Below are positions 1-64,000 of a DNA stretch of 64,000 bases, one piece after another. Numbering within the stretch: position 1 is the stretch's first letter; every line of letters starts with the position of its first letter. The stretch is taken from contig JAPPBY010000005.1 of the NCBI GenBank assembly GCA_026702615.1, positions 1 through 64,000 on the forward strand, given 5' to 3'. The notes under the pieces are model-generated. The model searched no databases, had not been told where the DNA came from, and saw nothing but the letters and a program-made list of their open reading frames with translations. This DNA is from Chloroflexota bacterium. Its GTDB lineage: Bacteria; Chloroflexota; Dehalococcoidia; Tepidiformales; Tepidiformaceae. A program made the position numbers and the translations under genes.

Positions 1-215
1 AGAAGCCGTCCTTCGGATTGAAGATCACGAAGGAAGCGGTGAACCAGACGCAGGATGCGCAGGGTCTGTGGACCGCCCAGCAGGCGGTGTTCATCATGCA
101 CACGCTTGCGCACACGCACTGGCGCGAGGTCAGCGGCGCCGGCATCTACATGGGGGATGGCGCGGCCCCGAGGCCAGGTGGCGGCGCCCGCAAGGCAGCC
201 TCCGCCGCCAACTGA
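1..215 (+). CDS. Enoyl-CoA hydratase/isomerase family protein, C-terminal end (partial)
   Basis: The reading frame is open from the window edge to the stop at 213-215, so only about 70 C-terminal residues are visible. The segment KEAVNQTQDAQGLWTAQQA followed by a His-rich helix (MHTLAHTHWRE) resembles the C-terminal helices of crotonase-fold proteins, where an AVN..D..G pattern precedes an F.LH...H.H stretch. A Gly/Ala/Pro-rich tail follows. No catalytic residues lie in the visible part, so the reaction cannot be stated. The TTG at 18 is an internal codon, not a start. Nearby acyl-CoA genes (HSD10-type dehydrogenase, carboxyltransferase) fit a beta-oxidation role. This is a family-level guess. 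Confidence 0.5.
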   Translation, partial: KPSFGLKITKEAVNQTQDAQGLWTAQQAVFIMHTLAHTHWREVSGAGIYMGDGAAPRPGGGARKAASAAN

Positions 216-286
216 CCCGGCCACAAGGCAACAAGCACCAGCGGGCGGCTTTCGGGCCGCCCGCTCCGTTCCCGGAAGGCTGGCCC

Positions 287-739
287 GTGCTCTTCAACAC
301 CCTCACCCGCCTCAACATCCTGCGACCCGTCGAGAGCTTCCTCGTGCGTTTTGTCGGCTGGTCGGTTGTAAGCGCGCACATCAGCCGCCAGAGCGGTGTC
401 CCCTATGTCCCCACGGCCATGCTGACCACCATCGGCCGGACGAGTGGCGACCTCCGCTCTGTCCCCCTCTTCTTCTTCCGCGACGGCCGCGACTTCGTCC
501 TCATCGGCTCCAAGGGCGGCGCGCCCGCGCATCCCTGGTGGTTCCCCAACCTCGTCGCCAACCCGCAGGCCTGGCTGCGCGTGAACACCCGCCGCATTCC
601 CGTGACCGCCGAGGTCGTCGAGGACGAGGATCGCGAGCGTCTCTGGGCGATCGCCGCCGCTGCCTACCCGCCCTACACCGAGTACCAGGAGCGCGCCAAC
701 CCGCGCCAGATCCCCGTCGTCCGCCTCCGGAGGCGGTAG
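287..739 (+). CDS. Deazaflavin (F420)-dependent nitroreductase family protein
   Basis: 150 aa. The chosen GTG at 287 has a GGAAGG Shine-Dalgarno at 274-279; an upstream in-frame start would overlap the preceding gene heavily. The protein carries the Ddn/PF04075 pattern: LTTIGRTSGDLRSVPL, then a dG.dfvliGSKGGAP segment, then HPWWFPNLVANP. Members bind reduced F420 and reduce quinones, nitro compounds or enones; the physiological substrate here is unknown. F420 use is supported by the FO synthase gene at 15011-17446. A split-barrel fold of about 140-150 residues is the normal family length, so the protein looks complete. Confidence 0.9.
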   Translation: MLFNTLTRLNILRPVESFLVRFVGWSVVSAHISRQSGVPYVPTAMLTTIGRTSGDLRSVPLFFFRDGRDFVLIGSKGGAPAHPWWFPNLVANPQAWLRVNTRRIPVTAEVVEDEDRERLWAIAAAAYPPYTEYQERANPRQIPVVRLRRR

Positions 740-748
740 TATCTATTT

Positions 749-1240
749 GTGGCAAGCAATGTGGGGGAAGTCTCTCGCGAGTACCCGGGCACGGATCTGG
801 CCTACGAGATCGCCGTGGCGGCCTATGACATGGCCCAGCGACAGTGGGACAGTGTCCACCAGCGCATCGATGTATCCCTGTCGTTCGTCACAACAGTCAC
901 TATCGCCACTCCCGTTGCCGGCGAAGCGGTGCTTCCGGATCCGGACTTCAGCTCGCCGGTGCTGATTGCGGCCGGGACGCTCTACCTGGTTGTGGTGGCG
1001 ATCGCTCTGGTGGCTCGCTCGTTTGGCTCTATTACTCAGATTTCACCCAGAGAGCTCCATGAACGCTGGCTTCACCTTGAGGTTGATGAGTTCCGCCGGA
1101 GGACTGTTTACTGGTCGGGCATGCACAACGGCGCTGCAAGGACGCTGGTTGGCCGCAAGCACCTCGCAGCCAACCTAATGGCGGCTTTGTTTGTGTTGGA
1201 AGCCTTGTTGCTAATCTCGTGGATCGTGACGGCTGGCTAG
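749..1240 (+). CDS. Small three-TM membrane protein of unknown function
   Basis: 163 aa from a GTG start 9 nt after the previous stop. I see an N-terminal amphipathic helix (about 15-40, YEIAVAAYDMAQRQWDSVHQR), a hydrophobic pair (about 45-62 and 71-93), a cytosolic segment rich in Arg/Glu/His (94-135), and a final TM helix (142-161). A helical head, a TM hairpin and an intervening Arg-rich loop loosely recall SLATT/2TM-type effector membrane proteins found beside nucleotide-second-messenger systems. No nucleotidyltransferase or SLOG partner is next to it, so this resemblance is weak. It could equally be an unclassified membrane protein. Confidence 0.65.
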   Translation: MASNVGEVSREYPGTDLAYEIAVAAYDMAQRQWDSVHQRIDVSLSFVTTVTIATPVAGEAVLPDPDFSSPVLIAAGTLYLVVVAIALVARSFGSITQISPRELHERWLHLEVDEFRRRTVYWSGMHNGAARTLVGRKHLAANLMAALFVLEALLLISWIVTAG

Positions 1241-1310
1241 AGTCCTAATCCGGTCTCCAGCCCCCACTCTTGATCTTCCACCCTGGGTCACTCGTTGCGG
1301 GAGGAGCCGG

Positions 1311-1328
1311 AGGCGGCTTCGGCCGCTT
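1311..1328. terminator. GC-rich hairpin between convergent genes
   Basis: GCGGC (1313-1317), TTCG tetraloop, GCCGC (1322-1326), extendable by a G-U and an A-U pair. It lies between the ends of the genes stopping at 1240 (+) and 1388 (-). The U-tract is poor, so termination is inferred mainly from position and the stable UUCG loop. Confidence 0.45.
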
Positions 1329-1387
1329 CTGCTCTGTTGAGGAACTTGGCTTCGCCATGCCCCCAGTATACCGGCCTCCGAAGCGCC

Positions 1388-2149
1388 CTATCGCGGTGCC
1401 AGCCGTAGCGCTCCGTCCAGCCGGATCGTCTCGCCGTTGATCATCGGGTTCTCGATGATGGAGCAGGCGAGCTGTGCGTACTCCTCCGGCTTGCCGAGGC
1501 GCGTGGGGAAGGGCGTGATGTTGCCCAGCGCCTCCCGCGCTTCGTCCGGCAGACCCAGGAGCATCGGGGTCAGGAACAGTCCCGGCGCGATCGTGTTGTT
1601 GCGCACGCCGTTGCGCGCCAGATCCCGCGCGATTGGCAGGGTCATCCCCACCACGCCGCCCTTCGAGGCCGAATAGGCCGCCTGCCCGATCTGCCCCTCG
1701 AACGCGGCGACTGAGGCCGTGTTGATGATGACGCCCCGCTCGCCGTCTTCCGTCGGGTCGTTCTTGACCATCTCCATCGCCGCCACCCGGATCGCGTTGA
1801 ACGTCCCGATCAGGTTGATGTTCACCGTCCGCGTAAACAGCGCCAGGTCCGCCGGGCCTTCCCGCCCCACGGTGCGCTCCGCCGTCGCGATCCCGGCGCA
1901 GTTGATGAGGAGGTGCACCCCGCCGTGCGCGGCTGCCGCGTCCGCTACCGCCTGCGTCACCTGCTCGTCGCTGGTCACATCGGCCTCGGTGAAGAGTCCG
2001 CCGAGGCTCGCCGCCACCTCCGCGCCGTTCGAACTCCCCAGGTCGAGTATCGCGACCTTCGCGCCCTGCGCGCTCAGTTCACGCGCCGTCGCCTCTCCCA
2101 GTCCCGAACCCCCGCCCGTCACGATCGCGCTCAGTCCATTGATGTCCAT
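1388..2149 (-). CDS. Short-chain dehydrogenase, HSD10 / 3-hydroxyacyl-CoA dehydrogenase type 2-like
   Basis: 253 aa. The start at 2149 (MDINGL) is preceded by a GGGGAGAG ribosome site; the open frame extends further upstream but looks non-coding. The Rossmann motif TGGGSGLG is at residues 10-17, NCAG follows the fourth strand, and the catalytic YSASK is present. The insert region (NDPTEDGERGVIINTAS), the IAPGLF.TPML segment and the C-terminal INGETIRLDGALRL are typical of HSD17B10-type enzymes, which oxidise 3-hydroxyacyl-CoA with NAD. It is divergent from the carboxyltransferase gene at 2281. The acyl-CoA role is family inference. Confidence 0.85.
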   Translation of the reverse strand: MDINGLSAIVTGGGSGLGEATARELSAQGAKVAILDLGSSNGAEVAASLGGLFTEADVTSDEQVTQAVADAAAAHGGVHLLINCAGIATAERTVGREGPADLALFTRTVNINLIGTFNAIRVAAMEMVKNDPTEDGERGVIINTASVAAFEGQIGQAAYSASKGGVVGMTLPIARDLARNGVRNNTIAPGLFLTPMLLGLPDEAREALGNITPFPTRLGKPEEYAQLACSIIENPMINGETIRLDGALRLAPR

Positions 2150-2280
2150 GTCAGCTCTCCCCGGCCGTTTGCCGCCGGAAGGTTCTACCACGTACGCCGT
2201 CGCGGGGCGATTGCTTGGACGGCATGCGGCGTACACTGCGGGTGATTCGAATCCCGGAAAGCCTGTTCGGGGAGGTGACG

Positions 2281-3873
2281 ATGGCCACCGATGCCGAGTC
2301 CCGCAAGGACGCATCCGCGTCCTGGTCCGATTCCGTCGACGAGATCGAGCGGCGCCGCGAGTTGGCCGGCCGCATGGGCGGCGAGGAGCGCGTCGCGCGC
2401 CAGCGCGCCCAGGGCAAGCTCACCATCCGTGAGCGCATCGACGGGTTTCTCGACGCCGGCTCGTTCTTCGAGGTCGGTGGCATGGCCGGAACGGGCGAGT
2501 ACGACGCCGACGGCCGCCTGACCGACTTCATCCCCGCCGGCTACGTCCTCGGCCTGGGTACCGTCGACGGCCGCGAGGTCTGCGTCGGCGGCGAGGACTT
2601 CACCGTGCGTGGCGGCTCGGGAGGTGGCGGGAAGGGGCCGGGCCGCTGGTTGCAGCCTGCTGCCCTCCAGCGCCGCATTCCCCTCGTGCAGTTCGCCGAC
2701 GGAGCCGGCGCCTCCGCGCGCAGCTACGACGACTCCGGACGCATGCACCTTCCCGACGGGAACCAGTGGGCGCGCGACGCTGAACTGCTCTCGAAGGTGC
2801 CCGTCTGTTCCGCGATCGTCGGCCCCTCCGCCGGACATGTGGCCGGACGGGCCGTGCTCTCGCACTTCAGCGTCATGGTGCGCGGACAGGGGCAGGTCTT
2901 CGCTGCCGGACCGCCCGTCGTGAAGCGCGCCATCGGCGAGGACCTGACCAAGGAGGAGCTTGGCGGGGTCGGCGTGCACGTCCGTACCAGCGGCGTCGTC
3001 GACAACGAGGCGGAGGACGAGGAGGACGCCTTCCGCCAGATACGCGCCTTCCTCAGCTACATGCCGCGGAACGTCTGGGAGATGCCTCCCCGCGCCCCCG
3101 CCAGCGACCCCGTCGACCGCCGCGAGGAGTCCCTCCTCTCAATCGTTCCCCGGGATCGCACGCGCTGGTACGACATGCGCCAGCTCATCGGGCACGTCGT
3201 GGACGGCGGCGAGTTCTTCGAGATGCGCCGCTCCTTCGGGCGCAGCCTCATCACCGGCTTCGCCCGCTTCGACGGCTACCCCGTCGGCGTCATCGCCAAC
3301 GACCCCAAGGTCTACGCCGGCGCCATGACCGCCGACTCGGCCGACAAGCAGACCCACTTCGTCGATCTCTGCAACACCTTCAGCATCCCCGTTGTCCTCT
3401 TCGTCGACGTGCCCGGCTTCATGATTGGCTCCCGTTCCGAGCGCGAGGGTGTTATGCGGGCCGGGATGCGCGCCGTCGTGGCGGGGTCCAGCGCGACCAT
3501 CCCCTCCGTGGCGATCCAGGTGCGCAAGTCGTACGGCATGGCCGGCGATGCCGCCTCCTGCCTGGGCGGCCCCGGCGCCCTCAAGATGCGTTTCGGCTGG
3601 CCCTCCGGCGAGTGGGGCTCGATCCCGATCGAGGGCGGTGTCGCCGCCGCCTACCGTCGCGAGATCGAGAACGCCGACGACCCCGAGGCCCGGCGCGCCG
3701 AGATCGAGGAGCGACTGTTGCAGGGGCGCTCCCCCTTCAAGGTGGCCGAGGCGTTCGAGGTTCTCGACATCATCGACCCGCGCGAGACGCGCCCCATCAT
3801 CTGTCGCTTCATCGAGAGCGCCCAGGAGACCCTGCGGCGCAACCTCGGGCCCAAGGGCCCCGTTCGCCCCTGA
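2281..3873 (+). CDS. Acyl-CoA carboxylase carboxyltransferase subunit (PccB/MmdA-like)
   Basis: 530 aa. The ATG at 2281 has GGGGAGG at 2270-2276; an upstream TTG/GTG extension was rejected. The sequence follows the biotin-dependent carboxyltransferase family throughout: EIERRRELAGRMGGEERVARQ.QGKLTIRERID at the start, GLGTVDGREVCVGGEDFTVRGGS, SHFSVMVRGQGQVFAAGPPVV, FVDLCNTFSIPVVLFVDVPGFMIG and WPSGEWGSIPIEGGV near the end. It would transfer CO2 from carboxybiotin to an acyl-CoA. Residues after GGSGG (about 118-140) are shorter and Gly-rich compared with usual PccB. No biotin carboxylase subunit is in the window. The next gene begins 4 nt after the stop, so the two are co-transcribed. Confidence 0.9.
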   Translation: MATDAESRKDASASWSDSVDEIERRRELAGRMGGEERVARQRAQGKLTIRERIDGFLDAGSFFEVGGMAGTGEYDADGRLTDFIPAGYVLGLGTVDGREVCVGGEDFTVRGGSGGGGKGPGRWLQPAALQRRIPLVQFADGAGASARSYDDSGRMHLPDGNQWARDAELLSKVPVCSAIVGPSAGHVAGRAVLSHFSVMVRGQGQVFAAGPPVVKRAIGEDLTKEELGGVGVHVRTSGVVDNEAEDEEDAFRQIRAFLSYMPRNVWEMPPRAPASDPVDRREESLLSIVPRDRTRWYDMRQLIGHVVDGGEFFEMRRSFGRSLITGFARFDGYPVGVIANDPKVYAGAMTADSADKQTHFVDLCNTFSIPVVLFVDVPGFMIGSRSEREGVMRAGMRAVVAGSSATIPSVAIQVRKSYGMAGDAASCLGGPGALKMRFGWPSGEWGSIPIEGGVAAAYRREIENADDPEARRAEIEERLLQGRSPFKVAEAFEVLDIIDPRETRPIICRFIESAQETLRRNLGPKGPVRP

Positions 3874-3877
3874 CCGC

Positions 3878-6340
3878 GTGGCCGGCGGCGTCACAGTAGT
3901 CGAGCTCGGAGGCGGCGTCGCCTCCGCGTACTGTGGGCGCCTCCTCGCGGGCGCCGGCGCAAGCGGCGTGACCTGCGAGCCGGACGCTGGCAGCCCGCTG
4001 CGCTCTGCCCACCCCCTGCTTCCGGACGGGCGCTCGGCGCTCTTCGAGTACCTCGGGATGTACAAGCGCTCCGCCGTCCTTACTGATGGCGACCTCGATA
4101 GCCTTGTTGCGAACGCCGATATCGTCATCGACGAGGTCGATGTCGAGGCGGGCAAGACGCCCGCGATGGTCGAGGCGCGCATCCAGCGCTTCCGCGCCCT
4201 GAATCCACGCCTCGTCGCCGTTGTTTGCGGCCCCTTCGGGCTGACAGGTCCTTATGCGGATCGTCGCTCATCCGACCTCGTGGACTGGGCGATGAGCGGC
4301 TACTCCGCCATCACCGGCGATCCCGACCGCGAGCCGCTGCAGGCTGGTGGCCCCTGGTGCGCCTACGTCAACGGCCTCACCGCCTCCGTTGGCGCGATGG
4401 CGGCCCTTCGGACCGCCGAACACACGGGTCGAGGCCAGCTCGTCGATGTCGCGGCCATGGACGCGATGACGGCCCTCCACCAGTGGAGCATCGTGCTTGC
4501 GACTCACCAGGGCGTCCGCAAGCGCCGCTCCGGGAACCGGCACGCCGAGTCGTTTCACCCCCTCGGCATCCTCCCCTGCAAGGACGGCGCGGTCTGCATC
4601 GCCGTCTCGAGCCCGGCCCAGTGGGAGGGGTTCTGCCTCGCCCTTGAGATGCCGGAGCTCCTCGACGACGAACGCTTCGCCACTGGCGGCGACCGCTTCG
4701 ACAACGCTGCCGAGCTCGACGCCATCATCCTGCCGTGGCTGCTGGAGCGTCCTCGCCAGGAGATCGTCGAGCGGCTGCAGGAGTGCAACGTCCCCACGAG
4801 CCCCGTTCTCGACGTGCTCAGCGTCCAGAACGACGAGCAACTCGCCGACCGCGGCTTCTGGCAGCCGCTGCCGCACCTCGGCGAGGGCGTGGTCGGGCCC
4901 TCACTTCCCGTGCGCGGCCCGGTTGTGGGTGATGGGCGTCCGCGTGCCCCTGAACTGGGCGAAGACACGGAAACGGTGCTCGCCGCCCTGTCCCCGGACG
5001 AGCCCTCCGTTCCCTCCCCTACACCATCGACTGCTCCCCCTCCCCTGCCGCTGGAGGGCGTGCGTGTCGTGGAGCTTTCGATCGCGTGGGCGGGGCCGCT
5101 CGCCGCCCGCTTCTGCGCTGACCTGGGCGCCGATGTCATCCGCGTCGAGCATCCCGGAGCCCGTGGCAACGGGCTCCGGCCCGATGGCTCGCCCATGCGC
5201 GCCCCCGAGGGCTGGCGCTGGGGAGAGCTGCCCCCGCCGGCCTACCGCGCCGGCATCTTCCCCGATGCTGACCCGGGCGAACGCCCCTGGAACCGCAATG
5301 GTCCCTTCAACAAGATGCAGCGCAACAAGCGCTCCCTCGCCCTCGACCTGCAAGACGAGGCCGGGCGTGAGGTCTTTCGCCGCCTGCTTGCCGAGGCCGA
5401 CATCCTGCTCGACAACTACCGCCCTCGCGCCCTCGACCGTCTCGGCTTCGACTTCCAGGCGGTCGCCGCCATCAACCCCCGCATCGTGCGCATCTCCATG
5501 TCGGGCTACGGCTCGACGGGCCCCTATCGCGATCGTGGCTCCTGGGGACCCATCCTCGAGGCGCACTCCGGCCTCGCCGCTATCACCGGCTACGAGGGCG
5601 GCGGCCCCGTGAAGCAGGGCGCCGCCTTCCCCGATGGCATCGGCGGCCTCACGGGGACCTTCACCGTCCTCGATGCCCTCCGCGAGCGTGATCGCACCGG
5701 CCGGGCGGTCTATGTGAACCTCTCGCAGCTCGAGTCGTACGTCTCCATCGGCGGCGAGTTCGTCATCGCCGCCTCTGCTGGAGGGGAGCCCCCGGAGCGA
5801 CGAGGCAACCGCTCGCTGGCGTTCGCCCCGCAGGGCGTCTACCCCTGTCGCGGTGACGACAACTGGGTCGCGATCACGGTGCAGTCGGACGAGGCTTGGA
5901 CGGCGCTGGCGGCACTCATTGATCGCCCCGTCCTCACCGACCCCGTTCTGGGGACCAATGCGGAGCGTCTCCGCTGCCACGACGCCATCGATGCCGAGAT
6001 CGCCGCCTGGACGGCCGACCGCGACGCCCATGAGGTAGCCGCCGTCCTGCAGCAGGCGGGAGTGGCCGCTGGTCCGGCCCTTTCGAACCTGGAGATGGTC
6101 GCTGACCCCCACCTGCGCGGCCGCAACATGATCGTCCCCATCGACCACCCCGACGCCGGGCGGCGCGAGTTTCCCGGCTTCCCCATCCACCTCTCCGAGA
6201 CGCCCGTCGAGCGCTTCGCAGGCGCTCCGACCCTCGGGCAGCACAACGAGGCGATCCTGCGCGACCTCCTCGGCTACAGTGGAGATGAGTACACCGCGCT
6301 CCTGTCCGCCGGCGTTGTTGCCGATAGTCCCCCGCGGTGA
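3878..6340 (+). CDS. Tandem (double-domain) CaiB/BaiF family CoA-transferase
   Basis: 820 aa from GTG 3878, 4 nt after the carboxyltransferase stop. Two class III CoA-transferase units of about 390 residues are joined by a Pro/Thr/Ser-rich linker (about 370-388, PSVPSPTPSTAPPPLPLEG). Unit 1 has the G.GQ.VDVAAMDA block with Asp195 in the usual catalytic Asp position. Unit 2 starts with VRVVELSIAWAGPLAARFCADLGADVIRVE and has VNLSQLES with Glu619 in that position. Class III enzymes move CoA between carboxylic acids through an aspartyl-CoA thioester. The donor and acceptor are unknown. The two units may form an intramolecular version of the interlocked dimer. Confidence 0.88.
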   Translation: MAGGVTVVELGGGVASAYCGRLLAGAGASGVTCEPDAGSPLRSAHPLLPDGRSALFEYLGMYKRSAVLTDGDLDSLVANADIVIDEVDVEAGKTPAMVEARIQRFRALNPRLVAVVCGPFGLTGPYADRRSSDLVDWAMSGYSAITGDPDREPLQAGGPWCAYVNGLTASVGAMAALRTAEHTGRGQLVDVAAMDAMTALHQWSIVLATHQGVRKRRSGNRHAESFHPLGILPCKDGAVCIAVSSPAQWEGFCLALEMPELLDDERFATGGDRFDNAAELDAIILPWLLERPRQEIVERLQECNVPTSPVLDVLSVQNDEQLADRGFWQPLPHLGEGVVGPSLPVRGPVVGDGRPRAPELGEDTETVLAALSPDEPSVPSPTPSTAPPPLPLEGVRVVELSIAWAGPLAARFCADLGADVIRVEHPGARGNGLRPDGSPMRAPEGWRWGELPPPAYRAGIFPDADPGERPWNRNGPFNKMQRNKRSLALDLQDEAGREVFRRLLAEADILLDNYRPRALDRLGFDFQAVAAINPRIVRISMSGYGSTGPYRDRGSWGPILEAHSGLAAITGYEGGGPVKQGAAFPDGIGGLTGTFTVLDALRERDRTGRAVYVNLSQLESYVSIGGEFVIAASAGGEPPERRGNRSLAFAPQGVYPCRGDDNWVAITVQSDEAWTALAALIDRPVLTDPVLGTNAERLRCHDAIDAEIAAWTADRDAHEVAAVLQQAGVAAGPALSNLEMVADPHLRGRNMIVPIDHPDAGRREFPGFPIHLSETPVERFAGAPTLGQHNEAILRDLLGYSGDEYTALLSAGVVADSPPR

Positions 6341-6354
6341 AGGCCGAACCGCAA

Positions 6355-6372
6355 TTGTGAGAAGAATCACAA
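6355..6372. promoter_or_regulatory. CRP/FNR-family operator (perfect palindrome)
   Basis: TTGTGA (6355-6360), six-base spacer, TCACAA (6367-6372). This is the classic TGTGA-N6-TCACA architecture of Crp-type sites, 33 nt upstream of the ctaG-like start and just upstream of a TAGGCT hexamer at 6378. If that hexamer is the -10, the site is centred near -26, where binding would block rather than activate transcription. Confidence 0.6.
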
Positions 6373-6377
6373 GGCGG

Positions 6378-6383
6378 TAGGCT
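6378..6383 (+). promoter_or_regulatory. Candidate -10 element (TAGGCT)
   Basis: TAGGCT 22 nt before the ATG at 6406. It is one instance of a TAGRCT hexamer that recurs upstream of many genes in this window. No good -35 is visible; the CRP/FNR-type palindrome occupies that region. Confidence 0.35.
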
Positions 6384-6405
6384 GGACGAACAGGAGCCGG
6401 CAGCA

Positions 6406-7452
6406 ATGGCGACCATGAAGGCGACGGCTCTCACCTCCCTCTACTCCACCGACCGAACGCTCTTCCTGACCTTCCTTGGCGGGCTGGTCGTGAGCATCGT
6501 CGGCACGATCGCCCTTCGTACAGGCGATGGAGGCGGCGCGGGCTGGATCTGGGTCTGCACCTGGGCGGAAGTACCTCCGCCGGAGTTCCCGCAGGCGATT
6601 TTCACCTTCGCCATCGAGCCCATCCCCATCTTCCTGATCGCGCTCGCCGCTGTCTGGTACCTGCGCACGCGCCAGCGCGCACAGGCCTCGCACGCGCGGC
6701 AGCTCGTGTCGAACCGTCGCGTGGCGGCTTTCCTCGGAGGGTTCGCGCTCGTGCTGTTCACCGTCTTCGGCCCGATCGCCGCCTACGACGGCACCTTCCT
6801 GACCCTGCACATGGTGCAGCACTTCATCCTCATCACCATCGCGCCGCCGCTCATCCTCCTGGGCGCGCCCATGACGCTCTGGCTCATCGCTTCCGGCAAG
6901 GAGCGCCGCCGTCGCGTCATCTACCCGGTGCTGCACGCGGGCGCTTTCCGCGCCTTCACGCACCCGCTCGTGGGCGTGTTCCTCTTCGCCGCCGTCCCGC
7001 TCTTCTGGTATATCACCCCCGCTTTCGAGGCGAGCCTCGAGAGTGCGCCGCTCCACTTCGTCGGCTACGCCATCTTCCTGTTCGCGGGACTGCACTACTG
7101 GTGGCCCGTCATCGGCGGGAACCCCACCCGTTGGAACCTCTCCTACCCCGTCCGGCTCGTCTACCTGCTCGCGCTGGTGCCCATCCACGCTCTCCTCGGC
7201 CTGATCTTCCACGAGCCCGACAACGTCATCTATGAGCAGCTGGCCGCCGTCCCGCGCGTGTGGGGTCCCGGTCCCCTGCTGGACCAGCAGATTGCAGGTG
7301 CGATCATGTTCATCGCCGGTGAGGCGCTGGGCCTGATCGCCCTGCTGATCGTCGCCTGGCAGTGGGCCTCGCACGAAGAGCGCGTTGGCCGCCGTCTCGA
7401 TGCCGCCGATACCAGCAACGAGTGGCGCCCGTTTGTGCCCCGTGAACAGTAG
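6406..7452 (+). CDS. ctaG: Cytochrome c oxidase assembly factor CtaG-like (Caa3_CtaG) membrane protein
   Basis: 348 aa, ATG with AGGAG at 6392. There are about seven TM helices. The diagnostic block HMVQHFILITIAPPLILLGAP (about residues 131-151) and the later HYWWPVIGGNP and P.H.LLGLIF segments match the Caa3_CtaG family needed for maturation of caa3-type oxidases, probably in CuB delivery. The downstream Sco and PCuAC genes, both copper chaperones for oxidase, strongly support this role. The oxidase structural genes themselves are not in the window. A CRP/FNR-type palindrome lies in the promoter region. Confidence 0.9.
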   Translation: MATMKATALTSLYSTDRTLFLTFLGGLVVSIVGTIALRTGDGGGAGWIWVCTWAEVPPPEFPQAIFTFAIEPIPIFLIALAAVWYLRTRQRAQASHARQLVSNRRVAAFLGGFALVLFTVFGPIAAYDGTFLTLHMVQHFILITIAPPLILLGAPMTLWLIASGKERRRRVIYPVLHAGAFRAFTHPLVGVFLFAAVPLFWYITPAFEASLESAPLHFVGYAIFLFAGLHYWWPVIGGNPTRWNLSYPVRLVYLLALVPIHALLGLIFHEPDNVIYEQLAAVPRVWGPGPLLDQQIAGAIMFIAGEALGLIALLIVAWQWASHEERVGRRLDAADTSNEWRPFVPREQ

Positions 7453-7463
7453 GGAGTGAAGCC

Positions 7464-8189
7464 TTGCGAATCCTGACGCTTCTCGTTGTCGCGTTGCTGG
7501 CCGTCGTTCTCGTGGCCTGCAGCGGCGACGATGGTAACCAGGCTCCCTTCGAGGTCTCGGGGCCGCCCAGAGCCGTCGATGAGGACGGTACCGGCGACGA
7601 CTCGGCGACTGCCGCCTCCTCCGCCAGGGAGGCCCCCACGGTCGCTTACCGCGGCGCGCGCGCCACGCCGCCCCTCCCCAAACCCGACGTTGTCCTGACC
7701 GACACGAACGGCGACTCGTTCGACTTCCTCGCCCAGACCGAGGGTTACCTCACGCTGCTCTACCTCGGCTACACCCACTGCCCCGACATTTGCCCGACCC
7801 ACCTGCTCGAGCTCTCGAAGGTGCTGGAGGCCATGGATCCCGAGCTCGTCGAACGCATCCGCGTCGTCTTCATCACCACCGACCCCGAACGCGACGATGC
7901 GGCGGCTATCCGGCGCTGGCTCGACCTCTTCGACTCCAGCTTCATCGGCCTCACCATCGAACCGGACACGCTCTCCTCGCTGCTGACCTTCCTCGGCATG
8001 CCCCAGATCACGAAACGCGACATCGGCGATGGGCGTTACACGGTGAACCACGCGACCTTCCTGATCGCCTACACCCCCGACAACCTCGGGCACATCGTCT
8101 ACCCCTTCCTCCAGGGAGGTGGCCTCCGCGAGATCATGGAGCACGACCTTCCCCTCCTCGCTGAGAACGGCTGGCAGGAGCCTTCTTGA
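7464..8189 (+). CDS. SCO1/SenC/PrrC family copper chaperone lipoprotein
   Basis: 241 aa from a TTG at 7464 with AGGGAG 7 nt upstream. A lipoprotein signal ends at the lipobox LVAC (Cys19), followed by a low-complexity Asp/Ala/Ser/Thr linker of about 50 residues. The thioredoxin-fold domain has the copper ligands C106PDIC110 and H196 (VNHATF), plus the typical FITTDPERD loop. Sco proteins deliver Cu to the CuA centre of cytochrome oxidase or keep its cysteines reduced. All key ligands are present. It sits between ctaG and a PCuAC gene whose TTG start overlaps this stop. Confidence 0.93.
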   Translation: MRILTLLVVALLAVVLVACSGDDGNQAPFEVSGPPRAVDEDGTGDDSATAASSAREAPTVAYRGARATPPLPKPDVVLTDTNGDSFDFLAQTEGYLTLLYLGYTHCPDICPTHLLELSKVLEAMDPELVERIRVVFITTDPERDDAAAIRRWLDLFDSSFIGLTIEPDTLSSLLTFLGMPQITKRDIGDGRYTVNHATFLIAYTPDNLGHIVYPFLQGGGLREIMEHDLPLLAENGWQEPS

Positions 8190-8698
8190 CGTCGCCCCTA
8201 CGAGCCTGGTGGCGGCTAGCGGCTGCCGCCCTTGCGGTGCTCGCCGTCGGAACCTTCGTCGCCTGCGACGACGAGGATGATGGCGACGCCGGCGGCTCCA
8301 TCGAGATCAGCAACGCGCGTGCCCGGTTCACGACGACAGACGTGGGCGCCGTCTACTTCGACATCCGCAGCACGGGCCCCGGTGACCGGCTCGTTAGCGC
8401 CTCCGCCGAAATCGCTGCCGACACGCAGGTCCACGAGATCGTGTCCGAGGGCGGCAGTTCGATGATGCGCCCCGTCGAGGGCGGTATCCCCATCGACCCC
8501 GGAGGCCACGTCAGCCTCCAGCCGGGCGGCTATCACGTCATGGTGCTGGGCGTCTCCGAGATACCCGAGCCTGGCGCGACCTTCGAGGTTGTCCTCGAGT
8601 TCGAGAGGGCCGGGCGCATGACGATCACCGTCCACGTCCAGGAGTTCGGCGACGACGACGGCGACATGGATCACGAGGAAGGGATGGACCACGAGTAG
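8186..8698 (+). CDS. PCuAC-type periplasmic copper chaperone (lipoprotein)
   Basis: 170 aa from TTG 8186, overlapping the sco stop by 4 nt, so translationally coupled. A signal helix ends at FVAC (Cys27, probable lipobox). The copper-binding signature H(M)..M..HxM appears as H83, M93/M94 and H117-x-M119, with a slightly longer spacing than the textbook motif. The C-terminal tail is Asp/His/Met-rich (DGDMDHEEGMDHE), a further metal-binding stretch. PCuAC supplies Cu(I) to Sco or to CuA. With ctaG and sco it forms a three-gene copper-assembly operon. Confidence 0.9.
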   Translation: MTSPLRAWWRLAAAALAVLAVGTFVACDDEDDGDAGGSIEISNARARFTTTDVGAVYFDIRSTGPGDRLVSASAEIAADTQVHEIVSEGGSSMMRPVEGGIPIDPGGHVSLQPGGYHVMVLGVSEIPEPGATFEVVLEFERAGRMTITVHVQEFGDDDGDMDHEEGMDHE

Positions 8699-8735
8699 CT
8701 CCGGTTGCCTTCGCACCACCGTCCTGGGGCTCGCG

Positions 8736-8741
8736 TAGACT
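8736..8741 (+). promoter_or_regulatory. Candidate -10 element (TAGACT)
   Basis: TAGACT preceded by G, 31 nt before the ATG at 8773. An exact copy of the hexamer found upstream of at least four other starts here. Confidence 0.35.
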
Positions 8742-8772
8742 CACGCCACTTCCACCACAGAGGGAGCCTCGT

Positions 8773-9630
8773 ATGCAGATCGGCGCCATCTTCCCCCAGA
8801 CGGAGATCGGCTCGGACCCGTCCGTCATCCGCGATTTCGCCCAGACCGCCGAAGGCCTCGGCTACTCCCATATCCTCGCCTACGATCACGTCCTCGGCGC
8901 CCTCCCCGAGCGTGAGCCGCGGCTGTGGGGCCCCTACACCCACGAGTCCGCCTTCCACGAGCCCTTCGTCCTCTTCGGCTACCTCGCCGCCATCACGGAG
9001 CGGGTCGAGTTGGTGACCGGCGTCATCATCCTGCCCCAGCGCCAGACCGCCCTCGTCGCCAAGCAGGCAGCAGAGGTCGACATCCTCTCGGGCGGCCGGC
9101 TGCGGCTGGGCATCGGAACCGGCTGGAACTACGTCGAATACGACTCGCTCAACGAGGACTTCAGCAACCGCGGGAAGCGCCAGGAGGAGCAGGTCGAGGT
9201 GTTGCGCCAGCTCTGGGCCGAGCCCATCGTCGACTTCGACGGCAACTGGCACCGGATCGACCGCGCCGGGCTCAAGCCCCTCCCCGGCCGCCGCATCCCC
9301 ATCTGGTTCGGCGGCTTCAGCGATCCCGCATTCAGGCGTGCCGCCCGTATCGGCGACGGTTTCGTTTTCGGCAACGGCAGCCCCGACGCGCGCAACACCG
9401 TCGAGACCATTCGCGGCTACCTCGATGAGGAAGGCCGCGATCCCGGGAGCTTCGGGTTCGAGGCGATGATGAACTACGGTGATGGCCCCGAGAACTGGGC
9501 CGCCGAGGTGGAGCGCTGGCGCGAAACCGGCGTCGACTACGTCTCCATGCGCACCATGAACGCCGGTCTGGAGAGCCCCCGCGACCACATCGAGGCCCTC
9601 GAGCGCTACTGGCGCGAGGTTGGTGGCTAG
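8773..9630 (+). CDS. LLM-class (luciferase-like) F420- or FMN-dependent oxidoreductase
   Basis: 285 aa, ATG with AGAGGGAG upstream. A bacterial luciferase-like TIM barrel: GAIFPQTEIGSD at the start, LGYSHILAYDHVLG, then the TGVIILPQRQTALVAKQAAEVDILSGGRLRLGIGTGWN block typical of Rv-type TIGR03619 F420 enzymes, and IPIWFGGFSDPAFRRAARIGDGF later. Substrate unknown. F420 is likely as cofactor because FO synthase is encoded nearby, but FMN monooxygenase activity cannot be excluded from sequence. It appears to be a single-gene transcript behind its own TAGACT element. Confidence 0.88.
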   Translation: MQIGAIFPQTEIGSDPSVIRDFAQTAEGLGYSHILAYDHVLGALPEREPRLWGPYTHESAFHEPFVLFGYLAAITERVELVTGVIILPQRQTALVAKQAAEVDILSGGRLRLGIGTGWNYVEYDSLNEDFSNRGKRQEEQVEVLRQLWAEPIVDFDGNWHRIDRAGLKPLPGRRIPIWFGGFSDPAFRRAARIGDGFVFGNGSPDARNTVETIRGYLDEEGRDPGSFGFEAMMNYGDGPENWAAEVERWRETGVDYVSMRTMNAGLESPRDHIEALERYWREVGG

Positions 9631-9649
9631 CGAGTGGACCCGCCCTTGC

Positions 9650-9695
9650 GGTGACATGAGCCACTTGTGCTACTATTGTCACCAGTAACAGTGAC
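9650..9695. promoter_or_regulatory. Cluster of GTGAC half-sites upstream of a small ORF
   Basis: GGTGACA (9650-9656) and TGTCACC (9677-9683) form a 7-bp inverted pair, and a third GTGAC (9691-9695) overlaps the start codon. TACTAT at 9671-9676 could be a -10, which would give a nearly leaderless mRNA. No known regulator is assigned. Confidence 0.25.
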
Positions 9696-9951
9696 GACTG
9701 AAGAACGCATCAGCAGGCTCGAAGGCGCCTACGAACAGGTCGACAAGCGGCTGGGTGACCTCGCCCTCGCCGTCAATTCCCTCCGCGAGGAGATGGCCGA
9801 CGGACAGGCCTCCCTCCGGCAGGACGTGACAGGCCAGCTAGGTGACCTGCGCTCCGAAGTGAACAGTCGGTTCAACACCTTGCTGGTGATCGGGGCCGGC
9901 GCCTGGGTCACGACCGTAGGCCTGATTATCGGCCTCTACCTGCAGGGCTAG
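9691..9951 (+). CDS. Small coiled-coil protein with C-terminal TM helix
   Basis: 86 aa from GTG 9691 (VTTEERISRLEGAYEQVDKRL); a further in-frame GTG at 9667 would add eight residues. Residues 1-60 form a heptad-rich amphipathic helix (RLEGAYEQVDKRLGDLALAVNSLREEM), followed by a TM helix (about 63-84) ending close to the C-terminus. The plan resembles tail-anchored XhlA-like or DUF1640-like proteins, but function is unknown. No clear Shine-Dalgarno is seen at either start. Confidence 0.7.
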   Translation: MTTEERISRLEGAYEQVDKRLGDLALAVNSLREEMADGQASLRQDVTGQLGDLRSEVNSRFNTLLVIGAGAWVTTVGLIIGLYLQG

Positions 9952-9960
9952 CCGGGCCTC

Positions 9961-10497
9961 TTAGCGCCCCTGCAGCCGCTCCCAGCGCAGGATGCCCGCG
10001 ATCGACTTCGCGTCGATAATCCGCCCCTCGTCCACCGCCGCCACCGCCTCGTCGCGCGTGAGCGGTACGACCTCGATGTCTTCGTCCTCGTCGCCCGGCA
10101 GGGGGTCGGGAGTCAGGTCGCTGCACAGGAACAGGTGGATGTACTCCGTCGCGTAGCTCGGCGCGATCCAGAACCCGCCCAGCGATTCCACCTGCCCCGC
10201 ACGCATCCCCACCTCCTCGCGCAGCTCCCGCGCCGCCGTCTCGGCCGGATCCTCGCCTGGTTCGAGCGTCCCCGCCGGAATTTCCAGCAACCGGGTGCGA
10301 GCCCCATGCCGGTACTGCTTCACGAGCAGGAGGCGACCGTCGCCGTCGACGGGAATCATGCAGACCGCCCCCGGGTGGTAGACCATCTCCCGCCGGAACG
10401 TGTGCCCTTCCGGCGCCTGCAGCGTGTCCAGGCGCACGTCGTACAGCCGCCCCTCGAACACGGTTTCGCTGCCGATGAACTTCGGATGATCCGTCAT
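9961..10497 (-). CDS. NUDIX hydrolase, ADP-ribose pyrophosphatase type
   Basis: 178 aa. The start at 10497 (MTDHPKFIGSETVFEGRLYDVR) is preceded by GGAGG; the longer frame was rejected. The Nudix box GX5EX7REUXEEXGU is intact at residues 76-98 (GTLEPGEDPAETAARELREEVG). The N-terminal FEGRLYDVRLDTL and MVYHPGAV segments and the GFWIAPSYATEYIHLFL stretch after the box are characteristic of NudF-like ADP-ribose/ADP-sugar pyrophosphatases. The protein would hydrolyse ADP-ribose to AMP and ribose-5-phosphate. It is convergent with the small membrane-protein gene at 9691. Confidence 0.9.
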   Translation of the reverse strand: MTDHPKFIGSETVFEGRLYDVRLDTLQAPEGHTFRREMVYHPGAVCMIPVDGDGRLLLVKQYRHGARTRLLEIPAGTLEPGEDPAETAARELREEVGMRAGQVESLGGFWIAPSYATEYIHLFLCSDLTPDPLPGDEDEDIEVVPLTRDEAVAAVDEGRIIDAKSIAGILRWERLQGR

Positions 10498-10613
10498 GCC
10501 GCCTCCAACCGGGCCTCTCTGCTGGACCCGCCGCGAAGTGTCAGGGTAGCGCCCGCGGCCCGTAAGCATGCTGACTGAATACGCGTGGTACGGTTCCCGC
10601 ACAGGAGGTAAAG

Positions 10614-11036
10614 ATGCCCGGGGCGCTCAAGCAACTTGTATCGGTCTATCTGCTCCTGGTCGGTCTCGCGGTGGCCGTCCAGTTCATCATCTTCCCCTTC
10701 TATGAGGACCACGACTCCGACCTGGCGGTCTGGAAGGTTCTCGACTGGTTCATGGCGGTCGGCCTCGTGCTCGCCGTCGCGGGAGCGTACCTCCGCAAGC
10801 GAGCGTTCGATGCCTCTGCCGGGGACGACGCGCCCTGGCGGCAGTACGTCGAGGTGAATGGCCTCTTCTACGGACTTGTGGCGCTAACCCTGGCCTTCTT
10901 CCCCGCCTGGTTCTGGGTTGAGTGGGGTGCGTACCCGGAGCGCGCGAGCTGGGTCATCTGGCACATGATCGACACGGCCATGCCCATCCTGTTCGTTGTG
11001 CACGGACTCCGTTCCTGGCGAGAAGCGAACGCCTAG
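10614..11036 (+). CDS. Four-TM membrane protein, first of three tandem paralogues
   Basis: 140 aa, ATG behind a strong AGGAGGT. About four TM helices. Shared family marks are a VYLLLVGLAV first helix, F.FP.Y after it, a D-W-F-M-A-V helix start (about 43-48), the NGLFYG segment, and a C-terminal D..MPILF helix followed by WREANA. The next two genes show the same marks in the same order. I do not recognise the family. The tandem arrangement shows gene triplication followed by strong divergence. Confidence 0.75.
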   Translation: MPGALKQLVSVYLLLVGLAVAVQFIIFPFYEDHDSDLAVWKVLDWFMAVGLVLAVAGAYLRKRAFDASAGDDAPWRQYVEVNGLFYGLVALTLAFFPAWFWVEWGAYPERASWVIWHMIDTAMPILFVVHGLRSWREANA

Positions 11037-11071
11037 CCCGTACTCCCGGGCCATAGCAAGGAGGAAGCTGC

Positions 11072-11506
11072 ATGGCAGCCGTACACCGACTCTTCGCCGT
11101 CTACCTGTTCCTCGTGGGGCTGGCCGTCGGAGCCTATTTCGTCATCTCCCCGCTCTATGCGGGCCAGGGCAACCTGGCCGACGCCAGCGACGTGTGGGAC
11201 ATCCTGAACTGGTTCATGGCCGTCGCCGCCATCCTCCTTGTTCTGGTGACCTTCGTCGGAACGAAGTCCCTGGCCGACGATGCCAGTAGCTGGGACAGGT
11301 TCGTCGCCAATGGACGGTTCCACATTGCCGTGGCCCTCCTCCTCGGCTTCCTGAATAACTGGTTCGCCAGTCAGTGGGGCGAGGGCGGGTTTGAGCCCGT
11401 CGCCTTCCTCTGGGTGGTGATCGATATCGCCATGCCCATGCTCGCCATCACGATGGCGATCAAGCTCTGGCGCGAGCCTCATGCGCCCTTTGGAGCCCGT
11501 GACTGA
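11072..11506 (+). CDS. Four-TM membrane protein, second of three tandem paralogues
   Basis: 144 aa, ATG with AAGGAGGAAG upstream. It aligns by eye with the flanking genes: AVYLFLVGLAVG first helix, ILNWFMAV at the start of helix 2, FLWVVIDIAMPMLAITMAIKLWRE at the C-terminus. Differences from copy 1 are large in the loops (GNLADASDVW insert, SSWDRFVANGRFH). Its end overlaps the third copy by about 26 nt. Function unknown; no charged active-site-like residues are conserved beyond the helix-end Asp and WRE. Confidence 0.75.
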   Translation: MAAVHRLFAVYLFLVGLAVGAYFVISPLYAGQGNLADASDVWDILNWFMAVAAILLVLVTFVGTKSLADDASSWDRFVANGRFHIAVALLLGFLNNWFASQWGEGGFEPVAFLWVVIDIAMPMLAITMAIKLWREPHAPFGARD

Positions 11507-11936
11507 TCAGAACCTGGCCGTTGTGAAGCGCGTAGTCGCGCTGTACCTGCTGTTGCTGGCGGGCGCGACGGTCGTGCACCTGATCATCACGCCCTTCTAC
11601 CAGCCCGACCACGATCCCGACTTCACCTTCTGGGAGGCCTACGACCCGTTCATGATGGCGGGCTCGCTCCTGGTGCTCCTCTTTGCCTACCTCTGGAAGC
11701 GCCGCCACGACGCGGCGCTTCCAGAGGCCAACAACTGGCGTGCCTACCTTGAGGCAAATGGCCTCTTCTACCTCGGCGGGGTGCACGCAATCCTGCTCGC
11801 CTGGTCCTGGCTCATGCAGGTCTACGGTGACTCCGCCCAGGCTCAGCCGGTCATCTGGCTGCTCCTCGACTCCGTCGGTCCCATGCTGTGGCTGGCAACA
11901 GGACGCCGCCTCTGGCGGGAGGCGGCGTCGGCGTAA
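11481..11936 (+). CDS. Four-TM membrane protein, third of three tandem paralogues
   Basis: 151 aa from ATG 11481, or 145 aa from GTG 11499, which has GGAG 3 nt before it. The start is therefore uncertain, and either way the gene overlaps copy 2. Family marks: VALYLLLLAGATVV, ITPFYQPDHDPDF, AYDPFMMAG (the WFMAV position has changed to PFMMA), EANGLFYLGG, and WLLLDSVGPMLWLATGRRLWRE. It is closest to copy 1 in the NGLFY region. It ends 20 nt from the convergent rpoD gene. Confidence 0.75.
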   Translation: MRPLEPVTDQNLAVVKRVVALYLLLLAGATVVHLIITPFYQPDHDPDFTFWEAYDPFMMAGSLLVLLFAYLWKRRHDAALPEANNWRAYLEANGLFYLGGVHAILLAWSWLMQVYGDSAQAQPVIWLLLDSVGPMLWLATGRRLWREAASA

Positions 11937-11956
11937 GGGTTGCCGGCTGGAGCCGT

Positions 11957-13591
11957 CTAGTCGAGGTAGTCCTTCAGCTTGCGGCTGCGGCTCGGGTGTC
12001 GCAGCTTGCGAAGCGCCTTCGCCTCGATCTGGCGAATGCGCTCGCGCGTCACGCTGAACTCGCGTCCGACCTCCTCCAGCGTCCGGCTGCGCCCGTCCTC
12101 CAGCCCGAAACGGAGCTGGAGCACCCGGCGCTCGCGGCTGGTAAGAGTCGCGAGCACGTCCTCCACCTGCTCGCGCAGGAGCTGCTGGCTGGCGGCGTCG
12201 GCGGGCGCTAGCGCGCGCTCGTCCTGGATGAAGTCGCCCAGGTGGCTGTCCTCTTCCTCGCCGATCGGCGTCTCCAGCGACACCGGCTCCTGCGAGACCT
12301 TCTGGATCTCGCGGATGCGCTCCGGCGAGAACTGGTGCGCGGAGTCCTGCTTCGAGCTCTCGACCATGCCGCGCGCGATCTCCTCGCTCGTCGGCTCGCG
12401 GCCGTACTCCTGCACGAGGCGCCGGCTCACGCGCACGAGCTTGTTGATCGTCTCCACCATGTGCACCGGGATGCGGATGGTGCGCGCCTGGTCCGCGATA
12501 GCGCGGGTGATCGCCTGCCGGATCCACCACGTCGCGTACGTCGAGAACTTGTACCCCTTGCGGTAGTCGAACTTCTCGACCGCGCGGATGAGGCCGATAT
12601 TCCCCTCCTGGATCAGGTCCAGGAGCGACATGCCCCGCCCGATGTACTTCTTCGCCACCGACACGACCAGCCGCAGGTTCGCCTCGGTCAGGCGCCGCTC
12701 GGCCTTGTCGCCGTTGTGCTTGATCGTGTCGAAGTGGTACCGCAGCCGGTCCTCGAGCGACGTGATCTTCTCGATCAGCCCCTCGGCGGGCGGCAGCAGC
12801 TGGTCCTCGCCCCCGGCCTCCTCGGCCATCTGCGAGAACAGGTCGGGCGTGAGGATGTGGGTCACGATCGAGAGCGAGACGATGGCGTGGTGCATCGTCT
12901 CCTCGTCCTTGCGCAGCCGCTTCATGCAGTACGTGCGGAAGGGGAGCTCCATCTCCCGGTCGATCAGCCCTCGGAACTGGTCGTCACCGATGACCTCGGT
13001 GTAGTTGCTGCGCATCAGCTTGATGCCCTCGAGGTCGCGCCACTTCGGTTCCTTCGGGGGCCATTCGTCTTCGCTGCCCTCAGGCGGCGTCTGGCCCGAG
13101 ATCACCTTCTCGTAGCGGTCCACGTAATAGAGAGCGGCCTTGTAGATGGGCAGCAGCTCCGTGAACTGCTCGAGCAGGGTCACGGCCACGCGCGACGCGG
13201 AGGGCGGATGCCCGAACGCGTCCACGTACGCCTTCTCGATGTCGCGCAGATGGATGCCTTCCTCCATCTGGCGGGCCAGGTGCTTCTCGTCGTCGGCCGT
13301 GAGCAGGTAGACCTTCCCGATCTCGCGCAGGTACATGCGCACGGGATCGTCGATCCCCTCGGACTCCTCGGTCAGGAGTGCGACGGTTTCTTCTTCTTCC
13401 TCCTCGCTCTCGTCGGGATCCTTTTCGTCCTTCTCTTCGTCGTCCTGGGTCGCGGTCTGGTTCCCGGAGAGCTCGTTCTCCTCGTCACGACGCTCATCGA
13501 AGTCGCCGCTGGAGAGGCGGCTGAGGACGCTGCCGATCATCGCGTCGGCGCTGGTGGAAGAAGTCTGGTCGGTCAAAGTCTCGTCGCTCAT
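11957..13591 (-). CDS. rpoD: Primary RNA polymerase sigma factor (RpoD/SigA, sigma-70 family)
   Basis: 544 aa from ATG 13591 (MSDETLTDQ). After an acidic N-terminal stretch (about 55-95, long runs of Asp/Glu) comes region 1.2 ([18 protein letters not shown]), then a non-conserved region of about 200 residues, then region 2 with [30 protein letters not shown] and [13 protein letters not shown], region 3, and region 4 with the helix-turn-helix [20 protein letters not shown]. It ends in the typical RKLKDYLD. The complete regions 2-4 and region 1.2 mark it as a housekeeping factor. A good promoter lies 64 nt upstream. Confidence 0.96.
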
Positions 13592-13654
13592 GCGGCTGAC
13601 AGGTACCCCCGGTACAGGAATTGGGATGGCGCAGAGACACACTGCACCAAGCTG

Positions 13655-13683
13655 AGTATAGCACAAATGAGCGGCGATCTAAA
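13655..13683 (-). promoter_or_regulatory. Promoter of rpoD
   Basis: On the minus strand TTTAGA (13683-13678), 17-nt spacer, TATACT (13660-13655). The -10 matches five of six consensus bases and the -35 four of six, at ideal spacing, about 64 nt before the rpoD start. This is the best sigma-70 promoter by eye in the window. Confidence 0.55.
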
Positions 13684-13721
13684 GCCCAAACGGGCCTCAA
13701 GACTGCGTCTCAGGGGTGTGA

Positions 13722-14075
13722 CTAGTCCCCTGTCGGGAACCCCGCCTCCGCCCAGGCGTCCGTGCCGCCCTCGACGTTGAATAGTTCCAGCCCGTCCAGG
13801 CCCGCCGCCGTCGCGTACTCGGCCGCGAGGGCGCTGCGGCCGCCCATCTTGCAGATGAACAGCACTTCCTTCTTTTCGCCCGCGAACTCGCGGATCTGGT
13901 CCAACTCGTTCATCACGGTGTTTACGGGAATCAGGCGCACGCCCTTCGCGTGCACCTCGACGTACTCGTGCGGGTCCCGCACGTCGACCATCACGGCGTC
14001 GCCGCTGTCGAGCTTCTCCTTCGCCTCTTCGATCGAAAGCCTCGTGAACGGCTCGCGTGGATCCTTGGTAGCCAC
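13722..14075 (-). CDS. Rhodanese-like sulfurtransferase
   Basis: 117 aa from GTG 14075 (VATKDPREPFTRLSIEEAKEKL), with AGAGG 8-9 nt upstream. A much longer open frame continues upstream, but it is antisense to the methyltransferase gene. A single rhodanese domain with MVDVRDPHEYVEVHAKG and the active-site loop CKMGGRS, where Cys carries the persulfide. The final NVEGGTDAWAEAGFP is typical. The small single-domain form resembles GlpE/PspE-type proteins that pass sulfur between acceptors; the partner is unknown. A TAGGCT hexamer lies 33 nt upstream of the start. Confidence 0.92.
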   Translation of the reverse strand: MATKDPREPFTRLSIEEAKEKLDSGDAVMVDVRDPHEYVEVHAKGVRLIPVNTVMNELDQIREFAGEKKEVLFICKMGGRSALAAEYATAAGLDGLELFNVEGGTDAWAEAGFPTGD

Positions 14076-14107
14076 AGGAACTGCCTCTCGTGTGCGTTGT
14101 GACAGGA

Positions 14108-14113
14108 AGCCTA
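14108..14113 (-). promoter_or_regulatory. Candidate -10 element (TAGGCT) for the rhodanese gene
   Basis: TAGGCT on the minus strand (AGCCTA on plus), 32 nt before the GTG at 14075. Member of the TAGRCT set. Confidence 0.3.
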
Positions 14114-14165
14114 GCACGCACGGGCCGTCTGGCGAGGGCGCACGGGTTGTGCCACGCTGCCCCAA

Positions 14166-15014
14166 ATGAGTGACCCCCTCCGCCTCGACCCCACCGCCGC
14201 CCTCGCCGCCTGGGCCGACCGCGTCCGCCTCAACCGCGAGCAGGTCGAGCGCCGCCGCAAGGCCATGCCGCCGCGGGACGACTACTACGCCCCCATCGCC
14301 GCCATGTTTCGCGCCGATCCCCACCGCGAAGGCGACTCCACCCTGGACGCCCTCCGCGCCCTCGTGCGCCCCGATGACACCGTCGTCGACATCGGCGCCG
14401 GGGGCGGGCGCTACGCCCTCCCTCTCGCCCTCCACTGTCGCGAGGTCATCGCCGTTGAGCCTTCCGAGGGCATGCGGGAGGTGCTCACCGAGGGCATGGC
14501 CGAGCACGGCATCGACAACGTCCGCGTCGTCGACAGCCGCTGGCCCTCCGACGACGACCTCCACGCCGACGTCGCCCTCATCTCGCACGTCGGTTACGAC
14601 ATCGAGGACTTTGGCCCGTTCCTCGACGCGATGGAGGCGGCTGCCAACCGCCTTTGCATCGCCGTCATGCTGAGCGAACCGCCCCCCTCCCGGGCCAACC
14701 CCTTCTGGGAGGCCGTCCACGGGGAGCCACGCGTGCCGCTCCCCGCCCTGCCCGAGTTCCTCGCCCTTCAGCTCGGCCGGGGTCGGCTCTGTGAGGTGTC
14801 CTTCGTCGAGTACGACGCCATCGGCTTCGGCGACGAGGAAGGCATCCTCACCTTCCTCCGCCAGCAGTTGTGGATTCCCGAGGGCGGTCCGGAGGAGGCG
14901 AAGCTCCGCGCCATCCTCCCGGACTACGTGGACATCGAAGGTGATCGCGCCGAGTTCAGGCGCGACTCGGGCAAGCTCGGAATCGTGAGCTGGGAGCCGC
15001 CCGCGAGCCGCTAG
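14166..15014 (+). CDS. Class I SAM-dependent methyltransferase
   Basis: 282 aa from ATG 14166. Motif I VVDIGAGGGRYALPLA (about 74-89) binds SAM; motif II follows as VIAVEPSEGM with the acidic ribose-binding residue; DVALISHVGYDIEDF matches motif IV. The N-terminal RLNREQVERRRKAMPPRDDYYAPIA and the C-terminal FLRQQLW.P.G region recall a family of uncharacterised methyltransferases; the substrate is unknown. The stop shares a CTAG with the stop of the convergent FO synthase gene (4-nt overlap). Confidence 0.85.
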   Translation: MSDPLRLDPTAALAAWADRVRLNREQVERRRKAMPPRDDYYAPIAAMFRADPHREGDSTLDALRALVRPDDTVVDIGAGGGRYALPLALHCREVIAVEPSEGMREVLTEGMAEHGIDNVRVVDSRWPSDDDLHADVALISHVGYDIEDFGPFLDAMEAAANRLCIAVMLSEPPPSRANPFWEAVHGEPRVPLPALPEFLALQLGRGRLCEVSFVEYDAIGFGDEEGILTFLRQQLWIPEGGPEEAKLRAILPDYVDIEGDRAEFRRDSGKLGIVSWEPPASR

Positions 15015-17446
15015 CGCGAGCGCGCGTACTTCTTGACCGGCGTCAGCACGATCGGCGTGAGCTCGTCCGCGCCGTAGGAGGTGCGCTGGCGCTCCTCCGG
15101 CGGCGTGCCGTACGTCGTCGTGCGCTGCCGGGGCAGCCGCCCGATGCTCGTGATGAGCTCGTCCATCGCCTCGGGGGGCATCTCCTGCCCGTGGCTCGCG
15201 CCAGCCGCCCGGCTGATGCTCTCGTTCATGAGCGTGCCGCCCATGTCGTTCGCGCCGGCGAGAAGCGCCGCCTTCGACCCCTCGACCCCCATCTTCACCC
15301 ACGACACCTGGATGTTGGGGATGAGCGGGTGCAGTGCCAGCCGCGAGACGGCGTGCATCAGGATCGCCTCGCGCCAGGTCGGGCCCTTGCGCGCGCGGCC
15401 CTTCAGGTAGATAGGCGCCTCCATGTGTACGAACGGCAGCGGCACGAACTCGCTGATGCCGCCCGTGCGAGCCTGCAGCTCACGCAGGCGCAGCAGGTGT
15501 CGCGCCCAGGAGACCGGCCCGTCGATGTGCCCGTACATGACCGTCGAGGTGGTCGTAAAGCCGACCTCGTGCGCGGCTCCGACAACCTCGAGCCACTGGT
15601 CCGTGCTGAGCTTGTCGGGACAGAGCGTGTCGCGGACCTCATCGTCGAGGATCTCGGCGGCGGTACCGGGGAGCGTCCCCAGCCCCGAGTCCCGCAGTCG
15701 CCCCAGGAACTCCTTCACCGGGATGCCGAGCGTCTCCGCGCCCTGATGCACCTCCAGTGGGGAGAAGGCGTGGACGTGCATGTCCGGCAGGGCGTCCTTC
15801 ACCGCTTCGCAGATCTGCAGGTAGGTCTCGCCCGTGTAGTCGGGGTGAATCCCGCCCTGCATGCAGACCTCGGTGGCGCCGCGGTCCCACGCCTCGCGGG
15901 CGCGCCGAACCACCTCGTCGAGTCCGAGGTCGTAGGGCTTGCCCCGCAGGTTCTCGCTGAGCTTCCCCTTCGAGAACGCGCAGAACTGGCACTTGAAGTA
16001 GCAGATGTTCGTGTAGTTGATGTTGCGGTTGACGACGTACCGGACGATGTCGCCCGAGACCTCGGCGCGGAGCTCATTCGCGGCGGCGCAGACGTAGTCG
16101 AACTCCGGCCCGCGCACCTCAAACAGCCGCGCGATCTCCCCCTCCTCCAGCTCCTCCCCCCGCTGCGCCTTCGCGACCAACGCCGGCACGGGTGAGTGCG
16201 GGGGCATCGTGGCAGGCTCTTCCCGCGGGAAGGTGTAACCGGGCGGCGGCTCCAGAACGGCGCCCGGCGCCCACTCGCCCTCGCGCGCGAAGCCGTCGGC
16301 GTCCATCGAACGCAGCACCTGCGTCGCCATCTTCTTGCTCTGCCAGCGGTCGTTGTCGCGTGCGTAGCTCGGGTAGACCGCGAGCCGCTCTGCCAGGTGG
16401 TGGCCGGCCGCCTCCGTCTGCCGCCGCAGCTCGTCGAGCTGGGGCCACGGCGCCTCCGGGTTCACGTGGTCGATCGTGAGCGGCGAGACGCCTCCCCAGT
16501 CGCTCAGGCCCGCTGCCACGAGCTTCCCGTAGGACTCCGGCATCAGGTTCGGGGGCGCCTGCACGCCGATCTCCGGCCCGAACAGGATGCGCGCCATCGC
16601 AAGCGTCCACAGCAGGTCGTCGAAGTCCGGCTCGGGCGCATTCGCCATCTTCGTGTCGGGCTTGGCCCGGAAGTTCTGGATGATTAGTTCCTGGATGTGC
16701 CCGTGCGCCTCGTGCACGTCGCGCAGGGCCAGCAGCGACTCGATCCGCTCCAGCCGCGTCTCCCCGATCCCGATCAGGATGCCCGAGGTGAACGGCACCT
16801 GGAGCTCGCCCGCGAGCCGCATCGTCTCGATGCGCGCTTCCGGATCCTTGTCCGGGGAGCCGTAGTGGACCTGCCCCTTCTGGAGCAGCCGCGGGGAGAT
16901 GCTCTCCAGCATGATCCCCTGCGAAACGGAGACGTCCCGCAGCAGGGCAATGTCCTCCCGCGTCATGACGCCCGGGTTGGCGTGCGGCAGCAGCCCCGTC
17001 TCCTCCGCCACGATCCCGGCGACTTCGGCGAGGTACGAGATGGTCGTCTCGTGTCCGAGCGCGGCCAGCTCCTCGCGCGCCACCTTGTAGCGCAGCTCGG
17101 GCTTGTCCCCGAGCGTGAAGAGCGCCTCCGTGCAGCCCGCCGCCGCCCCGGCGCGCGCGATCTCCAGCACCTCATCGATGCTCATGTAGGCGCGCTCGCC
17201 GCGCTTGGGGGGCTGGGCGAAGGTGCAGTAGTGGCAGACGTCGCGGCAGAGCTTGGTCAGCGGAATGAAGATGTTGCGCGAGTACGAGATGACGTGGTCG
17301 TGGGCCTGATCGCGAAGGGCGCCGGCCGCCGCCGTCAGGGCGGCAAGGTCCGTCTCGGAGGCAAGGGCGAGAGCCTCGTCGTGGGTGGGGCTCACGCCAG
17401 CCAGCGCTCGCGCCAGCACAGCCTCGGTCGTTTCGCGCATTCGCAC
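15011..17446 (-). CDS. cofGH: FO synthase, fused CofG-CofH (7,8-didemethyl-8-hydroxy-5-deazariboflavin synthase)
   Basis: 811 aa, two radical-SAM modules. The N-terminal CofG half has the cluster motif C67RDVC71HYC74 and LPHANPGVM and GILIGIGE segments. The C-terminal CofH half has C482YFKC486QFC489 and the MQGGIHPDYTG and FSPLEV motifs. CofH joins 5-amino-6-ribitylaminouracil with tyrosine; CofG closes the deazaflavin ring to give FO, the chromophore of F420. Fusion in this order is known from actinobacterial FbiC and occurs in other F420-making bacteria. Both cysteine triads are intact. No cofC, cofD or cofE is in the window. It is divergent from an HxlR regulator. Confidence 0.96.
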   Translation of the reverse strand: MRMRETTEAVLARALAGVSPTHDEALALASETDLAALTAAAGALRDQAHDHVISYSRNIFIPLTKLCRDVCHYCTFAQPPKRGERAYMSIDEVLEIARAGAAAGCTEALFTLGDKPELRYKVAREELAALGHETTISYLAEVAGIVAEETGLLPHANPGVMTREDIALLRDVSVSQGIMLESISPRLLQKGQVHYGSPDKDPEARIETMRLAGELQVPFTSGILIGIGETRLERIESLLALRDVHEAHGHIQELIIQNFRAKPDTKMANAPEPDFDDLLWTLAMARILFGPEIGVQAPPNLMPESYGKLVAAGLSDWGGVSPLTIDHVNPEAPWPQLDELRRQTEAAGHHLAERLAVYPSYARDNDRWQSKKMATQVLRSMDADGFAREGEWAPGAVLEPPPGYTFPREEPATMPPHSPVPALVAKAQRGEELEEGEIARLFEVRGPEFDYVCAAANELRAEVSGDIVRYVVNRNINYTNICYFKCQFCAFSKGKLSENLRGKPYDLGLDEVVRRAREAWDRGATEVCMQGGIHPDYTGETYLQICEAVKDALPDMHVHAFSPLEVHQGAETLGIPVKEFLGRLRDSGLGTLPGTAAEILDDEVRDTLCPDKLSTDQWLEVVGAAHEVGFTTTSTVMYGHIDGPVSWARHLLRLRELQARTGGISEFVPLPFVHMEAPIYLKGRARKGPTWREAILMHAVSRLALHPLIPNIQVSWVKMGVEGSKAALLAGANDMGGTLMNESISRAAGASHGQEMPPEAMDELITSIGRLPRQRTTTYGTPPEERQRTSYGADELTPIVLTPVKKYARSR

Positions 17447-17481
17447 TCCGGGGCCCGCTCATCGACCCGGGCCGGAGCCCG

Positions 17482-17514
17482 ATAGTACAATACGACTCGG
17501 TAGCTCGTCACAAC
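17482..17514. promoter_or_regulatory. Divergent promoter region of cofGH and the HxlR regulator
   Basis: The 82-bp gap holds TACAAT (17486-17491, plus strand, five of six -10 bases) for the regulator gene. On the minus strand TATTGT or TACTAT over the same bases, with TTGTGA (17514-17509) upstream, could serve cofGH. The overlapping elements suggest shared control. Spacing is not ideal. Confidence 0.35.
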
Positions 17515-17528
17515 TTACTGGAGCCCGC

Positions 17529-17951
17529 ATGACCTCGCGAAGCGTCCGCTGCCCCGTCGCCTCCACCCTCGATCTCGTGGGCGATCGCTGGACGCTCCTG
17601 ATCGTCCGCGACCTGCTCAAGGGAGATGCGCGCTTTACCGATCTGCGCCGCTCCGTCGAGGGCATCACGGGCAGCGTCCTCTCCTCCCGCCTCAAGCTGC
17701 TTGAGAGCGAGGGGCTGGTCGAACGCCGCCTCTACAGCGACCACCCGCCCCGCGCGGAGTATCTCCTCACGGCCAAGGGCCACTCGCTCGGCGTCGTGGT
17801 GGGCGCGCTCGCAAGCTGGGGCGAACGCCACACGGACCACGACCTCAGCATCGTCGACCACCGCTGCGGGCACGGCGTGGATGTGGTCTACCACTGCCCC
17901 ACCTGCGACCGCTCCGCCCCCCGCTCGCGGATCCGGATCGTGCCCGCCTGA
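17529..17951 (+). CDS. HxlR-family winged-helix regulator with C-terminal Cys cluster
   Basis: 140 aa, ATG with TGGAG upstream. MarR-like HxlR domain: RCPVASTLDLVGDRWTLLIVRDLLKGDARFTDLRR, then ITGSVLSSRLKLLESEGLVERR and the wing YLLTAKG. Cys8 sits where HxlR proteins such as YodB or HypR carry a redox-sensing Cys. An extra C-terminal tail has C113, H115, H122, C123 and C126 (HRCGHGVDVVYHCPTC), which looks like a small metal-binding ribbon. The divergent neighbour is FO synthase, so control of F420 synthesis by redox or an electrophile is an inference. Confidence 0.88.
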   Translation: MTSRSVRCPVASTLDLVGDRWTLLIVRDLLKGDARFTDLRRSVEGITGSVLSSRLKLLESEGLVERRLYSDHPPRAEYLLTAKGHSLGVVVGALASWGERHTDHDLSIVDHRCGHGVDVVYHCPTCDRSAPRSRIRIVPA

Positions 17952-18035
17952 GCGGTCTCGGGGTTTGCCCCGCCTTACCCCTGCCCCGTATCCTCACTGT
18001 TTGGGAAAGTCCCCACCTCGATCGGGAGTGAGCGC

Positions 18036-18659
18036 GTGCACACCATCGGCCTGACTGGCGGCATCGCCAGCGGGAAATCGACCGTCACGGAGTTTTTCCG
18101 TGAGCAGGGCGTTCCCGTTATCGACGCCGACATCCTTGGTCACCGGACCTACGAGCCTGGCACCGGCACCTTCGCCGCCGTCGTTGCCGCCTTCGGCGAC
18201 GATCTGGTTGCGGAGGATGGCACCATCGACCGGCGGGTGCTCGGCGGCAAGGTCTTCGGCAAGCCCGAGATGATGACCCGGCTCACGGACATCGTCTGGC
18301 CCGGAATCCGCGCCCTCGCCTCCGAGGAGCTGTCCCAGCTCGAGGTGGCGGGTACGCGCATCGCCGTGCTCGAGGCGGCCGTCCTTCTGGAGGCCGGCTG
18401 GGAGGACATGGTCGACGAGATCTGGGTCACCACCGTCGAAGCGGACGGCGCTGTGGCCCGGCTCGCAGAGCGCAACGGCCTCGACGAGGCTGCAGCCCGC
18501 GCCCGCATCGATTCGCAGCTCTCCAACGAGGAGCGGATCGCCGTGGCGGACGTGGTCATCGAGAACAACGGCACGCGTGAGGAACTCGCGGACAGCATCC
18601 GCGGCGCCTGGGAGGCGCTCCGCACGCGCACCGGCACAGAGAGGCAGACGATTGGCTGA
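18036..18659 (+). CDS. coaE: Dephospho-CoA kinase
   Basis: 207 aa from GTG 18036 with CGGGAG upstream. P-loop [12 protein letters not shown] at residues 5-16, then VIDADILGH with the substrate-binding Asp, and the [17 protein letters not shown] lid segment; the C-terminal [14 protein letters not shown] is typical. It adds the 3'-phosphate to dephospho-CoA in the last step of CoA synthesis. All key motifs are present and length is standard. The following AAA+ gene starts inside its last codons, so this housekeeping enzyme heads the AAA+/VWA operon. Confidence 0.95.
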
Positions 18660-19560
18660 AGCACCCACAACCACCGAAGTTATGGCCCCCGGCGGGCTCG
18701 TGCTCGCCGCGGAAGAGTTCACCGTCCGCGAAGAGCCGTACTACCTCCCCCTTGGGGACGAGATCGAGCTTTTCGAGGCGGCCTTCGAGCAGCGCATCCC
18801 CGTGCTGCTGAAGGGCCCCACCGGCTGCGGCAAGACCCGCTTCGTCGAGTACATGTCCTGGCGTCTCGGCAGGCCCATGACGCACATCTCCCAGGGTGGA
18901 GAAGCGCCACTCGACGACGAGGGCCCGCGCCCCTTCGTCACCGTCGCCTGCCACGAGGACCTCACCGCCAGCGACCTCGTTGGCCGCTACCTGCTCGATA
19001 CCGATGGCACGCGCTGGATCGACGGCCCCCTCACCCGCGCCGTCAAGACCGGCGCCATCTGCTACCTCGACGAGGTGGTCGAGGCCCGCAAGGACACCAC
19101 CGTCCTTATCCACCCCCTCACCGACTACCGCCGCCTGCTCCCCATCGAGAAGCTCGGCCAGGTCGTCGAGGCGGCGGATGGCTTCCTCCTCGTCATCTCC
19201 TACAACCCCGGCTATCAGAGCGCCCTCAAGGACCTCAAGCACTCGACCCGCCAGCGCTTCATCTCCGTCGAGTTCACCTACCCCACGCGTGAGCAGGAAG
19301 CGGAGATCATCTCGCACGAGTCGGGCGTCGACCTCGCCGTCTCCATCGAGCTCGCCAAGCTTGGCGAGAAGGTGCGCAACCTGAAGGAGCACGGCCTGAG
19401 CGAAGGCGTCAGCACGCGCCTCCTCATCTACGCCGGCCGCCTCATCGAGCGGGGCATCGAGCCGCGCCGCGCCGCCCAGGTGGGCGTCACCTGGGCGCTC
19501 ACGGACGACCTCGAGGTCCAGCGCAGCATCGAAGAGGTAGTGACATCGATCTTCGAGTGA
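18652..19560 (+). CDS. MoxR-type AAA+ ATPase, CbbQ/NirQ/NorQ family
   Basis: 302 aa from TTG 18652 with GAGAGG upstream, overlapping coaE by 8 nt; ATG 18682 is an alternative start. Walker A GPTGCGKT (55-62), Walker B ICYLDE (136-141), then [28 protein letters not shown], the CbbQ/NorQ sensor region. These ATPases work with a VWA partner to remodel metalloenzymes: CbbQO activates RuBisCO, NorQD matures nitric oxide reductase. The VWA partner is two genes downstream. No RuBisCO or nitric oxide reductase gene is in the window, so the client is unknown. Confidence 0.93.
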
Positions 19561-19627
19561 TCGCCATCGCTCCCCGCTCGGAGCACCCACGGAAGCGCGG
19601 GCCCCGATGTGCGTGCGAGGTGGCGGC

Positions 19628-20242
19628 GTGAGAATCGGCATCGTCTCCGACGTGCACGGCAACGTCGCCGGCCTGCAGGCGGCCCTCGACCGCATGGGGC
19701 CGATCGACGAGCTGCTCTGTGCGGGCGACACCGTCTACCAGTACCGCTGGTCGAACGAGACGGTCGAGCTGCTGCGTGAACGCGAGGCCCGCGTGGTCCT
19801 CGGCAACCACGACGAGATCATTCTTGGCCGCGACGGCGAGCGAGCCCGCTCGATGGAGCATGTGCGCGAGGATCTCGTCGAGTGGCTGCGCGAGCAGCCC
19901 TACTCGATCGACGCGGAAGTTGGCGGGAGGCGCTTCCTCATGGCGCACAGCTCGCCCTGGGGCGGCTGGGAGTACCACTACCCCCACGACCCCATCTGGC
20001 AGCGCACCGAAGCACTCGAGCACGACGTCGTCGTGACCGGCCACACCCACGTCCCTATGGCCACCCGCTTCGGCGATACCCTCGTCATCAACCCCGGCTC
20101 CGTTGGCGAAGCCCGCCACCCCGGGAACGACTACCGCCTCTCCTGCGCCGTCTGGGACACCGCAGGTGACGATGTCCACTTCTACGAGTACGGGGACCCG
20201 GCGCGGCCCTCGCGTGTGCTCACTTCGGGGGGTGCGTCGTGA
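19628..20242 (+). CDS. Metallophosphoesterase, YfcE/DR1281-like
   Basis: 204 aa from GTG 19628 with GAGG 7 nt upstream. Calcineurin-like phosphoesterase motifs are complete: SDVHGN (metal ligands), CAGDTV, GNHDE, HSSPWG and GHTHVPM, ending NPGSVGE.R. The set matches small bacterial phosphodiesterases that act on nucleotide or model phosphodiester substrates. It lies between the AAA+ ATPase and its VWA partner; the VWA start codon overlaps its stop by 4 nt. Co-expression suggests a link to the chaperone system, possibly dephosphorylating or regulating a client (inference). Confidence 0.9.
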   Translation: MRIGIVSDVHGNVAGLQAALDRMGPIDELLCAGDTVYQYRWSNETVELLREREARVVLGNHDEIILGRDGERARSMEHVREDLVEWLREQPYSIDAEVGGRRFLMAHSSPWGGWEYHYPHDPIWQRTEALEHDVVVTGHTHVPMATRFGDTLVINPGSVGEARHPGNDYRLSCAVWDTAGDDVHFYEYGDPARPSRVLTSGGAS

Positions 20243-23200
20243 GCATCGCCGGTGGGCTAATCGCCCGAAATCGCTCCCGCTTCGACGGGTTCCCCGAGCC
20301 TCTGCTGGAGTCCTACGAGAGCAGCCTGCGCGCGCTTGAACCGCGCCTCACCCCCACCCAGCTCGAGGCATGGTCCCGGGGCGGACTCGACCTCATGGCC
20401 ATCAGCCTGCGCTCCTGGGAATCCGCCGCCGAGTACTTCAAGGCCGGCCCCCAGCTCGCCGAGTCCACGCCCTGGGACACGTATGAGCAGCTCGCCCGCG
20501 AAGCCGGCGACCTCACGGAGCAGTCGGCGCCGCTGGCCGTGTCCTTCCTTCGCAGCGCCCCCGCCACGCTCACCCACATCGGCCCGAACCACCTCGCCCA
20601 GTGGGCCGACTTCGGTCGCCGCCTCTACAAGGGCAACTGGAAGAGCTCTTCCCTGGCCGCGCAGTTCTACGACGCCGGCCCCGACCTCTTCAGCACCATC
20701 CGCGTCAGTCACGCCGGACGCCTCGTCCTGTTCCTGGATGAGCTTGCCCGGCACTCCTACGAGCTCGCTGCCGCCTGCCTCACCTCCGCTCCCGAGGTGC
20801 TCGGGCGCCTCGAAGGCGGCGACCGCATGCCGTTCCTTACGTTCGGCGTCGAGCTGGCGCAAACGAGCTGGGCCGACTCCCGCCTCTACTTCGACCGCGG
20901 TGTGCCCCTCATCCAGCGTGTCCACGGCCCCGTGCGCGAGCGTTACCTGACCCTCGCCGCGCAGGTCGCCCGGGACCACAGCCGCTCCGTGTTCCAGTAC
21001 TTCGAGGATGCCGCCCACGCCCTCGGCGAGGTCGAGCCCGACGACCACGGCCCCGTCATCGAGCTCGCCGAGCAGCTCGCGCCCCATTCCGCTTACGCGG
21101 CCATGGACTTCATCAGCAACGCCCCCGAGGTGCTGGAGAAGGTCCACATCGACGAGCTGGCCGCCTGGCAGAACCACGGCCTCGGCATCCTCGCCTCCAG
21201 CAAGGAGGGCGGCGAGGCCTACTTCCGCCTCCAGTCCAGCCGCGGCGAGGAAGTCCTCGACACCCTCTCGGCTCGCGTCGAGCTTTCCAAGGTCGGAGAC
21301 GTGCTCCGCCTCTACGCCAAGGCGCTCACCGGCAGGAACATCAGCATCCACGCCGCCGCCGTGCTCGCGGAAAAGGGCATCGGCTGGGTCGACGAGGAGC
21401 GCGCGAGCACGGACGGCACGACCATCTACCTGCCCGAGGTGATGGAGCTCTACCGCGAGAAAGATGAGAACTTCGCCGCCGTGAAGGTCTTCACGACGCA
21501 CCAGGCGGCGCGCCTCGAGTTCGGGAGCTTCACCTTCAGCTTCGACCGCCCCTCGACGCTCTTCGAGGATTTGCGCCCCACCATTCAGGAAGCGCCGGGC
21601 GCGAATCCGACGACTGAGATCGAGCGCTTCTTCGACTTGTTCCCCGACCGCACGCTCGCGAGCGACATCCACAAGATTGCCGAGGGGACGCGCATCGACT
21701 CGGCCATCACGCGCAACTACGCCGGCATCCGCCGGGCTCTCACGCGCATGCAGCGCGAGGAGCTCGCTCGCCGCCCCGAAGTGAGCGAGCTCCCGCTCCG
21801 GCAGGCCTTCGTCGAGAACCTCGTGCGTGTCAGCCTCGACGGCACCGACGCCTTGCGCTGGCCCGCCGCCCAGCAGGACGCCATGTCGAACGGCATCTCC
21901 GTGCTCCAGCGCCTCAGTGAGGAGAGCGCGAGCGTCGAGGACACGGCCGAGGCCACGCTGCGCCTCTACCAGCTCGCCATGAGCATCAAGAACGAGCGCG
22001 AAGAAGGCGAAGAGGAGTGGGACTCCCTGCCCGACATGGACCAGGAGTCGCTCCAGCTCGACATGAGCGACCTCGGCGGTGAGGGCGCGGCCATGGAAAT
22101 GGGCGAGGCCCAGGAGGGCGACGTCGAATACGAGAGCCCCCAGGACATCGACTTCCGCGGCGACTTCAAGCCCGAGCTGGTGCAGCTCCTCATGAAGCTC
22201 CGCGACGACGCCGAGCTGGGCGACGCCGGTCAGATCTCGCCCGACCAGCTCACCGAGGAGCAGCTCAAGGAGCTCCTGGAGAAGAGCGCCGAGATCGACC
22301 TCGACACCCTTCTTGAAGGCGACCTCCAGAACACGACCGGCATGTTCCTCTCCAACCTCCTGAAGGAGGCCGGCACCCCCACTCTCGATAGCGACGCCCA
22401 GTCCGACCAGCCCCTGAGCGACCTCAGCACGGGCGGCGAGGAGGGCGAGGAGCCGCTCGCCCCCATCGTCACCACCTACTACTACGACGAGTGGGATTTC
22501 CGCGCGCAGGACTACAAGCCCCGCTGGTGCGCCGTGAAGGAGGCCGACCTGGAGGAAGGCGAGGATGACTTCTACGAGGACACCCTCAAGGAGTACGCCG
22601 CCCTCGTCGCCCAGACGCGCAAGCAGTTCGAGCTGATGAAGCCCGAGCTCTTCCGCAAGATCAAGAAGCTCTCCGATGGCGAGGATATCGAGCTCGACCC
22701 CGCCATCGAGTGGATGATCGACATCCGCACCGGCGTCAGCCCCTCCGACAAGGTGTACTGGCGCCGCAACAAGGTCGACCGCGACGTCGCCATCGCCTTC
22801 CTGCTCGACATGTCCGCCTCCACGGACGAGGAGATCGCGCGCCGCGACCAGCAGTACGACGACTCCGACGACGACCCCCGCAAGTACCTCAGCTGGTGGG
22901 TCACCAAGCGCCGCCAGGAGCTCGCCGCCCCGCCCAAGCGCATCATCGACCTCGAGAAGGAGGCGACCGTCCTCCTCATCACCGCGCTCGAGACGATCGG
23001 CGACGACTACGGCATCTACGGGTTCAGCGGCTACGGGCGCGACAACGTTGAGTTCTACGTGCTCAAGGACTTCGACGAGCAATTCGGCGAGACCACCAAG
23101 AAGCGCATCGACAAGGTCACGCCCATCCGCTCGACGCGCATGGGCCCCGCCATCCGCCACGCCATCCACAAGCTCAGCGAGACTGACGCGAAGGTGCGCA

Positions 23201-23463
23201 TCCTCGTCCTCCTCAGCGACGGCCGCCCCCAGGACCACGGCTACGGGCGCGACCGCACCGAGAAGGAATACGCCATCCACGACACCAAGCAGGCCCTCAA
23301 CGAGGCCAAGCGCGAGGGCATCACGCCCTTCGCCCTCACCGTCGACCGCGCCGGCCACGACTACCTGAAGACGATGTGCGAAGACATGGGCTACGAGGTC
23401 GTCGGCGACATCGAATCCCTGCCGCGCCGCCTGCCGGCCCTCTACCGGAGCCTCACGGAGTGA
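20239..23463 (+). CDS. Large VWA-domain protein, NorD/CbbO-like, with N-terminal helical repeats
   Basis: 1074 aa from GTG 20239, coupled by a GTGA overlap. Residues about 30-360 contain about seven degenerate helical repeats of about 40 residues with an xW..G..LA..S...A..YF...P..L pattern. A middle region (380-620) is helical. An acidic low-complexity stretch (580-760) follows. The C-terminal VWA domain (845-1060) has the MIDAS motif D857MSAS and later LLSDGRPQDHGYGRD, as in NorD, with AKREGITPFALTVD after it. It should partner the CbbQ-type ATPase. The length is well above a usual NorD or CbbO because of the repeats. Confidence 0.9.
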   Translation: MSIAGGLIARNRSRFDGFPEPLLESYESSLRALEPRLTPTQLEAWSRGGLDLMAISLRSWESAAEYFKAGPQLAESTPWDTYEQLAREAGDLTEQSAPLAVSFLRSAPATLTHIGPNHLAQWADFGRRLYKGNWKSSSLAAQFYDAGPDLFSTIRVSHAGRLVLFLDELARHSYELAAACLTSAPEVLGRLEGGDRMPFLTFGVELAQTSWADSRLYFDRGVPLIQRVHGPVRERYLTLAAQVARDHSRSVFQYFEDAAHALGEVEPDDHGPVIELAEQLAPHSAYAAMDFISNAPEVLEKVHIDELAAWQNHGLGILASSKEGGEAYFRLQSSRGEEVLDTLSARVELSKVGDVLRLYAKALTGRNISIHAAAVLAEKGIGWVDEERASTDGTTIYLPEVMELYREKDENFAAVKVFTTHQAARLEFGSFTFSFDRPSTLFEDLRPTIQEAPGANPTTEIERFFDLFPDRTLASDIHKIAEGTRIDSAITRNYAGIRRALTRMQREELARRPEVSELPLRQAFVENLVRVSLDGTDALRWPAAQQDAMSNGISVLQRLSEESASVEDTAEATLRLYQLAMSIKNEREEGEEEWDSLPDMDQESLQLDMSDLGGEGAAMEMGEAQEGDVEYESPQDIDFRGDFKPELVQLLMKLRDDAELGDAGQISPDQLTEEQLKELLEKSAEIDLDTLLEGDLQNTTGMFLSNLLKEAGTPTLDSDAQSDQPLSDLSTGGEEGEEPLAPIVTTYYYDEWDFRAQDYKPRWCAVKEADLEEGEDDFYEDTLKEYAALVAQTRKQFELMKPELFRKIKKLSDGEDIELDPAIEWMIDIRTGVSPSDKVYWRRNKVDRDVAIAFLLDMSASTDEEIARRDQQYDDSDDDPRKYLSWWVTKRRQELAAPPKRIIDLEKEATVLLITALETIGDDYGIYGFSGYGRDNVEFYVLKDFDEQFGETTKKRIDKVTPIRSTRMGPAIRHAIHKLSETDAKVRILVLLSDGRPQDHGYGRDRTEKEYAIHDTKQALNEAKREGITPFALTVDRAGHDYLKTMCEDMGYEVVGDIESLPRRLPALYRSLTE

Positions 23464-24107
23464 CCCTGCTCCTGGTCCGGCACGGTGAGTCCGAAGGCAA
23501 CGTCGAGGGCCTCATCCAGGGCCAGCTCGACAAGCCCCTGACCGACCTCGGCCATGTGCAGGCGAAAGCCGTCGCCGAGCGACTCAGCGCCGACGGCGGA
23601 GCCGACCGCATCGTCACCAGCCCCCTTGCCCGTGCCCTCCAGACTGCCGAGGCCATCGGCTCCGCCCTCGGCCTGCCCGTAACGACCGACGACCGCCTGA
23701 TGGAGTACGACTTCGGCGAGCTCAGCGGGCTCACCGGGGCCGAGGTGGCTGAGCGCTACCCGGGCTGGTCCTGGCTGGTCGACCGGGGCGACACGCCGCG
23801 GGAAGTTCTCCCCGGCGAGGAGGGATGGCCCAGCTTCGACGCACGAATCGCGGAAGCCTTCGCCGACCTCATGGCGCTCGAAGGCCAGACGGTTGTGGTG
23901 ACCCATGGTGGCGCCATCATGGCGGCAATGAACGCCGTCATGCGCATGCACGGCGCCACCAAGGCCGACGCACGCCGCGTGCGCTTCCCCATGAAGAACT
24001 GCGGCATCACCGAACTCGACCGCGACCCGGAGGGGCGCCTGATCGTGCTCCGCCACAACGACGCATGCCACCTGCCTGCCGACACGGCGTCGGTCGGGAG
24101 CTCCTAG
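23460..24107 (+). CDS. Histidine phosphatase family protein (phosphoglycerate mutase-like)
   Basis: 215 aa from GTG 23460, overlapping the VWA stop by 4 nt. Catalytic VRHGESEGN near the N-terminus supplies the phospho-His; SPLARALQTAEAI and VVTHGG follow at the expected places, and the acid residue sits in LMEYDFGELSG. Length and motifs match cobC/GpmB-like broad phosphatases rather than a true glycolytic mutase. It is the last gene of the coaE-AAA-VWA operon; its stop shares a CTAG with the convergent purS stop. Confidence 0.9.
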   Translation: MTLLLVRHGESEGNVEGLIQGQLDKPLTDLGHVQAKAVAERLSADGGADRIVTSPLARALQTAEAIGSALGLPVTTDDRLMEYDFGELSGLTGAEVAERYPGWSWLVDRGDTPREVLPGEEGWPSFDARIAEAFADLMALEGQTVVVTHGGAIMAAMNAVMRMHGATKADARRVRFPMKNCGITELDRDPEGRLIVLRHNDACHLPADTASVGSS

Positions 24108-24367
24108 GCCGGTTCCTCTTCCGCGACCTCGCAGTGGTACCGCTCGATGACCGGGTTTGCGAGCAGCCGTGTGCACATGTCCTCGGCCAGCGACTGCGCC
24201 TCGTCGGCGCTCGCCGCCTCGATCGCGACCTCGAACAGCTTGCCCGAGCGCACGCCCGCCACGCCCGCGAACCCGAGGTTGTGCAGCGCCGAGGCGATCG
24301 TGAGCCCCTCGGGGTCGTTCACTGTCGGCTTCAGCGTTACCGCGATCGAAGCGAGGAAGCGGCTCAC
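24104..24367 (-). CDS. purS: Phosphoribosylformylglycinamidine synthase subunit PurS
   Basis: 87 aa from GTG 24367. The short alpha/beta protein has the PurS pattern: IAVTLKPTVNDPEGLTIASALHNLGF, then V..VRSGKLFEVAIEA and a final LLANPVIERYHCEV. PurS bridges PurL and PurQ in the FGAM synthase complex of purine synthesis. It overlaps the purC end by 4 nt and is last in the purB-purC-purS operon. purQ and purL are not downstream, since the next gene is convergent. Confidence 0.93.
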   Translation of the reverse strand: MSRFLASIAVTLKPTVNDPEGLTIASALHNLGFAGVAGVRSGKLFEVAIEAASADEAQSLAEDMCTRLLANPVIERYHCEVAEEEPA

Positions 24368-25260
24368 CCGGGCAGGTCCTCCCCCGTGAGCGTGCGGTAC
24401 AGCGTCAGGTAGCGGTCCGTTGTCGCCGCAACCACGTCGTTCGGAACGTCCGGCGCGAGGTCGCCGTCCTTCCAGCCCGTCCCCGAGAGCCAGTCGCGCA
24501 CCGGCTGCTTGTCGAAGCTGGGCTGCGAGCCGCCGGGCCGGTACTCCGAGAGCGGCCAGAAACGGCTGCTGTCCGGCGTCAGTACCTCGTCGATGAGGAT
24601 CGTCTCCTCGTTCCGAAGCCCGAACTCGAACTTCGTGTCGGCGATGATGACGTCCCGCTCCAGCGCCACCTGGTGGCCGTAGTCGTAGACGGCGCGGCTG
24701 CGCTTCGCCATCGCGTTCGCCGTCTCCCCGCCTACGATGCCCTCGAGCTGCTCGTAGTTGATGTTCTCGTCGTGCTCGCCCACGTCAGCCTTCGTCGAGG
24801 GCGTGAAGATCGGCTCCGGCAGCCGGTCCGATTCCGTCAGGCCCTCCGGTAGCTGGATGCCGCAGACCGAGCCGTCGCGCTTGTACTCGCGCCAGCCCGA
24901 CCCCGAGATGTACCCGCGCATGATGCACTCGGCGCTGTGCGGCTGGGCCTTCCGCACCAGCATCGAGCGCCGGTGGCAATTCTCGGGGAGGGGGAAGGGC
25001 ACGAGCTCTTCCGCGTTCGAGGCGTCGATGACGGCGATGAAGTGATGTGGCACCACCTCGCCGATGCGCTCGAACCACCACGCCGAGAGCTGCGTCAACA
25101 TTTCGCCCTTGCGGGGAACGCCCGTCGGCAGCACCAGGTCGAGCGCCGAGATGCGGTCGGTGGCGACGATCAGCATGTGGTCGCCAAGGTCGTACGTGTC
25201 GCGGACCTTGCCGCGCACCATGGGGGCGGGCAGGTCGGTCTGCAGCACTACGTCGGTCAT
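24364..25260 (-). CDS. purC: SAICAR synthase (phosphoribosylaminoimidazole-succinocarboxamide synthase)
   Basis: 298 aa, ATG 25260. GKVRDTYDLGDHMLIVATDRISALD at the N-terminus, RMS-like ECIMRGYISGSGWREYK, GLTESDRLPEPIFTPSTKAD, DVIIADTKFEFGL and LIDEVLTPDSSRFWP are the standard PurC blocks. The longer SAICAR synthase form of about 300 residues is the yeast-like class. It ligates aspartate to CAIR using ATP. The start overlaps the preceding membrane gene by 4 nt. Confidence 0.97.
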   Translation of the reverse strand: MTDVVLQTDLPAPMVRGKVRDTYDLGDHMLIVATDRISALDLVLPTGVPRKGEMLTQLSAWWFERIGEVVPHHFIAVIDASNAEELVPFPLPENCHRRSMLVRKAQPHSAECIMRGYISGSGWREYKRDGSVCGIQLPEGLTESDRLPEPIFTPSTKADVGEHDENINYEQLEGIVGGETANAMAKRSRAVYDYGHQVALERDVIIADTKFEFGLRNEETILIDEVLTPDSSRFWPLSEYRPGGSQPSFDKQPVRDWLSGTGWKDGDLAPDVPNDVVAATTDRYLTLYRTLTGEDLPG

Positions 25261-26084
25261 GAGGTCTCCTCCCGTATTCGCAGGTAATAGAGGGTTATCG
25301 CGGCATGGGCAAACGCTGCCACCGGAATGACGATGCCGCCCTGGAGAATGCGCAAGAGTGCGTCAATCGCCATACGCCATTCGCGCGCTAGGCTTCCCGG
25401 CCCTGGGCTTGCAGGCACTAGCAAGCCGATGAGGGCAACAACGGCAAGAATGACGAGGAGGATGCCGAGTAGCGGCAGCATGTTCCCCTGCATCCGACGC
25501 CAGCTTTCCCCCACCGCCTGCACTGGCCCGACTTCCTCCAGGACAAAGACTTGATAGGTGATACCGAGGCGGGTTGCGAAATAGAGCAATGCCGCCAGCG
25601 CTGCAATAGCGAGGATCAGGACTCCTGTTCCAGCCAGTGCCGCCAGGGCCACCGATCCCAGCAGTAGAATTCCCGTAACCCCGAGCAGTCCGCCGAGCCG
25701 AGAGAAGGCTGGGTCGAACGCTTCGCTCAACCCGAGCGACCGGCCCTGGGCAATGGCGCCAATCGACACGACTGTTGCCCCCACGCCCACACTCCCGAAG
25801 ACGAGAGCCACGGCGAGCACCAGCCCGAACACGAGGGCCTGTCCCCCTCCCTCCGTCACGCCGGTGATGCCCCCTCGCGGGTAGACCTCGTTCGCGAACA
25901 CGCTGCTGTAGAGCAGGATCGTCACGAGGATCGTTCCGATGACAAGGGGCGCCTGGACCGCCAGCAGAGGCAGCATCGTCTCCCGCGGGTGGTCGCGCAT
26001 GAGCGCCGCCGCCGCGCTCAGCGTCTCACCCACGCCTGGCCTGTCCGCCTGCTCAGGAAGCTGTTGTTCGGGGCCGCCGGTCAC
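25257..26084 (-). CDS. Multi-pass membrane protein inside the purine operon
   Basis: 275 aa from GTG 26084. A polar N-terminus (1-35), then about six TM helices (about 38-62, 80-110, 130-180, 205-228, 245-268), with a YFATRLGITYQVFVLEEVGPVQAVGESWRRMQGN segment between helices. That segment resembles the repeated cytosolic loop of GPDPase membrane-domain / DUF975-like proteins. Function unknown. It overlaps both purB (upstream) and purC (downstream) by 4 nt, so it is translated as part of the operon. No transporter signature is visible. Confidence 0.8.
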   Translation of the reverse strand: MTGGPEQQLPEQADRPGVGETLSAAAALMRDHPRETMLPLLAVQAPLVIGTILVTILLYSSVFANEVYPRGGITGVTEGGGQALVFGLVLAVALVFGSVGVGATVVSIGAIAQGRSLGLSEAFDPAFSRLGGLLGVTGILLLGSVALAALAGTGVLILAIAALAALLYFATRLGITYQVFVLEEVGPVQAVGESWRRMQGNMLPLLGILLVILAVVALIGLLVPASPGPGSLAREWRMAIDALLRILQGGIVIPVAAFAHAAITLYYLRIREETS

Positions 26085-27376
26085 GTCAGGCCGAGCCGCT
26101 CGAACGTCGAGCCGGCGTTGCGCAGGTAGTAGCCGTAGTCGAACAGCGACCGCAGCCGCTCCTCGTCAAGCCGTGAGGTCACGTCCTCGTCCGCCAGCAG
26201 CAGCGACAGGAACGGCTTGCGCTCCTGCCACGCGACCATCGCATTGCGCTTCACGATGCCGTATGCATCCTGCCGGCTCAGCCCCGTCTCGATTAGCTCC
26301 AGCAGCACGCGTTGCGAGAACACGAGCCCGTACGAGGCGTCGAGGTTCTCGCGCATGCGCTCCGGGTACACCACCAGGTCCTCGGCGATGTCCGTGAACA
26401 GGGCGAGCATGTAGTCCAGCACCAGGCACGCGTCGGGAAACACGATGCGTTCCGTCGAGGAATGGCTGATGTCTCGCTCGTGCCACAGCGCAACGTTCTC
26501 CATCGCCGTGTTCGCGTAGCCCCGCAGCACCCGCGCCAGCCCCGTGATGCGCTCGCACTTTTCCGGGTTGCGCTTGTGCGGCATCGCGCTCGACCCCGTC
26601 TGGCCGGCCGCGAACGGCTCCTCCGCCTCCAGCACCTCGGTGCGCTGCAAGCCCCGGATCTCCGTCGCAAACTTCTCCAGTGAGGCGCCGGTGAGTGCGA
26701 GTGCGCCTACGAACTGCGCGTGCCGGTCGCGCTGGATGACCTGCGTCGAAGCGTGCTCGACGCCGAGTCCGAGCGTCGTGCACGTCGCCTCCTCGATCTC
26801 CGGAGGGATGGAGGCGTGCGTGCCCACCGCCCCGCTGATCGCGCCGACCGCGATCGTCTCGCGGGCGGCCAGCAGACGCTCGCAGTTGCGCCGCATCTCC
26901 GCGACCCACACCGCTACCTTCAGTCCGAACGTGGTCGGCTCGGCGTGGACCCCGTGCGTGCGGCCCGGGCAGAGCGTGTCGCGGTGGTTCCGCGCGAGGT
27001 TCTCCAGCGCTGTCGTCAGCTGCTCCACGCCTGCGATGAGCAGGTCGCTCGCCGCCCGCAGCTGGAGCGCCGTGGCCGTGTCCCAGACGTCGCTGGTCGT
27101 GAGCCCGAAATGGACATAACGCGACTCTTCACCGAGCGAGTCCGCTACTGACTGCAGGAACGCCGTCATGTCGTGGTGCGTGACCGCGAGGTACTCGTTC
27201 ACCTTGTCGACGTCGAAGGTGGCGTTGGCGCGGATCAGTTGGGCCGCTTCCACGGGCATCTCGCCCGCGGCGGCGCGCGCTTCGCAGACGGCAATCTCGA
27301 CCTCGAGCCAGCGTTCGAACTTCGCCTGCTCGCTCCAGATGGCGGCCATTTCGGGCCGCGAGTAACGAGGGATCAC
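26081..27376 (-). CDS. purB: Adenylosuccinate lyase
   Basis: 431 aa, ATG 27376 (MIPRYSRPEMAAIWS). Fumarase/aspartase superfamily signature GSSAMPHKRNPEKCE near residue 266, the TSDVWDTATALQ segment with the first conserved loop, and GRTHGVHAEPTTFGLK with the catalytic His region. It splits SAICAR to AICAR and adenylosuccinate to AMP. Length is typical of the bacterial class. A TATGAT (minus strand, 27427-27422) 46 nt upstream may be its -10. It leads the purB-membrane-purC-purS operon. Confidence 0.97.
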   Translation of the reverse strand: MIPRYSRPEMAAIWSEQAKFERWLEVEIAVCEARAAAGEMPVEAAQLIRANATFDVDKVNEYLAVTHHDMTAFLQSVADSLGEESRYVHFGLTTSDVWDTATALQLRAASDLLIAGVEQLTTALENLARNHRDTLCPGRTHGVHAEPTTFGLKVAVWVAEMRRNCERLLAARETIAVGAISGAVGTHASIPPEIEEATCTTLGLGVEHASTQVIQRDRHAQFVGALALTGASLEKFATEIRGLQRTEVLEAEEPFAAGQTGSSAMPHKRNPEKCERITGLARVLRGYANTAMENVALWHERDISHSSTERIVFPDACLVLDYMLALFTDIAEDLVVYPERMRENLDASYGLVFSQRVLLELIETGLSRQDAYGIVKRNAMVAWQERKPFLSLLLADEDVTSRLDEERLRSLFDYGYYLRNAGSTFERLGLT

Positions 27377-27484
27377 AAGGCGCTCCGGGGAGAGTGGGGT
27401 TGTGGCGTGGCCATCACTTCAATCATAGCTTGGGGAGCCCCTGTGCGAGCCTCGTGCCGTTCGTAATTCACGGGTGCCAGCGTG

Positions 27485-27490
27485 TAGACT
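27485..27490 (+). promoter_or_regulatory. Candidate -10 element (TAGACT)
   Basis: TAGACT preceded by G, 23 nt before the GTG at 27514. Exact copy of the recurring hexamer. Confidence 0.35.
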
Positions 27491-27513
27491 GCCGCTCCGC
27501 CGGGAGGTGCCGA

Positions 27514-28335
27514 GTGGAAGAGTTCCGCGGTCGTACAGCTGTGATCACCGGAGGGGGTGGCGGTATCGGCCGGGCGCTGGCCGTTGCCTTTGCCCGGGAA
27601 GGCATGAACGTCGTCATCGGCGAGATCGACATGGATGCCGCCGCCGGCACCGTCGCCGCCGTCGAGGAGCACGGCGTGCGCGCCATCGCCGTCCAGAACG
27701 ACGTCGCCGACCGCGCTTCCATGCAGGCGCTCGCCGACGCAACGCACGACGCCTTCGGTGGCTGTCATGTCCTCTGCAACAACGCCGGCGTCGTCACCTT
27801 CAAGCTCGCCCAGGATATGACCGAGGACGACTGGGACTGGGTCGTCGGTGTCGACCTCTACGGCGTCATCTACGGCATCCAGGCGTTCCTGCCGGGCATG
27901 GTGGCGGCGGGCGAGGGCGGCCACATCGTGAACACGGCCTCCATCGCCGGCCTCGTCGCTCCGGCTACCCCCGGCATCTCTTCCTACTCGACCGCAAAGT
28001 ACGGTGTCGTCGGCATTTCCGAGGCGCTCGCGCTCGACCTCGAACCGCACAACATCGGCGTGAGCGTGCTCTGCCCCGGTGGCGTGCGCTCCCGCATCGT
28101 CGAGGCGGGCCGCAACCGGCCCGACGAGTACGGCGGACCCGAGGACCCCATCCGCGAGATGCTCCCCGGCGAAAGCGTTCCCCAGGAGATGCTTGAGCCC
28201 GAGGACCTGGCCCAGAAGGTCCTGAACGCCATTCGTGGCAACCATCTCTACGTCGTCAGCCACCCCGAGACTCAACCCGCCGTCGAGGCCCGCTTCCAGC
28301 GCATCCTCGACGCCTACGACCTCATTCCCAGCTAG
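27514..28335 (+). CDS. Short-chain dehydrogenase/reductase
   Basis: 273 aa from GTG 27514 with GGGAGG at 27502-27507. Classical SDR: TGGGGGIGRAL cofactor motif (11-20), D66-like NDVADR after the adenine pocket, NNAGV, catalytic Ser in NTASIAG and YSTAKYG. The residue after strand 2 is EID, which favours NAD over NADP. The C-terminal region (RSRIVEAGRNRPDEYGG) is unlike fatty-acid SDRs, and the substrate is unknown. Two ThuA-like genes follow 24 nt downstream and may be co-transcribed. Confidence 0.88.
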   Translation: MEEFRGRTAVITGGGGGIGRALAVAFAREGMNVVIGEIDMDAAAGTVAAVEEHGVRAIAVQNDVADRASMQALADATHDAFGGCHVLCNNAGVVTFKLAQDMTEDDWDWVVGVDLYGVIYGIQAFLPGMVAAGEGGHIVNTASIAGLVAPATPGISSYSTAKYGVVGISEALALDLEPHNIGVSVLCPGGVRSRIVEAGRNRPDEYGGPEDPIREMLPGESVPQEMLEPEDLAQKVLNAIRGNHLYVVSHPETQPAVEARFQRILDAYDLIPS

Positions 28336-28359
28336 TCACACCGCCGAAAGGAGCGAGTC

Positions 28360-29181
28360 ATGTCCGTCAAGGTGCTCGTCGTTACGAAGGGCCACCCGTT
28401 CGATTACAACGGCTTCTACGCCATGTTCGATGAGAATCCCGAGCTGCTTACGACGCAGGTCGAGCAGCCCGCCGCGCAGGTCATGCTGCGCCCGGAGAAC
28501 GTGGCCGAGTACGAGGCCGTCTGCTTCTACGATATGTGGGGCACCGAGAGCCCCGATGGCGGCGCCAGCTTCGTCCCCGCTCCCGACGAGTACCAGGAGA
28601 GCATCGCCGCCCTCCTCCAGAGCGGGACGGGCATCGTCATGATGAACCACGCCATCGTGCAGTGGCCGGCCTGGCCCGGCTGGCGCGACGTCAGCGGCAC
28701 CTCGTTCCTGTTGACCGAGGGCGAAGTCTTCGGCGAGATGACCCCCGGCTCCGGCTACCGCGGTGGTGCCGTCGACCCGCGCGGCAACCCCACCGGCACC
28801 GTCTCCGCCGACTCCGGCGCCGCCGGCCACCCCGTCCTCGACGGCGTCGAGCCCTTCACGATCGAGGACGAGCTCTACCTGACCTCGAAGAGGTTCGAGT
28901 CCCAGCCCGACATCCTGCCGCTGATGCGCACCGACTACCCGATGGTGAAGGAGAACTTCAACCCGCCGCCGCTCGCCCCCGCCGAGGAGCAGGCGCGCTG
29001 GGACCATCCCGAGGGCAGCAACCTCGTGGTCTGGGCCAAGAAGAGCGTCAACTCCCCCGTCATCGCCATGCAGATCGGCGATGGCCCCAACTGCTACGCG
29101 AACCCTGAGTTCCGCAAGCTCCTCAGTAACGCCCTCCACTGGGTGGCGACGGAGGACGCGCGGACCTGGGCCGCCGGCTAG
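28360..29181 (+). CDS. ThuA-like domain protein, copy 1
   Basis: 273 aa, ATG with AAGGAGCGAG upstream. A class I glutamine-amidotransferase-like fold of the ThuA type: KVLVVTKGHPFDYNGFYAMF, then EYEAVCFYDMWG, then a GTGIVMMNHAIVQWPAWPGWRDV segment, and DELYLTSK and PVIAMQIGDGPNCYANPEFRKLLSNALHWVA at the end, matching the family's final helix. ThuA domains occur in sugar-utilisation proteins, but activity is largely unproven. Conserved His/Trp patches suggest a ligand site. Followed 37 nt later by a close paralogue. Confidence 0.7.
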   Translation: MSVKVLVVTKGHPFDYNGFYAMFDENPELLTTQVEQPAAQVMLRPENVAEYEAVCFYDMWGTESPDGGASFVPAPDEYQESIAALLQSGTGIVMMNHAIVQWPAWPGWRDVSGTSFLLTEGEVFGEMTPGSGYRGGAVDPRGNPTGTVSADSGAAGHPVLDGVEPFTIEDELYLTSKRFESQPDILPLMRTDYPMVKENFNPPPLAPAEEQARWDHPEGSNLVVWAKKSVNSPVIAMQIGDGPNCYANPEFRKLLSNALHWVATEDARTWAAG

Positions 29182-29218
29182 CCGGAACCGCGGGCAAGAC
29201 CCCGGAGAGGAACCATCC

Positions 29219-30022
29219 ATGTCAGTGAAAGTGCTCGTCGTGACCAAGGGCCACGGCTTCAACTACAACGGCTTCTATTCCATGTTCGATGACAACCCCG
29301 AGCTGCTCACCACGCAGGTCGAGCAGCCGGCCGCGCAGGTGCTCCTGCGCCCGGAGAACGTGGCCGAATACGACGCCGTCTGCTTCTACGACATGTGGGG
29401 CGTCGATTTCTCACCCGCGCCCGAGGAATACCAGCAGAGCATCGCCGCGCTGCTCGAGAGCGGGAAGGGCCTCATGTTGATGAACCACGCCCTCGTGGAG
29501 TGGCCCGCGTGGCCCGGCTGGCGCGACGTCAGCGGCACCTCGTTCCTGCTGACCGAGGGCGAGGTGTTCGGCGAGCTCACGCCCGGCTCCGGCTATCGCG
29601 GCGGTGGCGCTGACCCTCGCGGCAACGGTCGCGGCAAGGTCACGCCCGACCCCGCCGCCGCCGGCCACCCGGTCCTTGAGGGGCTCGACGACGGCTTCGT
29701 CGTCCAGGACGAGCTTTATCTCACCTCGAAAATCTTCGAGTCCCAGCCCGACATTCTCCCGCTCATGCGCACGGACTACCCGATGGTGCAGGAGAACTTC
29801 AACCCGCCGCCGATGGCCCCCACGGAGGAGAAGGATCGCTGGTCCCACCCCGAGGGCAGCGACCTCGTTGTTTGGGCCAAGAAGAGCGGCAACTCGCCCG
29901 TCGTCGCCACCCACCTCGGCGACGGACCCGGCAGCTACGAGAGCGAAGGCTTCCGCAGGCTCCTTCACAACACCCTTCACTGGGTGGCGTCGGAGGAAGC
30001 GCGGGCCTGGGCTGCCAGCTAG
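29219..30022 (+). CDS. ThuA-like domain protein, copy 2 (tandem duplicate)
   Basis: 267 aa, ATG 29219 with CGGAGAGGAA upstream. Very similar to copy 1 along the entire length: the same MSVKVLVVTKGH start, NPELLTTQVEQPAAQV, VSGTSFLLTEGEVFGE, SQPDILPLMRTDYPMV and AWAAS end. It lacks about six residues around ESPDGGAS of copy 1. DNA similarity is high enough to mark a fairly recent tandem duplication. It ends 6 nt from the convergent epoxide hydrolase gene. Confidence 0.7.
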   Translation: MSVKVLVVTKGHGFNYNGFYSMFDDNPELLTTQVEQPAAQVLLRPENVAEYDAVCFYDMWGVDFSPAPEEYQQSIAALLESGKGLMLMNHALVEWPAWPGWRDVSGTSFLLTEGEVFGELTPGSGYRGGGADPRGNGRGKVTPDPAAAGHPVLEGLDDGFVVQDELYLTSKIFESQPDILPLMRTDYPMVQENFNPPPMAPTEEKDRWSHPEGSDLVVWAKKSGNSPVVATHLGDGPGSYESEGFRRLLHNTLHWVASEEARAWAAS

Positions 30023-30028
30023 CGACCG

Positions 30029-31204
30029 CTAGCGCAGGTTCCGGAACGTTGCGCGGATGCCGCGCACGATCGCCTCGGGCTCCTCGGCGGGCGCGAAATG
30101 CCCGCCGGCCGGGTGCGAGTCCCAGTGCACCAGGTTCCAGTATTCGCGCTGCTGCTCGCTTGGCTTCTGCGGCGCCCCGGGTCCGTGGAACGTGAGCCCC
30201 GTCGGCGCCTCCACGACCGGTGTGCGGTCGTGGCTCGGCTGCCACTGGTTCCAGGCCGCCTCGTAGTAGTACCGCACCGAGGTCACGAAGGCGTCCGTCG
30301 CCCAGTACAGCATCATCGTCGTCAGCAGGTCGTCCTTGGGGAAGCGCGACTCCACGTCCCCGTTCGTGTCGCCCCAGTTCCGTCGCCGCTCAAGGATCCA
30401 GGCGCAGAGCCCGATCGGCGAGTCGTGCGCCATGAAGGCGAGCGTCTGCGGATCGAGCGCCTGCACGGCCACGTGCGCCGAGTAGTAGCGCAGGCGGGCC
30501 AGGTTGGCCGCCCGCGCCTCTCCCGGCGGCATCGACGCCAGTCCCGGATCGCCCAGCACCCACGGCCGGTCGTGCGTGAACATGTTCAGCATGATCGCGT
30601 CCGTCAGGTGGATGCCGATCAGGTGCTCGGCGTACTTGTGCCCGAGCTGGCTCGTGACGAGCGCTCCCCAGTCCCCGCCCTGCGCCGCGAAGCGCTCGTA
30701 GCCGAGCACCTCCCGCATGAGCGTCACCCACAGGTCGGCCGTCCGCCAGTAGTTGATGCCCGACGTCGTCAGCGGCGTGGAGAAGCCGTAGCCCGGCAGC
30801 GAGGGCACGACCACGTCGAACGAGTCCGCCGGGTCGCCGCCGTGGGCGGCCGGGTCGGTCAGCGGCCCGATCACATGGCGGAGGTCCCAGTACGTCCAGG
30901 GCCAGCCGTGGGAGAGGATGATGGGGATCGGGTTCGGTCCCTTCCCGCGCTCGTGCACGAAGTGGATCGGCATCCCCTCGATCTCGACGTGGAAGTTGTT
31001 GAAGCGGTTCATCTCCGCCTCGTGTGCGCGCCAGTCGTAGCGGTTGAGCCAGTGGTCGGCGAGCTCGCGCAGGTACTCCCCGTGCACCCCGTACCCCCAT
31101 CCCTCGTTGCCGAAGTCGGGCGCCCAGTTGATGCGCTCAAGCCGCTCGCGCAGGTCCTGCAGCTTCTCCTCGGGAATGGCGATCTCGAACGGCTCGGCCT
31201 GCAT
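30029..31204 (-). CDS. Epoxide hydrolase (alpha/beta hydrolase with EHN domain)
   Basis: 391 aa, ATG 31204. An N-terminal epoxide-hydrolase domain (EIAIPEEKLQDLRERLERINW...) precedes the alpha/beta hydrolase fold. The oxyanion motif HGWPWTYWD, nucleophile GGDWGAL (Asp), lid with YYSAHVAVQ, and catalytic His in GGHFAPAEEPE are all present. Such enzymes open epoxides to diols by an Asp-ester intermediate. Natural substrate unknown. A TAGACT element lies 34 nt upstream. Confidence 0.9.
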   Translation of the reverse strand: MQAEPFEIAIPEEKLQDLRERLERINWAPDFGNEGWGYGVHGEYLRELADHWLNRYDWRAHEAEMNRFNNFHVEIEGMPIHFVHERGKGPNPIPIILSHGWPWTYWDLRHVIGPLTDPAAHGGDPADSFDVVVPSLPGYGFSTPLTTSGINYWRTADLWVTLMREVLGYERFAAQGGDWGALVTSQLGHKYAEHLIGIHLTDAIMLNMFTHDRPWVLGDPGLASMPPGEARAANLARLRYYSAHVAVQALDPQTLAFMAHDSPIGLCAWILERRRNWGDTNGDVESRFPKDDLLTTMMLYWATDAFVTSVRYYYEAAWNQWQPSHDRTPVVEAPTGLTFHGPGAPQKPSEQQREYWNLVHWDSHPAGGHFAPAEEPEAIVRGIRATFRNLR

Positions 31205-31237
31205 GGCGTTCCTCCTGCCGGGTGTGGTTGCGCGGCG

Positions 31238-31243
31238 AGTCTA
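31238..31243 (-). promoter_or_regulatory. Candidate -10 element (TAGACT)
   Basis: TAGACT on the minus strand (AGTCTA on plus), 33 nt before the epoxide hydrolase ATG. Confidence 0.35.
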
Positions 31244-31388
31244 GCCCCTACCGGGTGCGGGGGTTGGGGCCTGCTCCCTATTGCAGACATAACGATTTCC
31301 CATCTTGCCAGCCGCCATTGAAAGGCCGTTCTGAGGGGGCTAGTGTCACACTGCGCGTCGGGGGACGGCGCATCACAAGGGGGATGTT

Positions 31389-32123
31389 ATGAACGTACTT
31401 AGTAGCTTGTGCTCCGCACAACGGGCGCCCGGGACGGCAATCGTCTTAGGGCTTGTCGTCATGATCATCTGCTTGATCCTGTATCCCGGGGGCTGGCTGA
31501 TCGATACGGGTGACCCGCTCGACTTCGAGCAGACAATCCGGGCCTTCACGGAGAACGACAACCTCACGCACGCGCTGTCGTTCGTCGTCATCCTGTGCTC
31601 GTTGCTGATCTCCTACGGCCTCTTCTCGTTCTGGCGGCTCCAGGGACCCTCGGGAAGCCTGGGCCACTCCATGCTGCGCTTCGGGATTCTGGTCAACCTG
31701 TTCCACTACGGCATCTACATCCTGACGATGGGAACGCGGCACCTTCTCGTTGCGGTCGCGCAGCACGCCGAGTCACTCGCGGATCCCGCGGGGGCGCCGG
31801 ATCTCATGCTGGTGTTGCATGCGACCAGCGGTGGCCTCTATTTCGGTTTCATCACCATCTCGTCGATCAGCGGCATTCTCGTGGGTATTGGCCTTGCCAG
31901 GCGCTTCAGCTCGTTGAACCTCACCTCCGCAGCCTGCTGGGTCTTCGGCCTTGCCGGCGTGGCGGGTCTCGTCAATGTCGTTGTCGGCCAGCAGGCCGAG
32001 GTCGATCCCGAGGCCTTCATCATGGCCAGCAACATCGTCCTCTTTGTCGCTGCCGCCGCCCTGCTGTTGATTGGCATCGGCGTGATACGGGGCGAGAAGG
32101 AGCTCATTCCCGAGGACGACTAG
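31389..32123 (+). CDS. Six-TM membrane protein of unknown function
   Basis: 244 aa, ATG with AAGGGGGAT upstream. Hydrophobic segments at about 17-38, 62-83, 95-118, 143-168, 180-198 and 210-232. Histidines sit within or next to helices (THALSF, LFHYGIYI, MGTRHLLVAVAQHAE, LVLHATSGG), which is suggestive of haem or metal binding but not diagnostic. The upstream gap holds an imperfect GC hairpin (31353-31371) and the small dyad AGTGT-C-ACACT (31342-31352). I do not recognise a family. Confidence 0.7.
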   Translation: MNVLSSLCSAQRAPGTAIVLGLVVMIICLILYPGGWLIDTGDPLDFEQTIRAFTENDNLTHALSFVVILCSLLISYGLFSFWRLQGPSGSLGHSMLRFGILVNLFHYGIYILTMGTRHLLVAVAQHAESLADPAGAPDLMLVLHATSGGLYFGFITISSISGILVGIGLARRFSSLNLTSAACWVFGLAGVAGLVNVVVGQQAEVDPEAFIMASNIVLFVAAAALLLIGIGVIRGEKELIPEDD

Positions 32124-32141
32124 GCCCGCTCGTTTATAGCC

Positions 32142-32190
32142 ATCCCATCGCCGGCGGGAACGCATTCGCGTTCCCGCTGGCGATGGTGAT
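32142..32190. terminator. Long near-perfect stem-loop after the membrane gene
   Basis: Left arm 32145-32163 pairs with right arm 32168-32186 over 19 positions with one G-T pair and an ATTC loop; three further pairs form after a one-base bulge. It starts about 20 nt after the stop at 32123. There is no T-run, so it may be a bidirectional mRNA-stabilising or terminator structure, or a REP-like palindrome. Confidence 0.5.
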
Positions 32191-32238
32191 CGCGCTGGGC
32201 TACAGTTCCGGCAGCGCTTTCGCGCTCCGGGGGATCCT

Positions 32239-34428
32239 ATGGTCGTCGAGACGAAGCAGACCTTCTGCCGCTTCTGCCACGCCTTCTGCGCTATCGAAGT
32301 CGACATCGAAGACGGCCGCGCCGTCAAGGTGCGCGGCGATGCGAAGAACCCGATGTACCAGGGGTTCACCTGCATCAAGGGACGCCAGCTCCCCGAACAG
32401 CACTACCACCCCGACCGCCTCCTCCACTCCCAGAAGCGCGCCCCCGACGGCACGTACCACGACATCCCCCACCAGCAGGCCATCGACGAGGTCGCCGACA
32501 AGCTCCAGGCCATTATCGCCGAGTACGGCCCCCGCGCCGTCGCCACCTTCAGCGGCACCTACGGCTTCTCCTTCCCCTCCTCCGGGCAGTTCACCGGGGC
32601 CTTCATGGCCGGCATCGGCTCCAACATGACCTACTCCGGCGGCACCATCGACCAGCCCGCCAAGCCCATCGCCCGCGCCTACCACGGCAACTGGGGCGCC
32701 GGCCCGCAGATGTTCGACGACTCCGACGTCTGGATGCTCATCGGCGCCAATCCCACCATCTCCATGTGGGGCGGAATCCCCCAGTACAACCCAGCAAAGC
32801 GGCTCCACCAGGCGAAACAGCGCGGCATGCAGTTCATCGTGATCGACCCGCGTCGGACCGAAGCCGCGGAGAAGGCGGATGTCTTCCTGCAGGTGAAGCC
32901 GGGCGAAGACCCCACCCTGCTCGCCGGCATCCTTCGCGTCATCCTCACCGAGGGCCTCGTCGACGGAGACTTCGTCGCCGCCAACGTGCAGGGCCTCGAG
33001 GAGCTGCGCGAGGCCGTCGAGCCGTTCACCCTCGACTACGTGGAGGAGCGCGCCGGCGTCGCCGCCTCCCTCGTCGAACGCGCCGCCCGCATCTTCGCCA
33101 GCGGCAAGCGCGGCTCCGTCACGTCCGGCACGGGCCCCGACTTCTCACCCCACCCCAACATCACCGAGTACCTCATCAACTCCATCAATACCGTCTGCGG
33201 GCGCTGGCTGCGCGAAGGCGAGCGCGTCCCCAACCCGCCCGTGCTGCGCAAGCCGAAGGACTACGTCGCCCAGGCCTACGAGGAGAGCACCGACTGGGAT
33301 GCCCGTGAGCGGATGCGTATCCGCGATCTGCCCATCACCGCCATCGGACCGCCCACCAGCGCCCTCGCCGAGGAGATCCTGACGCCGGGCGAGGGACAGG
33401 TCCGCGCCCTGATCTGCATCGGCTCGAACCCCATGGCCGCCTGGCCCGACCAGCTTCGCACCTACGAGGCCATGCAGGCCCTCGACCTGCTCGTCACGCT
33501 CGACATCAAGATGTCGGCGACGGCCAAGCTCGCCCACTACGTGATCGCGCCCAAACTCTCGCTCGAGCGCGAGGACACAACCCTCCCCAACGAGTCCCTC
33601 TCGGGCGTTTTCGGCTTCGCCCAGGGCTACCCCGCCCCCTACGCCCAGTACGGTCCCAAGCTCATCGACCCGCCCGAGGGGTCGGACGTGATCGAGGAGT
33701 GGGAGTTCTTCTGGGGGATCGCCCACCGCATGCGCATCCCCCTGCGCGCCGGTTGGGGAGAGGTGGATATCGACAACAAGCCGACCACCTCGCAGATCAT
33801 CGAGTGGATGTGCGAGGGTTCGCGTATCCCCCTCGACGAAGTGAAGAAGTACCCCCACGGCCACATCTTCGAGGACGACGAGATCCGCGTGCTGCCCAAA
33901 CGCCCGGGTTCGCCGCGCCTCGATGTAGGCCGCGCGGAGATGATGGCGGAGCTCGCCGAGGTGCGCGCCGAGCCCTACTTCGAGGGTGGCGGCTACCGCG
34001 AAGGCGAGGAGTTCACCCACCGCCTCGTCTCCCGCCGCATGCTCGAGTCGTACAACTCCTCGGGCCGCGACATCCCCCGGCTCATGCGCAAGTACGAGAA
34101 CAAGGGCAATCCCGCCTACATGAACCCGATGGATATCGCCGAGCTCGGCCTCGCCGCCGGCGACCTCGTCGAGATCGAGTCGGCGCGCGCCGCCATCTAC
34201 GGCGTCGTTGAGCCCGCGGACGACGTTCGCTCCGGCGTCATCTCGATGGCCCACGCATGGGGCGACGCCCCCACCGAGGACGCGCGCGTGCGCGAGCTCG
34301 GCGCCAACACCGGCCGCCTCTCCGACACGCAGCGCGACTTCGACCCCATCACGGGCATCCCCGTGATGAGCGCGATCCCGGTCAACGTGCGCAAGGTCGA
34401 AGACCCCGCGCCCGTCCCGACGGGTTAG
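32239..34428 (+). CDS. Molybdopterin (DMSO reductase superfamily) oxidoreductase, catalytic subunit
   Basis: 729 aa from ATG 32239 (GGGGGATCCT upstream). The N-terminal 4Fe-4S motif is C10-x2-C13-x3-C17...C45 (FCRFCHAFC, FTCIKG). The Mo-bis-MGD fold follows: QPAKPIARAYHGNWG, VWMLIGANPTISMWGG, DPRRTEAAEKAD, GTGPDFSPH, IGSNPMAAWPD. The C-terminal beta-barrel has NPMDIAELGLAAGDLVEIES. There is no Tat signal, so it is probably cytoplasmic. No electron-transfer subunit or quinol partner is nearby. Substrate not deducible; it resembles short-form members acting on organic substrates. Confidence 0.92.
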   Translation: MVVETKQTFCRFCHAFCAIEVDIEDGRAVKVRGDAKNPMYQGFTCIKGRQLPEQHYHPDRLLHSQKRAPDGTYHDIPHQQAIDEVADKLQAIIAEYGPRAVATFSGTYGFSFPSSGQFTGAFMAGIGSNMTYSGGTIDQPAKPIARAYHGNWGAGPQMFDDSDVWMLIGANPTISMWGGIPQYNPAKRLHQAKQRGMQFIVIDPRRTEAAEKADVFLQVKPGEDPTLLAGILRVILTEGLVDGDFVAANVQGLEELREAVEPFTLDYVEERAGVAASLVERAARIFASGKRGSVTSGTGPDFSPHPNITEYLINSINTVCGRWLREGERVPNPPVLRKPKDYVAQAYEESTDWDARERMRIRDLPITAIGPPTSALAEEILTPGEGQVRALICIGSNPMAAWPDQLRTYEAMQALDLLVTLDIKMSATAKLAHYVIAPKLSLEREDTTLPNESLSGVFGFAQGYPAPYAQYGPKLIDPPEGSDVIEEWEFFWGIAHRMRIPLRAGWGEVDIDNKPTTSQIIEWMCEGSRIPLDEVKKYPHGHIFEDDEIRVLPKRPGSPRLDVGRAEMMAELAEVRAEPYFEGGGYREGEEFTHRLVSRRMLESYNSSGRDIPRLMRKYENKGNPAYMNPMDIAELGLAAGDLVEIESARAAIYGVVEPADDVRSGVISMAHAWGDAPTEDARVRELGANTGRLSDTQRDFDPITGIPVMSAIPVNVRKVEDPAPVPTG

Positions 34429-34429
34429 G

Positions 34430-34447
34430 CGGCGGGGCGTTCCGCCG
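34430..34447. terminator. Short GC hairpin between convergent genes
   Basis: CGGCGG (34430-34435), six-base loop, CCGCCG (34442-34447), directly after the stop at 34428 and just before the minus-strand gene end at 34461. No T-tract. Confidence 0.35.
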
Positions 34448-34460
34448 GAGCCATCGGCGC

Positions 34461-35117
34461 TTACTCCCTCGCGATGAGGGGCGCTGTGCCGCGCCCGGGA
34501 AAGACGGGCGGATCGGTGGGCTTGGCGCCAGGGCGGACGCCCGGATTGTCGAGCCACTCCCAGTGGGAGGTCGCGTCGTCCGGCGCGCGAGCAGCCTGGA
34601 CGAACGCAGCGGCGAAGTCGGGGAGGGAGTGCGGTGGGTCGGTCGGGAACTGCTCGACGCGGTTCCATTCGTGCAGACAGATGCGGTGCGCCACCTTCCA
34701 CTCGCCCCGTCGTCGCTCGAAGCGGTCGATGTAGCGGCCGCAGAACGTGAACAGGCTCGCGTTGTGCTCATCGATTGGCGAGTGGCTCCAGGTAACGAAG
34801 CTCGCTTCCGAGAAGGCGACGTCGGCGCTCTGGAACTCAACGTAGTGATTGCCGATGAAGTGCACCGCCCGGGAGTCGCTTGGCTCACCGTCGTCGCGGG
34901 GCGCGAAGAACTTCGAGAACTCCCAGCCCGGGCCCTGGAACATGGCCCCGTGGTCGTCGTACCCGTCCTCGTGGTAGACGGACTTCACCAGCTCGGGATC
35001 GCTGCGGTCGACCCCGCGGCAGTAGCGCATGATGACGTCGTAGATCTCCGCCTTGGCGACCAGCTTGTCGACGGCGGACATCGTTTCCGCGCTAGCCGTT
35101 GTCTGCGTGTTGGTCAT
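34461..35117 (-). CDS. SnoaL-like / NTF2-fold protein
   Basis: 218 aa, ATG 35117. The segment KLVAKAEIYDVIMRYCRGVDRSDPELVKSVYHEDGYDDHGAMF is the signature start of SnoaL-like (PF13577) domains, with the conserved R-Y-x-R-G-x-D-R pattern. Strands with HFIGNHYVEF, ASLFTFCGRYIDRFERR and WKVAHRICLHEWNR complete the alpha+beta barrel. A Pro-rich tail of about 50 residues follows. Relatives include dehydratases, cyclases and dioxygenase small subunits; the reaction here is unknown. Preceded by a TAGACT element. Confidence 0.85.
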   Translation of the reverse strand: MTNTQTTASAETMSAVDKLVAKAEIYDVIMRYCRGVDRSDPELVKSVYHEDGYDDHGAMFQGPGWEFSKFFAPRDDGEPSDSRAVHFIGNHYVEFQSADVAFSEASFVTWSHSPIDEHNASLFTFCGRYIDRFERRRGEWKVAHRICLHEWNRVEQFPTDPPHSLPDFAAAFVQAARAPDDATSHWEWLDNPGVRPGAKPTDPPVFPGRGTAPLIARE

Positions 35118-35155
35118 CGCTCATCTCCTCGCCGTGGGACGGTATCCGGTCGACA

Positions 35156-35161
35156 AGTCTA
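35156..35161 (-). promoter_or_regulatory. Candidate -10 element (TAGACT)
   Basis: TAGACT on the minus strand (AGTCTA on plus), 38 nt before the SnoaL-like start. Confidence 0.35.
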
Positions 35162-35286
35162 GGGAATCCGTCCCCGGCCTGGGATGCGGATGAATGCCCC
35201 CGCCGCCTTGAGTGGCTCTAGAGAGCCCCTCGATATTTCCCGAAACGGGTGGGGTAATTCGAGGGATCGCGACCTAGGGTTGGTCC

Positions 35287-35691
35287 ATGATGCGTTCGAT
35301 TCATGGCACGCCCCCGCTCGCCCTGGCCGTCCTCCTGGCGCTGACGCTCGCCGTCGTCGCCTGCACACCCGAGGGCCCGGCGACAGCTCCGCCTGAACGG
35401 GGGACGGTGGCCTCAGACCCTGCGCCCACCCGTCCACCGCCCGTCCCGGCAACCCGCAGGGCAGAGCCCACGGAGACGCCAACGGCTCAGTCAACACCGA
35501 CGGTTCAGCCAACGCGACCGCCATCGCCAGATGCGTCCACCCCCGCCACCTACACCGTCCAGCCGGGCGACGTGTGCTGGCGTATCGCGCAGGACCATAG
35601 CGTGACAACCATCGCGCTCCTCGAGGCCAACCCGCGGATCAATGCCAACTGCACCAATCTCGCCGTCGGCTGGGAACTGGTGATCCCCTAG
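35287..35691 (+). CDS. LysM-domain lipoprotein
   Basis: 134 aa, ATG 35287. Signal peptide with lipobox AVVAC (Cys26), then a Pro/Thr-rich wall-spanning linker (about 27-87), then one LysM domain (TYTVQPGDVCWRIAQDHSVTTIALLEANPRINANC.NLAVGWELVIP) that reaches the C-terminus. LysM binds peptidoglycan or chitin-like glycans. Two Cys in the LysM (CW and NC) could form a disulfide. The small size suggests an anchor or accessory protein. It is convergent with the giant adhesin gene, 135 bp away. Confidence 0.9.
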   Translation: MMRSIHGTPPLALAVLLALTLAVVACTPEGPATAPPERGTVASDPAPTRPPPVPATRRAEPTETPTAQSTPTVQPTRPPSPDASTPATYTVQPGDVCWRIAQDHSVTTIALLEANPRINANCTNLAVGWELVIP

Positions 35692-35826
35692 GGCGTGCCG
35701 GACCGACGCGGCGCGGGCATGCAGAGACACTGGCGGGATGGCGTGCTTGTGCGAGAAGCGCTGTGCCCGGTTCCTGGAGGTGCCTTCCGTTCAGAAATCC
35801 ACGGCAAGCACTACTCTTCGTCTGCT

Positions 35827-38800
35827 TCAATCCCCCGCTGTCCAGGTAACGGCCTCTTCGGCCGTCACCCAGTAGGTCGGACCGGACGAGAACGTGGTGA
35901 GGGTGTTAAGGCCGGGGATGTCGTCCAGGTCGGGGAAGTACCCGAGCCACCGGCCCGCGGTCCCGTCCCAGGTGTAGACGGCGACCACCGCTTCGGGGAG
36001 GCCGGCCTCGGCGATAGCCACGCCACCAGGACCTGGCCACTTGAACGAGGTCCACGCTGGGCCCAGCTCGAGTTCCGCAGGCCCAGCCCCGAAGGCCACG
36101 CGGTAGACCTTCGTGCGGCTGCCGTCCGCTGAAGTGACCCTGATCGTGATCGCGGCGAGGCCGTCCAGGGCGACCTGGTGGCCGTTGGTCCTGCGGCCGT
36201 CGGCGTCGTCCGGCTTGACCTCGACCTCCGTGCGGCGCTGCACCGCCCCCGCCTCGACCGTCGTCTCCCTCGCGCCCTCGGCAATGACGCCCCGGTAGTC
36301 GGTCCGATCCGGGTCGAACACCCCGATGTCGACACCGCTGAGCCTGAGGGAGGCGAGTCGTGCGTCAATGGCATCAGGCATGTTGTAGGTGTAGACCCTG
36401 CCGTCGCTCTCGTCGGCGACGTACACGATGTCGCCGGTGGCCCAGATGCCCCGCGGACTGTTGTTGCTCGCGTCGCTCAGCTCGGCGAAGTCCTCGTCGG
36501 GGAAGCGCTCGAGGGCCGGGGGCTCTTCGGGCGGTTCGTCACCATCGGGCAAGACGGGTACCCGGTAGGCGAAGAGGCGGCGTGGGCTTGAGCTGGGGTC
36601 GGAGACCCAGAACGAGACGCCGTCGGACCAGATGCCGCGAGGGTCGCTGTTCCGTGGGTCGAGGCTGTACCTGGCGAGGAAGTCGCCGCTCGCGAGGTCG
36701 TAAACGAAGAGGGATGGGTTGCGGTTGAGCACCCACATCGCCTCGCCGTCGGACCAGATGCCGCGCGCATTGCGGTTGTCGCGGTTGAGCACGAGGTCGC
36801 GCTCTGGGAGGCGCGCGCCGCTCTGGAGGTCGTAGGCGAACAGCGTGTTCTGGCCGCTGTCGGAGACCCAGATGGTCGTGCCGTCGGACCACACGCCGCG
36901 GGGCGCACGGTTGCGCTCGTCGAGCTCGAACTCGCGGCCTTCGACGCGCTCGCCGGTGGCGAGGTCGTAGGCGTAGATGGCGTCGTCGGCCCCATCACCG
37001 TTTTCCAGCAGCCAAACCGTGGTGCCGTCCGACCACATCCCGGTGGGGGAATCGTGACCACTGGCCAGCGGCTCGATGTCGTGCTTCACGGTCCACTCGA
37101 AGTCGACGGTGCTCGGCGTTGGGCCTGTCCCGCCCCCACCGCCACCACCACCACCGCCGGCGAAGCCGCCTCCACCGAACGTGCCCCTGCTGGACCTGGC
37201 GATGGTGATGATCACGTCCACGGAGTCGTCGGTCGAGTCGGACGGGTTGTAGCTGGGGTTGAACCCATCGTGCACGTCCACCGTGACGTTGTGCGTCTCC
37301 TGCACGTCCGGGTCCAGCACTGCCTTCGTGCGGATCTGGCCGGTCTCCGGGTCGATCTCGAACTTGTCGGCATCCGGCCCGCTCAGGCTGTAGGTGAGGA
37401 TGTCGTCCGAGTCGGGATCGGTCGCCTTCACGGGTGGGCCCACGGACCTGCCGGCCGACGTCCCCTGACCGACCGAGCGAGGCAATTCGGCCTCGTCGAA
37501 GGCCGGAGCGTTGTTCGACGACGGCTTGGTGTCGCCGATCTTCGCGGCCGTCACCGCCGAAGCGGACTTGTTGCCGCCGCGCTGGTCGGAGTACTCCACC
37601 GTCGCCCGCAGATAGTTGCCGACGTCGTCGGCGCCCGCGGTGTAGGAGCTCGACCTGGCGCCCGCGATGTCCTGCCAGCTTGAGCGGTTGGTGGACCGCG
37701 CCCACTGCCAGGCTTCACCGGACACGCTGCCGTCGTCGTCGTTGAGCACGGCGTCGAAGCGGGTGTTTTGCCAGCCGCGTAGCGGCGAGAGGGTGAGCAC
37801 GCCCGCCTCTTCCACGTCCGTCACCGTGACGGTCACGTCGAGGCTTCCCGTGAGGCCGCCGGGGTCTTCGGCGGTCACCCTGATCGAGAAGCTCGTGTTG
37901 CCGCCCTCGTAGTTCGGCGGTGTCGCGAAGTACAGCTGGCCGCGGCTCGAGATCCAGAAGTCGTTGCTGTTGACCGACCACTCGAGCGTGTCGCGCTCCG
38001 GGTCGGCGCCGGTATAGGTCGCGACCGCGGCGCTGCTGTTCTCGGCGATGGATGGCGTGGTGTCCCCGCTGACCACCGGCGCCTCGTTCACGTTCGTCAC
38101 GCTGATGGTGATGGTGATGGTGTCGTCGATCACGTCGTCGGCGTCGTCGTTCTGATCGGCGCCGTCGCTCACCGACACGATCACGCGGTAGCTCCGCTTG
38201 CCTTCGAAGTCCAGTTCCACGCCCGACGCCAGCCGCAGCTGGCCGCTGTTCTCGTCGATCTCGAAGGAAGTCGCGTCCGTGCCGCTCAGGGAGTAGGTGA
38301 GGGAGTCGAAGTTCACGTCCGTCGCGGCCACCGGATCCCCGATCGCGTCGCCGCCCTGGGCGTCCTCGGGCACCTCGCGCTTGCCGTTCTCCGTGACGGG
38401 GAAGGCGGGCGCTGAGTTGACCGGCGGCGGGTCGCCCACGCGCGAGGAGACCTTCGAGGCGGTCTTGTTCTGCCCGTGGCCGTCGGAGTAGGAGGCCGTG
38501 GCGCGGATGAAGTTGCCCGCATCGACCAGCGTCGGCGTGTACCTGTTGCTGGTCGCCCCCACCAGGTTGACCCAGTCCGTACGGCCGTTGGGCGAGCGCG
38601 CCCACGCCCAGGTGACCGAGCTGGGGCCATCGTCGTCCTCGAGCACCGCCGTCACCTCGACGCGCGCCTGGATGGTGGCCGTGAGCGTCGTGAGCGTCAC
38701 GGCGCCGGCCTCGTCCACGTTGTCGACCGTGATCGTGACGTCGATCGATTGGTCGATCTCGGCGGAGGTGTTGCCGAGGCCGTCCTTCCCGTCGTGCACG

Positions 38801-41800
38801 TCGACCGTGACCTCGTAGCTGGACTTCGTCTCGAAGTCGAGGGGCTCCTTCACGCGCAGCTGGCCGCTGCTGGCGACGATGCTGAAAGAGGCCGCATCCG
38901 TCCCGCTGAGCGAGTACGTGAGCCGGTCCCTCTCGGGGTCCTCGGCGGCCACGGGGTCGCCGATGCTCGTGCCGGACCTGCTGTTCTCCGGCACGGACCG
39001 CGCGCCGTTCTCGGAGGCGGGGAAGGTGGGCTGCTGGTTCTCGCCGAAGACGCGCAGCGCGGTGATCCCCTCGGCGCGCTTGCCGCCCCCGCGGTTGTCC
39101 GTGTAGGTGACGGCCGCGCGGAGGAAGAACCCGGCGTCCGCCAGCACCGTGGTGTAGCTGCTGGTGGTCGAGGTGGAGGTCGTGTTCGGGATGTTGGTCC
39201 AGCCCGTGCGCCCGTCGCGGGAGCGTGCCCACCGCCAGCTGCGGCCGGTGATACTGCCGTCGCCGTCCGTGAGGGTGGCCTGCACCCTGACCCCGACCCC
39301 CGGCTCCGGCTCGGAGAGGGTGACCACGCCCTCCTCCTCCACGTCGAGCACCCGGATCCCGACGGTCGTGTCGTCGTCGGCCACGCGCTCGGTCTCGACT
39401 GTGCCCTGGTCGTCCCTGCCGTCGCTCACATTGACGGGCACGAGGAACAGCCCAGTCGTCGTCTCGAAGTCCAGCGCCTGGACCGTCCGCAACTGCCCGG
39501 TGGTCGGGTGAATCTCGAAGAGCGCGCCGTCGGCCCCCTCACCGATCGCGAACGTGAGGGGGTGATTTTCGCGGTCGGTGGCCGTCACGCGCTCGCCGAT
39601 CTCCTCGCCGGCGCTCGTCTCCGGGATGTTTTGGGTTCCGCCGGTGCGGATGCGCGGCGGTGCGTTGGGGATCGGGTCCGGCGTGATCGCGGCCGTCGCC
39701 TCGCTCTCGGCCGACTTCCCCCCGCCCCGGCGGTCCGTGTAGGAGCTCACGATGGCGCGTATCTCGAGGTCCGTCTCGTCCTCGTCCGCGACGTAGGTGT
39801 ACTCATCCATGGCGGTGTTCGAATGGATCAGCTGCTGCCACGCGCCGCCCGACGTCCGCGTCTGGATGATCCAGGCGAACCCCCCGGAGCCCGGGAGCTG
39901 GTCCAGCACGATGCCGCCGTCCGGGTCGGAGATCATGAACGTGACGCTCTCCCCGACGGCTGGGTTGAGGTTGCTGACCGAGATCGCCCCCGCCTCCTCC
40001 ACGTCCCGCACCGTCACGGTGACGGGCTGCTCGGCGGTGCGCCGGTTGGTCTTGCTCTTGACGTCCCTCACGACGACGGTGAAGTTGTAGACGTTGTCGC
40101 CGTTCGCGTCGTCCGGGTCCTCGAAGCTGGGCGCCTCCTTGAAAACGACGTTGCCGCCGCTGTCGATCTCGAAGTCGGCAGCGTCCGTGCCAGTCAGCGA
40201 CCATGTGACCCCGCCCTCCTCGTCTCGCCCGGTGTACGTGGCGATAACCGGGAAGGCGTAGGGCGGCTCCTGGAGGTTCGCGTCGAGGGTCGCGTTGTGC
40301 TCGTCGAGATTCAGGGTTGCCGTGGGCGTCCCCGTGAACTCCGGTCGCTCGTTTACGTCGTCAATCCGGATGAAAAGGTCGTAGCGCGCGACATTGGTGC
40401 CGTCGGAAGCGTTCACGGTCACCACGTAGAAATCACTGCCACTCGAGTGAGAACCCAGCGGGTTCTCACGGTCCGGGACGATGTTCCAGCGGACGATGGC
40501 CCGCTCGTCGGAGTTGGGCTCCTCGACGTTGGGGTCCTCCGCGATGACGAAGTCGATCGCGTCAAGCCCGGTGATGGTCCAGATGATGTCATCCCCCTCC
40601 TCGTCCCGGGCCTCGAACGGGTACCAGTACAACTGGTTCTCCAGGGTCGCCGGGATGGAAGCCATGTCGGCCGCCGTCGTCCCCGAGTCGTACTCGATCT
40701 CGTTAGCGTGCAGGCCCGGGCCTACCACGTCAGTGAATTCTGGCGTCTCGTTGACGTTGGTGACCGTCACCGTCATCGGGTAGTCCCGCGTGCTCACGCC
40801 GTCGCCAATCTTCACGATGACCTCGTACTGGTTGTCATCGGCGGCGTGGCTCTCGGTGGCGTTCACGCGGTCGGTCGGGTCCTCAAAGTTCGGCCCGTTC
40901 CGGAAGCTGAGCGTCCCGTGGCCGGTTGTGGCGTCCTCCATGATCTCGAAGTCGGCCGCGTCCGTGCCGGCCAGGGACCAGGACAACTGGGTGAGTGTGC
41001 TTGTCTCCTCATCCCGCGGGATGTAGGTCATGACGTCCAGGTCCGCGGACTCAGCATCCCACTCGATCTCCGCAAAGCTCTCGTCGGGAACACCGGCCGG
41101 AATCTCTGGCGTTTCGTTGACGTTGGTGACTCGCACGGTGACGGTGAATGTCCCCACGCTGTTCGATTCACCTGCTCCGTCGTCCGCCTCCACGACGACT
41201 TCGTACATGTTGTCGGAGGCGCCCATCATGTTTGAGTCCGCCAGGTCGGCGGGGTTCTCGAAGTCCGGCTCGATGCTGAAGGACAGGACACCGGTGCTCG
41301 AGTCGATGCTGAAGTGGGCAGCGTCCGTGCCGGACAAGTCGAACGTGATCGTCTGGAGACCGGCGTTGTCGGCGTTGTCGTCGTCGGTGGCGGTGTAGGT
41401 GCCGATGACAAGCTCGGAAGCCGTGGCGGTGTGATCGAATTCGACTTCCGCGAAGTCCGGCGTGGCGTTCCCGCTCACCACCGGTCGCTCGTTCAGGTCG
41501 TTGACCGTGACCTGGACGCTCTGTGTGTCTTCCAGCCTTGGGCTCCCGTTATCCCTTACCCGCACCGTCACGTCGTAGACGTTGTTGGTGCCGGTGTCGT
41601 CAGGCATCTCGTAGTCCGGCGGGTTCTTGAACGTGAGCTCGGCCGTTCCGTTCACGGTCGAGGTGATGTTGAAGTCCCCGGCATCATTGCCCGACAGGTC
41701 CCAGACCATCGTGCCCGTTGTCGCGTCCGGGTCCGTCGCGATGTACGTCGCGACCACGCCCGTCGCGTTCTCGTCGAACGTGGCGGTGGACGGGGCCGTG

Positions 41801-44800
41801 GTCAACGTGGGCGTCTCGTTGACGTCCGTGACGGTCACGGCGAGCGACTTGGAGATGCTGAGGTGATTCGACGCTCCCCGGGCGCCGTCGATGCCGTTGT
41901 CCGTGACCGTGACCGTGACGTTGTAGACGCCGTCGCCGCCGGCGTCCTGCTTGTCCTCGAAGTTCGGCGCGTTCTTGAAGGTGAGCACGCCGCTGGTCGC
42001 GCCGATCTCGAAGAAGGACCCGTCGTCGGCCGTTTCCACGGACCACGTCAGGGTGTTGTCCGCGTCGTCGGCCTCGTTGTTGCTGTTGTCGGGGTCGGTG
42101 GCAACGTACGTGAGCACGGAGGTCTGGTTCTCGGCGACGGAGATGGCGGTCTGGGGGGTTGTGATCGCGGGCGTCTCGTTGATGTCTGTGACGTTGACGA
42201 TCACAGAGACCATGTCGTCTGTATTGGTGTTGCTGTTGCCGGCGGCGTCCTTGTTGTCCCGCACGTTCACGCTCACGTCGTAAAATTCCCGATTTTCAAA
42301 GTTGTAGCTGACGCCGCTCTTGGTCTTGATCTGTCCGGTGCTGGAATTGATAGTGAATGATGACGCGTCGCTGCCGGTGAGCCAGTAGTGCAGCGTGTCA
42401 CCGGTGTCGTCGTCGCTGGCGGCCACGGCCGCGCCGACGTCCACGTTTGCTCCGCTGTTCTCCGCCACCTCCCGCGTTATCACACCGTCCACGCCAAAGG
42501 TCGGCTCGTTGTTGCTGGCGGCAATCTGGCCCGTCACCGCACTCGCGGACTTGCCGGAGCCCTGGGGGTCGGTGTAGGACGCCGTGGCGCGCAGGTACCT
42601 GTTCACGTCCACGGCCACGCTTGTATACGTGTTGTTTGTCGCCCCGCTGATGGGGGCGAAGGGACCCGATGCCGAGGCGGCCAGCGCCCACTGCCACGTC
42701 AGGTTGGTGATGGTCCCGTCGATGTCGGTAACCGACGCCGTCAGGGTCTCCCCACCCGCTTCCGTGCCCGTGATCGTCACCGTGCCGGGCTCGTCCACGT
42801 TGGAGAGGTTGATGGTCACGGTGATGGTGTCGTCGGTCACCATGTCGGCGTTGCCGGCGTCGTCCTTTTCGTCGCTCACGTTGACGATGACGGTGTAGGA
42901 CTTCTTCGAGCTCTCGAAGTCATACGTGATCCCTGACCTGGTCAGGATCTGCCCGCTTGTCGCGAGGATGGTGAAGGAAGAGGCATCCGCGCCGCTCAGC
43001 CAATACTCAAGCGTGTCGCCGTCGTCATCCGTGGCAGCCACCACAGCCCCGACGTGTACACCCCCTCCGCTGTTCTCCGGCACGCTGCGCGTGGCGGTCG
43101 TGGTGCTGAACGACGGATCGACGTTGCCGGACGCCACCTGGCTCGACGCGGCGCTGGTTGCGGACTTTCCCGAACCGTGGGGATCCGTGTAGGAGGCCGT
43201 GGCTTTCAGGTACTTGCCCACGTCGGCGGCTACGGGCGTGTAGGGGTTGGACGTGGCCCCGCTGATGGGTGTGTAAGTCCCGAGCGCCGTGTCGGATCGC
43301 GACCACTGCCACGTCACGCTGCTGGTCGTCCCGTCATGGTCGGTCAGCGTCGCGGTTACCGCCTGCCCGGCCGTGATCGTGCCGGGCAGCGTCACCGTGC
43401 CGGCCTCGTCGATGTTGGTGATGGTGACGACGACGTTGATGGTGTCGTCGACGGCGGTGTCGGTGTTGCCGTTCGTGCTTCCGGCGGCGTTGATCTTGCT
43501 GTCGCGCACCCGCACGGTCACGTTGTAGGTGTTGTCGGTTCCCTGGTCCCTGGGGTCCTCGTAGTCGGTGAGGGCCTGGAACCTGAGCGCGCCCGTTGAC
43601 GAGTTGATGGTGAAGTCGGCCGCGTCGGGGCCGCCCAGCGTCCACGTCAGCGTGTCGTCCTCGGGGTCGTCGGCCGCGTACGTCGCGAGCGGGTCGCTGG
43701 GCCCGGTCCCCTCCGGCTTGCTGATGGAGGTGTGGGACGAGCCCGTGCTCGTGATGTCCGGCGCCTCATTGACGTTGGCGACCGTGACGATGACGTCGAA
43801 GGTGTCGAACAGCGCGGGCGAGCCGCTGTCGGTGGCTACGAGGCGCACCTGGTAGGTGTTGGCAGGGGGAGTTGCCAGGCTGCCCGGCGTCTCGTAGTCC
43901 GGCGCGTCCTTGAACGAGAGTACGCCGGAGGTCGAACCGATCTCGAACAGCGATCCGTCCTGGTTCTCCTCAACACTGGTGTCGCTGTCTATCGACCAGG
44001 TGTGAGTGTTCGCCGTGTCTGGGTCCGAGACCGTGTAGGTCCCGACGGTGGTCGTGTTCTCATCGACCTCGGGGTCGAAGGTACCGCCGATTGTCGGCGG
44101 TTCATTGACGTCGTTGACGCTGATGGTCACCTTGATGCTGTCGTCCCAGATGCTGTCGGGGTCTCCGCTGGGACTTTTGCTGTCACGAACGTAGAGCGGC
44201 ACGACGTAGGACGATGTGGTCTCGAAGTCCAGGGGGGCCATCGTCAAGAACTGGCCGGTGTTTGTGCCGACGGTGAAGATGAAGAAGGTCGCGGGGAACG
44301 AGTAGGTCAGCGTGTCGCCCGAGTCGTCGTCCGTGGCGATGACCGCGCCGACGTTTGTCCCAGACGTCGAGTTCTCATCAATTCTGAGGGTGGCCGTCTC
44401 GGCCGTGAACGTCGGCCTGTCGTTGCTCGCGCCGGTGTGGTTCGTCACTTGCTGGGCGGTGAACGCTGGCGCGTTGTTGGGCGTGGCCGCATCGTCCTGC
44501 ACCGGGCTTGAACCGATTGTGTAGTCCAGCGTCACCGTGTCGCTGCTTGCGGCGCCCGTCGACAGCGTCAAAGCCACCTCAACGCCGCGCACGACGACGC
44601 TCGACGGGGTGTAGTCCGTGCCGCCGATGTCCACGGTGAAGTCGGTCGTGGCGGGGGTGGAGCTCTCGTTCAGGAGCTCGTTGTAGATGAGGACCAGGGA
44701 CGTTCCGTCCACGTTCACCACGAGCAGTGAAGGAGGAGTGTTATCGAAGTTCTGCCGGACGGGTCGCTCGGCTTGCTGCGGCTCGCTGGCCTGCTCGGAC

Positions 44801-45330
44801 GACTCCGACTCTGGCTCCGAAGCCGGCTCGGGCGTTGCCTCGGGCTCGGGGGTAGTGGCCTCGGGGATCGTGATGTCGGTCCGGTTTGACCTGGAGCCCT
44901 GGTCGTTCGAGCGGATGCGGTAGCGGTAGTCCTGCCCGGCCGTGACGGTGCTGTCGGTGTAGGTGAGGACGCTGCCGTCGACGCTGTCGATCTTCGTCAT
45001 GCGCGCACCCTGGACGTCCATGTCGCGGCGGTAGACGGCGTACTCGTCGGGCGTGCAGTCGGGCGAGGCCTCCCAGGTCAGCACCACGGCTGAGCCGTCC
45101 TCGCTGAGGGCGCTCGTCAGGTTGGTCGGGGGCACGCTGCAGGTCGCGTCGGCGCCGGCGCCGTCCGCGCTCGTGAGCAGCAGCCCGAGCAGCACGAGGA
45201 GGACCGAGACCGGAGCGATCAGGCGGCAGACGCGCCTGCGCTCAAGAAACGGAAAGTACGCCCGCGGTGCGCGATGTTTCGTCCAGGGCCGCACGGCGCG
45301 GCGAGGCCCTGGAGAGAGAAGACCCAACAC
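35827..45330 (-). CDS. Giant secreted adhesin-like protein with cadherin, Ig-like and propeller domains
   Basis: 3167 aa from GTG 45330; the exact start is uncertain. Signal helix at about 35-60, then an FnIII-like domain (63-155), a Ser/Glu/Pro linker, and a SwmB/Ig-like domain (195-300). Next come 16 cadherin-type repeats with NE.P, ENS and D-D calcium-type motifs, interleaved with six Ig-like modules of the W.W.RS...Y..DVG.YL.A..Y pattern. After a Gly-rich hinge (about 2717-2733) lie about five SPRGIWSDGTT.W propeller blades (2750-2977), a cadherin-like beta-sandwich domain (2985-3080), and a terminal domain (W..F.WPG...W.GYFP...YWV) common on secreted Chloroflexota proteins. Probably a Ca-dependent cell-surface adhesin. 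Divergent from a kinase-regulator gene. Confidence 0.9.
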   Translation of the reverse strand: MLGLLSPGPRRAVRPWTKHRAPRAYFPFLERRRVCRLIAPVSVLLVLLGLLLTSADGAGADATCSVPPTNLTSALSEDGSAVVLTWEASPDCTPDEYAVYRRDMDVQGARMTKIDSVDGSVLTYTDSTVTAGQDYRYRIRSNDQGSRSNRTDITIPEATTPEPEATPEPASEPESESSEQASEPQQAERPVRQNFDNTPPSLLVVNVDGTSLVLIYNELLNESSTPATTDFTVDIGGTDYTPSSVVVRGVEVALTLSTGAASSDTVTLDYTIGSSPVQDDAATPNNAPAFTAQQVTNHTGASNDRPTFTAETATLRIDENSTSGTNVGAVIATDDDSGDTLTYSFPATFFIFTVGTNTGQFLTMAPLDFETTSSYVVPLYVRDSKSPSGDPDSIWDDSIKVTISVNDVNEPPTIGGTFDPEVDENTTTVGTYTVSDPDTANTHTWSIDSDTSVEENQDGSLFEIGSTSGVLSFKDAPDYETPGSLATPPANTYQVRLVATDSGSPALFDTFDVIVTVANVNEAPDITSTGSSHTSISKPEGTGPSDPLATYAADDPEDDTLTWTLGGPDAADFTINSSTGALRFQALTDYEDPRDQGTDNTYNVTVRVRDSKINAAGSTNGNTDTAVDDTINVVVTITNIDEAGTVTLPGTITAGQAVTATLTDHDGTTSSVTWQWSRSDTALGTYTPISGATSNPYTPVAADVGKYLKATASYTDPHGSGKSATSAASSQVASGNVDPSFSTTTATRSVPENSGGGVHVGAVVAATDDDGDTLEYWLSGADASSFTILATSGQILTRSGITYDFESSKKSYTVIVNVSDEKDDAGNADMVTDDTITVTINLSNVDEPGTVTITGTEAGGETLTASVTDIDGTITNLTWQWALAASASGPFAPISGATNNTYTSVAVDVNRYLRATASYTDPQGSGKSASAVTGQIAASNNEPTFGVDGVITREVAENSGANVDVGAAVAASDDDTGDTLHYWLTGSDASSFTINSSTGQIKTKSGVSYNFENREFYDVSVNVRDNKDAAGNSNTNTDDMVSVIVNVTDINETPAITTPQTAISVAENQTSVLTYVATDPDNSNNEADDADNTLTWSVETADDGSFFEIGATSGVLTFKNAPNFEDKQDAGGDGVYNVTVTVTDNGIDGARGASNHLSISKSLAVTVTDVNETPTLTTAPSTATFDENATGVVATYIATDPDATTGTMVWDLSGNDAGDFNITSTVNGTAELTFKNPPDYEMPDDTGTNNVYDVTVRVRDNGSPRLEDTQSVQVTVNDLNERPVVSGNATPDFAEVEFDHTATASELVIGTYTATDDDNADNAGLQTITFDLSGTDAAHFSIDSSTGVLSFSIEPDFENPADLADSNMMGASDNMYEVVVEADDGAGESNSVGTFTVTVRVTNVNETPEIPAGVPDESFAEIEWDAESADLDVMTYIPRDEETSTLTQLSWSLAGTDAADFEIMEDATTGHGTLSFRNGPNFEDPTDRVNATESHAADDNQYEVIVKIGDGVSTRDYPMTVTVTNVNETPEFTDVVGPGLHANEIEYDSGTTAADMASIPATLENQLYWYPFEARDEEGDDIIWTITGLDAIDFVIAEDPNVEEPNSDERAIVRWNIVPDRENPLGSHSSGSDFYVVTVNASDGTNVARYDLFIRIDDVNERPEFTGTPTATLNLDEHNATLDANLQEPPYAFPVIATYTGRDEEGGVTWSLTGTDAADFEIDSGGNVVFKEAPSFEDPDDANGDNVYNFTVVVRDVKSKTNRRTAEQPVTVTVRDVEEAGAISVSNLNPAVGESVTFMISDPDGGIVLDQLPGSGGFAWIIQTRTSGGAWQQLIHSNTAMDEYTYVADEDETDLEIRAIVSSYTDRRGGGKSAESEATAAITPDPIPNAPPRIRTGGTQNIPETSAGEEIGERVTATDRENHPLTFAIGEGADGALFEIHPTTGQLRTVQALDFETTTGLFLVPVNVSDGRDDQGTVETERVADDDTTVGIRVLDVEEEGVVTLSEPEPGVGVRVQATLTDGDGSITGRSWRWARSRDGRTGWTNIPNTTSTSTTSSYTTVLADAGFFLRAAVTYTDNRGGGKRAEGITALRVFGENQQPTFPASENGARSVPENSRSGTSIGDPVAAEDPERDRLTYSLSGTDAASFSIVASSGQLRVKEPLDFETKSSYEVTVDVHDGKDGLGNTSAEIDQSIDVTITVDNVDEAGAVTLTTLTATIQARVEVTAVLEDDDGPSSVTWAWARSPNGRTDWVNLVGATSNRYTPTLVDAGNFIRATASYSDGHGQNKTASKVSSRVGDPPPVNSAPAFPVTENGKREVPEDAQGGDAIGDPVAATDVNFDSLTYSLSGTDATSFEIDENSGQLRLASGVELDFEGKRSYRVIVSVSDGADQNDDADDVIDDTITITISVTNVNEAPVVSGDTTPSIAENSSAAVATYTGADPERDTLEWSVNSNDFWISSRGQLYFATPPNYEGGNTSFSIRVTAEDPGGLTGSLDVTVTVTDVEEAGVLTLSPLRGWQNTRFDAVLNDDDGSVSGEAWQWARSTNRSSWQDIAGARSSSYTAGADDVGNYLRATVEYSDQRGGNKSASAVTAAKIGDTKPSSNNAPAFDEAELPRSVGQGTSAGRSVGPPVKATDPDSDDILTYSLSGPDADKFEIDPETGQIRTKAVLDPDVQETHNVTVDVHDGFNPSYNPSDSTDDSVDVIITIARSSRGTFGGGGFAGGGGGGGGGGTGPTPSTVDFEWTVKHDIEPLASGHDSPTGMWSDGTTVWLLENGDGADDAIYAYDLATGERVEGREFELDERNRAPRGVWSDGTTIWVSDSGQNTLFAYDLQSGARLPERDLVLNRDNRNARGIWSDGEAMWVLNRNPSLFVYDLASGDFLARYSLDPRNSDPRGIWSDGVSFWVSDPSSSPRRLFAYRVPVLPDGDEPPEEPPALERFPDEDFAELSDASNNSPRGIWATGDIVYVADESDGRVYTYNMPDAIDARLASLRLSGVDIGVFDPDRTDYRGVIAEGARETTVEAGAVQRRTEVEVKPDDADGRRTNGHQVALDGLAAITIRVTSADGSRTKVYRVAFGAGPAELELGPAWTSFKWPGPGGVAIAEAGLPEAVVAVYTWDGTAGRWLGYFPDLDDIPGLNTLTTFSSGPTYWVTAEEAVTWTAGD
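37130..37178 (-). repeat. Low-complexity Gly-coding tract in the adhesin gene
   Basis: A run of CCA/CCG/CCC triplets on the plus strand codes for a 10-Gly run and flanking FGGGGFAG. It separates the cadherin repeat array from the propeller and is prone to slippage. Confidence 0.7.
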
Positions 45331-45356
45331 GCGTGAAACGATAGGTGAGCGGAGCG

Positions 45357-45402
45357 TGTCTTATGTGAGAGTACTGTGAAATATGTCTTATCAGGCGTAA
45401 GA
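45357..45402. promoter_or_regulatory. Repeat-rich divergent regulatory region (adhesin / kinase-regulator)
   Basis: TGTCTTAT occurs at 45357-45364 and 45384-45391. TGTGA occurs at 45364-45368 and 45375-45379, exactly 11 bp apart. TCTTA (45386-45390) and TAAGA (45398-45402) form a dyad. The gap is much AT-richer than its surroundings. Direct repeats one helical turn apart are the usual binding pattern of OmpR/PhoB-type regulators, and the adjacent gene encodes one. Confidence 0.45.
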
Positions 45403-45457
45403 TATCTGTTAGTATTCGCCGGACGATTCCAGCCAACCGTCGATCACAGGGGGAAGC

Positions 45458-47860
45458 ATGGGCCAGGACGACACGCCGTCAGCGCTCGAGGCTCTTCGGG
45501 AACGCCTCTCGAGGCTGAGCGAGGCTAGCGTCCGCATCAATGAGAGCCTCGACTTCAACGTCGTCCTCCAGGAAACCATCGACAACGCGCGGCGCCTCAC
45601 CGGCGCCCGCTATGGCGTGATCGCCGCGATGAGTGAAGCCGGCGGTCTGGATGCGCTCCTCACCTCGGGTACGACGGAAGAGCAGCACGGCACGCTCACC
45701 GAACTGCCGGGCGGGAGGGGGATATTCGACCACTTCAGCACGATCGCGGGGCCTCTCCGTGTGGAGGACTGGGACGAATACGCCGCCTCGGCCGGACTCG
45801 CCGTCCCGCTGCCCATAACCGTCTTCGCCGGCCTGGCCACGCCCATGCGCCATCGCGCCGAGCCCGTGGGAGTCATCATGCTCGGGCACGACCGACCGGA
45901 TGCCAGGTTCAGCGAGGAGGACGCCGAGACGCTGGTCATGTTCGCCTCGCAGGCGGCGTCGGTCATCGCCAACGCCCGGCGGCACCGGGACGTGCAGCGC
46001 GCCCGGGGCGACCTGGAGACCCTCGTGCATACCGCCCCGGTCGGCGTCGTCGTCCTCGAAGCGAAGACCGGCGAGCTGCTGTCGGTCAATCAGGAGGCGC
46101 TACGGCTCGTCGAGATTCTCAACCCCGGAAAGCCGCCGGCGGAACTCCTCACGTCCTTGACCGTGCAGCGCGCGGATGGGCGCGAGGTTTCTCTGAGTGG
46201 CTTCCCCCTGGTCGAGGTGCTCCGGCCGGCGGGGACGGTACGAGGCGAGGAGGTAACCCTCACGATGCCCGAGGGCCGCTCGCTCACGACCCTCATCAAC
46301 GCCACTCCCATCCGAATGGAGAACGGAGAGCTGGACAGGTACGTCATCACCCTGCAGGACATGACGCCACTGAGGGAGCTGGAGCGGCTCCGGGCCGAGT
46401 TCCTCGCCATGGTGAGCCACGAGCTCCGCGCCCCCCTCACCTCCGTCAAGGGCTCGATCACCACCCTCCTGAACCCCTCGAGCCCGCTGAACCCGGCCGA
46501 GATTCTCCAGTTCCACCGCATCATCGATTCCCAGACCGACCAGATGCGAGAGTTGATCGCCGACCTCCTTGATGTGGCGCGTATCGACACCGGTACCCTG
46601 AGCGTCGCTCCGGAACCGACGGATCTCGCGACGCTGATCGGTGAGGCCCGGGAGGCCTTCCAGAGTGGTGGCGGCCAGCACACCCTGCTCATCGACCTCG
46701 ATCCCGAGCTTCCCCTGGTTATGGCCGACCGGCTGCGCATGGTCCAGGTGTTGAACAACCTGCTGTTCAACGCGGCCAGGCACTCGCAGGAGACCTCGCC
46801 CATCAGGGTGTTGGTTGAGCGGGGGGAGATTCAGGTGACCGTCAGGGTGGCCGATGAGGGCAGCGGCGTGCCGGCAGACCAGATGTCGAGCCTGTTCCGA
46901 AAGTTCTCGGGCATCACCGCCGAGGACAGGGAACGCGACTTTGCGCGGACGGGCCTGGGCCTTGCCATCTGCAAGGGCATCGTCGAGGCGCACGGCGGCC
47001 GTATCTGGGCGGAGAGCGACGGACCGGGGACCGGCGCCCGCTTCTCCTTCACCATCCCCACCGTGGGAACGGTAGAGGCCCCCTCGCCCGCCCAGACCGC
47101 CCAGCCATCCACCCGCTCCCCGCGACCGCAGGAGCAGGAGCGGTTGCGCGTGCTCGCCGTGGACGACGACCCCGAGGCGCTCCGCTACATCCGGACTGCG
47201 CTCACCGACTCCGGCTACGAGCCGATCGTGACGACCGAACCCCAGGATGCGCTCACCCTCATGAAGGACGAACGCCCGCACCTGGCCTTGCTCGACCTGC
47301 GCCTTCCCGGAACCGACGGCATCGAGTTGATGGCGGAAATCACGGCGATGGCGGACGTGCCCGTCATCTTCATCTCGGCCTACGGACAGGACGAATTCAT
47401 CGCCAGGGCCTTCGAAGAGGGAGCCGAAGACTACGTTGTGAAGCCTTTTTCAGCCACGGAGCTGGGCGCGCGGATTAAGGCGGCCCTTCGGAGGCGGGCA
47501 GCGTCCGAGCCCGAGGAGCCCTACGTCAGGGGCGACCTCGTCATCGACTTCAGCGAGCGGCGTGTAGTCCTCGCCGGTGAACTGATCACCCTGACACCTA
47601 TCGAACACCGGACGCTCGTCGAGCTCTCGGCGAACGCGGGCCGGGTGGTCACCCATGAACAGCTGCTGCGACGGGTGTGGGGTCTGCAGGCCGGCGACGA
47701 CATCCGGCCCATGCGCACCGCCATCAACAGCATCCGCCGAAAGCTTGGCGACGATGCTGCGAGTCCCACCTACATCTTCACCGAGGCCCGCGTCGGCTAT
47801 CGCATGGCGAAGCCTGAGCCTCCGGACGGGGACGAGGAAAGCGCGCGCTCGACGTCGTGA
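45458..47860 (+). CDS. One-protein two-component system: GAF-PAS-histidine kinase-REC-OmpR wHTH
   Basis: 800 aa, ATG with GGGGGAAG upstream. Order: GAF (about 20-175, with CP..RAEPVGVIMLGHDRP-type sequence), PAS (about 190-300), HisKA with His321 (MVSHELRAPL), HATPase (N box NNLLFNAARHS, ADEGSGVP, GLGLAICKGIVEAHGG), linker, receiver (563-675) with VDDDPEAL and Asp613, and a C-terminal winged helix (690-790, LTPIEHRTLVELSANAGRVVTHEQLLRRVW...RRKLGDD). No TM helix, so cytosolic sensing. All catalytic residues are present. Divergent from the adhesin gene, which it may control. Confidence 0.94.
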   Translation: MGQDDTPSALEALRERLSRLSEASVRINESLDFNVVLQETIDNARRLTGARYGVIAAMSEAGGLDALLTSGTTEEQHGTLTELPGGRGIFDHFSTIAGPLRVEDWDEYAASAGLAVPLPITVFAGLATPMRHRAEPVGVIMLGHDRPDARFSEEDAETLVMFASQAASVIANARRHRDVQRARGDLETLVHTAPVGVVVLEAKTGELLSVNQEALRLVEILNPGKPPAELLTSLTVQRADGREVSLSGFPLVEVLRPAGTVRGEEVTLTMPEGRSLTTLINATPIRMENGELDRYVITLQDMTPLRELERLRAEFLAMVSHELRAPLTSVKGSITTLLNPSSPLNPAEILQFHRIIDSQTDQMRELIADLLDVARIDTGTLSVAPEPTDLATLIGEAREAFQSGGGQHTLLIDLDPELPLVMADRLRMVQVLNNLLFNAARHSQETSPIRVLVERGEIQVTVRVADEGSGVPADQMSSLFRKFSGITAEDRERDFARTGLGLAICKGIVEAHGGRIWAESDGPGTGARFSFTIPTVGTVEAPSPAQTAQPSTRSPRPQEQERLRVLAVDDDPEALRYIRTALTDSGYEPIVTTEPQDALTLMKDERPHLALLDLRLPGTDGIELMAEITAMADVPVIFISAYGQDEFIARAFEEGAEDYVVKPFSATELGARIKAALRRRAASEPEEPYVRGDLVIDFSERRVVLAGELITLTPIEHRTLVELSANAGRVVTHEQLLRRVWGLQAGDDIRPMRTAINSIRRKLGDDAASPTYIFTEARVGYRMAKPEPPDGDEESARSTS

Positions 47861-47896
47861 CGGGACGATGCTGTTCACGGCAGGGCGGCCTGGTGA

Positions 47897-47912
47897 GAGC
47901 GGACGTACGCTC
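47897..47912. terminator. Small hairpin between convergent genes
   Basis: GAGCG (47897-47901), six-base loop, CGCTC (47908-47912), nested inside a longer inverted pair CGGGACG (47861-47867) and CGTCCCG (47918-47924). It separates the kinase-regulator gene end from the convergent phosphotransferase gene. Weak T-content. Confidence 0.3.
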
Positions 47913-47956
47913 GCGGGCGTCCCGATGCGGAGAGCCGGGGGAGGCCAGGCGCCTGA

Positions 47957-48814
47957 CTACGTACCTGCCCGTTTCTGCGCCAACGCCACCAGCCGTTCGA
48001 CCGCTGCCACCCGGGACGGGACGTCCTCGTCGGGTGGGCGGATCGCCCGCAGGATCGCCAGGTGCTCGATCGCTCGTACAACCACCCAGCGCCACATCAG
48101 GTTCGTGTTGACCGGCCCCGTCAGCTGGTACCCGCGCAAGTAGGCGAAAGCGGCCAACGGTCGGAACAGTCGCGTGATCACACGCAGCGCCGGGGTCGCG
48201 TCGAGCGGCTCGCCCAGCCGCACCACGGTTACCGTCCGCGCAACGTCCGCCTCGGCTGGCCCGGCCGCGCACGACCCCCAGTCGATCACCACCCGCCGCC
48301 CTCCCCGCTCCAGCAAGACGTTCCCGGCGTGGAAGTCTCCGTGGCAGAACCGGTCTCCGCCTTCGAGCCCCTCGATCGTTTCCCTGGCGAGCGTCGCCAG
48401 GTGCGGCGGAATCTCCACGTTCGCGACCCACTCGTCCGCCCGCTCGTGGACGGTCGCGATTCCTGAGGGGGCGGGAAGCGCGTTCACCCGGGCATGGATC
48501 TTGCCCGTCTCCCACGCCTCCCGCGCCAGGAGCCACGGCTTGCGCCCCACGAGGTCGAGCAGGTTCTCCCCGTCGATGCGCTCCATGAGCGTGCCCGCGC
48601 GGCCGCTGAGGCGCAGCGCCTCGCCAAGACGCGGCGCCGGGATGCCCCCCGCCAGCGCCGCCGCTATAGCGATCCGCTCCGGCTCGACGTTGCCCTCGTA
48701 CCCCTCCCGGAACAGCCGCAGGGCCTGACCATCCTCCCACGCGAAGATCTCCGCCTCCCATCCCTCTCCCAGCTTCTCCAGGCTGGCAAGGTCGACGCTC
48801 GACCCCTCCGTCAT
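47957..48814 (-). CDS. Aminoglycoside phosphotransferase (APH)-family kinase
   Basis: 285 aa, ATG 48814 with GGAGGGGG just upstream. Kinase-like fold: GEGWEAEIFAWEDGQALRLFR N-lobe, Brenner motif HGDFHAGNVL (about residue 160) and the metal-binding IDWGSC. APH-family proteins phosphorylate small molecules; many in environmental bacteria are not antibiotic resistance enzymes. Substrate not deducible. The tRNA-Arg gene is directly upstream on the same strand. Confidence 0.85.
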   Translation of the reverse strand: MTEGSSVDLASLEKLGEGWEAEIFAWEDGQALRLFREGYEGNVEPERIAIAAALAGGIPAPRLGEALRLSGRAGTLMERIDGENLLDLVGRKPWLLAREAWETGKIHARVNALPAPSGIATVHERADEWVANVEIPPHLATLARETIEGLEGGDRFCHGDFHAGNVLLERGGRRVVIDWGSCAAGPAEADVARTVTVVRLGEPLDATPALRVITRLFRPLAAFAYLRGYQLTGPVNTNLMWRWVVVRAIEHLAILRAIRPPDEDVPSRVAAVERLVALAQKRAGT

Positions 48815-48889
48815 GCCCCCTCCCCAGTCTCCGCAAGCTGCGCCATGCCGCTCCTGCCGCGCGCCGCCTCATCCTCGGGCAGAGCGGTA

Positions 48890-48961
48890 TACCCCCGGCA
48901 GGAATCGAACCTGCGCACATGGTTTAGGAAACCACTGCTCTATCCCCTGAGCTACGGGGGC
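48890..48961 (-). tRNA. tRNA-Arg (anticodon CCT)
   Basis: 72 nt on the minus strand folding into a full cloverleaf: acceptor GCCCCCG/CGGGGGT (first pair G-U), D arm GCTC/GAGC, anticodon arm GTGGT-TTCCTAA-ACCAT, 4-nt variable loop, T arm GCAGG-TTCGATT-CCTGC, discriminator A. Anticodon CCT reads AGG. CCA is not encoded. No integrase or att-like duplication is visible beside it. Confidence 0.95.
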
Positions 48962-49023
48962 CTGCCTGTATGAGAACGCGCTTTCGCCGGGCTGTCTAGC
49001 GCCCGACCAGTCCGGCGTGCGAC

Positions 49024-49695
49024 CTAGACCGTGACCTCGCAGAGGTCGGGCGCCGGCACGACCGGCGCGCCCGTGAGCTGCTGGACGTCGTCGACCGTGA
49101 AGCCGGGCGCGATCTCGCGCAGCTGGAAGGACTCGCCGGCGGGCTCGAAGAGGCCCAGGTCCGTCATCACGAGCGTGACCACGCCGGCCGCCGTCAGCGG
49201 CAGGGCGCAGCGTTCGAGCAGGCGCGGGCGGCCGTCGCGCGTCGTGTGTTCGAGCAGCAGGAACACCTGCTTCGCGCCCACCGCCAGGTCCATCGCCCCG
49301 CCGATGCCGCCGCCCTTCCGGCCGCTGATGCGCCAGTTCGCGAAGTCGCCGTTGGCGGCCGCCTCGTACGCCCCCAGGACGGCCACGTCGAGCAGCCCGC
49401 GCCGGATGATCGCGAACGCGTCGGCGTGGTGCACGATCGACGCGAGGGGCGTGAGCAGCACCGGCTGCGCGCCGCCATTCACGACATAAGGCGTTGCCTC
49501 CTCCACCGTCGCGTTCCGCCCGTACCCGATGACGCCGTTCTCGGAGTGCAGGATGACCGTACGGTCCTCCGGCACGAAGTCGGAGCAGCGCGTCGGCATG
49601 CCCACGCCCAGGTTCACCACCCAGCCGTCCTCGAACTCGGCCGCGACCCGCGCAGCCATCAGGTCGCGAGACAGCCGCTTCGCTTCGGCAGTCAT
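49024..49695 (-). CDS. CoA-transferase subunit B (SCOT/3-oxoadipate type)
   Basis: 223 aa, ATG 49695 inside the ATGA overlap with subunit A. Family I CoA-transferase beta subunit with the catalytic Glu in LHSENGVIGYG, plus GVGMPTRCSDFVP and GGIGGAMDLAVGAKQVFLLLEHT. It forms an alpha2beta2 enzyme moving CoA from a donor thioester to a carboxylate. Substrates cannot be told from sequence; both oxoacid (ScoB) and glutaconate-type pairs are related. Last gene of an LLM-CoA-transferase operon. Confidence 0.93.
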   Translation of the reverse strand: MTAEAKRLSRDLMAARVAAEFEDGWVVNLGVGMPTRCSDFVPEDRTVILHSENGVIGYGRNATVEEATPYVVNGGAQPVLLTPLASIVHHADAFAIIRRGLLDVAVLGAYEAAANGDFANWRISGRKGGGIGGAMDLAVGAKQVFLLLEHTTRDGRPRLLERCALPLTAAGVVTLVMTDLGLFEPAGESFQLREIAPGFTVDDVQQLTGAPVVPAPDLCEVTV

Positions 49696-50435
49696 GACCG
49701 CGGCGTCCCGCTGAACATGGCGAGTGGCGGCGCCTGGAGCATGCCTCCCGCCTCCGGGATGGACACGACCCGCTGCACGAAGATGCCCGGCGTGTGGATC
49801 AGGTCCGGGTCGAGCTCCCCCACTTCCACCACTTCCTCCGCCTCCACGAGCGTGCAGTCGGCCGCCATCGCCATGATCGGGTTGAAGTTGCGCTGCGAAC
49901 GCCGGAACACGAGGTTCCCGAACGTGTCCGCCTTCCAGCAGCGAATGAGGGCGTAGTCGGCGACGATCGCCTCCTCGAGCACGTAGGTGCGGCCCCCGAA
50001 CTCGCGGTGCTCCTTCCCCTCCGCCACCTCCGTCCCCACCCCCGCGGGCGTGAAGAACGCGGGGATGCCCGCCCCGCCCGCGCGGATGCGCTCGGCGAGC
50101 GTCCCCTGCGGCGTGATCTGCGCCTCGATCTCGCCTGCCTCGTTCAGCTCCTCGAGCGGGGTCCGTCGTGAGGGGTGGGTGGAGGCGGTGAACGCGAGAA
50201 TCACGCGGCTCACGCGCTTCTCCTCGACCAGGTTGCCGGTCGTGATGACGCCGTCGTCGCGGGTCATGCCCGCGCCGTTCGCGATCAGCGTCAGGTCCGA
50301 GGCGCCCTGCTTGTAGAGGGCTGCGACGAGGTTGTGAGGAGAGCCCGGCTCGCCGAAGCCCGCCACGAGGATGCTCGAGCCGTCCTCGACCCCGGCGACG
50401 GCGTCCTCGAAGCTGGCGACGACTTTCGACTCCAT
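49692..50435 (-). CDS. CoA-transferase subunit A
   Basis: 247 aa, ATG 50435. Alpha-subunit motifs: SILVAGFGEPGSPHNLVAAL (the CoA-binding G-x-G-x-x-G type loop), TLIANGAG, GAGIPAFFTPAGVGTEVAEGKE and ALIRCWKADTFGNLVFRRS. It pairs with subunit B, whose start overlaps its stop. An LLM oxidoreductase gene ends 8 nt upstream, so an oxidised product of that enzyme may be activated here (inference). Confidence 0.93.
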   Translation of the reverse strand: MESKVVASFEDAVAGVEDGSSILVAGFGEPGSPHNLVAALYKQGASDLTLIANGAGMTRDDGVITTGNLVEEKRVSRVILAFTASTHPSRRTPLEELNEAGEIEAQITPQGTLAERIRAGGAGIPAFFTPAGVGTEVAEGKEHREFGGRTYVLEEAIVADYALIRCWKADTFGNLVFRRSQRNFNPIMAMAADCTLVEAEEVVEVGELDPDLIHTPGIFVQRVVSIPEAGGMLQAPPLAMFSGTPRS

Positions 50436-50443
50436 CGCAGTGG

Positions 50444-51352
50444 CTACGCCCGGCCCATCCGCCCGACCAGGTAGGCCGCGGTGCGCCCTTCCGCTTCGGG
50501 GTCGACCGGCATGATGGAGGCGGAAAAGTCGCTCACGCCCATCGCTTCCAGCCGGTCGAGCGCCTCGTCGAGCGCGCGCTCGTCGCCGAGGATGGCGACG
50601 TCGCCTGGACCTCCCGCCCCCTCCCGATCCAGCATCGCCCGGTACGAGGGGATCCCCCCGTAGTTGGCCAGCATCTTGCCGACGCGCTCGCGTGCGTCGT
50701 CGGGGTTATCGGTAATGGCGATGGGGAAGGCCGCGACGATGCGTGGCGCCTCCCGCCCCGCCCGCTCCGAGGCCTCCCGCAGCGCCGGTGCGATGTAGTC
50801 CTCGATCGTGTCCGGTCCCGTCATCCAGAGGCTCGTGCCGTCCGCCACCGAACCCGCGAGCGCGAGCATGCGCGGCGCCATCGCCGCGAGCAGCACGGGC
50901 GGCGCCTCGGCGCCGGGAACGCCGTAGGTCGCGTTGATGCGGTAGCTGTCGTTCTCGACGTGCGTCTCCTCTCCCCGGAGCAGCGGGAGGAGCGCTTCCA
51001 GATAGTCGCGCATGTGTCGCGCGGGCCGCTCGAACGACATCCCCCACATGTCCTCGATCACGAACTTGTGCGAGAGCCCGATGCCCAGCGCGAAGCGGTT
51101 CCCGGAGGCGGCCTGCACGGTCAGCGCCTGCTGCGCCATCGTCACGGGGTGGCGGGGGTAGGTGGGGACGACAGCCGTGCCCAGCTCGATGCGCTCCGTC
51201 TCCCGCCCGATCACCGTAAACGCGCTCATGGCGTCGAGCCCGAAGACGTTGGGCATCCAGACGCTGTCGAAGCCTTGCGCTTCCAGCTCCTGCGTGCGCG
51301 CCAGCAGTCCGTCGAGGTCCTGCCGCCCGCCGATCATCACGCCAATACGCAT
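50444..51352 (-). CDS. LLM-class F420- or FMN-dependent oxidoreductase
   Basis: 302 aa, ATG 51352. Luciferase-like barrel: RIGVMIGGRQDLDGLLARTQELEAQGFDSVWMPNVFGLDA, then ELGTAVVPTYPRHPVTMAQQALTVQAASGNRFALGIGLSHK, and APPVLLAAMAPRMLALAGSVADGTSLWMTGP. These blocks are typical of TIGR03564-like F420 enzymes. The substrate is unknown. Operon with CoA-transferase subunits 8 nt downstream; divergent from an amidohydrolase gene. Confidence 0.88.
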   Translation of the reverse strand: MRIGVMIGGRQDLDGLLARTQELEAQGFDSVWMPNVFGLDAMSAFTVIGRETERIELGTAVVPTYPRHPVTMAQQALTVQAASGNRFALGIGLSHKFVIEDMWGMSFERPARHMRDYLEALLPLLRGEETHVENDSYRINATYGVPGAEAPPVLLAAMAPRMLALAGSVADGTSLWMTGPDTIEDYIAPALREASERAGREAPRIVAAFPIAITDNPDDARERVGKMLANYGGIPSYRAMLDREGAGGPGDVAILGDERALDEALDRLEAMGVSDFSASIMPVDPEAEGRTAAYLVGRMGRA

Positions 51353-51469
51353 TCCCGTTCCTCCGAAGGCGCAAGGCTACCAGAGCGGTGCCCGCCCCTC
51401 ATGCGCGCCCGCGACGCCGCGTTCCCCTAGGATTGGCCCCGGGCCACAGGACGCCCCGGGAGGATCGTT

Positions 51470-52411
51470 ATGGACGGCTGCATCGACGTACACCATCACG
51501 TGCCCTCAGCCGAGATTGCGGAGGCCGCCACGGAGGTCGGCATTCCCATGGCCGGCGCCTGGACCCCCGAGATGGCGATGGCCGCCATGGACGCCAGCGG
51601 CATCGCCGCGGCCGTGCTCACCCCCACCATCTTCGTCGCCGACGTGGGCGACCCCGCGGCGGCGGTTCCCCTCCACCGCGCCACCAACGATTACCTCTCC
51701 GGCGTCGCCCGGCGCTGGCCCCACCGCTTCGGCGCCTTCGCCACCCTCCCCCTTGTCGACCCCGACGCCGCCCGCGCCGAGCTGGACCGCGCCTTCGACG
51801 ACCTTGGCATGGACGGCGTCCTCCTCCCCAGCGGCGTCGGCCCCGACCTCATCGGCGCCGAGCGCTTCGACTCCACCCTGGCGGCAATGAACGACCGCGG
51901 CGCCGTCATCCACCTCCACCCGACAAAGTCGCACATCGGCATCCCCAACCTCTCCCCCGCCGTCGTCGACTTTCCCGTCGAGACGACGCGTGCGATCGGC
52001 AGCCTGCTCGCCTCCGGCGCGCTCGAGCGGTACGAGAACCTGACCTGGGTCATCGCCCACGGCGGCGGCTGCTTTCCCTACATCGCCGGGCGCGTGGCCC
52101 GCTCCGACGGCGCCGAGCCCTTCACCACGACCGCCCCGCAGGGCACGCTCGCCTACCTCCGGCGCATGTACTTCGACGTCGCCGTGACCTGCCACCCCAA
52201 CGCCTTCCCCAGCCTCCGCACCGTCACCGACATCGACCACATCGTCTTCGGCACCGACTACCCCGCCTTCTCCCAGCAGGACGTCGACGAAGCGATGGCG
52301 TTTCTGGTGAACGAGTCCGGCTTCACCGAGGACGAGCTCGACGCCATCGCCTCAAAGAACATCAAGCCCCTCTTCCCCCGCCTCACCGCCGATATGCAGG
52401 CAGCCGGCTAG
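51470..52411 (+). CDS. Amidohydrolase-2 family protein (ACMSD-like)
   Basis: 313 aa, ATG with GGGAGGATCGTT upstream. Metal-dependent hydrolase TIM barrel: DVHHH near the N-terminus, HLHPTKSH, IAHGGGCFPYIAGR and FGTDYPA, the usual zinc-ligand and catalytic Asp positions. The family includes 2-amino-3-carboxymuconate semialdehyde decarboxylase and other non-oxidative decarboxylases or hydrolases. It is divergent from the LLM/CoA-transferase operon and may act in the same ring-cleavage or acid-degradation path (inference). TAGGAT at 51428-51433 may be the -10. Confidence 0.88.
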   Translation: MDGCIDVHHHVPSAEIAEAATEVGIPMAGAWTPEMAMAAMDASGIAAAVLTPTIFVADVGDPAAAVPLHRATNDYLSGVARRWPHRFGAFATLPLVDPDAARAELDRAFDDLGMDGVLLPSGVGPDLIGAERFDSTLAAMNDRGAVIHLHPTKSHIGIPNLSPAVVDFPVETTRAIGSLLASGALERYENLTWVIAHGGGCFPYIAGRVARSDGAEPFTTTAPQGTLAYLRRMYFDVAVTCHPNAFPSLRTVTDIDHIVFGTDYPAFSQQDVDEAMAFLVNESGFTEDELDAIASKNIKPLFPRLTADMQAAG

Positions 52412-52414
52412 CCC

Positions 52415-53056
52415 CTAACGCCCCTCCACCCCCGGCGGGATCGCGACAACGTCGCCGACGCCCAGCCCCTGGCGCTCGAACCAGCCGCCGTTGACCTCTA
52501 GCGTGTACCGGTAGGGCTGCGCGGGCGTGAGGATGTCGAGGCTCAGGGGCACGCCGTGGACGATCTCCAGCACGGTGCCGTCTGCTCCCAGGTAGGCGAT
52601 GTCGAGCGGGATGAGCGTGTTCCGCATCCAGAAGCCGCCGGAGCGGTCGCCCGAAAAGACAAACAGCATCCCCGCCAGCTCGTCCATCGACTGGCGAAAC
52701 ATTAGCCCCCGCTGCCGCTGGTCCGACCGGTTCGCGATCTCGACCGTCAGCGTCACCGACGACTCGCCGTCCGCGCTGGTCACCGTGAGCCGCGTGATGG
52801 GGAGGAGGCACGGATCCGGGACGTTCGCCGAGCACCGTTCCGGAGTCCAGTCTCCCGCGAGGCCGGGGATGACCGCTCGGTGTACTTCGTCGGGGCTCGC
52901 CTCTGCTGTGGCGGTAGCCGCTGTCTTGGCCGTCGGCTCAGGCGCGACGGTTGTGACTAACTTTGGGTCCGACTCCCCTTGCCCCTCCTGCACCGTCACG
53001 GCCAGCGTGACGGTCAGCGCCGCGAGGCCCGTCAGCAGGAGCGCGGCGTAGCGCAT
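52415..53056 (-). CDS. Secreted DUF192 family protein
   Basis: 213 aa, ATG 53056. N-terminal signal helix (about 4-24), Thr/Ala/Pro linker, a short Cys pair (ERCSANVPDPCLLP), and a C-terminal DUF192 domain with QRGLMFRQSMDELAGMLFVF...FWMRNTLIPLDIAYLGADG and NGGWFERQGLGVGD. DUF192 proteins are small beta-barrels of unknown function, often exported. It is the last gene of a five-gene minus-strand operon. Confidence 0.88.
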   Translation of the reverse strand: MRYAALLLTGLAALTVTLAVTVQEGQGESDPKLVTTVAPEPTAKTAATATAEASPDEVHRAVIPGLAGDWTPERCSANVPDPCLLPITRLTVTSADGESSVTLTVEIANRSDQRQRGLMFRQSMDELAGMLFVFSGDRSGGFWMRNTLIPLDIAYLGADGTVLEIVHGVPLSLDILTPAQPYRYTLEVNGGWFERQGLGVGDVVAIPPGVEGR

Positions 53057-53060
53057 CGTG

Positions 53061-53870
53061 CTAGCCCGCTATGTGGCGGGCCACCCAGGACGTGATGAGC
53101 CGGTTGGCGATGCTGATCGGACCGGGGATGTTCGGAAGCGCGTCCACCGGGAACCAGTCGGCGGCCGCGATCTCCGCATCTTCGAGGACGATGTCGCCGC
53201 TCTCGTACTCGGCGAAGAAGCCGAGCATGAGCGAGTTGGGGAACGGCCACGGCTGGCTGCCCCGGTACTCCAGGTTCTTCACGCGCAGCCCGACCTCCTC
53301 CTCCACCTCCCGCAGGAGCGCCCCCTCGACTGTCTCGCCAGGCTCCACGAACCCCGCGAGGGCGCTGTACAGGCCCTCGGGGAAGCGGTGGCTGCGCGCC
53401 AGCAGCACCTCGTCGCCCCGGTGAATGAGCGTGATGATCGCCGGGGAGAGCTGCGGGAAGCGCAGCAGGCCGCACTGTGGGCACCGCATCGAGCGCTCGC
53501 CGGACACCGGTTCGTTGCGAGCGCCGCAGCTTCCGCAGAAACGGTTGATCCGCTCCCACTCGACGATCTGCACAGCACGGCCCGCGGCCATCCACATCTC
53601 TTCGTCGGTCATCCCGTAAACGGAGAAGAGGTCGCAGAAGTGCCAGCCCTTGCCCGCCTCCGCTTCATTCGCGACCCCCGCCGCCCAGACCTGCTGCCCG
53701 TCGATTGTGCCGATGAAGTGCGCCGCCCCGGTCCGGGGCAGGCGGTCCGCTTCCCGCTGTTCGGCGAGGGCCGCGTCTGCCTCGCGGAACAGGACGCGGT
53801 CGCGCTGCACGAGCATCCAGAGCCGCGAGCTGTCGCTGTCTTCCGGCGGAACCACTCCGGGTTCGAACAT
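53061..53870 (-). CDS. nudC: NAD(H) pyrophosphatase NudC-like NUDIX hydrolase
   Basis: 269 aa, ATG 53870. A zinc ribbon CGSCGARNEPV...RCPQCG (four Cys) precedes the Nudix domain, whose box GX5EX7REXXEEXG is intact (GFVEPGETVEGALLREVEEEVGL). After the box comes SQPWPFPNSLM, the NudC SQPWPFPxS signature. NudC hydrolyses NADH or removes NAD caps from RNA. Size and motifs match the family. It sits between the LLM gene and the DUF192 gene; TAGGCT (minus strand, 53885-53880) lies 10 nt before the start. Confidence 0.94.
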   Translation of the reverse strand: MFEPGVVPPEDSDSSRLWMLVQRDRVLFREADAALAEQREADRLPRTGAAHFIGTIDGQQVWAAGVANEAEAGKGWHFCDLFSVYGMTDEEMWMAAGRAVQIVEWERINRFCGSCGARNEPVSGERSMRCPQCGLLRFPQLSPAIITLIHRGDEVLLARSHRFPEGLYSALAGFVEPGETVEGALLREVEEEVGLRVKNLEYRGSQPWPFPNSLMLGFFAEYESGDIVLEDAEIAAADWFPVDALPNIPGPISIANRLITSWVARHIAG

Positions 53871-53911
53871 GACCGCGCCAGCCTACAGGCTCGGCCGCGC
53901 CCCGCGAACTA

Positions 53912-54880
53912 CTACGCCGGGCCTAGCAGCTCCGCGAAGGCGCGCATCTCGCGCTCGATGTCCGGCCCCATCGGCTGCCACATCAGCTCGGTCGCCCCGC
54001 CTGCTTCGAGGGCCTCCAGCCGCTCTCGGATCTCGTCGACTGTGCCCGTCAGCTGCGCCGGTGACTCAGACTCGGCCGCGAGCGCCCTGCGATCGTGCTC
54101 GTTCAGCTCCACCAGGTGCCCGCGGTGGATCTCGAGGTGCCGCACGTCCTCCGCAACTCCCGCGATCGACGAGGCCCAGTCCTGCCCGCCCGGAAACGCA
54201 TCGAGCGACTGCCCGCGAGCGGCCGTTCCGTGGTAACGCACCGCCAGCGACGGCGCCGTCGCCTCAAAAGCGCGCTGCGACCGTGGCGACTCGCCCGGAT
54301 CGAGCACGGTGCCGGTGCTGAGCACTGCACACCAGGAGAACCCCGGCACCGGGCGGAAGCTCACCGCCACGCCGCTGCTGATCTCTCGCGCGAACGCTTG
54401 CCCGCGCGGCCCCTGCGCGTTGACGAGAACCGGCACGTCGATGGGCCGTTCCGGCGCGAACCCGTCGGAGTGCAGCATCTGCGTTGCCGCCCCGTCGACC
54501 TCCACCACTTCGCCCCGAAGCAGCGCCATCACCTGCCGCACGCTCCGCTCGAAGTCGCGCCGCGAGAGCATCGGCTGGCCCATCGCCAGCCTCCCCGTGA
54601 ACCCCGCCCCGAACGCGACCGCCAGCCGCCCCGGCGCGAGTTCGTCGAGCGTGGCGATGGCGGCGGCCTGCGTCATCGGGTGGCGCAGGTGCGGAACCAG
54701 CACGCCCGGCCCCAGCCCGATGCGCTCCGTGCGTTCGGCGATGCGCGCGAGCGTCACCCACACGTCGTGGTAGAGCGCGGGCGAGTCGTAGATCCAGACG
54801 CGCTTGTAGCCGAGCTCCTCGGCTAGGACGGCCTGCTCGACCGCCGCGCTGTTCGCCGGAAACGCACACGAGATATCCAT
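53912..54880 (-). CDS. LLM-class F420- or FMN-dependent oxidoreductase
   Basis: 322 aa, ATG 54880. Luciferase-like barrel with AEELGYKRVWIYDSPALYHDVWVTLARIAERTERIGLGPGVLVPHLRHPMTQA, then LDELAPGRLAVAFGAGFTGR. These match the TIGR03841-type/MmdF-like subgroup. Substrate unknown. Third LLM enzyme of the window; in a minus-strand operon between an ABC exporter and nudC. Confidence 0.86.
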   Translation of the reverse strand: MDISCAFPANSAAVEQAVLAEELGYKRVWIYDSPALYHDVWVTLARIAERTERIGLGPGVLVPHLRHPMTQAAAIATLDELAPGRLAVAFGAGFTGRLAMGQPMLSRRDFERSVRQVMALLRGEVVEVDGAATQMLHSDGFAPERPIDVPVLVNAQGPRGQAFAREISSGVAVSFRPVPGFSWCAVLSTGTVLDPGESPRSQRAFEATAPSLAVRYHGTAARGQSLDAFPGGQDWASSIAGVAEDVRHLEIHRGHLVELNEHDRRALAAESESPAQLTGTVDEIRERLEALEAGGATELMWQPMGPDIEREMRAFAELLGPA

Positions 54881-54914
54881 CGTTCGACTCCTGGAAGAGG
54901 ATGCTAGCAGTGCC

Positions 54915-55691
54915 CTAGACGCGAGGCTCCCAAGAGGAGAACCGCAGCGTGACCAGGAGCCCCACCACGCCCCACGCCGCGATCACGCCAAGATGAACCG
55001 GCTCGAAACCGGCACCCGTCTCGAACGGATTGAAGCCGGTTTGCAACGCCTCCGAGAGGTGCCGCACGGGGAACACCGAGCTTACGTGCTCGACCCAGGC
55101 GGGCGTACCCGCGTCCGGCGGGATGAACACGTCCGAGATGAACAGCAGTGGCAGGATGGACGCGTTCACGACGGCCGGCGCCGCGTCCGCGTTCGGGACC
55201 ATCGCGGCGATCGCGAAGCCCATCGCGCAGAACGCGAACGCGCCCACCGCCAGCGTCACCAGTACGGCCGGCATCGTCTGCCCCGGCACGTCGACGTCGT
55301 AGAACAGCCACCCGAACAGCACCACCAGCACGAGAAGGGCCAGCATCAGGATCATCGCGTGCGCGATGCGCCCGAACAGGAACGCCCAAGGCGGCAACGG
55401 CGAACCCCGGACGCGCTTCAGCACGCCCCCGTCCCGGTCGAAGACCCAGCTCATCGCGATCGACGTGTAGCACGAGTTCACGATCGTGAGCGCCGCGATC
55501 GCGGGGATGTAGAACGTCGCTCCGCTGATGACGCGATCGCCGAGATTAAGGTCGTTGCCCCCGAAGATCACGTTGAGGATGACGAGGAAGATCAGGGGGA
55601 ACGCGATCGTGAAAAACGCCGCCGCTGGATTCCGCCGAAACGCGCGCTCCTGGTACTTGATCTGCAGGAGCACCAGCCTCGCCGCCTTCAC
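54915..55691 (-). CDS. ABC-2 type transporter permease
   Basis: 258 aa, start at 55691 inside a 4-nt overlap with the ATPase gene. Six hydrophobic segments with the ABC-2 pattern: FRRNPAAAFFTIAFPLIFLVILNVIFGG, FYIPAIAALTIVNSCYTSIAMSWVFDRDGGVLKRVRGSPLPPW, and the late SILPLLFISDVFIPPDAGTPAWVEHVSSVFPVRHLSEAL. The protein forms the membrane half of a drug/lipid-type exporter with the ATPase encoded upstream. Confidence 0.93.
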   Translation of the reverse strand: MKAARLVLLQIKYQERAFRRNPAAAFFTIAFPLIFLVILNVIFGGNDLNLGDRVISGATFYIPAIAALTIVNSCYTSIAMSWVFDRDGGVLKRVRGSPLPPWAFLFGRIAHAMILMLALLVLVVLFGWLFYDVDVPGQTMPAVLVTLAVGAFAFCAMGFAIAAMVPNADAAPAVVNASILPLLFISDVFIPPDAGTPAWVEHVSSVFPVRHLSEALQTGFNPFETGAGFEPVHLGVIAAWGVVGLLVTLRFSSWEPRV

Positions 55692-56599
55692 GAAACCACC
55701 TCCCCGTCGCCCTCGTCCGTCAGCCGCAGGAATACATCCTCCAGGGAGAGGCGGCTGACCGTCAGGTCCTCCAGCTCGATGCCCTCGCCCAGCGCCCAGC
55801 TCGTGAGGGTGTTGAGGTCGCGCGTCGGGTCGATCGTCCGTGCCTCGATCAGCCCCTCGTCTGCCTCACGCAGGCCCAACCCGTCCGGGAGCGCCGCCCC
55901 CTGCGGCGCGCGGAAGCGGATGACCGCGTCCGCGTCGGCCGCGACCAACCCCGCGGGCGTGTCCTCGGCCACGATCTCGCCCCGCACCATGATCGCGACG
56001 CGGTCGGCGAGCGCCTGCGCCTCGTCGAGATAGTGCGTCGTCAGCAGCACGGTCTTCCCGAGCTCGCGCAGGCTCCGGATCATCGCCCAGGCGCCCCGCC
56101 GCGCCGTCGGGTCGAACCCCGTCGTCGGCTCGTCGAGGAACAGCAGCTCCGGGTCGCCCGCCAGCCCCACGGCCACATCGAGGCGGCGCTGCTGCCCGCC
56201 GGAGAGGCGCCGCACGCGCTGGTCCCGCTGCTCCTCCAGCCCCACCACCTCCAGCACCTCGTCGAGCGGCAGCGGTCGCGGGTAGAACCCCCGGAACATG
56301 TCGACCGTCTCCGAGACGGTCAGGTACGGCTCGAGGCCGGTGTGTTGCAGAACGATGCCCATGCGTTCCTTGAGCGCGACCTCGTTCCGGCCCGGGTCGA
56401 ACCCGAGCACGTTCACCTCGCCCGCGGATCGCGAGCGGTGCCCCTCGAGGATCTCGACTGTTGTCGTCTTCCCCGCTCCGTTGGGGCCCAGCAGCGCGAA
56501 TACCTCGCCACGCTCGATGCGCAGGTCGATACCGCGCACGGCGTCGAGATCGCCGTACCGTTTCCGCAGCCCCCGCACCTCGATGACCGCCTCAGCCAT
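55688..56599 (-). CDS. ABC transporter ATP-binding protein (ABC-2 exporter)
   Basis: 303 aa, ATG 56599. Walker A GPNGAGKTTT, signature LSGGQQRRLDVAVGLAG, Walker B LLFLDEPTTGFDP and switch His in LTTHYLDEAQAL. A C-terminal extension of about 80 residues follows, as in DrrA/CcmA-type exporter ATPases. It heads the operon ABC ATPase-permease-LLM-NudC-DUF192. TAGGAT lies 12 nt upstream on the minus strand. Exported substrate unknown. Confidence 0.94.
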   Translation of the reverse strand: MAEAVIEVRGLRKRYGDLDAVRGIDLRIERGEVFALLGPNGAGKTTTVEILEGHRSRSAGEVNVLGFDPGRNEVALKERMGIVLQHTGLEPYLTVSETVDMFRGFYPRPLPLDEVLEVVGLEEQRDQRVRRLSGGQQRRLDVAVGLAGDPELLFLDEPTTGFDPTARRGAWAMIRSLRELGKTVLLTTHYLDEAQALADRVAIMVRGEIVAEDTPAGLVAADADAVIRFRAPQGAALPDGLGLREADEGLIEARTIDPTRDLNTLTSWALGEGIELEDLTVSRLSLEDVFLRLTDEGDGEVVS

Positions 56600-56681
56600 G
56601 CCGCGATCCTAGGGGAGCGGCGGGCAAGGGGCTGCTTCCCGGGAGCATGTGTCACGGCAGTCATCCGCGCCACGACCTCCG

Positions 56682-56687
56682 TAGACT
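56682..56687 (+). promoter_or_regulatory. Candidate -10 element (TAGACT)
   Basis: TAGACT preceded by G, 9 nt before the GTG at 56697. If it is the -10, transcription would start about at the start codon (leaderless). Confidence 0.35.
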
Positions 56688-56696
56688 GAGGCCTCT

Positions 56697-58184
56697 GTGT
56701 CTACTGCCTGGGTCATAGCGGTCTTCTCGGTTTATTTCTCGCTCCTCATCGTGATTGCGGTCGTCGGCGCCCGGCGCATGAGGAACATGTCCGAGTACGT
56801 GCTCGGCGGCAGGCGGCTGAGCAGCTTCACCGCCGCTCTCAGCGCCGGCTCTTCCACGACGAGCGCCTGGACCATGCTCGCCCTGCCCGCGCTGGCCTAT
56901 GTGAGCGGCCTCGTGGAGATGTGGATTCCCCTGGCGGCGGCAGTCGGTCTCTGGCTCAGCTGGACCTTCGTCGCCAGGCGGCTCCGCCGCTACACCATCG
57001 CCGCCAACGACGTCCTCACCATCCCCGAGTTCTTCGAGGTGCGCTTCGGCGACACGACCGGGATTCTGCGGGGGATGACGGCTGCCATCACCATCCTCTT
57101 CGTCGTCTTCTACGTGAGCTCCGGGCTGGTGGGCGGCTCCAAGCTGCTCGACACGATGTTCGGCATCGAAACCAACACCGGCATCCTGCTGACCTTTGGG
57201 GCGGTGGCCTCCTACACCCTTATCGGCGGTTTTCTCGCCGTCTCGCGCACGGATGTCTTCCAGGCGCTCCTCATGATCACCAGCCTCACCATCATCGCCA
57301 CCGTGCTCATCAGCTCGACAGGCAGCCCGTTCGCGGATACGACCGGCGAGAACCAGGGATTCTTCAATCCGTTTACCAGTAGCACCGGTTCTTCGATCGA
57401 TGCGGTCTTCATCCTCTCCGCCCTCGGGTGGGCGTTTGGCGCGTTTGGCGCGCAGCGGATTTTGCAGCGCTTCATGGCCATTGAGCGTGAGGACCACATC
57501 CCCAGAAGCCGCAACCTGTCCTTCGTGTGGCTGGTGCTCGTCTACTCCCTCGCGCTAATCGTGGGTCTGGTCGCGCACAGCGCCCTGACGGAGAGTGCGA
57601 TGCTGGGCGAGGTCACTGATCCGGAGCGCATCTACGTGGTGGTGTCGGAGGTCTTCTTCCATCCCGCGGTGACCGGCCTCCTCCTGACCGCCGTGATCGC
57701 GGCCGTCATGAGCACCGCCGACTCTCAGTTGCTCCTCGCCTCCGCCGTGGCCACCGACGACATGCCGGTTCTCAAGCGCATCGCCTACGCCATCTCGGAA
57801 AACCGCCGCGTCTGGCTGGGCCGCCTCCTTCTCGTCATCATCGGCGGTGTCGGCGTGCTGGTCTCCGTCTACTTCCCCGGTTCGATCAATGAGCTGGTCG
57901 CCTACGCCTGGGGCGGGATGGGGGCGGCCTTCGGGCCGGTCACGATCCTGGCCCTGTTCTGGAGGCGCTTCAATTTCCCGGGGGCGCTCGCCTCCATCGT
58001 CGTCGGGACCGTCGTTGCCTCAATCTGGGCTTTCAGCGACGGCGGACCGTCCGGCATGTGGGACATGCAGCCCGCCACGCCGGGCTTCATCCTCGCCTCG
58101 GTCGTGGCGGTCGTCGTCACGCTCGCCACGCCGCCCCCGTCCCGAGAGGTCGTGCACCTCTTCGACAGGGTCAACGCCCGCTAG
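56697..58184 (+). CDS. Sodium:solute symporter (SSS family, PutP-like)
   Basis: 495 aa from GTG 56697 with GAGG 5 nt upstream. About 13 TM helices. SSS marks: YVLGGRRLSSFTAALSAGSSTTSAWTMLALPALAY (TM2, sodium site), GGFLAVSRTDVFQALLM, FGAQRILQRFMAIE and AVIAAVMSTADSQLL. The last two are close to PutP-type proline/pantothenate symporters. Substrate unknown. The stop shares CTAG with the convergent SulP gene. Confidence 0.92.
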   Translation: MSTAWVIAVFSVYFSLLIVIAVVGARRMRNMSEYVLGGRRLSSFTAALSAGSSTTSAWTMLALPALAYVSGLVEMWIPLAAAVGLWLSWTFVARRLRRYTIAANDVLTIPEFFEVRFGDTTGILRGMTAAITILFVVFYVSSGLVGGSKLLDTMFGIETNTGILLTFGAVASYTLIGGFLAVSRTDVFQALLMITSLTIIATVLISSTGSPFADTTGENQGFFNPFTSSTGSSIDAVFILSALGWAFGAFGAQRILQRFMAIEREDHIPRSRNLSFVWLVLVYSLALIVGLVAHSALTESAMLGEVTDPERIYVVVSEVFFHPAVTGLLLTAVIAAVMSTADSQLLLASAVATDDMPVLKRIAYAISENRRVWLGRLLLVIIGGVGVLVSVYFPGSINELVAYAWGGMGAAFGPVTILALFWRRFNFPGALASIVVGTVVASIWAFSDGGPSGMWDMQPATPGFILASVVAVVVTLATPPPSREVVHLFDRVNAR

Positions 58185-59848
58185 CTGGAGAGCGCCAGCA
58201 GTCGCGCCGCGATCTCCCGTGCTTCCTCGAGATCCTCCGCGAAGCGATCCTCGGGAACCCGGTCCAGCACGTTCAGCGACTCCATCGCCCTGCGCGACGA
58301 TCCCCTGAGGCCCATCACGATGACCTCCGTGTCCTGCGCGATCGCCGTGTCTACCAGCTGTTCGACTACGAGGGCCGCGCTGTCGTCCACGTAAACCGTC
58401 TCGGAGAAGTCGAGGATGACCACCTCGTGGTCGCGGATGTCCATGCTGATGGTGGTGATCAGCTTGCTCGAGGAAGCCACCGTGAAGCTCCCACGCAGCG
58501 CGACGAGGCCCACTCGTGCGGAGAACGCGTCGATATCGGCCGGACTCTCTTCGCCGGTAAAGAAGCTGCGGTCCAGCAGCGGCACCGAGACCACGCTGTC
58601 GAGCTGCAGCCGCTCGAACTGCCGGGCGCTGGCCATGCCCGCCGCAATCAGGCCGATCGCAACCGCGGATACCAGGTCCAGGAACACCGTCATGGCCAGG
58701 GTGATCAGCATCACCAGCAGGTGCTCACGTTGCACGTGCAAGAGCCGCGTGAGGAAGCGCCAGTCGATGATGTCCCAGCCGACCTTCATCAGGATGCCCG
58801 CGAGCACGGCCTGGGGAATCTCCTCCGCGAGGGGTCCAAGGCCCAGCACCAGTGCTAAGAGGATCGCCGCCCGCAATACGCCCGAGACCGGCGTGCTGCC
58901 ACCGGCTCGCAGGTTCACCACCGTGCCAGGGGTAGCGCCGGCGCCCGCCAGCCCTCCGGAGAGCGCCGCCGCCACGTTGCCGATGCCCTGCCCCATCAGT
59001 TCCTTGTTCGGGTTGTGCTGCGTCCGCGTCATCGAGTCGGCGATGAGCGAGGTCAGCAGGCTGTCGATCGCTCCCAGTAGCGCGAGGGTGATGGCTGGCT
59101 GCACCATGCTTGCCAGGAAGCCCGCGTCGAGCGCAGGCAGGCCGAAGTCGGGCAGCCCCCTGGGCACGGCGCCGATGTCGCCGATCACGGGCGTGTTCGA
59201 GAGCCAGAGCACGCCGATGACGGTTCCCACGACGAGCGCCGCCAGCGTCGGCGGCAGGAACTTCCGGAACTGCTGCGGCCAGAGGATGCCTACCAGCAGG
59301 GTCGCCGCGGCGATCGCGAACGCCTCGAAGTTGACGTCCCCGAGCACCTCCGGCCAGGCCCGCATCGCCTTGAGTGGCCCGCCCGTGGGCACGGCCCACC
59401 CCAGGAACGGCAGCGTCTGGATGATGATGATGATGATCCCGATGCCCGACATGAACCCGGACGTCACCGAGTAGGGCGTGTACGAGATGAATCGCCCGAT
59501 GCGCAGGACGCCCAGGAGAATCTGGATCACCCCGGCCATCATCGCGATCGCGAGGGCCTTTGAGAGATCGCCGTCGGCGTGCACGGTGAAGATGACCGCC
59601 ATGGCCACCGACGTCGGCGCCGTGGGACCCGAAATCTGCGACCTCGTGCCGCCGAACACCGCCGCGAAGAAGCCCACGGCGATCGCCCCGTACAGCCCTG
59701 CCGCCGCCCCCAGACCCGAGGCCACGCCGAAGGCGAGCGCGATCGGCAGTCCGACGACCGCCGAGGTGATGCCGCCGAAGATGTCCCCGCGGAACGTATC
59801 GAGGCTATAGCTCACCCGTGGCATGGCTTGGGAAAGGCGATCCGTCAT
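58181..59848 (-). CDS. SulP family anion transporter with C-terminal STAS domain
   Basis: 555 aa, ATG 59848; ATG 59824 is an alternative. Membrane domain with GITSAVVGLPIALAFGVASGLGAAAGLYGAI, GGTRSQISGPTAPTSVAMA, then LLGAIDSLLTSLIADSMTRTQHNPNKELMGQGIGNVAAAL, typical SulP/SLC26 substrate-site sequence. The cytosolic STAS domain (about 430-545, with VVILDFSETVYVDDSAAL in the anti-sigma antagonist-like position) is intact. SulP proteins move sulfate, bicarbonate or dicarboxylates. The adjacent beta-carbonic anhydrase favours bicarbonate (inference). Last gene of a three-gene operon. Confidence 0.94.
   Translation of the reverse strand: MTDRLSQAMPRVSYSLDTFRGDIFGGITSAVVGLPIALAFGVASGLGAAAGLYGAIAVGFFAAVFGGTRSQISGPTAPTSVAMAVIFTVHADGDLSKALAIAMMAGVIQILLGVLRIGRFISYTPYSVTSGFMSGIGIIIIIIQTLPFLGWAVPTGGPLKAMRAWPEVLGDVNFEAFAIAAATLLVGILWPQQFRKFLPPTLAALVVGTVIGVLWLSNTPVIGDIGAVPRGLPDFGLPALDAGFLASMVQPAITLALLGAIDSLLTSLIADSMTRTQHNPNKELMGQGIGNVAAALSGGLAGAGATPGTVVNLRAGGSTPVSGVLRAAILLALVLGLGPLAEEIPQAVLAGILMKVGWDIIDWRFLTRLLHVQREHLLVMLITLAMTVFLDLVSAVAIGLIAAGMASARQFERLQLDSVVSVPLLDRSFFTGEESPADIDAFSARVGLVALRGSFTVASSSKLITTISMDIRDHEVVILDFSETVYVDDSAALVVEQLVDTAIAQDTEVIVMGLRGSSRRAMESLNVLDRVPEDRFAEDLEEAREIAARLLALSS
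59420..59437 (-). repeat. Trinucleotide microsatellite (GAT)6
   Basis: Six tandem GAT units on the plus strand code for a run of Ile within a SulP TM helix. Slippage by one unit would keep the frame and change helix length by one residue. Confidence 0.85.
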
Positions 59849-59922
59849 AGCAAGAAGCCGGAAGCATACGAGAATGCCGGTCCCTTGTGGTGAACTCCGT
59901 CAGCTGCTCTGGCGGTCGCGAT

Positions 59923-60414
59923 CTAGGAGACCTCGTTCAGTTTCCCTGTCGCGCAGTCATAGACGAACCCGCGAATGTCGTCCGTGTTCGGGATGAACGG
60001 GCTTGCCTTGATGCGCGCGATCGACTGACGGACGTCGCCGTCGAGATCGTCAAACGCCTCCATCGCAAACGACGGCCGGATGCCCGTGTCGGCCGCGATC
60101 GCGTCTTTCACGTCGTCGTCGCGGAAGGTCATCATGCCGCAGTCGGTGTGGTGGATGAGCATGATCGAGGTGGTGCCCAGCAGCCGCTGCGAGATCGTGA
60201 GGGAGCGGATGGCGTCATCCGTCACGACGCCCCCCGCGTTGCGGATGACGTGCGCGTCGCCCACGTTGATGCCCAGCAGGGCGTGCGTGTCGAGTCGCGC
60301 GTCCATGCACGCCACCACCGCCAGCCCCAGCCCCGGTGGCGCGTGCGCATCACCCTTGTCGAAACTCGCGGCGTAGCTCGCGTTGTTCTCCAGGAGATCG
60401 TCGATCGCGGTCAT
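59923..60414 (-). CDS. Beta-class carbonic anhydrase
   Basis: 163 aa, ATG 60414. Zinc ligands C36 and D38-R40 dyad in CMDAR, then H89-x2-C92 in HHTDCGM, and the VIRNAGG loop, as in small bacterial beta-carbonic anhydrases (Rv1284/CanB-like type II). It interconverts CO2 and bicarbonate. It lies 30 bp after an NCS2-type permease gene and 74 bp before the SulP gene on the same strand, so a role in bicarbonate transport or pH balance is likely. Confidence 0.94.
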   Translation of the reverse strand: MTAIDDLLENNASYAASFDKGDAHAPPGLGLAVVACMDARLDTHALLGINVGDAHVIRNAGGVVTDDAIRSLTISQRLLGTTSIMLIHHTDCGMMTFRDDDVKDAIAADTGIRPSFAMEAFDDLDGDVRQSIARIKASPFIPNTDDIRGFVYDCATGKLNEVS

Positions 60415-60444
60415 TGGAGCCTCCCTTTGTGTTGGGGGCGCTCG

Positions 60445-62205
60445 TTAGGAGTCCCCCTCGGGCGGGACGACGCGGACGGCGATGATATCCGTGTCGTGGT
60501 ACTGCTGGTGTGTCACCGATTCGGCGTAGCTCCGGAGCAGCACGAGCGAAAGTTCCTCTTCGACAGCCGTCAAAGAGTCGTGCTCCTGGATCTGCCGGAT
60601 CTGGTCCTCGAGGTTGGCGCCCGCGCCTCCCCCGATGAACTCGAGGTCCGCCGTCGTCCCCTCGCTCGAGGCAAGCACGACGAGCTGGCGTTCGTCCTTC
60701 GGTTTCTCGTCCTCGTCATCGCCGCCCAGGCTCAGGTCAAGCGGCGCCAGCGTCAGGAGCGTCTCCTCGGCGACCGCGGTCAGCCGCTCCTGCATCGCCG
60801 AGTCCCAGTTCCGGCGTCTCGCGAATCTCGTGATGAACTCGTTCAGATCCGGCAGGGCGTCGACATTGAGCTGCGACTGGAAACGCATGCGCCGCGGGTT
60901 CGTCAGCTCCAGGTACAGGATCATCACGATCGCGGCGAGCCCGCCCGTCGTGATCCCGCTCTTCAGCAGCGCGTTGCCGACGGCCCCGATGTCCGGCAAA
61001 TGGAATAGCTCGAACTGGAACGATGCCGCGATCCAGAAGCACACGCCGGCGACTGCGATTTTCTCCTGGCTCTGCTCGTTCTGGATGACCGTCCGCGCGC
61101 CTTCGACGAAGAGTGCGCCCGTCACCATGATCAGGTACCCCGTCATGACCGGCCCAGGGATGCTGCTGAGCACCGCCGACACCTTTGGCAGGAACGCCAC
61201 GATGATGAGGATGGCGCCGATGAAGTAGCCCACCCGCCGCGCCGCCACGCCCGTGATCTGCGTGAACGAGACCATGGCCGGGTTGATGGCGTTCGGCACC
61301 GTTCCCGCGAGCCCCGCGAGCAGATTGCTCGCGCCGGCCCCTGCCACCGCCCCCTGCACCTGCCGGAAGCTGACCGCGCGGTTGTCGCGCCAGGCGACCC
61401 GCTGCATCGCGATGGTCGCGCCGTTCGCCTGGATCGCGATGATCACGCCGAGGAAGAGGAACGCTGGCACCAGCGTCCAGAAGTCCACGCTGAAATCCAG
61501 CCTGAGCCCCGGCGACTCGCTCGGGACGCCCACCCAGTTCGCCGCCGTGATGCGTCCCGTATCGAAAATGCCGAGCGCCCCCGCCACGACGCAGCCGACC
61601 ACGATTCCCGCGAGCGGCCCCCAGAAGCGCAGGAACGCCGAGCCACGCAGCATCAACGCCGCCGCCACCACCATTGTCGCGAGCGCCGTCAGCGATGCCT
61701 CTTCCGGATCGGCGCTGGTGGCGTCGTCCAGCAGGTCGAACACCACCGAGGCCAGCGTGATCGACAGGATCATCATCACCGTGCCGCCCACCGTCGGCGT
61801 CACGAAGCGGCGCAGGATGAAGAGCCAGCGCGAGACGACGAGCTGCACGATCGCCGAGAGGACGACGAGCGTCGTCAGCGTCGCCGGCCCCCCGTCGACA
61901 AGGGCGGTGATGCAGAACGGGATGGCGAAGGCCGCCGTGAACATCGGCAGCACCGCCCCCGCCCCCACGAACCCGAGCTTCCGCACCTGGATGATAGTCG
62001 AGAGCCCCACCACCACCAGCGACGCGAACACCATCCACGTCACGTACGAGCCACCCCGGTCCGCCGCGTTGGCGACGATCACCGGCGTCACCAGTAGCGT
62101 TGCCGAGGCGATCAGGCTGAACTGCAGGCCATAGCCGAGGGAGCTCAGGAGGGGCGGCTTGTCGTCCGCCTCGTAGCGCGGGTGCTCGGGAGCTGCAGCG
62201 GCCAT
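60445..62205 (-). CDS. NCS2 (UraA/SLC23-fold) permease fused to a degenerate RsbW-like ATPase domain
   Basis: 586 aa, ATG 62205. The first about 435 residues are an NCS2-type transporter with about 14 TM segments (SLGYGLQFSLIASATLLVTPVIVANAA, TPTVGGTVMMILSITL, AGTVPNAINPAMVSFTQITGVAARRVGYFIG, PGPVMTGYLIMVTGALF). After it comes a cytosolic domain (about 445-580): LNEFITRFARRRNWDSAMQERLTAVAEETLLTL, an acidic loop, then ADLEFIGGGAGANLEDQI and LSLVLLRSYAESVTH. This aligns with the HATPase/RsbW anti-sigma kinase fold, but the N-box Asn and the DxGxG motif are not conserved. First gene of an operon with carbonic anhydrase and SulP-STAS. Transported substrate is unknown. Confidence 0.87.
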   Translation of the reverse strand: MAAAAPEHPRYEADDKPPLLSSLGYGLQFSLIASATLLVTPVIVANAADRGGSYVTWMVFASLVVVGLSTIIQVRKLGFVGAGAVLPMFTAAFAIPFCITALVDGGPATLTTLVVLSAIVQLVVSRWLFILRRFVTPTVGGTVMMILSITLASVVFDLLDDATSADPEEASLTALATMVVAAALMLRGSAFLRFWGPLAGIVVGCVVAGALGIFDTGRITAANWVGVPSESPGLRLDFSVDFWTLVPAFLFLGVIIAIQANGATIAMQRVAWRDNRAVSFRQVQGAVAGAGASNLLAGLAGTVPNAINPAMVSFTQITGVAARRVGYFIGAILIIVAFLPKVSAVLSSIPGPVMTGYLIMVTGALFVEGARTVIQNEQSQEKIAVAGVCFWIAASFQFELFHLPDIGAVGNALLKSGITTGGLAAIVMILYLELTNPRRMRFQSQLNVDALPDLNEFITRFARRRNWDSAMQERLTAVAEETLLTLAPLDLSLGGDDEDEKPKDERQLVVLASSEGTTADLEFIGGGAGANLEDQIRQIQEHDSLTAVEEELSLVLLRSYAESVTHQQYHDTDIIAVRVVPPEGDS

Positions 62206-62433
62206 CGCGCGCCATTCTAGGCAAGCCGCTGATGCCCCGTCGGCCCACGAGCCTCAGGCCCGTCAATGCACGCCACGCTGCGAATGCCTCCGACAAGCCC
62301 GCTGAACCCCGTCATTACCGTTGCTCGAACCCTTACCCGTCGCGCCAGTGGGAACTCCTAGTCTGGTTGTCGTGAAGCCTCCGCCCAGTGAGTCGAAATT
62401 GGAACGTACGAAGTGCTACCAGGAGGTGCTGAA

Positions 62434-62553
62434 ATGATGCGCAGAAGTGGGCTGCCGCCCCTGCCAGGGCTGACGACGATCGCTTTCTTCCTGATGGTTG
62501 GCGCAATCGCCGGGGTGGTGATGGCCTCGCTCCTCGTCGTCCTGTCGTCCTAG
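62434..62553 (+). CDS. Small single-TM protein (39 aa)
   Basis: ATG 62434 (second ATG at 62437) has a perfect AGGAGG 7 nt upstream. The 39-codon ORF encodes MMRRSGLPPLPGL then one hydrophobic helix of about 25 residues (TTIAFFLMVGAIAGVVMASL..) and ends at TAG 62551. Positive charges before the helix suggest a Cyt-in/N-in orientation. Too short for homology by eye; may be a membrane micropeptide of an unknown complex. Confidence 0.6.
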   Translation: MMRRSGLPPLPGLTTIAFFLMVGAIAGVVMASLLVVLSS

Positions 62554-62593
62554 CCCCGAGCGAGTCCCGGACACCTGCGTGCCGAGCGCAGAT

Positions 62594-62620
62594 GGCAGGC
62601 CACCGCCAGTGCGGCCTGCC
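62594..62620. terminator. Hairpin downstream of the 39-aa ORF
   Basis: GGCAGGCC (62594-62601), 11-base loop, GGCCTGCC (62613-62620), about 40 nt after the small ORF stop. Perfect 8-bp stem without a T-run. Confidence 0.4.
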
Positions 62621-62668
62621 CCGGGGTTATCTCGCTTACTGCACAAGCGGGCCCCGGTTCTTTACCCT

Positions 62669-62695
62669 GCGGGCTAAGAATTGGGGGTAGCCCGC
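62669..62695 (+). promoter_or_regulatory. Inverted repeat enclosing the ribosome site of the sterol-reductase-like gene
   Basis: GCGGGCTA (62669-62676), 11-base loop that contains GGGGG (62683-62687), TAGCCCGC (62688-62695). The ATG is at 62697. In mRNA the ribosome site would sit in the loop and the start codon directly after the stem. It could be a translational switch, or on DNA an operator for a dimeric regulator. Confidence 0.55.
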
Positions 62696-62696
62696 G

Positions 62697-63845
62697 ATGA
62701 TTGACTGGCTTGGCATCGAGCATCTCTTCGAACTGTCCACCGGGGAGAAGATCGCCGGGATATTCACGCCTCTCGCCATCTTCGCCGCCTTCGCCATCGC
62801 GACGGTCGTCCTGCCGGGGAGGTGGGTCCCCGGTTACGTAACGGACCCGGCGACCGGCGAACCCCGCCGGTACCGCCTCAACGGCCTCCTCGTCTTTGTC
62901 GTTGCGGTGCTCGTGTGGGGCTTCGAGGTCATCCCCGGACTCGATCGGGAGTTCTTCTACCGAACCTCGCTCTACGCCGTCGCCGGTGGAACCGGCTTCT
63001 GCCTGCTCTTCACGGCGCTGGCCGTGTACACCCAGCCGAGGGTCGAGAACCGCAATCCCATCATCGACTTCTACCTTGGCCGTATCCAGGAGCTGAGGTT
63101 CTTCGGCGACCGCCTCGACCTGAAGATGACCTTCTACGTCGTCGGCGGGACGATGCTGGGCATCAACGCCATGTCCGGTGCGGCCTGGCACTACGAGCAG
63201 TTCAGCCCGACCAACGAGGTCAACCTCGGCGTCTTCCTCTACGCCGCTATCTTCACCTTTTACGTCTTCGACTACTTCGTCTTCGAGCGCGTCCAGCTCT
63301 ACACCTTCGACCTCATCCACGAGCGGATGGGCTTCAAGATGTTCTGGGGCGACAACATCGTCTACGGGTGGCTGTTCATCATTCCCCTGTACGGCATGGC
63401 CGCCTACCCGGACCCCGGCTTCGGCACCGCCTGGACGTACGTCTGGATCATCGGCGCGTCCGCGCTCTTCCTCGTCGGATGGAGCATCTCGCGCGGCGCC
63501 AACCTGCAGAAGTACACCTTCAAGCGCTGGCCTGACCGCAAGTTCCTGGGCATCATCGAGCCCCGCTACATCCAGGCCGGCGAACGCAAGATCCTGACCA
63601 GCGGCTACTGGGGCGCCGCCCGCCACTTCAACTACATGGGCGAGGGCTTCTTTGCGCTGGCCGTGGGCCTCTCTTTCGGCCACTTCGACGTCGCCTGGTC
63701 GTGGGCCTACGCGATCTTCGTCATCTCCATGTTCACCTGGCGCCAGGTCGAGGACGACCGCGCCTGCGCGGAGAAATACGGCCCCGAGAAGTGGGCCGAG
63801 TACCAGGAGAAGGTCCCTTACCGCATCGTCCCGGGGATTTACTAG
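62697..63845 (+). CDS. ERG4/ERG24-family sterol/isoprenoid reductase homologue
   Basis: 382 aa, ATG 62697. About nine TM helices. The C-terminal signature of the ERG4/ERG24 family is present: LTSGYWGAARHFNYMGEG (about 301-318), then W.QVEDDRACAEKYGPEKWAEY.EKVPYRIVPGIY (352-382), where the family binds NADPH. Family members reduce C14, C7 or C24 double bonds of sterols. Other motifs: NPIIDFYLGR, WGDNIVYGWLFIIP, NLQKYTFKRWP. Substrate could be a sterol, hopanoid precursor or another polycyclic isoprenoid. No other sterol genes are in the window. Confidence 0.88.
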   Translation: MIDWLGIEHLFELSTGEKIAGIFTPLAIFAAFAIATVVLPGRWVPGYVTDPATGEPRRYRLNGLLVFVVAVLVWGFEVIPGLDREFFYRTSLYAVAGGTGFCLLFTALAVYTQPRVENRNPIIDFYLGRIQELRFFGDRLDLKMTFYVVGGTMLGINAMSGAAWHYEQFSPTNEVNLGVFLYAAIFTFYVFDYFVFERVQLYTFDLIHERMGFKMFWGDNIVYGWLFIIPLYGMAAYPDPGFGTAWTYVWIIGASALFLVGWSISRGANLQKYTFKRWPDRKFLGIIEPRYIQAGERKILTSGYWGAARHFNYMGEGFFALAVGLSFGHFDVAWSWAYAIFVISMFTWRQVEDDRACAEKYGPEKWAEYQEKVPYRIVPGIY

Positions 63846-63855
63846 GAGTCACTTC

Positions 63856-63878
63856 GCCGGCGGCAGTCAACCGCCGGC
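63856..63878. terminator. GC hairpin after the sterol-reductase-like gene
   Basis: GCCGGCGG (63856-63863), 7-base loop, CCGCCGGC (63871-63878), 11 nt after the stop at 63843-63845. No T-tract. The remaining 120 nt to the window end show no gene or feature I can support. Confidence 0.5.
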
Positions 63879-64000
63879 CCTGGGCTTCGCGTCGTCCTGG
63901 GAATAGGGGCATCTCACGCCTGATAACCCGGCACCTGAATCGCAAGGCTGCGTTGTCAACGTCAGGAAGAACCCACCAAGGGGATCTTTGCCCTGGATCC

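Follow-up and report, generated by a model that had tools for sequence, protein, structure and literature searches.

A familiar inorganic-carbon (Ci) gene pair has, in one genus of Chloroflexota, an unfamiliar transporter gene as its neighbour. The window, by which we mean the whole analysed stretch of 64,000 nucleotides from a genome of 2.87 Mb in 38 contigs, carries three adjacent minus-strand genes, which code for an NCS2-type permease with an additional C-terminal domain, a beta-carbonic anhydrase (CA) and a SulP transporter that ends in a STAS domain. The CA and the BicA-like SulP-STAS protein are a known kind of Ci pair. The permease represents a little-known transporter family, characterized by a tail that we refer to as pseudo-RsbW. 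We lean towards the explanation that the Ci pair was joined, in this one genus, to a transporter from a family of paralogs, and that the pseudo-RsbW tail is a fixed regulatory or dimer domain of the transporter which carries it.

The permease (NCS2/SLC23 fold, PF00860, 586 aa) is encoded by the first gene of the cluster (60445..62205, minus strand). It is followed by the gene for the CA (163 aa; 59923..60414, minus strand) and by that for the SulP transporter (555 aa; 58181..59848, minus strand), with intergenic gaps of 30 bp (CA-NCS2) and 74 bp (SulP-CA). All Pfam matches are above the gathering cut-offs (Xan_ur_permease, E 4.9e-31; Pro_CA, 4.6e-13; Sulfate_transp, 3.4e-80; STAS, 8.7e-9), and codon-position bias is strong in all three frames (GC3 0.89-0.91 vs GC2 0.44-0.47). 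Open reading frames, Pfam and codon bias thus bear out the gene arrangement given in the first-pass annotation, and the STAS match does the same for the C-terminus that it had assigned to the SulP protein. A promoter scan of the cluster found none, with only 0.4 expected by chance, so that it is the spacing of the genes that suggests a single transcript.

The CA is a regular member of its family. Beta-carbonic anhydrases have Cys-His-Cys zinc ligands and an Asp-Arg dyad, and all these residues (Cys36-x-Asp38-x-Arg40 and His89-x-x-Cys92) are found both by sequence motif check and in the alignment with the closest solved relative, Rv1284 (1ylk). This alignment covers residues 2-162 (161 of 163 residues, E 7.4e-60) and reveals no notable difference.

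The SulP protein has the Sulfate_transp and STAS domains expected for a BicA-type SulP. Its best match of solved structure is the BicA membrane domain (6ki1, E 1.4e-107), with which it aligns end to end, and it also matches 6ki2, apparently the STAS part of BicA (E 7e-6). The IDxLLT and GAGAT stretches match those of BicA; ion-site roles may be presumed for them, but these roles were not used as evidence. The protein differs from BicA in that it scores under the NCBIfam equivalog cut-off (515.5 vs 880 bits). Bicarbonate is its presumed substrate.

Proteins in which SulP and CA are fused exist, Rv3273 being an example. A published precedent for the gene neighbourhood is can2-sulP of A. ferrooxidans, where a beta-CA is encoded beside a presumed bicarbonate transporter of the SulP family (PMC6458275), so that a beta-CA beside or fused to a SulP is the feature which the window has in common with these systems. 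According to that report, SulPs of other clades are fused to STAS domains and lack an association with CA. The window differs in that a STAS domain and a neighbouring CA gene go with the same SulP, and in that an NCS2 gene precedes the pair.

Among the 29 genomes of the phylum that have the NCS2 family (window included), a CA is found in 23 and the SulP in 22. In 13 of the 17 non-window genomes which hold both, the two genes are adjacent, and the link between SulP and carbonic anhydrase proposed earlier is thereby upheld. Outside the genus of the window, this adjacency is confined to two genera of one family (f30). The genes are in tandem in all six genomes of g37 and convergent in all seven genomes of g46, and thus the neighbourhood has been kept in two orientations in few lineages. 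In the other four of the 17 genomes (genera g60, g54 and g168) CA and SulP are on different contigs, where contig ends may hide an adjacency.

The membrane domain of the permease is clearly of the NCS2 type. PF00860 matches with 108.3 bits (cut-off 27), and the full model superposes with UapA (5i6c; VIA-align Z 42.8, rmsd 2.7, 419 aligned) and with UraA (8oo1; Z 40.5). We compared the window sequence and 41 dereplicated relatives at the positions which form the nucleobase signature. The place of the TM8 glutamate (UapA E356, UraA E241) is taken in the window by Gln259, and across the 42 sequences the residue is Q in 25, K in 8, E in 7 and R in 2. In TM10 the [Q/E]-N-x-G sequence (NAT motif) is absent in 42/42, the column aligned with Q/E being G, S, A, T or Y. 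Unlike UraA and UapA, the permease also has an extra cytosolic domain of about 150 residues. Because both the TM8 glutamate and the TM10 motif are replaced, canonical nucleobase transport has probably been lost, and an annotation as xanthine or uracil permease should therefore be doubted. As to the substrate, our guess is either an anion or a metabolite that yields CO2 when degraded.

The extra domain comprises residues 436-586 (60448..60900, minus strand). Its AlphaFold2 model was computed from the window sequence and the 41 relatives; these were obtained by reducing 82 retained rows by similarity before alignment, L095 and L119 being left out. The mean pLDDT is 78.5, with a poorly predicted middle stretch. 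In a Foldseek search with the model, ranks 1-19 are all taken by UsfX, SpoIIAB or RsbW, the lowest E being 3.1e-7. VIA-align gives the same picture, with UsfX at Z 17.3 (rmsd 2.4, 115 aligned), RsbW at 16.8 and ranks 1-10 between 17.3 and 15.0, followed by SiaB (11.9), LvrC (11.4) and histidine kinases (about 8). The first-pass annotation had proposed an RsbW-like ATPase at this position, and the predicted structure agrees with it as far as the fold is concerned (Z about 15-17).

The ATPase part of that proposal did not survive. RsbW-type anti-sigma kinases bind ATP through N, G1 and G2 motifs, and in the tails the Asn of the N-box (ExxxN) is found in 1/42, DxG in 0/42 and GxG in 0/42. With its ATP motifs missing in 41-42 of 42 sequences, the tail was rejected as an ATPase; with the motifs gone, it cannot be a canonical RsbW kinase. 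In contrast to RsbW, SpoIIAB and UsfX, which it resembles in predicted fold, it is moreover fused to a transporter. The glutamate pair 480-481 is invariant. Glu522, Asn531, Ser553 and His566 are the same in all 42 sequences, which argues that the domain is conserved for a purpose other than canonical ATP binding. We consider the tail to be a pseudo-RsbW domain rather than an ATPase, with the predicted fold of RsbW, UsfX and SpoIIAB but with the ATP motifs lost.

Pfam by itself would have missed this fold. The window tail has no Pfam match at E up to 10, and HATPase_c_2 matches only 4/42 tails, the one from the window not being among them (best E 4.9e-5), while TADA2A-like_3rd, which is surely unrelated, matches 5/42 (best 0.0068). 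When PDB sequences were searched with a profile of the tail, three weak Notch matches came up (best E 0.51).

Permease and tail go together throughout the phylum. The tail profile matches 29 of 301 genomes, which are the same 29 that have the permease, with 127 copies and 1-6 copies per genome. In 120 of these 127 cases the match is within an open frame of at least 510 aa, a length which would fit a fusion. Three of the 7 matches in shorter frames start less than 200 bases from a contig start, and one (G266:C8) is accompanied by a permease match; a clear case of a free-standing tail is not found among the 127 copies. All five tails in the genome of the window are in frames of 578-602 aa. Outside Chloroflexota, the search was a scan for close relatives in genome contigs, plasmids and viral contigs. 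The viral contigs contain no relative, and on plasmids the permease has matches in 75 records, 0 of which cover 80% of the query, while the tail is unmatched. Searches of an open-access library listed no description of an NCS2-RsbW fusion, and the words 'permease', 'carbonic anhydrase' and 'bicarbonate' are absent from the main text of two papers on SAR202 and sponge Chloroflexi (PMC5395668, PMC6306507).

Only in the genus of the window is NCS2-CA-SulP a constant gene order. Six of the nine genomes of this genus (window included) have an ortholog of the NCS2 gene, and the three genes are collinear in 6/6. The remaining three show no CA, no SulP and no ortholog, one of them (G330) having paralogs, and the NCS2-tail gene was found in none of the other 29 genomes of the window's family that were searched. 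Among 46 named loci from genome contigs the triple occurs in five, which match genomes of the genus by identity, and is missing from 41; neither CA nor SulP is seen in 37, for 29 of which at least 2 kb could be read on each side. In the phylum sample (L037-L061, partly from the same genomes as the named loci) neither CA nor SulP occurs in the flanks read at any of the 25 loci. Conservation of the three-gene order, which the first-pass annotation had named as a check, is thus seen within the genus and is missing from the loci read elsewhere in the phylum.

This distribution could simply mean that a single event in the ancestor of the genus brought the NCS2 gene beside CA-SulP, and that a functional link does not exist. 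The triple forms one clade in the tree (6 rows, support 99/86) and is found at none of the 25 loci elsewhere in the phylum, as would be expected for such an event. However, order and short gaps persist down to about 84% identity, and within the genus the three genes are present or absent together (6 genomes with, 3 without). In addition, other CA-NCS2 and SulP-NCS2 neighbourhoods exist. We regard a purely accidental neighbourhood as possible but on the whole somewhat unlikely. It may be added that it is compatible with the explanation towards which we lean, which leaves a functional link open.

The other neighbourhoods are of two kinds. In L105, L113 and L136 a CA is located upstream of NCS2, in the latter two between two NCS2 genes, and these loci form another clade (3 rows, 99/99), in which L136 is a fragment with 17% of the columns. 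As two clades show contact between CA and NCS2, this contact either arose twice or is ancestral and has been widely lost. In L098 a SulP gene and NCS2 are divergently oriented, and at all five loci read from f41 genomes SulP and a paralog with the NCS2 tail are 1.4-9.7 kb apart. In a rough calculation with hand-set lineage counts, the probability that at least 2 of 20 lineages would by chance have CA next to an NCS2-tail gene is about 0.002, and that of SulP within 10 kb of NCS2 in at least 3 of 20 lineages is 0.02. Since CA or SulP also occurs near NCS2-tail genes in other lineages, the position of NCS2 may be due to more than chance.

One way to account for such contacts would be that the NCS2 protein itself transports inorganic carbon or a small anion, the cluster being one Ci operon with two carriers around one CA. 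CA adjoins the NCS2-tail gene downstream in the clade of the window and upstream in the other clade, and the low chance estimate for this adjacency is in favour of the idea, but the lineage counts behind the estimate were chosen by hand and one of the loci is the fragment L136. The replaced residues of the nucleobase site would fit as well, and the model superposes also with SLC26Dg (Z 31.4) and BicA (Z 28.5). However, none of the 23 orthologs with at least 61% identity (L037-L056, L059-L061) has a CA or SulP in the flanks read, and the settings of the paralogs are diverse. As found by scanning one member per neighbour group with Pfam, paralogs adjoin genes for an alpha/beta hydrolase, a DUF1330 protein or a methyltransferase and, in two loci of one genus, for a VWA protein and a sigma factor. 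We consider a second Ci carrier doubtful. Orthologs in five f41 loci come after a PAS-LuxR regulator and an ion channel.

A more intricate connection is suggested by the two tails. As the first-pass annotation had proposed, though here without kinase activity, the NCS2 pseudo-RsbW tail might bind to the STAS domain that the neighbouring SulP protein carries, tying bicarbonate uptake to that of a second solute. The top structural matches of the tail include RsbW-type domains in complex with STAS antagonists (UsfX-RsfB, 8ih8; RsbW-RsbV, 6m37), in all six genomes of the genus that have the ortholog a single cluster codes for the two tails, and the SulP neighbourhoods in L098 and in f41 would be in line with a partnership. 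The DDSAA motif of the STAS domain is kept in 27/27 SulP locus rows, some of which are copies from the same genome. Furthermore, the interactions of SLC26/SulP proteins with other proteins that were known before PMC5703999 all involve the STAS domain, as stated there. The same study reports that E. coli DauA, a SulP, binds DctA via its membrane domains and that the isolated STAS domain did not bind DctA, which speaks against the idea.

The distribution of the tail speaks against tail-tail binding as well. Seven of the 29 tail genomes show no such SulP at E 1e-20, some of these being incomplete bins, and in the majority of genomes the tail is found in several paralogs with different surroundings. 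As the tail occurs in all 29 permease genomes, with or without this SulP, it is not a SulP-specific partner. SulP does co-occur with the tail in one class (21/27 NCS2-tail genomes vs 0/9 without; Fisher 5e-5, at genus level 0.015), a figure which is confounded by descent and, the place of the nine tail-less genomes in the 301-genome sample having been deduced, was not used as proof. A partner switch between the NCS2 and SulP tails is possible but unsupported, and we judge it improbable. Equally improbable is its extended form, in which a dead RsbW would serve the UraA-fold family as cytosolic regulator, mirroring the STAS domain of SLC26, and in which the tails bind in this genus and make the two carriers one unit around CA.

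A fixed dimerisation or gating role within the own transporter is favoured over tail-tail binding, given that the tail is family-wide, that seven genomes lack the SulP, that the ATP motifs have been lost, and in view of the DauA-DctA case. According to the explanation that we favour, the SulP transporter would move bicarbonate, which the CA would equilibrate with CO2 in the cell for carboxylation and/or pH balance, all three proteins being made from a single transcript. The upstream NCS2 would be one member of a family of UraA/UapA-fold paralogs, joined to the pair in one genus of bacteria which we take to be sponge-associated, judging from isolate names. Its pseudo-RsbW domain, to which we ascribe a regulatory role by inference, would most likely act in dimerisation or gating, in the place that the STAS domain has in SLC26. 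In sponge Chloroflexi the reductive citric acid cycle is reported to be largely present (PMC6306507), and it would be one possible use of Ci.

The role of SLC26 STAS domains has been described as not fully explored (PMC8256260). A transporter family of related fold, in which the fold of a STAS partner occurs without its kinase motifs, offers a natural experiment on the function of such tails. If the tails bind, parts of a partner-switching system would have found a new use in linking two transporters. Even without tail binding, the domain marks a transporter family of marine and sponge Chloroflexota which, its nucleobase motifs being gone, is apt to be misnamed as xanthine/uracil permease.

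On the SulP side, the cluster is flanked by a sodium:solute symporter gene (SSF; 56697..58184, plus strand; identified by open reading frame and Pfam), which is not a cluster member. It is convergent with the SulP gene, and the stop codons overlap by 4 bp. In four of five named same-genus loci an SSF gene is found within 0.8 kb of SulP, and L098 also has one near its SulP gene.

Genes coding for the NCS2 permease with an RsbW-like C-terminal domain (NCS2-tail genes) are present in seven of the nine genomes of the window's genus, whereas none was found in the 29 other genomes of the window's family that were searched. Relatives at 62-73% identity reside in genomes labelled 'same phylum', not same class. 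Given this distribution, horizontal transfer is a possibility.

Upstream of the NCS2 gene, the plus strand of the window encodes a sterol-reductase-like protein of the ERG4/ERG24 family (62697-63842), and this gene was found in all five named same-genus loci with NCS2, carbonic anhydrase and SulP. On the other side, an SSF symporter (56697-58184) is convergent with the SulP gene and overlaps it by 4 bp. Among the loci read for comparison, an SSF relative (70%) is found near SulP in L098, and L034 and L071 have further relatives (55-64%) in the vicinity of NCS2-tail paralogs.

Other neighbours are kept by sets of NCS2-tail paralogs, an alpha/beta hydrolase by one (L063, L070, L072) and a DUF1330 gene by another (L064, L066, L071). 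In L067 (genome G060, contig C12) and L069 (G010, C10), genes for a sigma-70/ECF-type sigma factor and a VWA/YfbK-like protein are located upstream of the paralog on the same strand; the RsbW-shaped tail and the adjoining sigma factor are perhaps chance neighbours. In L063 (6958-9671; G000, C3), the full-length paralog is immediately preceded by a 289-aa ORF that shares its N-terminus; either part of the gene was duplicated in tandem, or the short ORF is an artefact of the assembly.

Follow-up and report, generated by a model that had tools for sequence, protein, structure and literature searches.

What is the folded domain that follows the last transmembrane (TM) helix of an NCS2-type permease in a Chloroflexota genome, and what could a transporter do with it? 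The gene lies in the window, by which we mean the whole stretch of 64,000 nucleotides that was analysed, and the preliminary description had read its tail as a degenerate RsbW-like domain with altered ATP-binding motifs. The permease and its tail are placed as follows.

60445..62205, minus strand: permease of 586 aa, NCS2/SLC23 type, with a pseudo-RsbW domain at its C-terminus (Pfam PF00860, E 5e-31; best PDB matches of its model UapA, SVCT1 and UraA)
60448..60885, minus strand: C-terminal RsbW/SpoIIAB-like domain (HATPase_c_2 fold), residues 441-586 (AF2 model; Foldseek and VIA; bridge relative)

The permease belongs to the NCS2/SLC23 (NAT) transporters. The Pfam family Xan_ur_permease (PF00860) covers residues 24-390 above its cut-off, the full-length model (mean pLDDT 85) has the UraA/UapA fold, and SLC26 and SLC4 structures rank below UapA, SVCT1 and UraA among its PDB matches. 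The tail comes directly after the last TM helix, and the span with the predicted RsbW/SpoIIAB/UsfX fold comprises residues ~441-582. The coordinates first given for it (residues about 445-586, positions 60445-60873) stand except at the start, which lies about four residues earlier.

An AF2 model of the tail, built on an alignment of 62 natural sequences, reached a mean pLDDT of 78 and a pTM of 0.74, and its elements follow the order E-H-H-E-E-H-H-E-E as in solved RsbW/SpoIIAB structures. The pLDDT exceeds 90 across strand 1 and helices 1-2, and falls below 50 in an acidic loop and in part of the former lid. When the tail alone was searched against the PDB with Foldseek, as had been proposed, the first nine places were all taken by UsfX/SpoIIAB anti-sigma factors (E 5.7e-5 to 1.1e-3, probability 1.00). 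VIA-align gave Z 13.8 against Bacillus subtilis RsbW (rmsd 3.0, 110 aligned) and likewise Z 13.8 against UsfX, with SiaB and LvrC at 9.8 and histidine kinases at 7.0 or less; no better match to a different fold appeared, other folds lying well below 13.8.

The window tail alone has no Pfam match and does not reach the HATPase_c_2 cut-off, so that sequence by itself is insufficient here and the RsbW assignment is carried by structure and by relatives. Two of the 62 relatives' tails match HATPase_c_2 weakly, and the tail profile aligns by hhalign with local RsbW alignments at E 4e-6 to 1e-4 (one of them at 3e-5), while a STAS profile used as negative control remained at a probability of 0.1-0.2%. 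The two families are bridged by a divergent full-length protein in genome G479 that scores 141 bits for PF00860 and 43.8 bits for HATPase_c_2 (cut-off 27.4), and of which genome G218 carries a 96%-identical copy. On the strength of this bridge member and the STAS control, we rejected a chance or convergent fold. Fold, profile comparison and bridging relative together confirm that the tail is a degenerate RsbW/HATPase_c_2-type domain, as the preliminary description held. Several other matches were rejected: the best NCBIfam match to the tail (acVLRF1, E 0.044) and a GAL4 chain that matched at E 0.043 when PDB profiles were searched are at chance level; and among HATPase_c_2 matches in frames of ~580 aa, which had seemed candidates for further transporter fusions, the five that were read look like PP2C-RsbW proteins or chance frames, not transporters.

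The motifs with which an RsbW-type kinase would hold ATP map to three places in the tail.

60742..60774, minus strand: degenerate N-box VAEETLLTLAP (478-488); Glu480/Glu481 invariant in 71/71, Asn position = Thr485
60625..60654, minus strand: degenerate G1 region TADLEFIGGG (518-527); Asp of DxGxG replaced
60538..60561, minus strand: degenerate G2 region EEELSLVL (549-556); GxGL glycines changed to Glu/Ser

All 29 genuine RsbW domains examined from this phylum have the N-box Asn, the G1 Asp, the G1 Gly and the G2 glycines without exception, and the window tail lacks the N-box Asn, the DxGxG Asp and the GxG glycines that mark an active serine kinase of this type. The alterations at the N-box and DxGxG that had been noticed from the sequence are borne out as Thr485 and, by alignment, Gly525, and the loss is family-wide. 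Among 23 diverse tails the N-box Asn is absent throughout, the G1 Asp survives in the bridge member alone, and hardly any of the G2 glycines remain. The catalytic, serine-contacting Glu of the N-box is kept, as E481, in every one of the 71 tails, and E522, N531, D534, S553, V564 and H566 are each conserved in more than 95% of them. Over 65 close pairs, omega has a median of 0.078 for the tail and of 0.066 for the TM part, and mean similarity between paralog groups is higher in the tail (41%) than in the TM part (37%). The tail is thus under purifying selection despite the loss of its ATP motifs; the low omega and the new set of conserved residues indicate a maintained domain and exclude decay as a reading of it. 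The best-supported interpretation is a pseudo-ATPase that acts as a putative binding module; besides the selection, the helix expected to face a STAS protein, which the tail has kept, and the co-occurrence with RsbW described below speak for it.

The transporter part has changed as well. Work on UapA calls its residues E356, D388 and N409 irreplaceable and lists Q408 among the contacts to the substrate (PMC3405029); in the window permease three of the positions concerned read as follows.

61429..61431, minus strand: TM8 substrate-site position (UapA E356) = Gln259
61336..61338, minus strand: UapA D388 position = Ala290
61276..61278, minus strand: TM10 NAT signature position (UapA Q408) = Ala310; N409 and G411 positions changed too

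With M311 at the N409 position, the protein has neither the TM8 Glu nor the D388 Asp nor the TM10 signature [QEP]NxGx4T of NAT nucleobase transporters (PMC3405029). Of 72 family members, 16 have E at the TM8 position, 27 have Q, 26 have K and 3 have R, and this position covaries with that of D388, where Asp occurs in exactly the 16 members with TM8 Glu and in 0/56 others. The TM10 signature [QEP]NxG is absent from all tailed members, and the residues at the TM substrate site vary from one paralog clade to another in a consistent way. To judge from these residues, the substrate of the window clade is probably other than a canonical nucleobase, and clades with Lys or Arg at TM8 may take anions. 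Gene neighbourhoods of the paralogs gave no guide to substrate.

How widely does the fusion occur, and with what? The tailed family comprises at least 71 distinct sequences (<85% identity), and five full-length tailed paralogs are found in the genome of the window alone. In six-frame searches the tails sit on open frames mostly of ~570-700 aa, and on shorter ones in a few draft contigs. Two incomplete relatives were seen in the same genome. One is a short, apparently degenerate piece of a further tailed-type permease, N-terminal part only (L140 1170-1691, on C28). The other is a frame (L139 925-1824, on C3 at ~77924-78823) in which the first ~100 residues of the neighbouring tailed permease run on into an apparent cytochrome P450 C-terminal part; it sits just upstream of the intact permease and looks like a tandem duplication or an assembly artefact. 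The distribution of the tail is known within Chloroflexota, the profile counts that follow come from one class, and the plasmid records searched gave only NCS2 matches that all end before the tail domain.

In a class sample of 294 genomes, with genuine RsbW called at E <= 1e-14, 31 genomes carry the tail and 42 carry RsbW. Genuine RsbW is present in 31/31 tailed versus 11/263 untailed genomes (Fisher 5e-33, not corrected for descent), and counted by genus in 10/10 versus 7/174 (P 2e-12, descent ignored). In the genus of the window, tail and RsbW occur together in six genomes and are both absent from two; both are likewise absent from large-genome relatives (2.7-4.2 Mb) in the same family. Such co-occurrence can reflect shared descent or lifestyle; that the tail is found only in genomes of the class that keep a genuine RsbW suggests that the signalling switch may control the transporters directly. 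A STAS protein is present in all 20 tailed genomes tested, and RsbW lies within ~2 kb of an RsbV-type STAS protein in the genomes where positions were compared. In genus g21, RsbW was observed within a frame of ~685 aa, possibly fused to a phosphatase.

The window's genome contains the RsbV-type STAS protein, PP2C phosphatase and RsbW that make up a partner switch. Its RsbW operon, which is not adjacent to the permease gene, has the order STAS protein (with an SSAG serine motif), REC-PP2C, RsbW, periplasmic binding protein and HAMP histidine kinase (L210 2182-7630); the PP2C is of SpoIIE type and fused to a response regulator, and no sigma factor occurs among the scanned genes of the operon. 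The tails form a single clade (support 0.93), which falls together with the RsbW of the same genomes at moderate support (0.645), and W467, R474, E480 and E481, the W...R...EE helix, are common to the tails and the RsbW of the lineage; this Trp and this Arg are, however, missing from L141, the tail that most resembles RsbW. On alignment with B. subtilis RsbW, R474, E480 and E481 correspond in position, as a mapping only, to D42, S48 and E49, which touch RsbV in the crystal structure (PMC7340262). Since E481 is also the catalytic glutamate, its retention is compatible with other ligands too.

Fold, homology, lost ATP motifs, selection and co-occurrence, all obtained by computation and from sequence, form the basis on which we propose a mechanism. 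On balance we lean towards the view that the pseudo-RsbW tail regulates transport by docking a protein of the partner switch, RsbV being the likeliest. A copy of the kinase domain of the lineage's own RsbW would have been joined to an SLC23/NCS2 transporter and, its ATP binding lost, have been retained as a cytoplasmic docking domain throughout a transporter family. Its ligand would most likely be the STAS protein RsbV of the co-occurring RsbV/PP2C phosphatase/RsbW switch. The phosphatase, here the response-regulator-PP2C fusion whose gene neighbours those of the periplasmic binding protein and the histidine kinase, would dephosphorylate RsbV. RsbV would then dock on the tails and alter how active the dimeric transporters are or how they assemble, until the genuine RsbW phosphorylates RsbV and so releases it. 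More tentatively, this could amount to a partner switch with membrane transport as its output, in which dephosphorylated RsbV on the pseudo-RsbW tails of an entire SLC23-type transporter family, some members of which have recharged substrate sites, switches uptake directly, with no sigma factor in between.

A tail that serves mainly homodimerisation or stability would need no signalling partner. RsbW and SpoIIAB dimerise through helix 1 and strand 1, the RsbW dimer interface has been described (PMC7340262), both elements are confidently predicted in the tail, and SLC23 transporters are dimers (PMC6308229, PMC6497670), so that two tails could clamp the transporter dimer. We regard this as unlikely, however, because it accounts neither for the restriction of the tail to genomes with RsbW nor for how little the polar residues E480, E481, E522, N531 and H566 vary. 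Alternatively, the former ATP pocket may have been turned to sensing another small ligand, for instance a substrate or a nucleotide, and gate the transporter in cis; the conserved E480/E481, N531, E533, D534 and S553 align to the N-box, the start of the former lid and G2. This we consider quite improbable, as the former lid is poorly predicted, the residues are placed by alignment alone, and the co-occurrence with RsbW again finds no explanation.

Docking of RsbV is the reading that we prefer, and the genes beside the permease offer a different candidate for the STAS partner.

59923..60414, minus strand: beta-carbonic anhydrase gene, 30 bp downstream of the permease, the sole Pro_CA match in the genome
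58181..59848, minus strand: SulP (SLC26-type) transporter ending in a STAS domain (58220-58516); the genome yielded only one other STAS domain

The SulP-STAS gene lies two genes downstream of the permease, and its STAS tail could in principle meet the pseudo-RsbW tail in trans and couple two transporters of related fold. SulP is found near tailed NCS2 genes in G504, L013, G033 and G117 also. Yet most relatives lack a SulP neighbourhood, and no SulP match was obtained in two of the tailed genomes, G218 and G404, which removes SulP-STAS as an obligate partner of the tail and makes the coupling as a whole very unlikely. Carbonic anhydrase adjoins tailed genes in G404 (C88:62871), L028 (2363-2854) and L051 (3138-3629), in differing arrangements, and the linkage of carbonic anhydrase and SulP to tailed genes is recurrent, not general. 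Beta-carbonic anhydrase was also seen beside SulP in G010 and G502. On the other side, upstream of the permease and divergent from it, the window encodes an ERG4/ERG24-type sterol reductase-like protein (62697-63845, plus strand; PF01222 E 2e-36). That the tail is still an anti-sigma factor holding a sigma factor at the membrane, with the transporter as a signalling receptor and not a carrier, is extremely unlikely: the anti-sigma fold and the changes at residues essential for nucleobase transport in UapA speak for it, but the scanned RsbW operon includes no sigma factor, and the clade-consistent differences at the TM substrate site look like adaptation to different substrates, not decay.

No fusion of an RsbW-type tail to an NCS2 transporter was found described in the literature searched, the coverage of which was incomplete; the parts are known, and their combination and the co-occurrence with RsbW appear to be new. 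SLC26/SulP transporters carry the STAS half of partner switching, the role of which is only partly explained, and here the related SLC23 fold carries an apparently disarmed RsbW. Should RsbV bind the tail, transport would come under the direct control of partner switching, and the two natural fusions, as complements of each other, would allow the function of signalling tails on the 7+7 TM fold to be tested. The tailed family also tolerates large changes at a substrate site that is held irreplaceable in the SLC23 member UapA.

Among known systems, the anti-sigma serine kinases RsbW, SpoIIAB and UsfX (HATPase_c_2) resemble the tail in predicted fold, in the order of strands and helices and in the N-box Glu, and the RsbW of the lineage in its W...R...EE helix. 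Unlike them, the tail lacks the N-box Asn, the G1 Asp/Gly and the G2 Gly, has an acidic loop between its helix 2 and strand 2, and is fused to a membrane transporter. UraA, UapA and SVCT1 (NCS2/NAT, SLC23) share the transporter fold and PF00860 above its cut-off, whereas the tailed members have a folded C-terminal domain, Q, K or R in place of the TM8 Glu in most clades, and have all lost the TM10 [QEP]NxG. In the ABC transporter MlaFEDB the STAS protein MlaB is a separate subunit that binds the ABC ATPase, with no RsbW-type domain (PMC7367683). SulP/SLC26 transporters offer the same 7+7 TM fold class and a cytoplasmic C-terminal domain related to partner switching; their tail is STAS, the anti-anti-sigma half, whereas the tailed NCS2 permeases carry the anti-sigma (RsbW) half.
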